In this document: positions 1 to 64,000 of the stretch, in pieces
Layout of the letters: the number at the start of each line of letters is the position of its first letter
Numbering within the stretch: position 1 is the stretch's first letter
Assembly: GCA_034190875.2 (NCBI GenBank)
Contig: CM067358.1
Coordinates: 51,302,557 to 51,366,556, forward strand
Reading direction: 5' to 3'
Origin: Urechis unicinctus
Lineage: Eukaryota; Annelida; Polychaeta; Xenopneusta; Urechidae
Length of the DNA stretch: 64,000 nt
The notes under the pieces: generated by a model
The model's input: the letters and a program-made list of their open reading frames with translations, nothing else
Databases searched by the model: none
Told to the model about the DNA's origin: nothing
Translations under genes and position numbers: made by a program

Positions 1-391
1 CGATCTCTTCAGCTCAGATGTGAACGACCACAATCTTAAGCTGAACCTTCATTTCTATGAACGGAAACATTACCAAAACATAGGTCACACATCCTCTCTA
101 TCGTGACAATTTGCTCATATAGAAAAAGAACATTTGTGTCTTACAGCATAACCATATCCTCCAGGCGATGTCCCAATGTTCTGGTGAGATCACCCATCAA
201 GATACCTAAGAGTAAGAGAGTAAAGAGGTTGTACGATCTTTAAAGCGTAAGTGTAATCTGTTACTTTCCATCATAACCTAGTCACATGTCGACCACATGC
301 AGTTGGTTCATCTTTTTTAATATAAGATGTGTATTTCAAATTAAACAGAAAGATAAGATAGAAATGAACCTGGCACTTGCGTAGCATTTAC

Positions 392-586
392 CTCCAGACA
401 GTTCAAGAAGATACTGATATTCGTTGACAGGGTCACCAAAATCAAACGATGGATGGGCATCAAGCGGCGCGGTTGGTGTTGCATCATGGTTAGTTGTGGG
501 AGAATTAGTGGTAGGCATTCTCGTTGTGTTGTCGGTACTCCTTGTATCATTGTCATCCGGCGAAAATGTGGTATTTATTTGAGTAT
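392..586 (-). CDS. Exon: Thr/Ser/Pro-rich linker (last exon inside the window)
   Basis: The exon is 195 nt, phase 1-1, with a TTATAG acceptor and a G|GTAAAT donor. It encodes [20 protein letters not shown], then [20 protein letters not shown] and [19 protein letters not shown]. The composition suggests a mucin-like, O-glycosylated spacer (inferred). The gene continues to the left of the window. Confidence 0.5.
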
Positions 587-3500
587 CTATAACCGTAAAT
601 ATTTGCCATCCAAAATAAGCACAAACGCTACTAAATTGAAATGTACTTTTTTTTGGAGACAACGTGTGTAATTGCAGTGGTTACCATGAGGTAATTACAC
701 TGTTTTGACTGGTTTAATAGAAATGGCAGGATAGAAGTCAGAAGATAGAGGCCACTACGCTGGACCATTTTGATCCTACCAATAAGATCACATGCAGTAG
801 TAATTATACGAAGAACGAGAAACACGCAGCCCAACGGGTCGATTTCTGTGAAAGACATAACTTGCCAGGCCGCTGCCTCTCATTGGAATACATGCAAGCT
901 TAACTGAATAAAAAGCAGGGGCGCTATCCAACTTCAGAATAAATAATTAAATCGCTTTTTGGGGACCCACATGTCTGCCTGTAATGGGGAATTTGCACAC
1001 CAGTTGATCCGCGCCCACCCTCTCTGCCTGGTTGAAAAACAAATAACCCTCCCTGCTCCTCCCACAAATATAGAAAAATCCCCAAAGAGCAAGGCTAGAC
1101 CAAGAGATGAGCCCAACCACTCTGTTCGCTACTGCCTTTAGTCAGAGAAGTCGTTATTGCATCCTGTTTGGCCCTAGATGCCAAATTAACGCCGTGGTCA
1201 CATGGTATAGATCATACATAATTGCTTCCCCAAGTTTATCTGGACATGCTCGGATTATGTCTGTGGCACATTGTTGCACCTTGTCTTCTGTTAATCAGTA
1301 GGGCATGTGAGCTTGTTGGCAGAATCAAAGTGATCAACCTCAATCCCATGTTGAAGTTAGTACAGATTATTTACCATAATCGGTACATGGCCCGTGTAGA
1401 AGTTGAATTTCTCCAAGCCAAACATACAGTGGTTTGGGTGCAAGATTCGGTCCAACCTCCAGCTGAAATTCCACTCTGGACACCGAGTCTGTCAGGTTTA
1501 TGTTGAGTATAGGATTGTTAACTTGGCTCTCGTAATCATAAAACCAGTAAAGAGCCAGTTCACTTTTGCGTTTCTCGTGGTAGGCACTGATACGTATAGC
1601 ACTGGGTGGTGATGATTGTGAGTCAAGGAAGAAGAGAGAGGCTTGTAAACAATGAATCTGGGTGACGATCACTTCTGGGCTAACAAGGATAAATATGCCA
1701 CCAGATGTTCCGACTTCGACCCCCATGACGTAATCTGTTCAAAATCACAATCATCGTAACAAGTACATTTTCCCCAATTCTCCTCGTCTACTAAAATCTG
1801 TAAATATATCTTCAAGCTATAATGTTATCTGAATCAAAAACATCGCTTCGCTTATTACATTGACATTTACCGGGTACATTAAGTGTCGGAAATACGTCAG
1901 GTTGACCCGAGCCATCGTCTGGCATTTCCCCACTGCTAGATCCGCTCGGCAGCTCGGGTGTGAACGTCCCACTTCCAGATTCCTCATCTCCACTAATATA
2001 TCCACTTCCACTCTCAGATCCTGACCCATCATCATTCTTATTGTCATCGTCATCATCTTGTCCTCGTATATATGCGACTGAAATATCATAGTCACTTAAG
2101 AGTAACAAATTATTTATTAGTTGACAAAACCTGAACTTCCATGTGCTATCATTTTTAGCCAACCTTGGTCTTCTGTACATCACGAACACAGCATAAGATG
2201 CACATTTATGTCCATAATGATATATCAAGCACTCTTAAGAAGTTAATTGAAATAGAAGACCAACGTGAGAAAGGCTCCAAATACTGAAACTATTAGGGCG
2301 AGAGCACTGGAGTTATCCACATCTGATCCACAGTTCAATAAAATTCTGCTTGGATGCAAACTTCAATTTGACTAAGGATTAAGAAATTCCCTACGAGTGC
2401 TCTCCGTTTGGATCCGCAGCCAGTGAAATTCGCTTGGAGATACATCAACATAGCCACATTGGTTTTCTTCTGAAAAGTCACAGGCTAAACTTCCATTGTT
2501 GCCATCTGAATAAGACATAAGGAAGTAATTTTCAACGTTCTGTAACTGTACAGCCAATCCCAACACACGTCCTTGGTTTGTATGTGTTACTCAATTCTCT
2601 ATGTTATTTTGACAAATTATACTCACATACATCAACACATGATGAGCCAGGGGTAAAGGTTATTTGGTCGATTGCTGCCACTAATGAACTGTATTCATTT
2701 GATCCAGACGCCTCATACATGAAATGCACTTTGCCCATATCAGATGGTAACTGTACCATCATGATATGCCAAGTAAAGCCCAACATGATATTGGACCTAG
2801 ATGAACCATAAAACAAATTGAAATAAAGAAGCAGACAATTGACGCGCTATTTTCGGAATATTGCCGTCTGTTATTTGTTGTAAATACTACCTGAGTAATT
2901 CTCTGTGATGGATTCCGTCATCGCTTTGAGAGTTTGAGGAGATAACAAATGTGGCAAACGACTTGACGCGCAGAGCTAAACAGGAGACTGACAGCACGTC
3001 AACGGCCACACTCACCATCGATGCCTTGTTCAGGCCACTCTGATGCGTGAGGCGAGACCGGCATTCACTGTTATAGCCTACAGCCCAAACCACACCAGAC
3101 TGATAACCTACTGGCAAACAGACAGTTAATAGATAATATGGTGGTTTCTGGAAGACTTACGCAGTTGGTTGTTGTCGTAAGTGGTGTTATACGTGAGAGA
3201 GAATCCCCCTCTCGTTACCGAAAAGTCCGAGAAGAAGTAGATGCTGGCGGTATTATTGCTGATGGACAGTGGTGGAGGAAGAGTCTCACCGCAATAATGA
3301 GTACCAGTAAAATCCACACTTGATTCGTAAATACCGCCTTGTACCTAAACAGAACACCGACAGACTAAATATACTCACTGCTTATGGAATGATAAAACCA
3401 CAAAGGCTCTGCTTTGCAAGGGTCATGTCTAGCGGATACTACACTCTGTCTCCCACAGAAACCATGTCCCATCACCTAAATGCCTGAATGAAAATAGAAA

Positions 3501-6500
3501 CACTTCAAGGGACAGGCGGACCCGAGTCTAATTTAGTTTGTTAATGAGTGTTTTTACTATTTGGAATCTTCATGGGGGCACCAATGGCATATCCGAATAC
3601 ACGTCCGACTGACCCGACGTCGTGGGCTACATCGGGTGTGTGGTTACCTGTGTTTTACAAAAGTATCAGTTTGGCCCCCCTGTTGTGATGTATCAGTGAT
3701 TCGAAAGCAATTGTCAGTTGAACTTAAGTATCATTTCAAGGTTGAAGGTCAAAATGAGTCTGATAACATACCTATACTCTGACGAAGACCTCATGAAAAG
3801 GATGACGTGAGCACAACAAACGACGGATGTGGAGCTGCTTCAATTTTCGTTAGCGACAGATTGCCATTTTTTATGTGAACGCTCACAATGACAAGAAATT
3901 TATGCAATAACGCACCTTGATGTAGTCATAGCAAGACGAATCTTGCTTTGTCTCGACGTCTATGGCTATGAAGTTGATGTCAATCGTGCTGCCCTCTGGT
4001 TGTACAATATAATAAATACAACTAGCGCGGTTATCGTATTGCTCAGGGTAGTTAGGAGATGTGATCTCCCCTGATTGGTCGCGGTAGATGCCGCCACATC
4101 CTGCACGGCACATCAAAAGCATTTCCAATGTATGAGGTTACCATTTTTATTATTTCGGGTAACATGATTCTCGGTTCAATTGATCGTAAATTTGACCTTT
4201 CCCGGTTGGTATTTCGTCCACTTTGGCAACAGATTCTCGTTGAAATGTGAAGAATGTCGAGTTGGACATGTAGTTATAACCGCAAGAACCTTCCAAAAAG
4301 TCACAACTGATGTTGCCCTTTTCTGGAAATAGTACTTCTATAATTAGCAATGACAATATTGTGTTCAGTTCGTTCAGTAAGAGGTATATCGTGCTGCGAT
4401 TACAGCAGTAGGTAAATATGTTCGCTGTTCACAGTCCTGTCATTTACATGTCGCTTTTTTCGACGTAATGATTCAGTCCTCGCAATAACTGGTCATTAAT
4501 CACTTACCAGTTGGCATGACGACATCATGGGGGGATGTGTCCAACATGGAAACACTGGCCAGGGCGATGCTACCTTTATTGGTACCACTGTTGAGGGTTC
4601 CCTCCATGCTCAGGGAGTACTGTCCCATGGGAAGGGCTGCTTGAAACACATTCCATCTCCCGGACCTTAAAGTATGGTCATTCGTCGTAAATAGATTTGT
4701 CTTTCTCACGCCGGATATGGTTAGAAATATCTGAAACTGTTCTAATTCGATGTCCTTGGTTTGGGACACGAATAGATAGAATTGCAGTGTTTTGTTGGCT
4801 TCAATGTTGATGACAGGGCTGTGAAGAGTAGCCTTGTCGCCCCCCTGACCAGTGAAAGCATTCAGAAGCATATAATGTGTCCCACCTGGAGAGAGTGCAT
4901 AGAGCATGCTGTCTTGTTTGAAAGGGTCAACACCATTCCGAGTGCACAAAGCACTGTGATAGTGATCTACCTCGCTAGGTGTGTAGGGCTATGATAAAAT
5001 AAATCTATTTGGACCAAGTCTTACCTGTTGGGTGAGATGAGGGTATGTCGTTACCGTCTGCCTCAAACACTTCTTCTAGTGAGGTTATGGCCCAGGTAAA
5101 TTCATTGTTGTTGGGAAAAGTATATCCGCAGATGTAGGTATCGTTGAAGTCACAGATAAAGGTCCTGCGCAGTGCTTCAACATCATTTAAGATGAGTTTA
5201 AATGCAGTGTTTAGAAACTGATTGAACTGGCAAGGGTTCTGAGGATTTCTAATACAATATCTGTCTGTGAATCTAATACAATAGTTTATCTACTTGTGAA
5301 TTTTACGTGTTTTAAATGGCATAAAAAACGGAGTGTTAACTTGTATTTAAATAGAAAATTAACCAATGTTAATGATAAATATGAATGTACAACGTTCTGA
5401 CGAGAAATAAGGTAAAATGACTGACCACATGGTGCCCACTCGTCACTGCCATCCCAACAGTCGTTATTACCATCACAGGTCATACTCTTGGGCAAACAAA
5501 AGTGGTTTGCACATGTGAACTGCTCGGCATCACATTCTGATCAGCAAAAACTAATAAACTGTAGAATTTTTTTTGAAACAAACAAAGCCTGAATTATCAG
5601 GTGACAAAATGTGGTGTATATTTTTCCCTGGCAGAATAAACTGACCACAGTAGTCAATGCTGCAGTACTGCTTGATGAAGGGTTCTACAAAACATGACGG
5701 CGCTGTGTCTCCCACCAATGTACGGCAACTACTACCTCCGTTGCGGGAAACATCGTAGGGAAACATCAAAGCCAGCATCGCTGTTGGTTGAGGCAATTGA
5801 TGCCATCCAAGGCACTGCTGCCCTGTTTTGGACACGCTGATACTCCCTGTGTAGTCATTCCCAGTGCGCTTGGCCATGCACGATTTCTCTGGTGACGTCA
5901 CATAATCAAAGATGACCCATTCAACTTATTATATTCGCCTCATGATGAGCATCATGATAAATGGTTGGCAGCATATAAATTCAAACACAAATGCTGCTGT
6001 TTGGTTAGCCCATATTTACTTGGTGTCAAAACTAATGTTCATCCTACCCATAATAGCGTCACAATCGTTGAGCGTAATGTCATCTAGCACCATGCCACTG
6101 GACTGTAGCATCCCTCTAGTACCCTGTATATTCACCATGTGAAGTCCAGAGAGTAATCTGACAGCAACACGGCTCCACTTGCCATCGTATTGAGCTCTGT
6201 ATGAAGTTTGGAGCAGCTTTGTGGCTACCTTTTCCTCATCAATTGATGATACAGTAATTGTTGAAGTTTGGTCTTTACCAAGAAAGCTGTAGAAGAATGC
6301 TAGACATTTGCCGGTTGTGTCCATGTAACCTGTGTAGAGGCTGGCTTGGAAGCCACGCCGGTTGCTGGCCAGGGGCAGGTGGCGGTAGTGACCTCGCCCT
6401 GTCGTGTACAATCATATCACAATATTAGTACTACAAGACTTGGCACATAGATTAACTCCGTTTAGATTACTGCAGTAAGTAAACAATTTTTACTAGAAGA

Positions 6501-9500
6501 ACGCTCGTGTCATTTTGTTTGCTGAATCTACAACTCACGCCACTCGTGTTGCCATTCATACGTTCTGCGGATTGTACTACATTTGCAGTTTTTAAATACG
6601 GTTTTTAAATACACCAAACGTCAGAGACACTCGTACGCTCTGATACAACATAAAGTCTGGTAGGAGATGAGAAGAAAACTCCTCACATCGAACTGTGACC
6701 CAAATATACCGTTGACCAGTGAGCAGTTGCATCGTGTATTTAATGGTTCTGAGGATCTGTCTGTACACGGGCCGAAAGATCGTTTGGCCCAACTTGGTGG
6801 AACTTGAGGAATGCATACAAAATGGATGCATCCATTTGTTGGTGTCATATGTTTGCACAATATTACTAGCCAGTAAATTGCACCTCTCAACGTTTGCTAT
6901 GAAAACTTTGACTATGTATGATGGCTGTGTACCTGATGCGAGCGTATTGTCCGCGTTCATGTTGCCGGAGCTCGCTTCCACCACCTGCCACTCCTCTTGA
7001 GACGCCTCGTCATTCTGCAATGGACATCTGTCTGCCGTGTCGGATTCGTGATCACAGTCAAGGAAGGCCGTTTCTAGATGTTTAAGGACAAACAATATGA
7101 AATAAATGGATCATTGAACATGCGTGCTATCTATGTGAACAAGTATTTGGATGGGTGCTGAAGAAGCGCCAGACGAGCCGCACCGGCACACCGTCGTCTC
7201 CGGAAGAACTCTGCCGCCTCGCCCGTCTCGCCCAGGCTACATTGGTGAGCTGTATTCCCCGTGAATGACGTCAGCAAACAGGTCCTGTTGTTTGGCTCGT
7301 AGATGACAGTACTGCACGACAGCCCATACACCTGCGTGCACAGTGCCTTGCATACCTGACGAGTTGTCTCAGCGATGGCGAGTACGAGGGGATCCATGTA
7401 GTTGGTAGCGCTAGGGAATGAGTTTCCATGGGACGATACTGTCGGGTAGCCACACACTTTTAGGTGGAGAGCAAATGTTTCATAGCAGGCCACTCCAGAC
7501 AATACTGCCGACATATACAGATTGACCTCAATTGTTGGCATTTGATGATAGATCACCCAAAATGATGCGAGGAGCATCAAAATGATCTCACATTCATCAA
7601 AATAACAGCAATATATTTGCTTTATTCACGTACTACCATGACTTAGGTCCTGGGCATGCACCATCAAATCGTATAATCCTTCCTCGTGGATGGCGCTCAT
7701 CCTGACACACACATTAAGCATGGTAAATCGGCATTTTGTTTTAAGTAAAGACTTGGCAATGGTACATATATATTCCGCCCATCCTTTAACGTAATGGACC
7801 TTGACTATTGGGCAGCCTGGTGAGAGTTTACAGTCCAGTAGGTAAAAAGATTCATGCCGAGTGTCAAATGGAACGTATTTGGCGTTGTCCTAAGATAACA
7901 AGTTAACTTGTCGGCTTTGTCGCATAAGCTCCTGAAAGTCAGCATTCTTCTTTTATTGGAACCTATTGATTCGAGACTTTACTACCAGCGGATATAGAAT
8001 CACAAATCGGAGTGTTAGTATGAGATGTTCGATGCTGTAGCCTGATGTAACCTATGCGATGATTGGAAGTGTCTATCAATGAGTAATGTGAGGTCTTTGA
8101 GGTACCTGTTCCCAATGACTTTTGTCAGAGGTCCTACGCCACTGGCATGATCTAATGGCCTTGTTGTCCCAGGGCTCAGGTCAAAGGGAGGGAACTTGTC
8201 AGAAACTTAGGTTGACGCCTTGTGTGCTGCGTTAGGGTTGAAAGAAAGGTGCTAGGTAGATATCTGTTCTACCAGACCCTCAGTTACCTGTTGCCTTTGA
8301 CGAGGACATATTCTGCGGGCCACACAAACTGCCCAGGCCCGTTCAGGTAGGAACGTCTATTTTGGGTTCATTACAAGCCCCATCCCACACCTCCACTCTG
8401 TATGAGGCTCTGTACTCCATCAATCGGCTTGTTGGGCCACGGACGATAACATAAGTCCAAGATTAGGACTGGGCTTTTTTATCAAAAGGGTGGGAAAAGT
8501 AGTGACGGGCGACAACTCTAATACTTTTATTTAGTCGCTGTTGTCTGAAAGGGGGCTATGCTAGTTGTGGTGTCAAGACACGGTGATCTTTTACAACTGG
8601 TAATAATAAGTTGTGTGCATTATTATAGACAGGTTTGTTATACTCTCTTGTGAATAAATTTTGCCATTCCCACACCATATTCAATATTTATATACATGCC
8701 ATAGCTCTGGATTGATTCAAGCAAACGTCATCAGAGGCAACGAGGGTGCTGTCAGTCTAGCATGATTATGCATTATATTCATTTAAGGAGTCTTAAATAG
8801 AATCAGGTACCACTTCAAACAAATAAATTGGCAAATTGACTAATTTAATAACAGTGAATAATGAACCATGCTGAACTTTTTGATGGAATGACAACATCAC
8901 TAATCCAATGACTCATCTTGCAGTGTCTGCCGGCAAACTTCATGCCATGAGGAGATAACATGATTGGTTTATCATCCTGGACATTATGGCAGATTGAGTT
9001 TACTGTCACAATTGCTTGTGGACATTATGTTTTCTATCGGGGAGTTATTTGTATGCATGTAAAACAATGAGTCCCTTAAAAACGCATTGGTTTGCTACCG
9101 AAAGACAATGCGAATTCAAAGACACTTTAACCGCTGTTAGTGCTTCAACACCGCGTGTTACTTTGGGTTGCCTGGCTACAAAAATCAAATGTTATCTCAT
9201 TACAAGACGACAATCACACGAAATGCACCTTTATCGCCTATTCGTAACATTACCGCAAGTCCTAGGTAAAACGATTTCGTAGTTGCGCTATTCGTATATA
9301 TTCGCGGAAGAAAATAACAGTTGACGTATCAGGGGGCACAATAAATTCACCAACAGTGATATCAATCATTCATAGAATTCAATTGATGTGCACAATTCGT
9401 TCACGGCAGTTATGTGTTCAGGCTGGGCCTTGCTTGAAATACCACGGCCTTTATTGGTATATCCACGCACTGTTACGTCTACTGCGCGGTGCTCAATAGA

Positions 9501-12500
9501 AGCAATGTTTTATGCAGAGCAGTATGACTTAGCATAGACGTTATGCGTCACGTTTATATTTACAAACTTACGCAACAAGACAGCTTAAGTCAAAGCGTAC
9601 GCCTGTTTTGTCGCATACAGTTTATCGTTGTCACGTCACTAAATCGGACAATAACCGCTTGCACGAGTTGGGGCGCCGATACGAGAGAAGATCGTTCATA
9701 ACCAACAGTAATAGCGGGCTGATATCATTGATAACATCAACAGTGAGGAGCTTGGCTTCAAAAAGTAACTATGTGTTGAAGTTTATGTCAATGTCAGTGA
9801 GCTGTCACCTCAAAAACTGGGCCACCCGGAAATGACGCAAACGAATGCCAACAAAACTGTTGACTGATATGGTGCCACTTAATACCACAATGACGACTGA
9901 GCTTGGTGTTGTTGTGTTGACAGTTTTCGCCTTTACATTCCATGTGCTGAATCTGTCTGCTTCTGTAACCGGTCCCAATGGGTAAAAGACCAGTTGGTGA
10001 TCAGCCACGAATGACCAATAGCTATATAATTTTACAGCATGCACAATAAATGAACTGACTGAATTGTCGAATGTGATGCTACTTCCTTTGTCTGAAAGTA
10101 TGTGTGACAGGTCCATGTCACTGACTATTGTCTGATACATCATCCAATCCAACTTCTCCTTCCCAATCAATACCTCATAAAGATGTTCGCATATTAGTTT
10201 CACTGTTCTGCTCTTTGATCATTTGGTAAACATATTCAGAATGTATGTATTTACTGCAAGTTGATAGAATAATCTGTGTAAATGTTTTGTTTGTTTTGGC
10301 TCAAGACTGGATATACCTTCCATGCCAGTAGTACTGGTATGTATTGAGTGCATAGAATGTTTCATGCATTATTTGTAATATTTTAAGCCCGTAATGCTCT
10401 TTTGTTGAGTTACAAACAGGTAATACAGTTCATAACCTGTGCTTTAAACTCTCCCAGACATGATGGCTTTTACCTTTATTACTGAGTGTATTTTCAGTAC
10501 TTGTATTAACTAATTATGTGTATATATCAGACCAGCTGGTGAAAATTATATCAACTGTATTCATAAATCAGGAGAAATTCTTCCCTTCTCTTACTTGATA
10601 TATAATCTGTAAAACCATTGTCAGTGTATTTGGCACAGGGAAGTTTTTATTACATATTCATGTAATTTCCTAGTTTGAAAATGGTATAGCACCAGAACTC
10701 ATATTTTGAGTTGGTTTTACTCATATTTGATAGTTGCATTGCATTATCAGCAATAAGTACTGAAGTTGGTCTTTAAAATACAAACAAAAGTGTTGATCCA
10801 GCCTTGTCTTACAGTTTATATTTTTCAAGTTGAGGTTTACTGCACACTTCAGGGAATTTGTTTTTACCCCAATTTATTTGTATGTTTCATACCCAATTTT
10901 CTCTTTATCTATTTGTTCATGGTCATTGTATACAAAGTCTTGTGTTTTTACTCACCTCTGTTGAAGATGCAACATTCAATCAAGTTGCAAGTTTACATAA
11001 TTTGGTGCATTAAATTTATTTGCAGGACATGCAGTGCAGATATTGGTCCTGTTGTACATATGTTTTCTGTATATTTTGAAGTTCTTTACAGATCTCTTTA
11101 TGCGTGAAAAAAGCCATGATTTGCTACAATTATACTTACAAAATGTTCTGTAATGCAAAATTTACAAGTGTATCAGTCACATAACGAGGGTATTAATAGT
11201 ATGTCGATGTTTGGGAGGCATGCCGCTTTTCATGGTCAGAATGGCAGTAAATGCTAAAAGTTCGCTTAGCTCAATTCAGCAGAGTGCTGATTTTGCATGC
11301 GATAAGGAAAACATAATATTCATTTTCATGGCAGTATAATGAGAATACCTGTACTTGTTGCTGTTGCAGATGGTGACGGCAGGGAAGACCATAGATTCAT
11401 TGTAGCTCACCTCGACGTTGATGGTTTTAGGGCGTGACTCCAGAAAGCGCAACTTACTGACCATGAGGTAGGTGAATAAGCCAAATGACGCCATTAGGAC
11501 CATGGCCCATAGCAACCTGTGAACAGTTCAAGCGTCACCGTGTTAATATCTCTCAGGCGTCTCTCAATTGCAATTCCGCTTATGCTACGACTGCAAAAGT
11601 CAACATCTACAGCACTCAGATAAACATCACCAAAATTAACCCTATAGTCGCCCCCCAAAAAAATTACCTCCCTTATTGGACCCGAATTTTCAATACAAAA
11701 AACAGGATCTTCAATCACCCTCCATATTTCTAAAAGCCAAGCTCCACAACTCCAAAATGTACAACAGCTAGGAAAAATACCCATCATTGCAAAATTAGTT
11801 TATTAAAAAACAGAAAACAAAGGTATAATACATGGAATCACAGTTGAAATTTCAGAGCAGGAATTGTTACAGGCATTTTCACCATATCGAGTCACCGCAG
11901 TTAGGCGCCTTGGCAAAATAAACCCCACTGAACCCATCGAATTAACTTTTTCCTCCCCCCACCTCCCCTCAAAAATCCAAATTGGCTACTCCTTCCATAA
12001 TGTGAAAGTCTGCATTCCAAACCCCACATGATGCTTTAAGTGCAACAGTTATGGACACACAGCTACATACTGCCCAAATAATACCACCTGCCCTAACTGC
12101 GGTGACCGCCATCAGTATTCAGAATGTAAAGCCACCACCAAGAGATGTCCAAACTGCGGGGGTCAACATAGTGCTGCCTTTAAAGGTTGCAAAACATATA
12201 GCAAAGCCAAGACAATCAATCAAATTAAATCAACTGAAAATATTACGCACGCTCAGGCGGCTTCTCTTGTTCCCCCAACATCACCCCCGTCCACCCATAG
12301 GTCCCCCTCATCCCCACCCCCTCCAACATCCTTCCTCCCACCCCCTTCCCCCAAAACGCAATCTCTCCCCCTCAAACTCATTCAGCTAAACCTGCTTTGT
12401 CTGCATTACCGTGTCCCCCAAAAACCGCAAAGTCTCCCACAAACCTTCCCAAAACCCACTCCCTCTCCTACTACTCAAAAAAACCAATCCACTCCCACCC

Positions 12501-15500
12501 CTTCTGCCACTCAAACACCAAATGTAACGCCACAACCCTCCTCGGCCACCAAACTGTCAGATTTTGTTTACCTCTCTACCGCCATCCTCTCTTCTCACCT
12601 CTCATCTGATGCCAAAGCGAAAGCCCTTATGGCAATCCCATATGAACTTCTCAAAGTCGCCATTCCGGTATAAACCCTAACTCGTGCTATTAACTGTAAC
12701 CAGCCAAATCTCTAAATACCTCAATCAACCATCTTCAGTCTAAACACAAAAATCACTTCCCATTGTCAAATTCCTTATAACTCTATTGCCAACTTATTTA
12801 TATTATCTCTGCTCATCATCTCCCCCCTATTAAATTTCCCTTCCCATTCCCAACCAGAGCAACCTTTTAGACCCAACTTTCAATCTAAAGAACAAAAAAA
12901 TATAAATGTTTGGTCATGGAATTGTCGAAGCCTTCAAAACCAACTACCTGAATTCCCCTAATCCCAAATCTAAAATAATGTCTCCAAGAAACTTTTTTTA
13001 AATCCAATAATAAACCCCACATTCGAAATTATTATATATTAAGGAAAGACAGAACATCAGCTAATCATGCAGGCCTAGCTATAATTGTAAATAAAAACAA
13101 GTAATTGAAATCAACATTTTTAATCAAATGCATCACATCTCAGATGTGTATGACAAATCAAACACTATAGAACCAAAACAATATCAGCCAATAGTTAACC
13201 TTCCCAGAAGCATAATAGCTGGGGATTTTAATGCCTCTCATCCCTTTTGGCACCACCCAAGTTCAAATACTACAGGAAATGCTCTTTTTAAAATAATACA
13301 AGATGATAACATTACCCTCCATAATGATAGCTCCCCCCACACATTACTATAATAATGGTGAAAACATACTAGATCTTATACTTACATCCCAAGATATATC
13401 ACACAAATTTTCATTTAAAAATACCCACAATACAATGGGAAGTGATCATTCTATCATTTCAATCACAAATAATAAACCAAATTCACCTAACTCCTTCCAC
13501 CCCCCACACAAGTGGAATATCAAAGTAGCTGATTGGTCCTTGTTTCAAAAACTCTGCAAGCAGACCATCAATAATAAAACCCCCTTACCTTTTACGATAA
13601 TTTCTATGATAAACTCATTAAAAAAAGCTAAACAAGCCATTCCTCTAAATAATAATCACCGTAAACAACTAAAATCCCATCCTAGGTGGAATCCTAACTG
13701 AACCCTCATAACCAAAGAAAGAAACAAAGCCAGGAACAAATACTATCATAATAAAACTTAATTAAAAAGACTTACAGCAAAAGTCAAATACACACTTAAA
13801 CAAGCAAAGCTATCCTTTTGGCAAAATAAATGCTCCTCCCTAAACAAACCAAATTTAAAAGAATTGTGGAAAACTGTCAATATCCTCAAAGGAAATGGCC
13901 CTAACACTGATATTCCACCAATCCAAAACCTCACAAACAATCTTAATACAGAAAATAATCAACAAATATCAGACACTTTAGTCTCTTATTTTGCAGAATC
14001 CAAATTCACCAGTCAACGAACCCTTTTCCTTAACAGAACTCACTAAAGCTGTTAACAAATCCAAAAACACAGCTCCAGGCAAAGATCTACACACATACTC
14101 CTTTTTCAGTCACCTTCCGCCAAACTGCCTAGAGGCACTCCTTCAAATTTTTAACCAACTCTGGCAATCATCCATAACCCCTCCCTCCTGGAATTTCTCT
14201 ATCATTGTCCCCATACTTAAATCTAATCAGAACTCACACACTCCAACCTCATATCGCCCCATTAGCTTAGCCCCAGTTCCCTCCAAAATATTTGAAACTA
14301 TTTTAAACAACAGAATCACATGGCACTTAGAACATAATAATCTATAACCCTAATCTAACATCCTCATCCATTTATGCAGTCGACATAGCCATCTGGTCTA
14401 CTGGTAAACTTTCAACTAAACTAACAAAACTCCTTCAAAATCATATAAACAAAATTCAAAATTGGGCTTCTAAATGGGCCATTACCTTTTTTCCTTCAAA
14501 ATCTGAAGCCATTCATTTTGGAACCAATATAAAACACAAAATCCCTACTTTCTTCATCAAAAACCAACCCATCCCTAACCAAACCTCGACTAAGTTCCTT
14601 GGAGTTATTATAGATAAAGGACTTCCCTGGAGAGAACACATCTCACACACGGTAAATGAGTGCCACAAAATCACTAACCTCATCAGATATATTAGTGGAA
14701 CTTCCTGGGGTGCAAAGAAACATATATCTTGCAAAATACACTCATCGCACATTCTCTATGGAGCCCCAGCCATAATCACTGCATCTAAAACCAAACATTC
14801 ACAGACTAGAAACTGTACAGTCAGCCGCTCTCAGAGCCATCACTAAAACACATCGCTCTACACGTATCAACTCTCTCTAGGTATCCACCGGCTTCCCCAC
14901 TATACCCCTTCAACTTTTAAAAGCCACTCTTAAATACAAAACCAGAGCTAAAACGTTCAACCTCCCAACTCAAAACATTTTTAATGAAACTCAACACAAT
15001 CAAAACGATCGAAAACATAAAAATACCACTCCCATACACCCAATCTCACCCACAATCTCACTCTATTTTTCTTCTTACTTTAATGCACTGGAGCGGCCCC
15101 CAGTGTGAGAAACCTCCTTATTTTGCACATTCGTACAATCTTGTTAAGTACACCTCATTTCATTTTCTCACGTTTTATTTTAAAATAGCCACACATCCTA
15201 ACCTTTCGGCGTTTTCTCTGTCGTTACTCTTCTTGATACCCAGGTGGCGTTTTTTTTTAAATTTCTTTTATAGTGATATAAAGCACAAAGAAACACATTA
15301 ATAGTGGTACATGGCCAAAGCTGCCAAATCCACTCTAATTTGAATAAACAACAACAACAATGATCATTATGTTATAGTCAATTAAGGACATGATAAACAG
15401 CAACATGACAGTATGGCAGAACTTACCTGCGTAGGATACCCGAGGCAGGGATGGTGGTATAGCGCAATCCATGCAGCGTCGTGGCCTGAGTGTAGTCAAA

Positions 15501-15557
15501 CAACAGCGTGCGCCAAGGTGTGTTTTCTTTGTCAAACTGTTTACTGCCCTGCGCCAT
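392..15557 (-). CDS. Putative chimeric DEG/ENaC channel subunit with a modular PAN/MAM/kringle/LDLa/CUB ectodomain (gene model, 3' end outside window)
   Basis: This gene model joins 20 minus-strand exons listed separately. The N-terminus has the cytoplasmic HG motif, TM1 and FPAVTICN signature of DEG/ENaC sodium channels. It is followed by a Cys-rich segment, PAN, MAM, kringle, LDLa, three further MAM domains (one containing a CUB, one containing a Ser-Gly linker) and a Thr-rich linker. The exons from 7889 to 1375 join in frame without a phase clash, nearly always at phase 1. The 586-392 exon is also phase 1-1. Two joins are incomplete: exon 2 leaves in phase 2 while the next candidate enters in phase 1, and the 10.2-9.8 kb exon leaves in phase 2 while the 7.9 kb exon enters in phase 0, so small exons are probably missing. 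DEG/ENaC subunits need a second membrane helix, which would lie beyond position 1. The alternative is two genes: a channel fragment (15.5-11.3 kb) and a separate MAM/CUB/kringle protein. Confidence is high for the modules and moderate for the fusion. Confidence 0.6.
762..860 (-). repeat. Diverged repeat, inverted copy of 1250-1339
   Basis: On the minus strand this stretch aligns with the plus strand at 1250-1339, sharing TATGTCT at one end, a GCATGTGA-CTT-TTGG core and GATCAAA at the other. It also happens to look like a 66-nt phase 1-1 exon (CACAG acceptor, G|GTAGGA donor), but being part of a repeat makes that doubtful. Confidence 0.4.
1250..1339 (+). repeat. Diverged repeat, inverted copy of 762-860
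   Basis: This is the plus-strand partner of the minus-strand repeat at 762-860, with roughly 390 bases between them. It lies in the intron left of the 1734-1375 exon. The family is not recognised. Confidence 0.4.
1375..1734 (-). CDS. Exon: MAM domain 4, C-terminal half
   Basis: The exon is 360 nt, phase 1-1, with a GAACAG acceptor and a G|GTAAAT donor. It encodes [20 protein letters not shown], then [54 protein letters not shown]. The Y-x-x-G...G-G-x-(I/F) start, internal Cys strand and final I-x-L-x-x-G-x-C are MAM C-half features. Confidence 0.7.
1871..2077 (-). CDS. Exon: acidic Ser-Gly linker inside MAM domain 4
   Basis: The exon is 207 nt, phase 1-1, with a TTTCAG acceptor and a G|GTAAAT donor. 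It encodes a low-complexity stretch: [20 protein letters not shown], then [19 protein letters not shown], then [18 protein letters not shown]. Multiple S-G dipeptides next to acidic residues are the classical context for glycosaminoglycan attachment (inferred). No fold is expected. It lies between the two halves of a MAM domain. Confidence 0.65.
2395..2539 (-). CDS. Exon: MAM domain 4, N-terminal half
   Basis: The exon is 145 nt, with a TTACAG acceptor (phase 0) and a C|GTAGGG donor (phase 1). It encodes [12 protein letters not shown], then [20 protein letters not shown], then [11 protein letters not shown]. The C-D-F-x-x-x-x-x-C-G-Y core is clear. A second possible acceptor (TTATTCAG before ATGGC) is phase 1, but it would not fit the preceding donor. 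Confidence 0.7.
2631..2796 (-). CDS. Exon: MAM domain 3, C-terminal end
   Basis: The exon is 166 nt, with an ATCTAG acceptor (phase 2) and a GAT|GTATGT donor (phase 0). It encodes [20 protein letters not shown], then [20 protein letters not shown], then SC. The W-x-x-x-x-x-x-L-P strand and the A-I-D-x-I-x-(F)-x-x-G-x-C ending are the MAM C-terminal signature. This half is separated from its N-terminal half by the CUB cassette. Confidence 0.75.
2891..3110 (-). CDS. Exon: MAM domain 3, central part
   Basis: The exon is 220 nt, entering in phase 1 after TTGCCAG and leaving in phase 2 at CTCAG|GTAGTA. It encodes [20 protein letters not shown], then [20 protein letters not shown] and [10 protein letters not shown]. 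The SCL-x-L-R strand with its internal Cys fits the centre of a MAM. Identification rests mainly on the next exon, which completes the domain in frame. Confidence 0.6.
3161..3344 (-). CDS. Exon: CUB domain, second half
   Basis: The exon is 184 nt, entering in phase 0 after TTTAG and leaving in phase 1 at C|GTAAGT. It encodes VQGGIYESS, then [20 protein letters not shown], then [19 protein letters not shown]. The Y-C-G-x-x-x-P-P, F-x-S-D-x-S-x-x-x-x-G-F-x-x-x-Y end is the CUB C-terminal signature. The two CUB exons together form one phase 1-1 cassette. Confidence 0.88.
3916..4100 (-). CDS. Exon: CUB domain, first half
   Basis: The exon is 185 nt, entering in phase 1 after GTGCAG and leaving in phase 0 at AAG|GTGCGT. 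It encodes [20 protein letters not shown], then [20 protein letters not shown], then [16 protein letters not shown]. The G-x-I-x-S-P-N-Y-P motif, the C-x-Y-x-I-x-x-P-x-G strand, and C-x-D-Y with an upstream D-x-E (the usual calcium-site residues) identify it firmly as CUB. Confidence 0.9.
4197..4322 (-). CDS. Exon: MAM domain 3, N-terminal half
   Basis: The exon is 126 nt, phase 1-1, with a TTCCAG acceptor. It encodes [20 protein letters not shown], then FTFQRES and EIPTGKG. The C-D-F-x-x-x-x-C-G-Y core is a MAM N-terminal half. The donor is uncertain: G|GTCAAA (used here) ends at the same point as the other MAM N-halves, while a later T|GTTACC is also in phase 1. The next exon is not a MAM C-half but a CUB (see findings). 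Confidence 0.7.
4508..4966 (-). CDS. Exon: MAM domain 2, C-terminal half
   Basis: The exon is 459 nt, phase 1-1. The acceptor chosen is GAGGTAG before 4966, because it restores phase 1 and gives the MAM-typical G-D-H at the junction. The donor is G|GTAAGT. It encodes [66 protein letters not shown] and [12 protein letters not shown]. All the C-terminal MAM strands are present, but the usual internal Cys and final Cys are missing or displaced, so its disulphides may be unusual. Confidence 0.8.
5025..5264 (-). CDS. Exon: linker and MAM domain 2, N-terminal half
   Basis: The exon is 240 nt, phase 1-1, with a TTCACAG acceptor and an ACAG|GTAAGA donor. A first part ([16 protein letters not shown]) links from LDLa. 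The second part is the MAM start: [19 protein letters not shown], then [11 protein letters not shown], ending SSHPTG. The C-D-F-x(5-6)-C-G-Y core and the final P-T-G before the phase-1 split match MAM closely. Confidence 0.75.
5426..5536 (-). CDS. Exon: LDL-receptor class A domain
   Basis: The exon is 111 nt, phase 1-1, exactly one module, with a GATCAG acceptor and a G|GTCAGT donor. It encodes [19 protein letters not shown] followed by [18 protein letters not shown]. All six Cys and the calcium-binding D-x-x-x-D-x-x-D-x-S-D-E cage are intact. LDLa modules bind ligands in a calcium-dependent way. MAM and LDLa are often neighbours in animal extracellular proteins. Confidence 0.92.
5646..5888 (-). 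CDS. Exon: kringle domain
   Basis: The exon is 243 nt, phase 1-1, with a CACCAG acceptor and a G|GTCAGT donor. It encodes about 81 residues, the usual kringle length, with six cysteines: [47 protein letters not shown]. The G-x-D-Y-x-G-x-x-S and Q-x-C-x-x-W motifs are diagnostic. The lysine-binding D-x-D motif of plasminogen kringles is not evident. Kringles occur in proteases, growth factors and Ror/MuSK receptors. A kringle in a protein that starts as an ion channel is unusual. Confidence 0.85.
6048..6398 (-). CDS. Exon: MAM domain 1, C-terminal half
   Basis: The exon is 351 nt, phase 1-1, with a CGACAG acceptor and a G|GTAGGA donor. It encodes a central strand with the internal Cys ([12 protein letters not shown]), then [11 protein letters not shown], then [21 protein letters not shown], then [11 protein letters not shown]. 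This is a complete second half of a MAM domain, including the W-x-x-V strand and the (V/I)-L-D-D-I-x-L signature before the last Cys. MAM domains mediate adhesion or oligomerisation of extracellular proteins. Confidence 0.8.
6933..7073 (-). CDS. Exon: MAM domain 1, N-terminal half
   Basis: The exon is 141 nt, phase 1-1, with an acceptor in ACATCTAG and a donor CAG|GTACAC. It encodes [19 protein letters not shown], then [15 protein letters not shown] and NTLASG. The DCDFE-like start, the Cys about ten residues later, and the acidic/aromatic E-W motif are the hallmark of a MAM N-terminal half. The G at the phase-1 split joins to GRGHYRHL in the next exon, as expected for the variable loop of MAM. 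Confidence 0.7.
7184..7504 (-). CDS. Exon: PAN/apple domain
   Basis: The exon is 321 nt, phase 1-1, with a CGGCAG acceptor and a GCCG|GTGCGG donor. It encodes about 107 residues: [15 protein letters not shown], then [18 protein letters not shown], then [13 protein letters not shown], then EFFRRRRC. This follows the PAN/apple pattern: an early Cys, a C-x3-C helix, a central C-x(n)-Y strand, a C-x-L strand, and an aromatic-basic-Cys end. PAN domains bind proteins or carbohydrates outside the cell. The segment between the first Cys and the helix is long, which is unusual but tolerated in the family. Confidence 0.65.
7637..7889 (-). CDS. Candidate exon: Cys-rich segment, possibly a degenerate PAN/apple repeat
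   Basis: The frame is open for 84 codons after a TTATCTTAG acceptor. It contains [45 protein letters not shown] and [11 protein letters not shown]. The donor G|GTAGTA leaves phase 1, which fits the PAN exon at 7504 exactly. The spacing of EYIC...TKC...NVC resembles the ETTRQVC...LSC...RTC core of the next exon, so it may be a second, weaker PAN repeat in which one core Cys is Ala. It enters in phase 0, so it does not join directly to the 9809 donor. Confidence 0.4.
7890..9808. other. Intronic stretch, no assigned gene
   Basis: The stretch lies between the 10.2-9.8 kb and 7.9-7.6 kb exons. At 8.1-8.4 kb the minus strand has short open segments that end at GGAACAG|GTACCT and GCAACAG|GTAACT. 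One of them (around 8363-8290, [17 protein letters not shown]) would be phase 2-2, but no family is recognised. A connecting exon is expected here because of the phase mismatch. The rest shows nothing definite. Confidence 0.3.
9809..10202 (-). CDS. Candidate exon: farnesoic-acid O-methyltransferase-like (Methyltransf_FA) segment
   Basis: This is an open frame of about 131 codons bounded by an ACAG acceptor and an AG|GTGACA donor in phase 2. The segment reads LYEVLIG near its start, [16 protein letters not shown] in the middle and [11 protein letters not shown] further on. This order (YE-x-x-IG, aromatic-W, a short glycine hairpin, F-x-x-W) resembles the Methyltransf_FA domain found in many invertebrate extracellular proteins, where it is not thought to be catalytic. 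A divergent MAM C-terminal half is the alternative. The acceptor phase (1) does not fit exon 2 directly, so a further exon between 11349 and 10202 is expected. It was recognised from pattern only. Confidence 0.45.
10203..11348. other. AT-rich, T-rich (plus strand) intronic stretch
   Basis: The composition is strongly T-rich on the plus strand with many TTTATT/TGTATT runs. This resembles a 3' untranslated sequence more than the surrounding intron. A 113-codon open frame on the plus strand (10766-11107) is low-complexity hydrophobic and is not called a gene. A missing exon of the channel gene probably lies here. Confidence 0.3.
11349..11516 (-). CDS. Exon 2: TM1 and start of the DEG/ENaC ectodomain
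   Basis: The exon has a CACAG acceptor before 11516. It encodes a hydrophobic helix ([18 protein letters not shown]), then [18 protein letters not shown], then [23 protein letters not shown] followed by a basic residue is the family signature of the first ectodomain strand after TM1, and the spacing matches DEG/ENaC channels. The exon is 168 nt, entering and leaving in phase 2. The donor (GTATTC) is weak, so the right splice site could lie elsewhere in the open frame, which continues to about 11276. No other ASC-domain sequence was found in the window. Confidence 0.8.
11819..12673 (+). pseudogene. LINE ORF1 (gag-like, CCHC zinc knuckles), broken
   Basis: The frame reads [36 protein letters not shown], then three zinc knuckles: [14 protein letters not shown] (C-x2-C-x4-H-x4-C), [13 protein letters not shown] and [15 protein letters not shown], at about 12034-12190. 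A Pro/Ser/Thr-rich tail follows, ending in VAIPV-stop. A TGA at 12029-12031 lies right before the first knuckle. The product would be an RNA-binding nucleocapsid-like protein. Confidence 0.8.
12898..13700 (+). pseudogene. LINE AP-endonuclease domain, broken
   Basis: The domain begins with [18 protein letters not shown], the usual first strand of LINE endonucleases. It then shows [14 protein letters not shown] (the D-F-N catalytic strand, about 13216) and, in another frame, NILDLILTS and MGSDHSIIS (the S-D-H motif, about 13436). At least two frameshifts separate these parts, and about 100 bases after the start are heavily decayed. Confidence 0.75.
13700..15000 (+). pseudogene. LINE reverse transcriptase, core deleted
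   Basis: The N-terminal blocks are present: [17 protein letters not shown] (about 14050), [20 protein letters not shown], and [20 protein letters not shown] (about 14250). The reading then jumps from TWHLEHNNL (14345) to [16 protein letters not shown] (about 14370), so the blocks between the finger region and the active site are missing. The active site is YAVD instead of YADD. The thumb ([38 protein letters not shown]) follows. Confidence 0.8.
15427..15557 (-). CDS. Exon 1: start codon and cytoplasmic N-terminus of DEG/ENaC subunit
   Basis: The exon encodes about 43 residues starting [15 protein letters not shown]. It carries ATTLHGLRY, which matches the conserved His-Gly (HG) gating motif before TM1 in DEG/ENaC channels. 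The ATG at 15557-15555 has A at -3 and G at +4, a good animal initiation context. The exon ends at a consensus GTAAGT donor (15426-15421) in phase 2. That phase joins in frame to the exon at 11516, giving an Arg-Leu-Leu-Trp junction right before the membrane helix. Exons further upstream cannot be excluded. Confidence 0.75.
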
Positions 15558-18600
<3,043 letters not shown>

Positions 18601-18924
18601 ACCACTAATCATAACCCATTCACTCACCCGCCCATTTCACCTTGCTGCAATTTAAATCAGTTTGTGGACACATAGAACTCGATGTAAAGTTGAATGCATT
18701 AGAAAAAATAATTTGGAGTGTGGTGCACAATGCGCTCAAAACATCCGTACTGATTGAGTGATATGGTATCATACCGTACAAAACGACCGAGGCTGGTTAC
18801 TTAACTGTCTTGGCTTGAACGTATATAATGTTTTGTGGGCATCACCAACACTCAGTTGTTAGAATGCATCGAAACGTCACATGGTATATCAGAACGAACA
18901 TTGATTCCTAATATTGAATATCAG

Positions 18925-19215
18925 TGTTATCAGCCTGCAAAATTATTAAATGTCAATATAATTATATACTCGACGAACTAATTATATACACAACAACCAA
19001 TCTATCATATAATAGGATATTGATCTTAGCATGTATTATAGTGATTTGTGGTCATTTCACGTTTGAGCCTTTGGGCAGTTATTATTCCGCGTGCTGTCAC
19101 AATATATTTCCTCAATTTTCTGCCTAAATGCATTGCATTCGACTGCAATAGTACTAACTCTAGCTGTTAATGGCCAGTCCTATGCACACACATTATACAA
19201 ACTATTATTAAGGAA
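18925..19215 (+). repeat. Duplicated block A, copy 1
   Basis: This copy aligns directly with 19668-19945. Shared landmarks are GTTATCAGCCTGC at the start, AATTATATACTCGACGAACT, ATTGATCTTAGCATGTATTA and the CTGTCACAATATATTTCCT segment. AT-rich, no coding potential. Confidence 0.85.
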
Positions 19216-19228
19216 GCTTATTCGGACA

Positions 19229-19511
19229 AAGAAACACTGAACCAACCGAGATCAACACATCTTCCAAGTCACAGACCACAGAATTCACCAAGCTCTGTTC
19301 GTAATCCAGCTTTTCTTTTGAGGATTGCGGGCTTTCTTTGTAGGCAAGAGTTTCATTATTACGCAACTATTCTTTGATATCAAATTGCACCGGGTATTCA
19401 TGGAGAGTACAAGCTGAGCATAGCCTTGTGCAGCCATAGTTTGAATAGAAACTTTTCGTATTTTGTACCCAAAATATTGCACGTCAAGAACATTTTCAAT
19501 CATCACTTTTA
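19229..19511 (+). repeat. Duplicated block B, copy 1
   Basis: This copy aligns with 20530-20762. It shares AGAAACACTGAACC-ACCGAGATCA at the start and ACATTTTCAATCATCACTTT at the end. It is followed by two degenerate minisatellite units. Confidence 0.85.
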
Positions 19512-19524
19512 GAACTTAAATGTT

Positions 19525-19595
19525 ATTAGGGATGTTGCCAGACCGGGGCAGTTATTAGAAATGTAGCCGGACAAAAACAGTTATGAACGACTTAT
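19525..19595 (+). repeat. Two degenerate units of the 30-base minisatellite
   Basis: The sequence ATTAGGGATGTTGCCAGACC, and a decayed second unit, match the array at 21045-21356. They follow block B copy 1 just as the array follows block B copy 2. Confidence 0.7.
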
Positions 19596-19667
19596 TGTGG
19601 GAACCATCTTCTCGGTATATGTATGCTCGTTTACTCAATCAAGAATTTGAGGGTATACGTAGATAGC

Positions 19668-19945
19668 GTTATCAGCCTGCGAAACCATTGTCAATATAAT
19701 TATATACTCGACGAACTCTTAGAAATTGTAACAACAACTTATCTCCTTTTTAATACGATATTGATCTTAGCATGTATTATAGTGACTTGTGGTCATTTCA
19801 CGTTGAGCAGATATAAATCTGCGTGCTGTCACAATATATTTCCTTAATTCTCTGCCTGATTGCATTGCATTCTACTGCAATTGTACCAACTTTAGCTGCA
19901 GACGGACGGTCCTATGCATACACAATACCTAACTGCTATTGAGAA
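19668..19945 (+). repeat. Duplicated block A, copy 2
   Basis: Direct copy of 18925-19215, with substitutions and small indels. Confidence 0.85.
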
Positions 19946-20529
19946 AGCACATCACAATTTTGTTTTAAAATGCTATATTGAAGCAAACGTATTTTCAGCC
20001 ACAACCGTAAGGTGCATCAAAACTTTAAGCTAGGCCATTGTAATTTCGAATTGATGATTTAAAAACTACCAATTACTGTATTTGGAAAGAGATAGGTTAT
20101 GAACACTTCCTATGCTATCTCAAATAATGTAAATAATGTCTCCAGCAAGGCTGCATACATATTTCACGATATTAGTGGCTGCATAACCCACGAAATCCCA
20201 CTGACCCACGTAAGTAATCTATTGTATAGAACAACTGCACTCACTGAACTCGTGATGTCATCTTAGGCACAGGACCAGCAAACTCTCAATGCATCTTATG
20301 TAATCTAAACCTCAGATCCACTGATTAGGCTTGATATGTCCTCTATTGCCAAGAACCACTTACATTACCAGGTCCCTTATTATATCAAGCTCACAGAACC
20401 AGCCGCCTCTCGTTATCTGGCTTTCAGGCCGGTTTATCTCACCGTTTTTTCCTGACCTACCGAATACACTGTGATGGAGTGACTCGCGAAATAACTGAAA
20501 TTATCGAGCTCAATACGTCATTCAAACGC

Positions 20530-20762
20530 AGAAACACTGAACCCACCGAGATCAAAATTCGCTTAGCTCAGCTCGTAATCCAGCTTTTGTTCTGTGGTTT
20601 GTGGGCTTGCTTTGTTCCCAACGTTTCACTGATTTTGTGGTGCATTGAGTATTCATGGACAATAAAGGCATAGCCTTGTGTAACCATATTTTGAACTAAA
20701 ATTGTTCGTATTTTTGCCAAAATATTGCACTGCAAGAACATTTTCAATCATCACTTTTAGGA
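20530..20762 (+). repeat. Duplicated block B, copy 2
   Basis: Direct copy of 19229-19511, separated from block A copy 2 by about 580 bases that have no counterpart between the first copies. Confidence 0.85.
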
Positions 20763-21044
20763 CATACAGGGGCTTATTTGATTTGTCGCCGTAATATTAT
20801 TACCTTGTCATTAACTTGTAACCCTCATGGTAGCCATGGACTTTCACTTGTTTTTCCAGTTATTATTTTACAGGGGCACATAATTCATAAGTACAATCAA
20901 CTATTGTTCAATATAAGAAGTGAATATTCGTTTTAACGTCCAAGGTGTATTTAAGATGGTGTCGAAGGAGAGTGCGTTGTCGGAGTTGCTAAGCAACAAT
21001 ATCGAGCGACCAAACCTTTTCATTCAGTAAACAGCCGGGGTCTG

Positions 21045-21356
21045 TCATTAGAGATGTTTCCAGACAGAGGGTCGGCCATTAGTTATGTTGGCAGAGAGCG
21101 GCAGTCATTAGATATGTTGTCAGAGGGGTGATCTGTCAAAAGAAATGTTGCCAGACAGGGGGCAGTTATTAGAGATGTTGCCAGACAGGTGGCATTTATT
21201 AGAGATGTTGCCAGACAGGGGGCATTTATTAGAGATGTTGCCAAACAGGGGGCATTTATTAGAGATGTTGCCAGACAAGGAGCAGTTATTAGATATGCTG
21301 CCAGACAGGGGGCATTTATTTGAGATGTTGCCAGACAGGGGGCAGTTATTAGAGCT
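21045..21356 (+). repeat. 30-base minisatellite, about 10 units
   Basis: The consensus unit is ATTAGAGATGTTGCCAGACA plus GGGGGCATTT. The left units are diverged and the right six are nearly identical. The unit length is a multiple of 3, so open frames (MLPDRGHLLE repeats) appear in both directions. They are judged non-coding because there is no flanking gene. Confidence 0.92.
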
Positions 21357-21889
21357 CTAGGTTGTGGGGCTATCATTTCGCTTGAGCAAACAGCCACTTT
21401 CGCGCTAAGTGCGATCTAGAGACAAGGCTTCTTTCGTTAAACCACATTGGATATCAGTAACACTTGTTGTATAGATATCCAACCACACAACAACTGGAAT
21501 TAAACTTGATGTCTTGAAGGCGAAATCAGATAAAGGCTGCAGTTTTGTCTCTGAGACGCTCGCTGCACTGACAAATAACACAGTCATGATATATTAATGT
21601 CAATCAAAATGCAGCTTTCCAAAGTAACAAATTTGTTAAGCTTTAACATTGCTTTTATTATCAAAGTCCATAATCATAATTTAGACAGATGAATATTCAT
21701 TCATTTGGTGTTCAACATATACTGCCATCGTCAAAAGGCATGGTTGCAAGCTGTTTGTGAAACTAGCAAGGCATTAAATCGATGTCCTTGGCTCGATACA
21801 AGAGCACCATGTCCGTTAACCCTACAGTTGTGTTACAGCAGCCGTAAATACGAGTAATATTCTCTAGCAAACTGATAGAAGCCGCCTAT

Positions 21890-22570
21890 ATTCCATCGAT
21901 ATCTATTTGTACTTCGGGACTCATATTGCTTAATAATATCGCCATGTTAATACCAGCTATGTTAGTTTTGAAACACAATTCATGCCTGGCAATACATTAG
22001 GGGAGGATTGCTATTTATGAATAATGATGCTCAGTTTAATCATGACGTCGCGTCTTCATATTATGTTTCCAGAGCCTCTTCTAATCAGTAATGGGCAATA
22101 AAGCTGAAAAAACAAGCAATGGTGGGCGTGTTGTATAAGAATCTAACCATTGAAATATCCAGCGGTAGAAGGTAAGCCAGGAAACAGATTTGTTAGTTCG
22201 TGTGCAATTCGAAACAGCCCTTTATTTAAGGCTTTCAACAGAGCATGGACTTTCGCCATCATATTTACATTATAGGGAGATTCATTGTATGAAGTTGCAC
22301 AGCAAATATACGAAGCAATCGATGCCCTTATGTTGAACAGGTATACAGCGAACATTTACCGTAGAAATGATAGTAAAGGTAATGGCATAGCTATCAGGTT
22401 GATAAATGAAGTGCGTTGATGTATTAGTAGTTACCCAGTCAATGCACCCATTATTGAATATGAATGCAGATGAATGACGTCGTTGTTTTAACACCATGGG
22501 AGTATGGCATACACCATGTGATAGGAGAGATACAGAGTAGAAGAGAAAATGTCAAAATTGTTAAACACTT
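21890..22570 (+). repeat. Duplicated block C, copy 1
   Basis: This copy aligns with 27138-27810. Landmarks are ACACAATTCATGC, GGCAATAAAGCTG, the AAGGCTTTCAACAGAGCATG segment, CTATCAGGTTGATAAATGA and AGAGAAAATGTCAAA. A third partial copy of the 'CATTTA-GACTTCCAGCAGAGCACGTGCTT' region lies at about 24195-24235. No gene found. Confidence 0.7.
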
Positions 22571-23403
22571 AGGCCTACAGTTGAAGCACGATTTATATTT
22601 ATCTTCGAGTGCATCAAAATACAAAATAAAATTCGTTGCAAAATACATGCTAGCCGCTTAAATATGATATCTATATGTCTCCCACTTTCTCGAATACATT
22701 ATGTGGCAGGCAACTATGAAATGTTAGTGAATTTATGCTAGGTGGACAATTTGGTGCAGTGATGTGATCAAAATGGTGGTTTGGTATAGGAGCTGATTTC
22801 AGTTTAATACAGAAGCCAAACATACATTAAAACAACAGATACACGGGGTTATTATTACGAAACGTATGTTCATATCAACAATGTGGCTTACCAGAATAAG
22901 TAGACTCTAACGCGTGAGAGTAAGGTTTTTTTTATATATTGAGGAAAACAATTGTCTAATTTAGCAGTGGACCACAAAGCAATAGCTAATCAGCTTATTT
23001 TCTTATTGAATATCCCAGCGCTTCCAGATTAACGAAATGACGACCTAAAATGAGAAGCTCATGAAGCAGAAGCCGCGCGAAAAGTTCAGAGATCCGAGGA
23101 GCAAAGAACCACCATCAATTACTCATTGTAGCAGCCAAGTACCTTAATTTGATTTGCTTGGTCTTATTCATTTAACAATGTAATGCTCTTCAGTTATGAC
23201 AACGCATTCCAAAATAAAAGTTTATTTTGTGATGTGCTTGCATATCATCATGTAGAGCTTCAGGTCGGCGAGTATTATTTCCTTGTGCGCATCTGCAATT
23301 AGTTTTCCAATGTGATCTGTCCTGATTACATTTGCATTCTGCCGTGATAATACTAACATCCCTGGCTGTTGGAAACCATTCCGTTGATTGGTTATCATGT
23401 CTG

Positions 23404-27137
<3,734 letters not shown>

Positions 27138-27810
27138 TTCCATTGATATCAATATGCGTAGTGGGACTTATAATACCAGTTAGCATTGTTAAATTTGACA
27201 CACAATTCATGCATTGCTATACATGAGGGAAGTAGTGCTCAGCAGGAATAATAATGCTCAGCTATATCATAAAGAACGTTGAATCTTCATATGACTTGTT
27301 TAACTGTAGTCTCTTCCAGTGAGCTGCGCGTTCTCTACCAGTGGACAATAAAGCTGCAAATCAAGCTTAGCTGGGCGTCTTTTATTGGAAACTAACTACT
27401 GTAATTACCAGGCGCACAAGGTCAGCGGGAGAAGCGGTCTGTTTATAATTCTGAGAGGCCATTTACTTAAAGCTTTCAGCAGAGTACGTGCTTTCACTCA
27501 TATGTAAATATACATGGAGATAGATTGAATGAACATAAGTAGCAAACATACAAAGCAGTAGAATCCATTATGTTGTACTGGTCAACTGTTACCGTGGCAA
27601 TGGTAAGAACGCAAATTGTATAGCCATCAAGTTGATGAATAGAGATTGATCGATCCACCATGCTAAGCAGCAGAACTGTCGATTCACCTACTATTAACTA
27701 TGTTGTTTACACTGCAGCAGAAAGACGTCATAGAAATAACACAATAGATGGGAGTCTGCAACGTGTGATGGGGGAGATAATGATTAAAAGAGAAAATGTC
27801 AAATATAGTA
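27138..27810 (+). repeat. Duplicated block C, copy 2
   Basis: Direct, diverged copy of 21890-22570 in the same order and orientation. Confidence 0.7.
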
Positions 27811-29876
27811 CGCACACACACACAGTTACAGTGATTAGAGAACAACTCATTACCATAAATATTTGAGCAGTTAAAATATGAAATCAATACTAATCTGTCT
27901 TTTGCGGATACATCGTTTAACAACCAATTGTGACAAAGGATTTTAACTCTTTATATGTGGGCAATTCGAAACAGTGATGTGATAAGAAAGGTGGTTCAGT
28001 GCGTTGAGTTTGCGAAGTTCTTGGTCACAAACGCCGGCATGGGGTGTGTGATACAGCTGTTGGTACGCATAAGCCCAAATCAGTTTAACGTCAAGCCTTC
28101 GTGATTATGGAATAGTACTGCCTGACGATGGTAATGCATTCATTGATCAATATGTATGCGTTCAATTAATGGATTGGTGGGAGTCACTAATGCCCACACA
28201 ATGCTAGGATAGGAATTGGATACGATCACCCATACAAACTGGCATTAGGTTTTCCATTTGCGTCATATCCGGTCCCCATCAATGACGACAAAGATTCACT
28301 CAACAATTCATAGAATTCTATGATAAGGTAAAAGATGCAAATAATAACTGTTGGTGAAATAAGTAGGTAATAAATAATATGTAATCGTACTTGAACAGCT
28401 CACAAGAAAAACCAAGTATGTTTTCGTCTGTTTTAGTAATAGGCTTAGTGCTTGCTGGGTATAGCATTAATCAATTCGTCCAATCCATCTGTCTTGTAGT
28501 TAAATCGACCTGGTAAAACAACATTTTCTCCAGCAAAGGTCCGCTTCCTGTCCATTACAGCATACCCCTTTCTCATAACTGATTCACCAGCCCCAAGATT
28601 CTCGGGAGTCTCCTTACGCCAAAAACATAGTTCTAAAAATTACTATTCAATACAAGTAAACATTCGAGGCAAATTCTGCACGTGGTTTTACACCGCAATC
28701 AGTTCGCTGCAGGGTCTGCGAAAACAGTTTTCTTCATATGATTGTAATACCTTGTAATTACCAATGCTTATATAAGAAAAATCACGAGTTCTTCGCATTC
28801 ATATTTATCTGTTAGGTTAAAGAAATTGGAGCAAAAGAAATAAAAGAAATCATGTGTACACAAACGCGGTGGGCACGGAAGGGGGTAGGGTAAGGTATTC
28901 GAAAATGGGTCTCATCCTGTACCTAGCATCTCTGAACATGATTTAGGATAGAAAAGGGTATTGATATTGATATTTCTTATTTCAAGAAGCGACCGGTAAT
29001 GCCATTGGTAAATCGGGTGAATGAAAGGGGCTGAGGGGTAATTTAAGCGAGGTAATGCTCTCCCGATATAATTTCTCTGCGATAATAAATAATGAGGCTC
29101 TAAAGTAATTGTTTTGATAAACGAAGGAGAATATTATGGTTTGAATACATTACCAAAGTTCACTGTTGTGCAATACATAGCCATCTTTATTTTAAAGTAC
29201 TGGGATTTGACACATGGACAAATCTAATTATCATGGACAAAATATATTTTATGGTTGGTGGTCATATATTTAAATCAAGTGGGCTGAAATTGTAGTAGTT
29301 ATGAGAGTTAAAACAAAAACCTTGTAACTAGTTTGCTATGAAAGATAAAAGATGGTTATAGTTGAACAATGGGCTAGGTGCATATAAGAAATGGTATAAA
29401 CAAAAATACATTGCACACAGCAAAGGTGGGGGAGAAAACAACCACCACAACATGAAAAGGTTGTACATTTAAATAAACTACAACAAGACACGAAAACAGT
29501 GCAGGGTGGGATAGGGAAATAAACATTGTGTGTGCAAGGAACAGAGTCACAAGAGGAAGCGATAATCATCCCTATCGGCAAAGAAAATAGTTAAAAGTCA
29601 TGTGACCTCCACCGAGGGCGGTAAGCTGTTGCCAAACAGACCACATGAGCATCATACAAGTATAGAGCGAGAGAAAGCCAAACATTACGACATTGACAAT
29701 CGCAATGTCACCCAACTATAATAAAAGACAGATATTTGGAGCCTGCGTAGCGAGATGAATGTCGATACATGAGCACCTCCATACAAACAATTTAGTTATG
29801 AGCATATTGAATCTGCATTTGTAAACAATTTAATGACCAATCATGCACACACATAAATCATGCTATTCTTATTTAC
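27811..29876. other. Non-coding stretch
   Basis: Nothing definite was found. It is AT-rich and contains a short CA repeat at 27812-27821. It lies downstream of the weak minus-strand gene candidate at 29.9-30.7 kb. Confidence 0.35.
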
Positions 29877-30225
29877 CAATATTCATATATATGTTTTGTG
29901 TGTGTAATACATAGAACATGGCATTCATCCTCTGTCTGTGGCTGTACGTTATGATACTGTAAATAGCAAACAAGGAATAGCTTTCTTTGTCGGTAACTGG
30001 TGATGTAGCCATCGCAAGGACTTTCATCAAGAAAGGTACTCGTTTCCTCAACTCGTCAGTGGCATCTTCAGCAAGAGAGGAAATTGGACCATCGAGTTTC
30101 ATAGAAAGAATACTGCCATAACATCCCTTCGTACACAGTGTTTGAAGTTGGCTATTCATATTGGAAACTATGTAGTCCTCAAGGAGCTGGCGACAAGGTT
30201 CATATGAAACAATTTTCAAAACAAG
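29877..30225 (-). CDS. Candidate internal exon of an uncharacterised invertebrate protein
   Basis: The exon is 349 nt. It opens after a TTTAACAG acceptor (phase 0) and ends at a good G|GTAAAT donor (phase 1), open throughout. It encodes SYEPCRQLLEDYIVSNMNSQ, LQTLCTKGCYGSILSMKLDG, then DELRKRVPFLMKVLAMATSP, SLFAIYSIITYSHRQRMNAM. The 'L-R-x-R-x-P-x-L...S-x-x-x-x-R-x-x-x-M' pattern recalls a multicopy family of uncharacterised, possibly transposon-derived proteins in invertebrate genomes. This is recalled pattern only. It could be a gene fragment or a pseudogene. Confidence 0.42.
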
Positions 30226-30501
30226 CTGTTAAATTGTCCAACACTGGTTGATGGCACCAGTCATTTCCAGGGCCCTTCTGAACTTAGAAGTTGAATCTTG
30301 AAGCCCATCCCGCACTCTTTAGTTATTGTTTTGCCCTAGGTCGTACATAGGAGTGATCGTCAAGACATATCTTTTTCGATTTTGGGTGATAGAGTTTCTA
30401 GTACACTGATAGGGCGCTTTTGGCACTGTAGCGAATGCAGCTAGGAAATGGCATCCCTTTTTCCACTGAAGTGTTTGTCAATCTATTGATACAATTATCA
30501 C

Positions 30502-30692
30502 ATATTTGTATTCACAGTCATGGGGCATTTCTATCAAAAATACATCCTTCAACAAATTGATGTAGATTCTCTGCAGAGCCACATTATTCAGAACCCAAAG
30601 ATGACGAGGCTTCCTTTCTTCCCCGCACAAAAAGCGCAGATCATAGGGTCTTAACCTGGACAAGGTTATCTTCTTTGGAGTCTGAAGTTCTG
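30502..30692 (-). CDS. Candidate upstream exon of the same uncharacterised gene
   Basis: The open segment follows a GCTTCAG or ACTTCAG acceptor. It reads QTPKKITLSRLRPYDLRFLC, GEERKPRHLWVLNNVALQRI, then EMPHDCEYKY, and reaches a TAT|GTGATA donor in phase 0. This matches the phase-0 acceptor at 30225. The basic-rich start looks protein-like. The family is not recognised. A start such as AAGATGGCAGCG near 31230 on the minus strand runs into a stop after seven codons and is not used. Confidence 0.28.
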
Positions 30693-31722
30693 AAGCATGG
30701 GCACAAACAAATTGTATAGTCATTTTTAATTATGAGTTGTCACTCAGTAAGAAAGAACAGTTTGGTTCTAGCAGTTTATGTGACCAACACTTCCAACAAA
30801 TAGGCTTTAATTTATGAGAGTGCATGGATGAGACCCATAACCAGACCAGTGGACCCCAGGTGACAGGACAGTAAATATGAGTGCCCATGTGATCCCTAGT
30901 GTGTATACAGCGTATGTAAGTGCGGTAGAAATCAGCGAAAAATGCGACACTATAATTTCTCCCACCCTACCCCCCTCTGAGCCCGCGTCAACCACACTGG
31001 TATACATGCAGCGGTGCGGCGTACTTCTATTTCAACGCTCATTCTTCCCAAATTAACCGATTCGACAATATGTCCCAAAGCCTGCATAATCAAATCTAAT
31101 TTATTAAATTTATACATACAATTACTGAACATTAGTGTGATGCATTAAGGATGACAATTGCTTACCAACGGCAAGCTGGATATTTTTCCGATCAGAAACA
31201 CCTCAAACATTGACCGACGCTGCCATCTTGCTGGAACTACTTTCGGCTCAATCCCATGATTCTTAGAACGAGTTACGCGAAAGGTAAGTGCGTGAGAGCG
31301 CGCCACATTTCGGGCGGAAATGGGTGAAACAGCACTCAGTCCTGAAAATAGATCTCTTTTTACCGTGTTAGTGAACGTTTTGACGGTATGGAGTTTCCAC
31401 CAGGAAAACTCTACTCCGCATCTATGAAGTTTACATAATCTGGTCTAGCTTAAATACCACGGTACAAATTCCATGGCGACATACCAAAAACACCCCTAAA
31501 ATACAACAGTACTTAAATTAACTGGTTTCAATTTTAATTGCATATCTTAAGAAGTTGTGCACATTTCAGTATCATAATGCGTGATGAGTGGACTGCATCG
31601 TATTATACGTGATTATGCTACCTGTCCATGCATTCAATCGACCGATACACGGAATTTAGCTTACTAGCCTGAGAATAAAACTGAAGACGACAGTAAGGCT
31701 GTTTTGACACACGACAATTGTC

Positions 31723-31822
31723 NNNNNNNNNNNNNNNNNNNNNNNNNNNNNNNNNNNNNNNNNNNNNNNNNNNNNNNNNNNNNNNNNNNNNNNNNNNNNN
31801 NNNNNNNNNNNNNNNNNNNNNN
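31723..31822. other. Assembly gap (100 N)
   Basis: One hundred N bases, the standard placeholder for a scaffold gap of unknown size. Confidence 0.99.
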
Positions 31823-34000
31823 GTTCACAGTCGTGTCAAGCAAACAAGTTGCAACCATCGCAGTTAGCTACGTTTAAGGTGCAATTACAGACATATCACC
31901 GCTAGTCATCTCAAAAGGTATTTAATGTCAATCTTTGAGGCAACCGGAAACATTTAAACCAATAAGTTGTTATTGATTTGGTCATTTACATATCGAACTA
32001 ACTTATTACGAACATATGCATGGCAATTAAATTTATACAGTGTATCAAGCGTCTAGCCAACGAGGTCAAGTATATTAGCCAATAAAATACATAATAATAA
32101 CACCAGCATTTCGACCGCCTCACGACGACTGAGGTCATGTATTCTTTGCTGATCTTGACCTTTGATGTCGGCATTGCGTTATCTTCTTTATGAGCGCGCA
32201 ATTTAATCCACTTACAAGTATTCTCGGGTAAGGTAAGGTAAGTATAGGGTTTAACGGCACACCAACACTAGTGTGTTATATGGTGACTTGCAATTATATG
32301 GTTATAGTCCTCAGTTGATATCGTTACACTTTCATCAAGCATAGTGTCTCGTAGCTACTTGCGCTATTTATGATATGCCAGAAAACGATTGCGTCATAGC
32401 AATAAGCAAAGGACGCTGTGCGGATTGACAATATGCGTCTTGATGTGTTTCCCAGTTGAACGACAACACCACCAGTTCAATAACTATCAACCTGGGCAGC
32501 CACGAAGGCTCTCATGATGCTAATGCAGTAAACACTCTTGAAAGCTACCATGGTTCCATTTCTATGCTTGGGTATTTTTTCAGGGTCACATATTTGCACA
32601 TATGGATTTTTATCAAACGCACATATGGTTTTTTCTGTTTGGGCTCTGACAAATGTCAAACACTTCGAAACATTTAAAGTTGTGTGATAAGAGAGAACCC
32701 AATTTTTGGTATCGGTCAAAACTGGTTAGCTGTCAATAGGGAATATTTTTTGCTCCTCCCATGTGCATATTCAAGAGCTGGTCAAATATCTGTCCAGGCC
32801 TTTTCGAAGGTAGCCATTAAGGTTGGCTCATTTATTTGCAGATGGCGGATCGTTGGGACAAAATACCAAATTTCTGGATACCATAGCGATTATTTTTATA
32901 AAATATTATGCTCTAATGCTGGCTTCATTTTATTCAGTGTATTGATTGAGGCTTCGGTCATACAATGTTTCTATCTACTGGACAATGTGCAATATAATCC
33001 AAGTATGGGCAAGAAAGCGCCTGCTTATTTGGTTTTGGTCAAAGGCTTTTGAATTTTGAATTAAATTAACTTGTTTTCAATTTTCATTTATGTCAATGGA
33101 AATTGAATGCTGTCTGTTAGCTCAGTTTATAGACATTCCTAGAGAGGGAATTACCGGATAAGTTAGCTTATGACCTGGGTATGGTACAATTAATTACTAA
33201 ACTATTGTAATGTCAGTTGACCACAAACCTCTTAATCATAATTCAAAACAACAGCTATGCTAAAAACACTATTGAAACAGCTGCCAGCTTAAGGGCAATT
33301 TCAGTATTATCAATTGTGATTACGTCACAGAGACTGTCATATCAGCGACCATGTTTATCAAACATGACAGTCACAAACAATTTATGATACAACGATCATC
33401 CTTTACATCAAGTCGTAGTTTTTTATCTGTTTAAGGGGAATGAGAACTCGGACTAATGCGAATATTAATAATAACATCTCGAAGTATTTACCAAGCTGAC
33501 AGTGACATTTATCGATCGAGCTCAAGTTCGCAATATCAACACTGCGTGATTAGTCATACCTTGCAATCAGTCTCAGAAGGGAAACGCACGCATCCTATCT
33601 ACTATGGTTATCGGATTAACGAGTGAGATGCTACCCAGGAAACGGGATAGCTGCAATAAGGCGCTAAAATTGCCAATAAAGGATTCAATAAGGCGGGATG
33701 TTTCCATAAAGGGGATAAAGGCATACGAGGCTCATTTATTGAAAATCATAGACAGGATTGCAGAGAAGTAAATGATGCAATTACAGGAGGATATCGAAAT
33801 GTTGTAAATGCTGTCACGTGGCACTGTCGTGGAAATTTACTTGAATCGGTGTATTACCTGTGTGCTGTATTTCTCAGATACGCATCGTTAGTGTTGAATA
33901 TTTTTTATAAACTATGTAGGAATAGACTTATTACTTCGGGTAATCAAAAATGGCACATTCTATCATATTTGATGAGGAATTATCTCACGCACACACACAT
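31823..34000. other. Non-coding stretch right of the gap
   Basis: No gene recognised. It contains the SINE-like core at 32225-32300 and a fragment at about 33640-33730 (CTAAAATTGCCAATAAAGGA region) that recurs near 39.9 and 52.5 kb. Confidence 0.35.
32225..32300 (+). repeat. Possible SINE-like repeat core
   Basis: The stretch GGGTTTAACGGCACACCAAC followed by ACTAGTGTGTTATATGGTGA resembles the tail of widespread invertebrate SINEs that read 'TTTAACG-C-CAC--ACA-TA--TATGGCGA'. It is preceded by a short GGTAAGGTAA direct repeat. No A or B box was seen. Confidence 0.3.
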
Positions 34001-34002
34001 AT

Positions 34003-34163
<161 letters not shown>

Positions 34164-34184
34164 AAACGTAATGAACAAACAGTA

Positions 34185-35420
34185 ACTCCGCCAGTAAAGT
34201 GGGTTGTCAAAGATACTTACTAGAACTGTTCCCTACGGATTATGATCAACGGTTTCAATTCCCAAGGGGTTTGAAACAGATATTGCCATTATGTTTAAAT
34301 AGGTCTGAATCATGCAAAGCACACTTACTCTCGGGATTTGCTCATAATTAGCTGCCCATCACGCAAGCGATTTAATCCCAAGGGTTTCAACCAGCTTGAT
34401 GCAGCTGCTAAATACAATGCAAATCGGAACTTTGGAATGGTTGGGGTACCTTCATGGCTTTACAGGGGTTTTTTTGCCGACAAAAATCTTACTTAGATGC
34501 AGTTTAAATAAATGATATCGACCAATCACCATGTGCACAAAATATGCGGTCGTTTCGATAGAGCCCCTATAATAAAGAACCTTACGTCTGGGATGTTTAC
34601 CATAAACCATCTACTCTGTCATCTTCTCATTCAATGTGAGCATGTTTTGTGCTTTCCAATCTTCTAAGGAGTATATAACCTTCCTTGTTTGCTATGATCA
34701 CAAGACGTTAAAAGTAGCATATACTTGGCTGTCATCCGCGTAGAAATACCTCTGCACACCATGATTGTGCATAATTAGGGATAAGGGTGTCATGTAACAC
34801 AAAATCAGCAGAGGGTCTAGTCAAAGCCCTTCGGGACTTAAATCACAAAAAGGCGTGAGGCATTACTGTGACCATCGACGCAAACGGTCTCGGTACGTTG
34901 CATATGTATGATCTTATCCAATCTAAGGCCAGACGTTCGACAGCAACACTCCTTCTTAGTCGATTAACTGAGTTGTAGTTAACGGTGTAAAGCGTAGATG
35001 GCACTCGAATTCAAGCCGCAAATACTGATTGCTCATCTTGTAATTCACATTCGCTGAACATCTACTTATGTCTATCTCCCTCTAACTCAACCTCTCTTGG
35101 CAACATCCATATGAAGTTCGTTAAATATTTCTTTATATAAGCAGCTGATCAATGTATCAATACTCGATCTAATGCAAGGGGAATATAATTGAGCACAAGG
35201 AAGACTGCATAGAACACACCTAGCCCACCGTACAGCGTTATTGGCAATAAATCGTCAATGTGTTGATATTCTGTAAGCTCCCCGATATTCACAGCATCTT
35301 ATTTGCTCCCCACCACACAATGCTAGCTCGGTCTTTGCTTTACAAATAACAACCGCAATCAGCTGCTTCAGAAGAGCTAACCACAGCGGAGACAACGGCG
35401 TAATGCATAATGAAGACTGT
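34185..35420 (+). repeat. Duplicated block D, copy 1
   Basis: This copy aligns in order with 42405-43400. Shared landmarks are TGTCAAAGA-AC-TA, CAAAGCACAC-TACTCTCGGG, CCAATCACCATGTGCA-AAAAT, CATAAACCATC, GCTGATCAAT-TATCA, TCGATCTAATGCAA, and ACTGCATAGAACACACC. A third, shorter copy lies at 45360-45540 (CACCTGGCTATAGCA). No coding potential. Confidence 0.75.
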
Positions 35421-36659
35421 ACTTTAAAGCACATGCCTTTAATTGATGTACTATATAATCTATGAACATTTTTTTCCACAAACGAGCATCCATATTACAG
35501 TTTTCCTATTAATAACTTACTTCAGAAGATTATGTTTTACAGGTTTAATCACGTTGTCATTGATAATTGCCTTGTACTTGATGGACGACAGTTGTGACAT
35601 TTCAATTCCATGAGGATCACAACGAATATACTGTGCATCTACGCAAATTCCTTTTAAACCCAGCCCTTGGGCGCAAATCATTGCCTCTACCCAGGCTACG
35701 ACAGGTTTACCTTGTACATATGAATTCAATATTGCGAACGACATTGACCCATTACTCTAACATGGTAATAGCTTGCATTGGCGCAGTTTATGTAAATCTG
35801 CACTGAAATAATCTGGGCTTAAGATTTTATCATTTGACTTTGGCAAAGTCTCTTGCCCGATAACCCTCAAATCTACTAAACATTTGCGTCATGTTACAGC
35901 ACCATGGCTTAATGATTCAATGCCAATCAACAAAACTGTTAAAGATGGGCTCGCAATTCAATAAATAGAAACAAACGCCAGCATCAATAACCATAAAGAT
36001 TTGAAGCAAAGGTGGTAATAACACAATAATGAAGCTTTATGGGAGAACTTGAAACAACCCGATCCGTTTCACACTTTTTGCTGCTTACTCCGAGGCATAT
36101 ATTCATTTCTCGGTAGCATTAGTATAAGCAAGCCATTCAAATAAGGTGCAAATTAAACCTAGTTACAAACTTTACTAGAGTTGCCCTATCACTAATCGTG
36201 GCACCTTTTACAGCTCTTTATACCGCATTTTATATCGCCAAACAGTAGTGCCCCATTAAGACTGTTTGATCCGAAAAAGGTTCCGTATTAAGAACCTCAA
36301 TGCAAACTAGATATTTAACCACTGCTTTGGGAGACACTATGTATACAATGCTTATACCTTATATTAGGGACAGAAGTATGGATAAGCAAGTCACACATCT
36401 AAAGTCAGTTACAAACAGAACTCAACTCAGCATGCCAAACCAAACTGCACAATCGTATTCTCTAGAACATATATTATGTCCGAACTCTCTGACCATTGCC
36501 AGTGGTAGCGCCTATTAATTGCGATCGATGAGCTGTATGGTTGTCTCAAGTATGGTACAAAACTTGCAAATATTTATAATATATCCAGCTTGTTTTTACT
36601 GATCAACCCTGGTGTTCTACGGCATGTCACATTACTACAATACTCCAGGGCCTCTAAAT
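35421..36659. other. AT-rich non-coding stretch
   Basis: No gene, RNA or mobile element was recognised. Confidence 0.35.
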
Positions 36660-37460
36660 GACATTGAGCAATTGGTTTGGAAGCATCATTTTATATAAAA
36701 CAAAAACAGTGTGTAAACATCGTGTTTCATTACGGTGTGTACATTGAGACAAAACCAGATATAGGCACGTATATTTGGCATAGCACAAGAGCTTCCTTAT
36801 TGTTAATTGAACATCTTACGTCATCAGCTCACTTTGCTTATTTATTTGATATTATTACATAACGTTTGTTAATCTTCCGTCATTCATTAAATGCTTGGGC
36901 ATTTAATTCAGGTCTGAAATCGCTTTGTCGATCACACATAAATATCAATATGTTGAACATCTTACGTCATCAGCTCACTTTGCTTATTTATAGGATGTTA
37001 TTACATAACGTTTGTTAATCTTCCGTCATTCATTAAATGCTTGGGCATTTAATTCAGGTCTGAAATCGCTTTGTCGATCACACATAAATATCAATATGTT
37101 GTCGTTTAGGCTAACAAATGGGTAATATTAACTATATCAGTCATGTGTGCATTATGTCCGATCAAAGTCATTTTCTAAACCCAGCCATTGATAAATGATA
37201 CAAGCTAATATTTCTCCTCAATATGCAGTAAACGGTCTATGCGTAGGTATGACTATAAGTAACAAATTGTATTGCTATCTCAACTACCCTTCCCCTCTAG
37301 CTCTCCTTCTCTCCACCTCTTCCTCAATCTCTCTTGCACCATCAATGTGCGGATCGCTATAGGTGTACCTTATATTTGCAGCTGCTTATCAGGGGAGGCT
37401 ACCATATGCAAATCTATTTATTCGCGAGGACGATATGTGGCGGATATATTACCCTAACTA
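36660..37460 (+). repeat. Duplicated block E, copy 1 (with internal tandem duplication)
   Basis: This copy aligns with 38180-38930. Landmarks are GGTGTGTACATTG, TTATTGTTAATTGAACATCT, GGTCTGAAAT, TCAATATGCAGTAAACGGTC and a CT-rich CTCTCCACCT segment. Confidence 0.8.
36807..37098 (+). repeat. Near-perfect tandem duplication, 146-base unit
   Basis: The segment 36807-36952, starting TTGAACATCTTACGTCATCA, is repeated at once at 36953-37098 with only a few differences (TTTATTTGATA versus TTTATAGGATG). The homologous region in block E copy 2 is single (about 38353-38540), so the duplication is young. Confidence 0.92.
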
Positions 37461-38179
37461 AGCAAAAACTTGATCTGAATGTATGGAACTATTCATCCAA
37501 AAAGAGTTAACGATATGCCTGAAGATATAGATAGCTTTTTATAGCAATTAGCTTCCTAATGAGACCAGTTATGATTCAATTATGTGTTGGATGTGTCATG
37601 CAGTTGGGATAAATGGTTTAAGATATAATTAAGCTGGGTGTGGTGAACATTCACCATATAATGTTCGAGCATTATGTAACCTCAACACTCATTTTCCCCC
37701 AAACACGAATGACATCTATATACGGCTTACGTATAGGCAATGTGTTACTATATGTTGTGATCAGGCTCTTACTAATACCTTCGCGTATTTAAGGATTTAT
37801 TAAAAATTATCTTGTTCAGAGTGTTATGCAATATTGGTTACGCTGCAATGGGTGTTTGGACATCGCCGAATATGCTCAACCGTGGGCGAGTGATTCTATC
37901 TTGTGTAGCTAAACATAATCATTCCAATGACGTGGAGCATATGTTTATATAGGCTATAAATTTAAACAATCATATTGACATCCTGGAATCTGTTGCAATA
38001 ATGTAAGATCAAACTGATGCACATAATGATGTTATCAAAACAGTTGCACAGTCAGTACCTGTGACTGCACATATCTGATCACTTGCAAAATAGTACTTGA
38101 TTCTAAATATAAGCCTCATTGTATGTTTATTGCAATATTTCTCAAAAGAATTGTCAGAGAGTTTTTTGGTCGTTCTTCT

Positions 38180-38930
38180 TAATGATATTGAGCAGTATGG
38201 TTGTAAGCATCGTTTATATACAAAACGAAAGCAGCTTTCAGAACACGTCTCTCATGTCTAAATTTCGTGTACCGTTATGGTGTGTACATTGGGACATATC
38301 CATATATAGGCGCGTATATTGGGCAAGCCCAAGAGTTAACTTATTGTTAATTGAACATCTCAGGTGATCAGCTCATTTCGCTCATTAATTTGGTATTATT
38401 AGTAACCATTTGTCAGATAAGTGTTAATCTGCCGTCAATCAATCAGTAATACTTTTCGCGATCTGAGCTTGGGAATTTAAATCAGGTCTGAAATTGATTT
38501 GTCGACCACACATAAATATTAACATGTTGTCGTTTAGTCTAACAAATGGGTAATATTTACTTCATCAGTGATGTGTGCATCGTGTCCAATCAAAATAAAG
38601 TTTGGTGAAAGTGATCACAGGGGATGTGTATACTCTTAAAATCATTTTCTAAATCTAGTCGTTAATAAATGATACAAGGTTATAGTTCTCCTCAATATGC
38701 AGTAAACGGTCTATGTGTAAATATGACTAGAAGTAACACATAAAAACTGTATCGCTATCTCAACCGCTCTTACCCCAACTCTCTTTCTCTCCACCTTGTC
38801 CTCAAATTCTCTTGCAGCATGAGTGTGCAACATCCACGGGCAATATCCATATGCCGCGCATAGAATATACAAGTGAACTGCTTTGTATCTGCAGCTCAGT
38901 GTTATACCCATGGTTGATTTCACACAAAAG
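38180..38930 (+). repeat. Duplicated block E, copy 2
   Basis: Diverged direct copy of 36660-37460. It carries about 60 extra bases (around 38595-38640, TTTGGTGAAAGTGATCACAG) that copy 1 lacks. Confidence 0.8.
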
Positions 38931-41900
38931 GTATATATCACTACAAGACACTAATTAAACAAACTTGAATGGTGTGATAGGTAATAGATTGCCTTTGTTA
39001 TACGAGCACTCAATCCATGTTTTTCTCGCTGTTGCGTTGATTCGGACTAGACGGCCCACAGCATTCAGCTAGAAGAATGCTGCTCCATCCAGCAAAATGT
39101 AAGTCACCGAAGAAAACAGGTGCAGAAACAGTTTCTTTTATCATTTTCTATGTCGATTTTTTTCTGCTTGGCACTACAATCGATAACGATTGCAAACAAC
39201 ACATATTTGCTTTTTGAGTTTTTACAGCCACTCAGCAAGGTTATGGTAATAATGATTTACTCAGGTCAGGTGTTCGTTCGTTCATTCATGGGTTATAACG
39301 GGTGCACAGAAGGTGCGTGCTTCCCGAACATAACAGCATTATCTGCAGTTCACCAATTTCAGATTAAATGGAAGAAATAGGTTTACCTGATAGCACCATC
39401 GCTTGATTCTTTGTTTACCGATGAATTTTGTTGTATCTTGTATCACGTTGTTAGCAAGTTCAATACTACATTCAATGTCAATGATTGTATTTATGTGACA
39501 GGAAGTTGCCAGACCATCAGTTGTATCTGTCACACTGGCAAAAATCATACAGCTTGTTGGAACCATATTCACTAATAGTTAGTCATGCGGTTATTCCATC
39601 TCCATAAAATATGCAAACATTATTTCCTAGAAAAATGGGTTGCTTGTCATCATTAGAGGATGTTAAGGGTTATCCTTTCTCTAAAACAACAGATAGCAGA
39701 TAGCTGCCAGTTTTATGGCAATGCTGTGTACACTGGTGGTGACACCACACGAATAATCATTGCAGCGGGGGCTGAACTAAAGGATAATCGATCAGACCTA
39801 CGACGCTTATGGCCGGTCATTTACCATACATACCACAATCTTTCACATAGACCTTGTATCTATGATAACCTCTTCAATGACATCTGGAAAACAAGATGGC
39901 GGCAATAATGCACTTAAATTGCCAAGGAAGCGGAATATCTCTTTACAAAGGTCAGGTGAATTATCAATATGCGGAAAGAACGTTTGTGCGGAATAAATAA
40001 AATTCTAAAGATGATGAAATTGTAATATGATCAGTGCAGAGTATATGGTGTCAATTGGTTGCCTTAAGTACGCTAATCGCAGATGGTGGTGTAACTGTGG
40101 TTCAGGAAGTATGTGGTGCTATATGTGGACGTACAAAGAAGCCCACTTGTGTCGCTAAACGATTGCGGAGAGAATCAGTTACAGAAGCTAGAACCAATGG
40201 ACTGAAAGTATCCTTTTATGAGATGGCCAGACTGGCACTGGTTTTTTTGGCATATCTATTACGCATATAAATGAGTTTATGTAGACATTAAACCGCGGTC
40301 GAATCCACCATTTGCTAGTAATTTGCTAAAGGTAAGGGCGCAATGATCTGTTGCAAATTCGCTGGACATAATACCGATAGGAAACTTATTTATTGCATTT
40401 GGCCCCAATATCCCATACGTATTCACATGTCAGTGATACAAATGACAGGCTACTTTTTGAGGATATGTCATATCAAGTAAAATATTGATTGCGAAAGCAA
40501 ACCTATCCTAAATATATTATTTGCCGATATATTGTTCACTTATAATGTCCTACAATGGCACCAAATTTTGCCCCTCAGTATAACAATCTCTTGGTTTAGA
40601 TGATATTATTACAAAACAAGGTTAAAGTATTTATTACCAACATCTACCTGTGTGATGATCAAAGTCGGATGTACGAATTGCTCCTAGAAATTGATCCATT
40701 CACTAGTTGTAACATGTTACGTGTTTGCCTGACATAACAGCCACAAAACAAGAGGAAACTAGTGACCCTGACAGAGGTTGATCAACTCAGATCTGTTGTT
40801 TACAGTCGTTTCAAAATTGAAGGTGTCGCTATGGCTGCAATAGCATGCTTAAGATGTGCTTCATGTTTTTAAATATCAGCGTAATAATAACGCAATAGGT
40901 TATGGCTGGTATTTGATTAAACCACGACAAAAGTCATATCACAGCCCCGACCTCGTCTGTGCTTGTAGAGCTGATATCCCCAAGCGTAACGCCGGCAACG
41001 CAACGGCTAGAAATGACAAACAGGAAATTATATGGTTGGTTCATACTTAGAGCGATGGTCAATAGGATATAATGAGTAATATCTGGCCACCGCAAATCCT
41101 ATACTTGTTAATATAAATGCCTTGAACATTAACAATGGTTCATAATTTGCACATGTTGTAGAAATTGCATGATAACCAAGGTGTAATCTCTGATATGGGA
41201 TAGCTGGTGCTCTTTACTCAAAGCAAGTAAACACCAGAAGCAGTAATTCATCGCGTACACTCGTGTGCCACTCATCAATGAATCATAATACCTATCAAAC
41301 TAGTTCGTTTCTGGTGAGTATCCAAGCTCCTTCTTCCATTCCTACTTCAGCGAATGATAGATGATACATTTAATAATCGCGTCATCGAAAGCTGTATTGT
41401 GGTTGAAACTTCCATTCCATGCTTGGCACCACGAAACTACCATACAATTCAGTCAACCTTTTTCAGACTCAGTCCTTGAGCAATACTAGTATTATACATT
41501 TGTATTACAAGTATCATTGTCGTTGAATCACCTGTAATTTGTCACTTCAAGGTGATTGCTGTAATAAGCTCGGTATACTTATGATATTTGTTTGACAGGA
41601 TCCCAAATACGTCTCTCGCTCTGGGGTCTTTGCCGCTTACCTCATCATCCAGGTGTAAAGTATGAGAGACAGTTCACGGTACTTAAGTGAACTTGTCAAC
41701 AAGATTCAGTTCACGCCTATTTGCTTTGATTGATGATTCTTTTTTCATGAGATTGCTGGTTGACGACTAATTCTCCACTGACTTCCCTAACATTTGACAT
41801 GGTAATAGAGAAAGCCGCGTACAGTTAGACCTGCTTGAACCAGCTTACAATCGGATTCCTTTAAACGAGATTTGTCTCTTAGCGGGTATGGAATCAGGGT

Positions 41901-42404
41901 AACGTTCTCGTAATCAGAGTATAACTTTAGCTGACAACGGTCAAACATAGTCAAAGAGATTTGTGAAATGCTGATGTGATTTCCGCTTTTTATATGCGGT
42001 ACCCCGGTGTTGATGCAGCCTTCTTTGTTCACCACTAGCTGAGTTTGGCCTTGAAGTTCAAATGTTATCATGCAGTTCAAATGTTATAATGCTTCATTCG
42101 ATCTAGACACCGCCACGTCCCGCCAACAAGTTTTGTGATAATTACAACATAAATGTGAGCTGACTAAAAGAGCTTGCATAAACTTATGAATGCCCATCAT
42201 TACTCCTAATTTGTCTCTCCCCCCGTCGCTATCAGTCTGTTTATTTGTATGTCTGGCTGTCTTTATCACTCTATTTCGATCTCGCTCTATCTCTCTCTTC
42301 TTCTTGAAATGCAAATCATTTATATTCTTTGGTACATAACAATTTCCAGCCCCTGGCTACAGCATTTTTCTATTAAATACAATTTTATGAACATACTGAA
42401 CTTC
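38931..42404. other. AT-rich non-coding stretch with small repeated fragments
   Basis: Two fragments recur elsewhere: about 40915-41005 (AAACCACGACAAAAGTCATA and the AGCCCCGACCTCGTCTGTGC segment) matches 50535-50610, and about 40040-40110 matches 52690-52760. A 97-codon minus-strand frame at 41787-42080 (GCINTGVPHIKSGNHISISQ) looks protein-like but has no clear splice context and is not called. Confidence 0.35.
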
Positions 42405-43400
42405 TACCAGTTAAGTCGATTGTCAAAGAGACGTATTAGCAGCGTTCCCTGCGGATTGCGACAAAAGGTTTCCAAATGAGATTGCAAGAGATATCAACAA
42501 TCTGTTTATGGAAATCTGAATAATTCAAAGCACACTAACTCTCGGGGTTTTACCCTCAATTCCAAAAAGGCTTTACAAGTATGATGCATTTGCCAAATGC
42601 AATACAAATCGCGACTTTGGATTGGCTAGGGATTTCTTCGTGGCTCAACATGGGTTTGTTAGTTATCCAAAAACTGTTCTTACACTGAATTATACGTTAC
42701 TTACACGAGTATAATTATTGGTACTCCAGAACATCCAGCTTTAAAGTTTACGATATAAAAGGAAGCTGCTGATACATAAGACATTATCGTGCCTAGGGAC
42801 TCTAGATAAGGCAATATGTCATTAAGTCAGAAAAGTAGTTTGATTACAGTTCAAATAATGATATAAGACCAGTCACCATGTGCAAGAAAATATTCTGTCG
42901 TTTCAATTGACCCCCTATAGTAAACGCCCTTACATCTCTGATATGTGTCATAAACCATCAACTCAATCATCTTCGTATTCAGTGTAGGCTTATTAAGTGA
43001 TTTTAAGGAGTATGTGACTACAATTGCATTTGAAAAAATCCATCTATTTAAAGATGTAGCTAATAGGATATGCGTAGATGTGACAACAACAAGTGACACG
43101 CACATCCTGATTGCAATATCAACAGCTTGTCCTCTAATACACGTTCGCTCAACATCTACTCTTATCTCTTATCCTCTACCTTAACCTCCCTTTGCAATAT
43201 CCGTGACAACATTCATATGTAGCTCGTTCGATATTGCTCAATATTAACAGCTGATCAATATATCAGTAGTCGATCTAATGCAAAGAGTATATATTTAGAC
43301 ACAAATAATACTACATAGAACACACCAAGCGCATTGTAAAGCTTTATTGGCAATAACTCGCATTTGTGTTGACTTGGGTGATCTCCCCAATATTAACATA
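42405..43400 (+). repeat. Duplicated block D, copy 2
   Basis: Diverged direct copy of 34185-35420. Both copies are preceded by a CT-rich tract, pure (TC)n in copy 1 and CTCTATCTCTCTC at about 42285 in copy 2. Confidence 0.75.
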
Positions 43401-46400
43401 ACCCTACCACAAAATGTAAGCTACTGATGACATAAATGCTAAAACAGTTTGCCGTATCATTCTGTACATTGCATTTCTGTGTGCCAATGTTGACATTGAA
43501 CTGGGTTATTCATCAACCAGCCATTCAAATGTCATTTGTGCAAATGTTTAAAATGTGGATAGCGAACGCACACCCACATACTAAAAATAGTAAAGTGGAG
43601 GCAGGTGTTTATGGCATGGTCCAATCAAGAAATAACAATGCTGTGCATGTCACTGACCAGAAATGACCATCGATAATGTCAGTAATAATTGACATTGGTT
43701 ATGTGTCTTTCATTGCTTGCCACATTTGATATGCACATGTTTCTTTTGTTGTCTCAGTTTTGTAGGGGAAATGGATGGGGTTGCCTGTTTTTGTCATCTA
43801 ATAAAATCAGCATTCCATTTATGTATTTGCGTTGAAGGTTTAAAAACAGTTCTTCTGAATGCAATTAAACGCCTAGGCCGACCGTCATACAAGCATTTTG
43901 TCACTTGATTCCGCCATATGCCGTAGTTCATAACACGTACGGGTACCCTACAACCTTTAGCCACTTGTGGGAACTAAAATGCTGCAACGCACGTTCCTTT
44001 GCAAAGACATAATTCCACTTGTGAAATTTCGAAACTTAATCAACTCATGGCACTGCTTTTATGCCTGCAGTATATTTAGTTGCACATATCAGTAGCAATA
44101 TGGAGCAAGTTAATTTGATCAGGTATGAAGATGGTTTTCGTTTGGAATCAATCAAACATCTAGAATGGAATTACTAATACACAATGCTATTTGAATATGA
44201 CAGTTGTTCCAATGGCAATTATTCACCGAAAAGCACCACACATGTACTTTAATAAGCCTCTTTGACGGTCATGCGTTGATTTCAATTATTGTTGCTTGAC
44301 ATCAAATCATAATATCCAGCCGTAATACTAAGATTGCGACTTCAGTTTTCTTCTTAAATAATACGCTATGATCTCCTGCTGACTGAACGTTTCTTTCTAC
44401 AAAGCACCGCAATATTCAAGCAAATAATATTATCTCTGGACAATCTTCACATCATAATGTGCTTAGTGGTATCGATTGATGTAAAAATATGTCCATAGGG
44501 ATAATCATGAAATGTCACGCTAACTCTACTGTCTTAAATAAGGAGCCTCATTTTCAGCATTGAAAATACAGCATACGATAATTGCTCATGTTCCTGTGTT
44601 CACTTCCCGACATCGAGCGTTCGTTTGTGGGGGGAGCATGGCGGAGCGGCCCCGACTGCACTGGCAGATAAGATATTTACCAAAGGCTAGCTTGACCAAT
44701 GTGGACAATACATCTAGACAATATGAGTCCTAAGACAACTGCACCTGGTGTAGTGTAACTTTCATAGAATCGGTATCCAAAGCATACAATTGCAACGCAC
44801 CGGCTATTTTTATGCATTTGGTGCTGCACCACTGCGCTACTCTGATTTCACTTGAGCCATATCAGAGATGTTAGCAATTGCAACTCGAGCCATTCGCAAT
44901 TGATGTCAATGAATCAGCACGTTACGCAACACGTTACAAGCCATCTAAACTAACAGCTTCTATTACGCATTGGTGTACGTTAACTGCATATAGTGGCATA
45001 AATGTGTCTCCTACAAGTATGCAGTACTTATTACATATACGGGCGAACGAAGCCCGATTTGCATAAATCATTGGACAGTATCCTTCTATGAGGTGGCACG
45101 TACGACACATATGTTATGCCTTTAACGCATCTGTATGTGCTTATGTTTGCAGTAAACGGTGGTCAAATGCATAGTTTATACTGTCCAATAATTTCAATTC
45201 GATCGGGACGACGCATCTTTTATTTTTACACCAATATTGATAGCTGGTCAAATGCGGTATCATGAGAGAACATGAACTGCCAAATACATGCAGTAAATGG
45301 TCCAACAGCTGACAAGCAAACAATTGATTGCCTTTCATCTCTCCCAAATTGTCTCCCCTTCCCCCCCACTCTCTCTGACACACACACTTTCTCTTTATCT
45401 TTCTCTCTTACTTATGCGAAACCCTCCCAAGCACCTGGCTATAGCAGTTTTCTAGCCATTACAATTCCATGAATATACCGTAATTCTACCAGTAACGGAT
45501 GTCAAAGTTCCCTGCAAATTGTAAGAAAATGTTGATCAGCAGGAATAACTGTAATTGCCACATGTTGAAATTCAAGTGCCACTTGCCACAAAATCACCAA
45601 ATGCTGTGATAACCAAAGCCTCACATCATGCTTTTGTACTACATCACATTTTAAGAAATGGCCTGATACTCAATTAAGCCCTTCAAGATGTTTTATTTTG
45701 GTGTCCGTAGAAAATGTAGTACAATCTGCCTACTTGATTTGATAAAATGCCTTTTATTCCAACCAAAGAACTGCTTAGTGGAAAGCATCTAATTTGAAAT
45801 AGATGTCGATGATAACATCACATTTGATGCCACAGGGCATATAATGGTTCAATTATAAGAAGACTTTAGCAGCAGGTCTTTCCAATAGGGTCAATTAGCG
45901 ATGAGCTCCTATTGATTAGATGCATGGGGCGTATGAAACTATAATTCTTGCAAACAGACGTGCAACGTTGGTTGACAACAGGCTTGTAAAAAACAATAAA
46001 GATGGTGCTGTTTTTAGATTCCACGTTGCATCCTCACACGAACGAACACTTTATTTCCTTCCTTCCTCGCACCATTGTTACGCAGAATGCCAGATCTAGC
46101 AGATAGATGTATCAAATATTTTTTTACAGCGGTGAATGCTTTGAGTGATGCAGTTTAAACACACAAAGATGTATGTGTTTAATGCACTATGTAACGACAC
46201 ATTTCATTCTATCTTTGAATAACCGAAACTAATTGTCCGAAAAGACTTTCTGCCTCCTCTAGGCCCAATCAGTTGCGCAATAGGACTATTTAAACTCGAT
46301 CATATGGTTGATATAATATGCAACATGAGGTACTGATAATTTAACAAGCTGGATGTGATAAACATTCACAATATCATATCGCACCATACGCATTATCTCC

Positions 46401-49109
46401 CCATAGCAAATGTCTCGAGGGCTTACATAGACTAGATAGATAGACATTTTTGTGATGGCCGTTACTTTTATGCAAAAATAATAAATAGAATTAACCCGTA
46501 CCTCAGCGTTATAATTTAGACACCTCATAGATAGCCCATCAATATAACGATAAAGCCTTCCCGCACTTCCATTAAAACCCTATTAGATTAGATATAACGA
46601 GATAACTGTTGATACAATGTATCGCTTTCACAATATATTTCGACACGCTGGATCCACTATGTTGGCTTTGAGTTGGCTTTGTCTTCGGCCTCTTAAATTA
46701 GCCTACAGTTAGGTTCTAATCGACCACGCATCGATAAATATGTCTAGATGAGGGAACCTATGTGATTCGATCTGGGTCAATAAATTAAACAAAATTACTC
46801 GACTGACGTAGAACAACATACCGTCTTTTCTGATATTCCTATGATTTTAACCTGATGGCAGCGTAATGTGGTATATATAAAACATAAAAAAATGATGGGG
46901 TTTTTATGCGCTGCTCTTGTGCAATACACATCATCATTCTGTCAAATTGTTTTACTCGTCAACAAAATGTTCAGTATTGATAACAAAGATGCTGAAACTG
47001 TTTGATTTACCTTTATTATTGATATATTTTTGTGCCAATGGAGAGCAAGAATATTGCTTCCTGATGATTCGGGCGCAAACTTCAGAGGTAATGTTGGACC
47101 CTGCCTTCAAAAGTCATTCATCTTCAATAAGATATAGAAAAGCTAATCAGATGAGAGAGAGGCAGGTTGAGAAAAAGATGCTGGATCTGATGCATAACCC
47201 CTAATGTCGTCATTCATGCTTTGCGTTTCTATTGAGAACGATTAACAAGGTAGGCACATTTTAACTTGGGTTTATTTACATATTCTTATTACTATTAGGT
47301 TAGGTAACGGTAATAATGATTCCCTCAGAACTAGTGTTTACTGCTTTATCGAGGCTCTATGGGTGCACAGAATTCATGGGCGTAACCACACTTCACAACT
47401 TTATGCACAGTATACCTTTCTCAAATTACACGAATATGTAAATCTGATCACACTTTCACTTGGTTCTTCGGTTTTTCTCACTGTTTCATTACCAAGCGCT
47501 CTATATTATTATATTTGATCAAAGAGTCAAGAGTCCTGAGTAAAGTCCTATATACGAATTAAAGTCCAGGACTCTAATGAAACAGTCCCATATATTTACA
47601 TATGATCACACGATAATAGAAATTGTACTAGGCCGGAACCCCGGAGTTCAAACCGTCCGCGATTATATATACGCAGCAAGGTCACAACAAAATGGCCGTA
47701 TTGAGTCGTACGGGCTCTTAACTGCCCCGCAAAACCGCGTGTGACGGAAAAATGTTATCGCTCAATGGCTGATTATATATATATGACCACTGGTCATGCG
47801 GTAGTATAACTGTGATATATCTTTATCATATCATTATTCCTGTTTATCGCATCAACCATAAACATGATAAGATCTTACCTATGCTAACCCATGGTTATTC
47901 TACAATAGAAGCTAGTACGTAGCTATAGCACACTTGCCCCTGACTCCACTCTGCCCTCCATCTCCAACCTCACATTCAAGCGCCTTTCCGCTTGATCACC
48001 TCTGGCCTTCTGAGATGACTCTCACTCGCCCGCTCTACTTAACCCCAGCTCTCGTTCATCTTTTGTGTGCCTTATCACGCGACCATTATGCGGGTATCTA
48101 TAACAGGATGGATGGGCTACTCGGCAGTCACCGCGGCTAATTGTTTTGCGAGAGATTTCTGCCAATTTGATTGCATCACACAAAATACCAGAGACTGCAC
48201 GTATCTGTTCAATCTAAAGCGTGCTTACTGCAATATATATGTGCATATTGTTGACTTTGCGGGGGTGATGTTCTGTTCGGCTAAAAAACCGGAAATATCT
48301 CTGATTGTTATATCGTGGATATTGGTACAAGGGTGTCTTCATTGGTAACTGAACATGATCGGCTCACCATCGTGCCATCTGTAGGTCACTTTTACAAGTA
48401 TCTACTACGCAGAAAATGACCCTTTAATCGGCAATTCTAACAAAACTGGGATTTCTCTAGCTTATCCTTCGATAAATTTGGTATCGGCAGCCACACTGGA
48501 AAACAATACTGTTGAATGTTTTTTTGCCATTGCTTGTATGTCAATCTATTAGATGTAGAGACAATATTTGACGTATTTACAAGGCGTAGTGTCGTCGTAA
48601 AATAGCAATGTCTGTAGAGTCTGGATGGTATTGAATCCCCTATTTATCAATCTGTGTCCCTGTGTTTCGTCAATTTCTGGATGGTTATGGTTTTTAATAT
48701 ATAACTTAACTTGACCAATGGTCCCAATATCGTATTATTTCATTATGTGTAATATCCGGTCTGAATGTGATACCACTGATGCACAACCTAATATGACGTC
48801 AGTGGGCCATTAATAATGCCATGGTAAGACTATTGCGTCAACGAAACTAGATGTTATATAATGTTACCGGACAATATTCTTTGAAAATTTGAAGGTTTTC
48901 GAGTGAAATTTACAGAATGGATGGGAAATGGAACAACAAGGAAGTAGTAATGGTTATACCTTATACTTGATCATGTGGATATAAATCCCTTATTGAATAG
49001 TATTGGTGCTATAATGTCGCTCAAATATTTGTCGAATCGACAAAAGTAGTTTCAAAACTCGCTACCAACATCGCATACAAAGGGATTTGACCGTTATGCT
49101 AATCTAGCC
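43401..49109. other. AT-rich non-coding stretch
   Basis: No coding exon was recognised. It includes the short third copy of block D at 45360-45540 and fragments near 46350 and 47935 that resemble parts of the 37.6 and 37.3 kb sequence. Confidence 0.35.
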
Positions 49110-49300
49110 CCATAAAGTAAAACTTGGACCTAGTCGTAGTCATTCAGACACCATCTTGCCCTAATCCCCAACTAGCCTTTTGATCGCTATGCCATAAATA
49201 TATGTTTAGGTGGGATTCCATGATAGTACAGTGTATTTATTATCACTCTCCTTTACCAAAGCCAGATAATGATATATGCGACAAGCTAATCGTTTTACTC
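49110..49300 (+). repeat. Duplicated block F, copy 1
   Basis: This copy aligns with 52215-52400. Shared pieces are ATCTTGCCCTAATCCCCAA / CACCTTACCCCGATCCCCAA, ATCACTCTC-TTTAC-AAA, and AATGATATATGCGACAA. Confidence 0.7.
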
Positions 49301-52214
49301 AATAGGGTAGATTCGCATTAGCTCGTTGTTATTACTTAGCAAATTTCCGCACCCTACGACAAAGTATGTGTCTTAATAGAAACGTGGACATTATTTAATT
49401 TACCCTATTCTCTATTGATGAATGTACGAACTGACCGCTGTCATTTATGAAATGGCCATTCCCATTATTATTTGAGCCAGTTTTAACAAAGCGAATTACA
49501 TATAAAAAGCAGTACCTGATGCTGGAGCCTGTCATCCAACGTTATTTGCTGCAATCTAATATGCAAAAGATAACCAAGTGAGTGTCAAGTAGGTGGACAA
49601 TACGAGGCATGATAAAATATTCACAGTTATCTGCGCAAGTCACCATCTGTAACTACCATAAATAATTCAATCTATATTATATATTACTTTCCGACATTAT
49701 CATTAAGGCTTGCCTTACCTTTGATTACGATTCATAAGCAAGACACATCTGCACTTTGATTTATTCACGGATATTGTTGACCTTATTGCTACTCAGCTAG
49801 AGGTAATGTTAGTAGTGACTAATTTAGGCGAAGTGTCTGATATATAGGTGCTCTATGGCTGTATATAAGGCCTGCGCTTACCACACATTACATTATTAAC
49901 TTCAGTGCATTCATCTAAGACAAACCGAAGGAAATATGCAAACCTTACCATGTTTCCGATTGGTTATTTGTTGTTGTCTAACTATTGTTTAACAATACAG
50001 GCCACGCTCATCGACCGCTAGCAAGTAATATACTATAAGAAGGTGAGCAGCAATTAATTCCAGACTCTTTACGCTCAATAAAACCCATTCATTGTGTTTG
50101 GCATCCTAAATTGCAGATCAGGCTTGAAAATATCTGCTCCTTCATATGAATAGCATTTGGTATAGTTTGACCAGGTGTTATTAGAACTATATTTAAGTAT
50201 TATATTGCTCATTATCTAGCAAGTATAAGTGCACAAAACACGTAACATTTCTACTTCCTAGATTGCTTCAACGGCATAACCGTAAAACAAAGTTGGCTTT
50301 GCACTTGTGAGGTAATTCAACAGCAAACCGCTTTCTAAACTGTAAATAATTGCTAAACATGTTGCCCCTTAATCTAGTCATCAAACACTAGTATCATAAA
50401 AAACCGCAAAGACTTATTTACGAGCATTTACCAATATAAATTAATCATATGTAATGCTCTTATAAATCCATATATGAACTTGTTTAGATGTAACTTGTTT
50501 GGATGATTATCATCGGGGTGGCTCTGATTTTACTAAACCGCGACATAAATCATTTCACAGCCACGACCTCATCTATGCATTTAGAGACGATATCCCAAAG
50601 AGAACGTGATAACATATATTACGTAAGGCTTGCGACTTAACTGCATAATATGCTGGACACAAAATTTAATTTGCAGATTGAGTAATTATCAGTTCGGTCA
50701 CCCTAGAGTGTACCGTGCAGTTAGATAAGAACATACAAATATGCCTGTGTACATTATTGACACACTCTTTCAGGAAAATGCAACTTTCCACGCATGGAAT
50801 GATACCACAGCCCAACACATCATATCAACTGTATAAGGGAATGCAGTGCATAATCCTGTAAGAGTTGTTACTTTTCCTGAACGCTGGGTTAGTTCCTTAG
50901 CGTATTTGAGTGCAGCGCACTCCCAAAGCGCAAGAGACGGCAGATAAATGATTGATTGTCCTGGTTATCGCACCAATTTTATCTGATCTAACATTCATTC
51001 GAGACGGCGAATTGTGATACAACTAATGACCTGCTAGACCTGGCATGACTTGATCTCAATAAAACGCGATCGAAAGATGGATCAGACACACAGATGGGAA
51101 TGCGTGATCAATAAGAAAACAGCACGCAATGAAAGTTACAGCAGGCGAAATGGTCAATGACAGTGTCAACTGTGCCTTTTTAGTGCAACGGCAGTCATGT
51201 TCTTGGTTTCAATCCATCGCTTTTTAAGCTCAGACAAAAGCAATTTTTCTCCAGCCAACAGCGATGGTTATAGTGCAAAAATCATCATCGAAGATCATGA
51301 TACAAGCTTCGCTGTTCCATCAATTGCTGATACAAATATTGAGCGATTACAACAGAGTGGTTGTTGCATAATTGATAACGGATTTGAATTGCCGAATCAT
51401 CACCTACACAGATGGCCATATAGAACTAACAATCGAGCATGCAAACACAACATGGTGCAGTTAAACTCAAGTCTATCGCGCTGTCATCAATGCATCACCA
51501 TGGTTAGTGTGCTACATTTTGCATTGCTGATATTTTATAAAGCGACTGACGATATTTTCAAACTGTTTAAATTTCGATATAGACCATAATTTCATGAATA
51601 ACTAAGCCTCGTGTCGTTGTACTAGATCACAACGCAACTAATGGCCTCAAGCTAGAACGCAGCCTTATAATATGTTTTATGTTGGCTTTCGCGGTGTATC
51701 TTGAACATTTTCTCCTTTGATTTAACCAGATTGTTACAGTTATTGAATCTGTTTAAAGCATTTAAGCTACTGATCAAGAAACATAACCAGATTGAAACTA
51801 AGCGTCAATCATGGCACATTTCATATTGCACAGAGTAAATGGTTCAATTATGAAATAACACAAGCTACAGGTCTTCATATATACTTTCCTTGGTGAGTTG
51901 ATAGACGTGCTGATATTCTTAAATTATTTAATGTGAAGAGCACATGTGTCGCGTATGGATTTGAATTCATTGGTATTAATGTTGTTGGAGGAAAATTGTA
52001 TAGAGTTATTGTTATATGGCTAGTCTAACTATGACATATCTTTATCGAAGCGTCATTTTTGTTTGTCTAATAAACCACAAAGGATGAAAAAACAGCAACA
52101 AAGCCACAGTAACATCTGCATTTGTTGTCATTTGATCACAGGCATATATATTAAGTACTGAATACTAATACTTATTCCAATGAATCCTATAAAGCGATTT
52201 CACCTTTGTGCCTT
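49301..52214. other. AT-rich non-coding stretch
   Basis: A 130-codon plus-strand frame (51197-51589) has no recognisable domain, no splice context and background-like composition. Nothing else was found. Confidence 0.35.
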
Positions 52215-52400
52215 ACAGTAAATAGAAGAATCCCGAACCCGTCATGCAGATGCCACCTTACCCCGATCCCCAAATGGCCCTTCAATCGTTATGATATAAA
52301 TACGAGATGATCACACAAAATCATCACTCTCATTCACTAAAACCACCCAATGATATATGTGACAATATTGTGTACATGCTTTGTGCCGGAACAAACTAGA
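52215..52400 (+). repeat. Duplicated block F, copy 2
   Basis: Diverged direct copy of 49110-49300. It lies just left of the 52987-55536 element. Confidence 0.7.
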
Positions 52401-52986
52401 CCACATATGCATCGGTAGCTTTTTGCTCAACCTAAATACAAAATTTACAAGTGACCTTGCGTCTATGCTCATCTATTCAAGAACCGAGATGACATCCAGC
52501 AAATGTTATGGCAGCACTGATGAACTAAAATTGCCAATAAAAGATTCAATGATGCGTTATGTTTCCATAACACGGTCTTGCGCATGATACGAATTTTGTA
52601 CCGACATGCGAACATAGTATTTGGATAAGCATTCAATAATTCAGTGGAACAAATGTTCGAGTTTGAAGGAGAAGTAGGGATATGATCTAATCAGTAAGAA
52701 CAGGGTATATGGTATCGATTGTAGTAGTGTTTGAAATAAAGTCAATCGCAAAAAAAAGACACGCACAAACACCCAACAGTTGCAATCATTTCGGGCAATT
52801 GGTCTCTCTCCGCTTCGTTATTCTGATCTCTCGTCAGCGATATGAACAATGCCATCAATTTCACCAGAGACCATTTGCTATTGACGCCAGCGAACCAAGA
52901 CACTTGGCCACTCGTCGAAGGCTTACTTAAGTAAATAAATTTCGTTAAATCTTGCTGGACGCTTACAACAAATTATGACGTTCCTC

Positions 52987-53013
52987 CAAAGATCTTGTTA
53001 TAATAAGATACCC
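52987..53013 (+). repeat. Left terminal inverted repeat (27 bases)
   Basis: Perfect inverted match to 55510-55536 with no mismatch. Confidence 0.93.
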
Positions 53014-53480
53014 GACTCGCAGCTCGCCCGACAAATTCCGTGACACCGCGTAGGCAGCGCCCCCTACTTTTGTAGAAGATACTCGACGCGCAGCAGCCAA
53101 CCAACTTTGTTGTGACTTGCGCATATGTCTGACTAGAAGTCAAACACAAATGGGCATATATTGCCCGGAAATTAAGATGTGTGCAACAAAATTTCTGTAG
53201 TCAATGATATACATGACCAGAAGAATTACCAGAGGAAGGGCTCGTTGTCCCAAGCAAATCACTAGCAGATGCAACATGCAGGCCTAAGGAACGTTGCCGC
53301 AAATTCATTTACACAGTATTATACAGTAAACAAGTGCAAGCCAGGGTTGTAGCATTCTAGCGAAAGAGGCCTCATTAGAGAAACTCCAATGTGAATCATG
53401 CAGGTGTCATGTTTCTGTAATATGTATTATGGTGAACGTCAGGTTGCGTCATTCCCTGAGAGAGGCTAACTGTAAGTTAA

Positions 53481-54309
53481 GGGACCCCCGGGGGGGTTCT
53501 CTCCATGGAAAAGGGTAGGGGTGAGCCGCCATGCGAATCAAAAATCGGACCATATCTATACCAAGCCAAAGTGAGAAAGGGGAACCATTTACATACCAAA
53601 TCCTCTGAAAAAAGACCCATTCATATACAATTTTGTTTAAAAGGGTCACCAATACATATACCATAATTAATTATCCCAAATCATATCTAAACCACCGCGA
53701 GGAGCTACAAGGGACCCATCCATATACCAAACTAACGATTCAGAATGAAATAGTACGTTTATTAAGCTTCGCAACTTTGCTGATACTGTGGTCAGTCCCA
53801 ACGATGCTCTGGCTCGTAACGGCAAGTTAGTTAATAAAATAGCGGCCACTGAATAAACAGATGTGTGACTCGGGCCCACAGGCTATCAACGAGCGCCCCA
53901 GGACGTACGGCCCATGATGTAGACGATATTGCAGGAAACAGTGGAAGGCGAATGTACGGACCTGACCTTTCTGTTTGCTTATCATGCCATAAAAATTGTC
54001 TTTGAAACAACGCAACCACACTGACTGATTGGGCTGGCCACCATTGACCCAGGGGACTTGAGCAAACACCCAATATTGAGCATCGTATTGGATACCCATC
54101 ACAAAACAAATATCCATTGCTATAGTCGCTGTCAAAAATACGTACCTATTGGTATACCAGGTCATTGCCCAAAAACCCGACCCATTGCTATACCTGTTTT
54201 TCAAGAAATAACGACCCATTTGTATACCAAAATGCCAAAATACCGACCCAAATTGGCGGCACATCCCCACTAACCTCCACATAGTGAGACACCCTCTCGG
54301 GAAGGGACC
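53481..54309. mobile_element. Nested inverted-repeat element with internal periodic 'ACCCATT-n-TATACC' motifs
   Basis: Imperfect inverted repeats of about 50 bases end the element: left 53481-53530 (CCCGGGGGGGTTCTCTCC ... GGGGTGAGCCGCC), right 54255-54309 (GGCGGCACATCCCC ... CCCTCTCGGGAAGGGACC). Inside, a motif like ACCCATTCATATACCA recurs about ten times with spacings near 30-35 bases on both flanks, in the same orientation. The long minus-strand open frame at 53827-54339 follows the periodic repeat and is not taken as a gene. It is foldback- or MITE-like; the family was not assigned. Confidence 0.65.
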
Positions 54310-54645
54310 ATAAATCGTAAGACATTGACATTTTCCCACACATGAAATTTTTTGCTCTTATTTATTTTAAGTGCTGTTGTATGTGTAGATTTCCAAAAAT
54401 CAAGTATTGATATTTGTCTACTTAGTTCCTTGAACGCCCTCTATGGCAGATGTACAAGGACTATTCTATCATAAATCCACACCAGTATATAGAACTACTG
54501 CACCTTTGTTGTTGTGTCGGGGGGAGCTTGTCGAACAAAGGTGTCCCTGTTAGAATGGTTGGTTGCATGGTACTATAAATCAGATGTGTGTGTAAGATGG
54601 GGTAGAACTATGTCTGGCTGATTTGGTGTGCTTAATGGCATAAGA

Positions 54646-54668
54646 CATATATATATATATATATATGC

Positions 54669-54755
<87 letters not shown>

Positions 54756-54876
54756 CAGACAGACAGACAGATTGAGACAGTGAGACAGAGAGAGAGAGAG
54801 TGAGAGAGAGACAGAAATACAGAGAGAGAGAAAGAGAGAGAGAGAAAGAGATAGAGATAGAGCGAGAGCGAGAGAG
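54646..54876. repeat. Compound microsatellite: (TA)n, (TG)n, (ACAG)n, (GA)n
   Basis: The order is TA tract, GTGTGTGTGT, TA tract to 54750, five ACAG units (54751-54770), then a GA-rich tract to 54876. It lies within the 52987-55536 element. Confidence 0.97.
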
Positions 54877-55509
54877 TTAATGATGATTAAATTTATGCTG
54901 CATCATTGTTTTTAGTATATGCTATGTCCTGAAATAAATTGCAATGCAGCTTGTTAATTCGGTGGAGTTTCGGGTGACAGATCAAATATCATTCAATCGG
55001 GAAATCATGAGCATGTATTTAAATCAACTTCTTATATTCCGCTGCAAATATGTCCACACTAATGACAAAACCAATATGATTAAGATTTATCTTTTAACAT
55101 CAAATAAGGCTTGACTAGACATCTGACTGTGTCTTATAAATTCAGCCCTACAGGACGTCTGAGTTAGTATGTATTTTACCGTCCGATCGGGGCTAGGACT
55201 GGGGTAGATTAGTAGGGGTAGATAGATAGAAATTATATATGCGACTTCGTTCAAACGTTCATAAAAAAATATTGTAGTTAATAAATCGTCACACAAATTG
55301 ATATAAGGTGTCAATAGTAATTGGCTTTGTTTTTATGTATTGGCTCTATCAAAAAGTCGTTAAATTTTAGAAATACAGCGATATTTTTTAGTACATACCA
55401 TCGCCGATCAATCTTTTAGCATTGAGCCACGCGCTTTTGTTTACATTTTAGCTTCCACGTAAACAGGTGGCGCGCTGGATGCGAGCTTCACAACGTAAAC
55501 GTCCGAATT

Positions 55510-55536
55510 GGGTATCTTATTATAACAAGATCTTTG
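55510..55536 (-). repeat. Right terminal inverted repeat (27 bases)
   Basis: Perfect inverted match to 52987-53013, followed by the GTTCCTC direct repeat. Confidence 0.93.
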
Positions 55537-55543
55537 GTTCCTC

Positions 55544-58500
55544 TAAATAACTATGTAATTCTCACCACTTCAAAAACTGAAACCAGCAGCTGTTTTAACA
55601 CAACAGAACCACAAAACTCTTACAGAATCTTCACAGATTCCTTAAAGCTTCACGTAGTTGCCATAGATTTACAATACAAGTTCGAACTGATCATTTATCA
55701 ATAATAAGAGTGAAAAGCTTTATCTTGTGGTTAATCAATAGCGTATCGAATACCAATCACAAAGACAAAAACTTATATCGTTCTGTAATTAATGTTTTTA
55801 CGACAGATAAGACACATTCACTCGGGTAGTGCTAGTGCTAAACATCGTTAATGTACCGATTGTTAAATAATTCAGCAGCAAATATTCTTAATCGGGGATT
55901 AATTCATCCGGAAATGCAGGGGATAAACCAATTGATCAACGATGGTGCACCATGTGGTTTCCGTGTATATAAATGATGACTAGAGAGAACGATTGTGGTA
56001 GAAATCCTCTTACACATAAACCGCTATGAATTATCGTATATATAAGGCCTCTCTCGCCCATACTGTGCTTTCCTTGAATGAGCTATTCTCTCAATCGTAG
56101 CATTTAGAGCCAGTGTCCATTTGTATAAGTAAGTGACGGGTAATGGCCTTAATGGGTGAATACATCTGTCAGTGTAATCATGTTGTAGCGACATGTATCA
56201 TATTGCATTAACGATGCAATATCAATTGTTCCGCTGTGATGACTATTAATGATGTTTAATCGAGGTCACTGCCGTTTTACCTATATCATGTACATGTACC
56301 TTACACCGAGTAACGGTTTCTGCAGTGCAGTCATGGTAGTTTTATCAAAGTAGAATGCATCTGCGTCATAATGTGAATGATGACTCGTCATAGCATACTC
56401 CAATAATGACCACAGCACATGCTTATTGACATTAGTCCACACATTGCAATTTGCCTGCTAATCGGTATTTCAGTTTATATTATATTTAATGTTGACATAA
56501 TTAAACGGTTGTAAGATTTGTGGTGGATATAATTGGAACTTCATGTGGGTTGTTGTAAAGTAAAGTTATACATGTATTGTGTACGGCACAATGAGAGCAT
56601 ATTTGTGAACTGAACATGTTTAAAACCTGTTGCTGTCAAATATAATCACATAGTATTTGCTTGATATTTAGGGAATAATACCTTTCCGCAGTTAAACTTC
56701 ATTCATTTAGAATTTTACTTAAGCAGAATCAGTGGACAACAACTGTATATATCACAGTTTGCAGGCTTTATCTAACATTCCCGCCACTTCTGCGAGTCAC
56801 AATTTGCTTTAATGTACAGCATACATGCGTTTAATGTATAAAGTACATCCTCTGTACCAGGAGCGCTATCAATCAATGCATCATAGCTTACATGAGCCAT
56901 TATGAATATTGGCTTGTATTTTTGACCCTTTAAAACTGACCTGTCTTTGTTTGAAGATATATTTAATCTGTCTGTTTTATTGATATCAGAACAACACTAC
57001 ACATATTCGATTTAATGATGTGCTTGACAAACTCCTGCTTGACACATTCCCTGCGCGAGGACCAGCGTCTTTCTCAAAGCAAAATCTTAAATGCTTTATC
57101 AAGCTTCCACAACCTCTAAATCGATTTAATTCATTTACGATTGTCTTGTATTTGCCCGCCTAGAATTTGTTTACCACATCATGGGCCTACAATCAGCTCG
57201 CTGAAATTCAGTAGTTTCTTATATCATTATAATAATTGCTTAACAAACTCTCTGTATACCTTTCTATTGTCCGTACTTCGAAATTCGGCTTAAATACGTT
57301 CAGCCTGCATACCTGCAGGACAAAGATTTTAATAATTGTATCAAACGATGCTTCTCTTTTTTTAACATATCGGGCGACATACCTAACATGATATGAAATT
57401 ATCAAATAAATTTATTGCTTGATGTACAACGGCAGTTAAATCCTAGATATTCACATTTGAGTAAAAATTTGATTGAAAATTGTCATCGGACTTAATGGTA
57501 ACCCAACTAATAATTAATGTGTTATAATCTGGAGTTTGCTCTATTGTACGCTTACAGATCACACGACGACGGTGATATTGACCACATTCACCATTAACAG
57601 CTCAGAGATAATTAATACCCTTATATTTAGCAGCAGTTTAATATTACGTAGCCGTACACGTGAGCTGGCTTTTCTGCGTTCTATAGAGGCAATATCGGTT
57701 TAAACGCAACTACGCTTTGTACACAACATACAGGAGTAATAAATATGCCCAATAAACCTTTGATAACGGCTTTTGCGTATTTAATACCGAAACATGTGAG
57801 GTATCTGTGGAGCCCAGTGTATATAATACTCATTTACATGAGCAAATTTGCATAGAAGACGACTACCAGATAGCATCCGTATGTGATTTTGGCCACCAAG
57901 ATATCTGCTCGAGTTCAGATAATATTGACTAATATTGACTTGACATTATAAGATGTGTTGAACGACAACATTTTATCATATTTTTTTTTGTCATTTGAAG
58001 CATTACTTTCACAAATTTACCTATTTACGCGTTATTAATCCGGGTCTGCTTTAGTGTATCCAATACCATCTAAGTACTACAATGCACAAACATATGTTAG
58101 ACATTCTGCTCATTACGTTATTATGCGCTTTAACATGCATTACTTGGTTTCCATAACATAATGCTATTCTCGGAATCGAATTTGTGATTGATAGGGCTGG
58201 GTGTGGGCTACAATGTGCATTAGAATCTATATCCAAATAAGACAGTAACGAGCCAATACATCATCGTTATCGGTCTATACTGAGTTAAATGGACCTATAG
58301 ACCCTGACCGCCTCTGAAAGCATACCCATTATGTCAACTTAATTACGAAACATAATGCCTCCTGATGTTGCGATTTACTATGGATTTTGGCCATACATAG
58401 TACCAACTCTGCTTATAAGACAAGTATCGCATTTTTCCAAACACAAGTGCAAACTGACTGAAATACGTCACACTGATAGCCCTAAGACATCACTGTTTAC

Positions 58501-61500
58501 CCTGACAGTTATGGTAGATAAACGAGGGTGTCAATATATTTATATGCGCTCCATAAAAGCATTCTTTAAACACATATAACAATCATATAGCACGAGACTG
58601 CAATACATTTGACTAGTCGCGAGCGATATTTGGCATCTGGTACGACCGTCTGTAGAATATTGGTGACAAAATATATCGCCACACTTGAGTAAATATCACT
58701 TCTTTAGTTCCAGAACTACGTCGATGATTGTTGTGCCTGCAAGGCGCAATGAAGCATTTCTCTACGAGCGCAATGCATGTCCATCAATAGCATAAAGTTA
58801 TTGCGTCCAACATTAAAAAAACGTTAGCATATTTTACATAGCTTGCAAAAGTACAAGTGTTTCGCCATATTTAAATGAGCATATTCTATAACAGGAAGGG
58901 GAAACATTTAGAAAAGCATAAATAATGACACGCATGTTTTATAGGAACATATTTCCGGGGAAGGAATGCAGCGCTTCTGCAGTTATCATTCGTTACCATA
59001 TTATACGATGATAGCTCTAAAGCACGTCTTGTTAAATATGATTCTTAAGGTTTAAAAGACTGCCTTTCAGTTTTTACACCCGAGAAAGCAAATAATGGGA
59101 AAGGCTTAACATTGTTATCACGTTGAATATTTACCTGCACTTTTACGATTATAATGATTTGTGATACCGTTCAAGCGCGCTCACAGGATGCATCCTTTGC
59201 ACAACAAAAATCAGCGGATAATCATGGTTTAGAGAGATGATGACGACGGCCGTTTAGCCTATGTATCACGGAGATCCATGCAAATGCTCGTTGTTCACTG
59301 AACCGATAATACATTCTGCTCTTGCTCTAAAGTTGCTTACTGTGTATCGTGGTATTCTATCAGCATTAACTTATTAACTCTACTAGCGTTTTTATAGTCT
59401 ATTGACATTTGAAGGGTCCAACTATTTAGTTATAGTGTAAGCAGTTATAGCATTTACCCAATGCCTTTATTAGAAAAAAATATTCTTCTTGCGAAATTTC
59501 TCGGAATTCGTGTGACGAGAGTAGCAATTGCTTTGCTAGTGGACAACTGAGTTTGATCTTTCTTATCACATTGAATGCAGCTCTCAGTTGCATTTAGTAT
59601 AAACATTGGTCCGAATCTCTACAACTCATCCTCTAGATAGCCTGTGCCCAAGAGCAATAGTTACCATTAAATGCCATTACTGCGTCCAGCGTTGCACGCA
59701 CACGTAGTAATAAATATATACATAAAACGATATTCTTGCTGACTGCAGGCACTTCGTTCTCAGACTTTGCTCTCCACAGTCAACTATTTTGTGCCGAACA
59801 TCTATAGAGAAAAACGAGATCTTTGATAGCGGTCTGGTTTACTATATTTAATGTTTGGCGCATATTCTGTACGATGACAGCAGTTGTGCACCACATCCGG
59901 TGCTTACTTACTTCGGTCCTTACTTCAAAATAATAAGCAGTTGGTTGTTGCACCAGCTGCTTAATCTGGTTCATGACAGTTAACATTAAAGCTTGTACAT
60001 AACATATTACAAACGAGATCAATACATGATGTAAATGGGGGTTGTCATTCTTTATTTGGCTGAAGCTGAGCCATAAAGTTTAATAATTTGCGAAATCGTT
60101 GCTAGAACAATTAACAAGTGCCTCATAAAATTGCACCAGTCTTTATTTGCTTAGCTTCAACTAAACATTGATTATGGTGTGAGGTATCACTGCTCAACCG
60201 TTTGCTCTGATGCAAGCACAAGCACATTTCCTGAAGCAAAACATATTTGCTTTACAATTTGTGCAACGTAAGCAGATACTACTTGTTCTGATGAGAAAAA
60301 CGCGTCGCTTCAGCAGGCTTAAAACTCATTCCACTAAATATTGTTATGTGTGCCTTCTATCTCATAGTATTTTGTAATGATATCACCTTTGTTGTGCCCT
60401 TACATAATCACGACCAAACAATATCGAAATAGTGTGAATTTGTCGCGTTAGAAAACAGAGGCGGCAAACGTCAATAAAACATACTTGCTGTGCTGCTCAT
60501 TTCCATTATTCCAATCGTTTCACAAATGATTAACGCGTTTTGCATTAGTTTTGATCTTGCTTGCGCAAATTTGCATAAATGCAATCAAGACTATGATGTG
60601 ACTATTAGTCAGTGCGATGTTCGAAAGCACTGTAAGTGCCGAAAGCTCCACCGAACCAATTGAGTTAGTTTGTACGGGGAGACACCATAGAGATGATGTC
60701 TGGTTAATAAAGAATATTGCAAAAGCCGGTGCTGATCTATGTTATTCCATTACCACGTCTGGCACACTGTAGACCTGTTGATTTTATCTACGTTAAACCA
60801 TTTATGAGTGCTCTCTGTGGCCTTATATAATCAGCAATTTTAGCAGTAGATGTACTGTGTGTAATATGTACCACGTGGTGAGTGCACATGTCCGCACCCT
60901 TGTTGTTTGGGCTACAGTATTTAGCATACGAAATGCGTTATATGCTTGCAATATCGTTATATACTCTGAATCTAAAAACACTTCATGGACTTAATATGCC
61001 TGGAAGTAACATTATCTTAATGGTTACATGTGATGTGAACGTGAGTATAAAATATTTAGCACCCCACATACACTGTGTGTAATCAATATGAATTAATTAT
61101 TTTTAATTGGTATTTCGGTGCGTAGCTTGTGATCTGGTGCAGGGTGCGTCACTTCCGTGAATTGGTTCCCCGGAGGCTGGTAATACAGGGATCGATAGTT
61201 CATCTAGCAACCAATCGGGGGCACCTAATAGCGCCCTTACCCACACACGCGATGGTCTTAATGCGATGTCTAGAGGTAAACGACACCATAAACATATATG
61301 GTAAAGGCTCCAAGTCAATATGACATCTCATCGATGGTTCTTAAAACATCCTATATTTCTATACATTTGCAACTATTTTGCATCAATACGGGGCATATTG
61401 GTTTCATCTGCCATTCGTCTATTTGCGGCTGCCAATTGCCAGAGTTATCTCACCCGGCTCAAAGATATATACCCAACCCCACGCCATCTACCGTGCGCAA

Positions 61501-63033
61501 CCATCCTCTATCAGACCAGTCCAACTTTGATACCAGCCTGAAATCCAATGTGTTGTGATAGATGAATGTGATGTTAAATGCATTAAATGTAAAAACATGC
61601 ACGCAATTTTGATAAGTTATCTTTGATAGAATTGTCATGTTGACATAGTTATGAAATACTGGCATGAATCATGCTGTCATGTTGCTCATGGTATGTCACT
61701 AGAACTGTTTCTACTACACACATATATATAACCTGGTGCATTTCAAAACTTACTTAGATTCTACAAGATATCAAGGCAAGGAAGGCATTTTGTATGTATG
61801 TGTCAGAGTCAACACATCAAGTCATGAGACAGCAAAAAGCGGTCATTAATTGGTTTGCTCTTGACGTAGCAATGTGACGTAGAAAATTAAGCCTAATACC
61901 GCCGTGTGTTTTGGGATACAAATACATTTAGCTAGTTCAACTTTCAGCTGCGACATAATGGTTTCTATATATCCTTACTTGGCACTGTTTTGCTCAAACA
62001 GTCTTCACATCCAGCCCAATAGATTTATCAGTTCTTGCTTAGCCATCACATTATCCTTTGCCTGCGACTTTTATCGTTGTCACTATAGAACAGCTGATTA
62101 GAACACTAAATCCTTTGTTGCTAGAATATATCTAAATACGTAAATAGCTCCACTTTAAGCTTCAAGCCATGTAAATACATTGTGCATGCAGTGAAACTGT
62201 TAAGGAAATTTAACATCACTATTACCATGGCGCAATGTCGGTCAAGAAACAAAGTGCATTTATAATACCTGGTGGAGTACCACCTTAGCAATTAATCGAA
62301 TTAGAGACGCTGTTTCTCTGGCTGATGGCTACTGTCTGTATTGACAATGATTGACGATCAAAAGGTATATTCATTTACATACTACACAGTATATAAATGA
62401 ATAGCATTAAATATAACATCTCCTGTTTCGCACAACATACGACCTAACTTAATTTGTCTGCATACCATACTTCAGTGTTTGAAGCATTGGCAGATATTCT
62501 CATTGCAGACCATGAAATGAATGGAAGCAGCAATTTACCAAAACAATTCCAACAATTAATATTTTTAAAGACTGGGGATGGATTTACAAACGCGTCTCAA
62601 AGACGGCAATACACGACAGTCACGTTAGGAAACAGTTTAGCCCAAAGGCGAAGAGATGCATAATGCATAACTCAAAATAACTCGTGTCCTCTGAACTCAA
62701 CAGTTGCGTTGCTTAAAGTAACGGTCGAATTAGGTCGCACATGCAACATACCTTGAGCATGCATTGCATGAAGACGAGCATTTACATTAACATGGCGTTT
62801 GCGGTGAAAGGTTACCGAAGATATCTACGCCCTATTGACGCTCGTAAAGTTGCCTCTCGTGTATGCAACTCGCCCTCCAACATATGTGCTTGCCGAACAA
62901 CTGTTGCTTTATTGCCCCAGTTAGTGATGATAAGGTCTAAACAGGCGTAGTTCAACCAATCAGTGTACCCCGAGGGGGTCCATAACGTCATTTGTTGAAT
63001 ACATAAGGCACAAAGTACGTAGGTTCGAGTAAT
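55544..63033. other. AT-rich non-coding stretch
   Basis: No exon with splice context, RNA gene or intact mobile element was recognised on either strand. Open frames are short and background-like. Confidence 0.4.
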
Positions 63034-63079
63034 GTATATATACACACATATATACATATATATATAAATATATATATAA

Positions 63080-63136
<57 letters not shown>

Positions 63137-63195
63137 TATATAAATAAATAATATATATATAATAAATATATTTATATATATAAATATACATATAT
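63034..63195. repeat. Imperfect (TA)n microsatellite
   Basis: TATATA tracts interrupted by AAATA, TACAT and CACACA units. A shorter TA stretch follows at 63414-63438. Confidence 0.96.
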
Positions 63196-64000
63196 TGAAT
63201 CCGATCATAATGTTCTAAGCCCTGATAATACAGCAGTTAATATTACGTTTATGACATGTGCGTAATGATGGCATATATCACATACGCAATATGCAAAGAT
63301 CTTGACTGGAAGCAGCGCAATCAATAGATGGCAGCATTCATCGTAAGGTAAAAAATAATTAGAAAATACTCGCACTATACTAATCGCTGCCTTTGAATTG
63401 GAAGCATATTGGAATATATATACATATATTTATATATCATCAATGAGACGGCCGGTTTATTCAGAATGTCCAAATTTTCGCCTGATCCGTCTCGCGATCG
63501 CCTTCATCAGATCACCCGATGTCTGGCCTGATATACGTGCTGCCCATCATGTCGTTGTACTACCTCACAACAAATAATTGTTAACTTATAGATCAACATC
63601 CTCTAAGTGGAATCAGTCTGGTGTCTGTAGGGTATATTGTACCGTCTGTCTACCTTTGCCGATTCCACTGTTACGGCAATTATTAACTGGTAATACTGTA
63701 ATGCTTGAATTAAGTGACGACGATTCCGCGTCGAATGATGCCATAAATGGTGAAATTCTTAATGAACTTAATCTATGTGTCCATTTCAATTAAATATATT
63801 TACATCGAACCATTATGTTTGCGAAAAAGGAAAATTCAAAGTAATTTGAATTGCGTTCTCCCTCAAATAAAGTTGAAACATGCCTACGACGTTCGTCAGA
63901 CACTATTAACGGCGTTCTTTATAATATCTGGATATCATTAATGTAGCAGTGGGCTCCCATACTACCCACCAATCAGCAAAGACATTTTCCTCAACAAGAC
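63196..64000. other. Non-coding right edge
   Basis: Nothing definite was found. A short plus-strand frame near 63578-63793 has no recognisable domain. Confidence 0.3.

Follow-up and report, generated by a model that had tools for sequence, protein, structure and literature searches.

The minus-strand gene of the analysed window (64,000 nucleotides, C17:51302557-51366556 of the 1.19-Gb Urechis unicinctus genome), followed into the left flank and compared with its paralogs, is almost certainly a single gene that encodes a complete DEG/ENaC channel subunit, the ectodomain of which contains two large insertions. The features of DEG/ENaC channels were found in the gene or its copies: an HG motif before TM1, FPxVTxCN after TM1, the palm and thumb, and a GxS filter with TM2. 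Roughly three quarters of the protein consists of the two inserts. According to the alignments, the modules are inserted inside the finger domain and are not appended after the channel. The original prediction, made from the window sequence, had proposed a fusion of a channel start with a modular ectodomain; the fusion is supported as one gene, with the exon series from TM1 to TM2 retraced in three other loci. Two points refine it: the modules lie within the finger domain, and a second insert is present at the knuckle.

Exons and modules of the window gene

The channel start (E1 and E2) and the module exons were confirmed on the minus strand at 15557..392. The spliced sequence of 3580 bases, or 1193 codons, contained 0 stops. 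The exon count was corrected from about 19 to 18, all in a series on one strand. One or two linking exons had been considered absent; one was indeed missing and was identified as E2b at 7701-7634, encoding the finger helix alpha-1. The exons are named E1, E2, E2b and E3-E17 in the window and E18-E25 to the left of it. The splice sites are predictions from the comparison of genome sequences; the internal boundaries are AG/GT and lie at the same positions as in a close paralog, the exons of which are 93-99% identical. Along the frame, the HG motif, TM1, FPAVTICN and the finger helix are followed by PAN, MAM, kringle, LDLa, MAM, CUB and MAM. The features of the window, all on the minus strand (-), are the following.

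15427..15557 (-): E1, start Met, cytosolic N-terminus and HG motif TLHGL; the ASC profile match begins here; present at 7 of 11 paralog TM1 loci
11349..11516 (-): E2, TM1 and beta-1 (FPAVTICN); ASC profile match, TM1 exon genome search, splice model
7634..7701 (-): E2b, linking exon with finger helix alpha-1; present in 4 of 4 loci compared; aligns to ASIC1 alpha-1
7184..7504 (-): E3, PAN/apple domain, ends RRRRC; PAN_1 22.4 bits (cut-off 21.4); matched in 4 of 4 loci
6933..7073 (-): E4, MAM1 first half; Pfam, splice model
6048..6398 (-): E5, MAM1 second half; with E4 the best MAM stretch, positions 1-157 of 158; genome search
5646..5888 (-): E6, kringle; Pfam 22.6 bits, below cut-off; four-locus profile matches plasminogen at 2e-13
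5426..5536 (-): E7, LDLa with acidic DG..DC.D.SDE motif; 29.6 bits, above cut-off
5025..5174 (-): E8, MAM2 first half; MAM2 56.4 bits together with E9
4508..4885 (-): E9, MAM2 second half; MAM2 match with E8
4197..4322 (-): E10, MAM3 first half (weak); weak MAM match
3916..4100 (-): E11, CUB first half; CUB 84.4 bits together with E12
3161..3344 (-): E12, CUB second half; CUB match with E11
2891..3077 (-): E13, MAM3 second half (weak); weak MAM match
2627..2796 (-): E14, MAM3 end (weak); weak MAM match
2395..2505 (-): E15, MAM4 first half; MAM match, splice model
1871..2077 (-): possible extra exon, tentative and outside the model, acidic Ser-Gly-rich segment; open frame that would allow phase 1-1 in each of 3 close copies
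1375..1734 (-): E16, MAM4 second half; MAM4 22.3 bits, below the cut-off of 26.4
392..586 (-): E17, Thr-rich linker back into the channel finger domain; splice model

The exon phases fitted with E2b included and failed without it. In the 26-exon model of a paralog, 17 of the 25 junctions were in phase 1, which is usual for shuffled extracellular modules.

The spliced protein was compared with Pfam, a check put forward in the original prediction. On the 1193-aa protein, the ASC start (positions 1-89, 68.9 bits), MAM (131.3 bits in 3 stretches), CUB (84.4 bits) and LDLa (29.6 bits) were all above the curated cut-offs. The motif in LDLa presumably has a calcium role. The kringle and PAN calls were recovered by other routes. 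The kringle reached 22.6 bits, below the Pfam cut-off of 34.3, but the profile built from four loci gave 86 matches up to E 1 among solved sequences, the best at 2e-13, and the 60 of them that were listed are kringle proteins (plasminogen, HGF, prothrombin and ROR1/2, for example); by this profile the kringle identity is secured. PAN was absent up to E 1 from the Pfam scan of the 1193-aa protein and stayed under the cut-off in the full protein of the paralog C17b (18.4 bits), and the PAN exon profile gave 0 matches in the PDB; scanned alone, the window exon E3 matched PAN_1 above the cut-off, and matches were obtained in 4 of 4 loci.

The CUB exons E11-E12 lie between the two halves of a weak MAM domain (E10 and E13-E14, window 4322-2627, minus strand). 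The joined halves of this MAM3 matched positions 1-155 of 158 of MAM with 18.0 bits, and the second half alone with 13.2 bits. Three of the four members matched in joined or half form, all below the cut-off, and MAM3 gave no match in the PDB. This is no more than suggestive of a CUB nested inside a MAM domain, as if the module had entered the central intron of the MAM.

The acidic Ser-Gly-rich segment at 2077-1871 (minus strand) sits between the halves of MAM4 and resembles a glycosaminoglycan attachment sequence. Its substitutions among the close copies compared were without synonymous bias, and no match to its open reading frame was shown in two divergent loci. Within intron 1, which in C17b is 303 bases long, plus-strand ORFs similar to non-LTR retrotransposons were observed at window 12032-14846, presumably coding for zinc knuckles and reverse transcriptase. 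Beside the 5' side of the gene, there are a (TA)74 run at 16719-16866 and a minisatellite with 7.2 copies of a 25-base unit at 17651-17831.

Second half of the channel and the insertion points

The TM2 end had been placed outside the window, and the GGS filter with TM2 was found to the left of it on the same strand. In the 100 kb of left flank examined, the same-strand ORFs include GEIGGYMGLLLGGSIITVIEFLDL, which contains the filter and TM2, at -4254..-4400 and -26073..-26288, i.e. at about -4.3 kb in the window gene (copy A) and at -26.1 kb in an adjacent duplicate (copy B). Leftward extension had been named as a test of the fusion, and the C-terminal half of ASC proved to be present. When ASC proteins of this genome were used as queries, a match resembling the thumb appeared at -23.5 kb (E 1.1), weak when taken alone. 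The genome-wide ASC family search, in which 93 of 463 candidates were scored, had no C17 match among the 103 listed, so that the family escaped it and its exons had to be located in other ways.

The duplication was also evident in the DNA, as window 7257..33 matched -15103..-22256 with 96.1% identity and -2500..-8074 matched -24333..-29877 with 94.3%. In copy A, a run of 2500 N (-2499..0) occupies the position that E18-E21 and the first part of E22 have in copy B, and from copy B it is inferred that the same exons of copy A lie under this run. The rest of E22 and E23, E24 and E25 with TM2 followed in one frame from -2500 to about -4400. A stop soon after TM2 ends the cytosolic tail of copy A earlier than that of copy B. 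Copy B consists of E4-E25 with one terminal stop, without E1-E3. Being adjacent and 94-96% identical to the window, it could still be an uncollapsed haplotype. As the sole source of the copies, uncollapsed haplotypes would leave the paralogs on C2 and C12 and the identities of 33-65% unexplained. Between copies A and B, at -8.4 to -14.7 kb, there are Polinton/Maverick-like ORFs, which we take to be integrase-, ATPase- and protease-like, and they stand where the first exons of copy B would be expected. A decayed inverted fragment of the MAM1 exon lies at -30313..-29902, and similar fragments occur beside other copies, close to the 3' ends of several genes of the family.

Three loci with TM1 and the helical exon of the second insert on one strand were compared: C17b (C17:47.71-47.73 Mb), C2a (C2:61.25-61.26) and C17c (C17:66.91-66.93). 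C17b, which contains no N, gave 26 exons and 1964 aa with a single terminal stop. The identity of C17b to the window and copy B was about 90%, and the window-side matches were 33-65% identical in C2a and 35-83% in C17c. The exon series from TM1 to TM2 was traced exon by exon on one strand in all three, although E8, E10 and E11 of C2a were placed only roughly, E17 was without a match in C17c, and E1 was not found in C2a and C17c. The splice positions and phases agreed across the loci compared, and the doubtful sites (the acceptors of E5, E8, E9 and E15 and the donor of E4) had the same offset in all four loci. The Cys-rich palm/thumb was present in copy B, C17b, C2a and C17c and falls under the N run in copy A. 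C17c has a stop in E16 and its matched TM1 is without the first part; it may be a pseudogene.

An alternative with two adjacent genes, one for a channel fragment and one for a modular protein, was suggested by the approximately 3.4 kb between TM1 and the modules in which no exon had first been recognised. The linking exon E2b, however, was recovered there by comparison of introns, with relatives in the divergent loci at E 2e-5 to 6e-9, and was present in 4 of 4 loci. The frame is continuous through it, and no new gene end and start were found between TM1 and the modules. In C17b, and likewise in copy B, the modules run in frame into the second half of the channel, and the same exon order was found in C2a and C17c. 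By E2b, the frame of C17b and copy B and the repeated layout, two separate genes were ruled out, their probability being judged very slight. Chance adjacency of channel and modules was ruled out by the recurrence in 8 loci.

With its inserts, the C17b protein matched Pfam ASC with 224.5 bits in 3 stretches; after both inserts were excised, the remaining 441 aa matched ASC positions 1-454 of 455 in one stretch with 243.7 bits. The best-scoring solved chain for the excised sequence was ASIC1 (6ave, E 1.6e-42), 32 sequences being matched in all, and the ENaC, FaNaC and pickpocket chains ranked after it. In the ASIC1 alignment, HG, FPAVT-CN, the thumb and the filter were aligned. Insert 1, about 1060 residues, separates the finger helix alpha-1 from the strand that contains the first finger Cys; it comprises PAN, MAM, kringle, LDLa, MAM, CUB with flanking MAM halves, MAM and the Thr-rich linker. 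Insert 2, about 470 residues, stands at the knuckle helix between the post-thumb strand (CPDACDVVTFQTGVSY) and beta-11/12 (NYLQLDIFYGELKY), that is, between the palm strands beta-10 and beta-11, in place of the knuckle helix of other members; the strand names are those of ASIC. With insert 1 at the finger and insert 2 at the knuckle, both sit in the collar.

Four sequences of insert 2 were aligned over 424 columns, the others being 94, 39 and 33% identical to the first. No relative was found at E 0.001 among 5268 protein-database candidates, for which shared 5-residue words were needed. The single sequence gave a best E of 0.87 in the PDB, while the profile matched coiled-coil chains weakly (best E 0.0027), followed by designed proteins and a synaptonemal-complex protein. 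In Pfam, the matches were limited to weak, unrelated families (best 0.0046). Pro plus Gly amounts to 4-5%, and the helix propensity is marginally raised. From this composition and propensity and the weak coiled-coil matches, insert 2 is probably helical, with moderate confidence.

Selection, known channels and possible gating

The dN and dS values were determined according to Nei-Gojobori. Copy A (E1-E17) and C17b differed by a dN of 0.028 and a dS of 0.094, copy B (E4-E25) and C17b by 0.031 and 0.089, and copies A and B by 0.017 and 0.046, respectively. The dN/dS of 0.30-0.36 among the three indicates that selection acts on the reading frame. The corresponding dN and dS were 0.027 and 0.079 for the modules E4-E16 alone, 0.025 and 0.078 for E18-E21, and 0.035 and 0.086 for the helical block, so that modules and channel exons differ little in this subfamily. 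In the C2 subfamily (C2a against C17:28.25), the channel exons had a dN of 0.020 and a dS of 0.110, in comparison with 0.165 and 0.186 for the MAM4 second half and 0.103 and 0.162 for the helical block. Between C17b and C2a, the channel pieces were 55-77% identical, the modules 40-64%, and E22/E23 of the helical insert 32-34%. All Cys of the compared C17b pieces, i.e. excluding E1, E10, the CUB second half and the E17 linker, were kept in C2a. The pore thus appears to be held while the inserts change faster, which is clear only in the C2 subfamily and over the longer distance.

ASIC1 and ASIC2 (6ave, 6l6p) share the HG motif, TM1, FPAVT-CN, palm, thumb, beta-12 and TM2 with the Urechis protein but have no modules and a short knuckle region. 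The filter is GAS in ASIC and GGS in the Urechis family, in which the ASIC form was not found. ENaC was a weaker sequence match than ASIC. According to PMC6197857, the GRIP domain of ENaC lies between the finger helices alpha-1 and alpha-2, which in the ASIC1 alignment is the place of insert 1; GRIP is described as two to four beta strands, in contrast to the about 1060 residues of named modules found here. EGAS, a DEG/ENaC channel named for extra extracellular modules, gives the idea a precedent. It differs in that its modules are, by name, EGF; the Pfam scan of the C17b protein listed 9 families up to E 1, and EGF is not one of them. Plasminogen, HGF and cubilin share modules with insert 1, as the kringle profile (plasminogen, 2e-13) illustrates, and a full-length protein-database search gave one match among 7731 candidates, a cubilin. 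To our knowledge, modular proteins of this type carry no channel.

Among 18 candidate long proteins with a similar channel start, none matched at E 0.001, a high score from 102 residues and shared 5-residue words being needed; the word requirement limits the database negatives, and absence is not proven by them. In the literature, searched as titles and abstract starts outside preprints and most subscription papers, no DEG/ENaC with MAM, CUB, kringle, LDLa or PAN modules was found. In PMC9822975, MAM, EGF, finger and insertion turned up only as words of the 'mammals' type, and PMC10148893 has no mention of EGF, egas, GRIP or insertion. As no such module-bearing channel was found in the literature or the protein database, the protein was judged to be a new form of DEG/ENaC.

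Taken as a whole, a channel with two inserts that is gated by a ligand or by the matrix is a reasonably likely explanation of the sequence, and such gating considered by itself is just on the probable side. Three subunits would form a Na+-permeable pore, and the collar of finger and knuckle would carry adhesive arms; each trimer would have three long arms on its fingers and, at the knuckle, another three blocks. If the arms bound a ligand, the matrix or a partner on a cell surface, the finger would be shifted or pulled, and the binding or tension would move the finger and thumb and open or close the pore. Coupling of the pore to movements of the finger and thumb is a feature of both ASIC and ENaC. 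The protein may in this way act as a tethered sensor, as originally supposed. More tentatively, the family might consist of tandemly amplified ionotropic adhesion receptors, in which fast-changing arms on the finger would bind to matrix, self/non-self or microbial surfaces and thereby open a conserved Na+ pore directly, the helical collar providing the coupling; in that case, the helical collar replacing the knuckle would be a previously undescribed coupling element.

Gating by proteolysis would assign another role to the same modules. They would form an enlarged GRIP-like inhibitory segment, and cleavage, or a protease docked via the kringle, PAN, CUB or LDLa, would open the pore. These modules are common in protease cascades, the GRIP segment of ENaC is protease-sensitive and ENaC is gated there by proteolysis, and insert 1 shares the insertion point of GRIP. 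The 1193-aa protein has one R-x-(R/K)-R run only, RRRR at residue 224, which is kept in 4 of 4 loci. However, the final conserved Cys in the PAN exon comes directly after this run, which makes RRRR more likely a part of the PAN fold, and a furin site there was judged less likely; in addition, the best-scoring solved relatives are ASICs and not ENaC. Proteolytic gating was considered unlikely. The large share of the inserts in the protein and the many copies with stops or missing parts would also suit a non-conducting adhesion or decoy receptor, in which the channel fold serves for trimerisation and membrane anchoring only. Against this, the TM2 exon with GGYMGLLLGGS was unchanged in 14 of 14 matches (11 distinct copies) across 12 helical-exon loci, and the channel exons are the most constrained part; a non-conducting receptor seems rather improbable and a working channel quite probable.

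The tethering and modulation of DEG/ENaC channels are usually ascribed to separate matrix and accessory proteins. With built-in adhesive arms on the finger, at the proteolysis site of ENaC, it could be asked directly whether a ligand or a pull opens the pore. The gene suggests that inserts hundreds of residues long are tolerated at the finger and knuckle; the family offers a constrained pore together with a variable outer part.

Family members and locus order

The copy B helical exon, which with its flanks spans 487 codons, gave 33 genome matches, on C17, C12 and C2. The TM1 exon gave 53, of which the first 12 were family-like and most others resembled more distant DEG/ENaC exons. The genome search scores the best candidates only, and these counts, like those of the loci, are lower bounds. 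The order TM1-MAM1-helical exon on one strand was found in at least 8 loci:

C17 (Mb): 46.4, 47.7, 50.87, 50.90, 51.31 (window), 66.9
C2 (Mb): 61.25, 61.31

The thumb exon was also in place in 7 of the 8, the window's lying under N. The helical matches at C17 46.4 and 50.87 were broken up and contained stops; stops are listed for many other genome matches as well, in part beyond the modelled exon ends.

The following were left out of the count: C12:62.77 and copy B, both without TM1; C17:50.93-50.96, which is in order and has a helical fragment of only 106 residues and no thumb; C17:50.86 and 46.29, with helical and TM2 exons and no TM1, MAM1 or thumb match; C17:67.2, with a partial thumb and helical exon and no TM1 or MAM1; C17:28.25, which extends from MAM4 to TM2 and had no earlier-exon match within 3.3 kb upstream, a stretch containing N; C17:59.76-59.77, with no TM1 or MAM1; and smaller helical fragments on C17 and C2. 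One locus, C12:62.716-62.731 Mb, was out of order and was likewise left out (as C12:62.72-62.73): MAM1 lies upstream of both TM1 and the helical exon, and a thumb fragment is found on the opposite strand. Two further TM1-like matches, at C17:60.37 and 60.46, stand alone. At C17:59.76-59.77 Mb, four helical exons lie 3.3-3.4 kb apart with a TM2 exon after three of them, an arrangement which reads as a tandem array of C-terminal halves.
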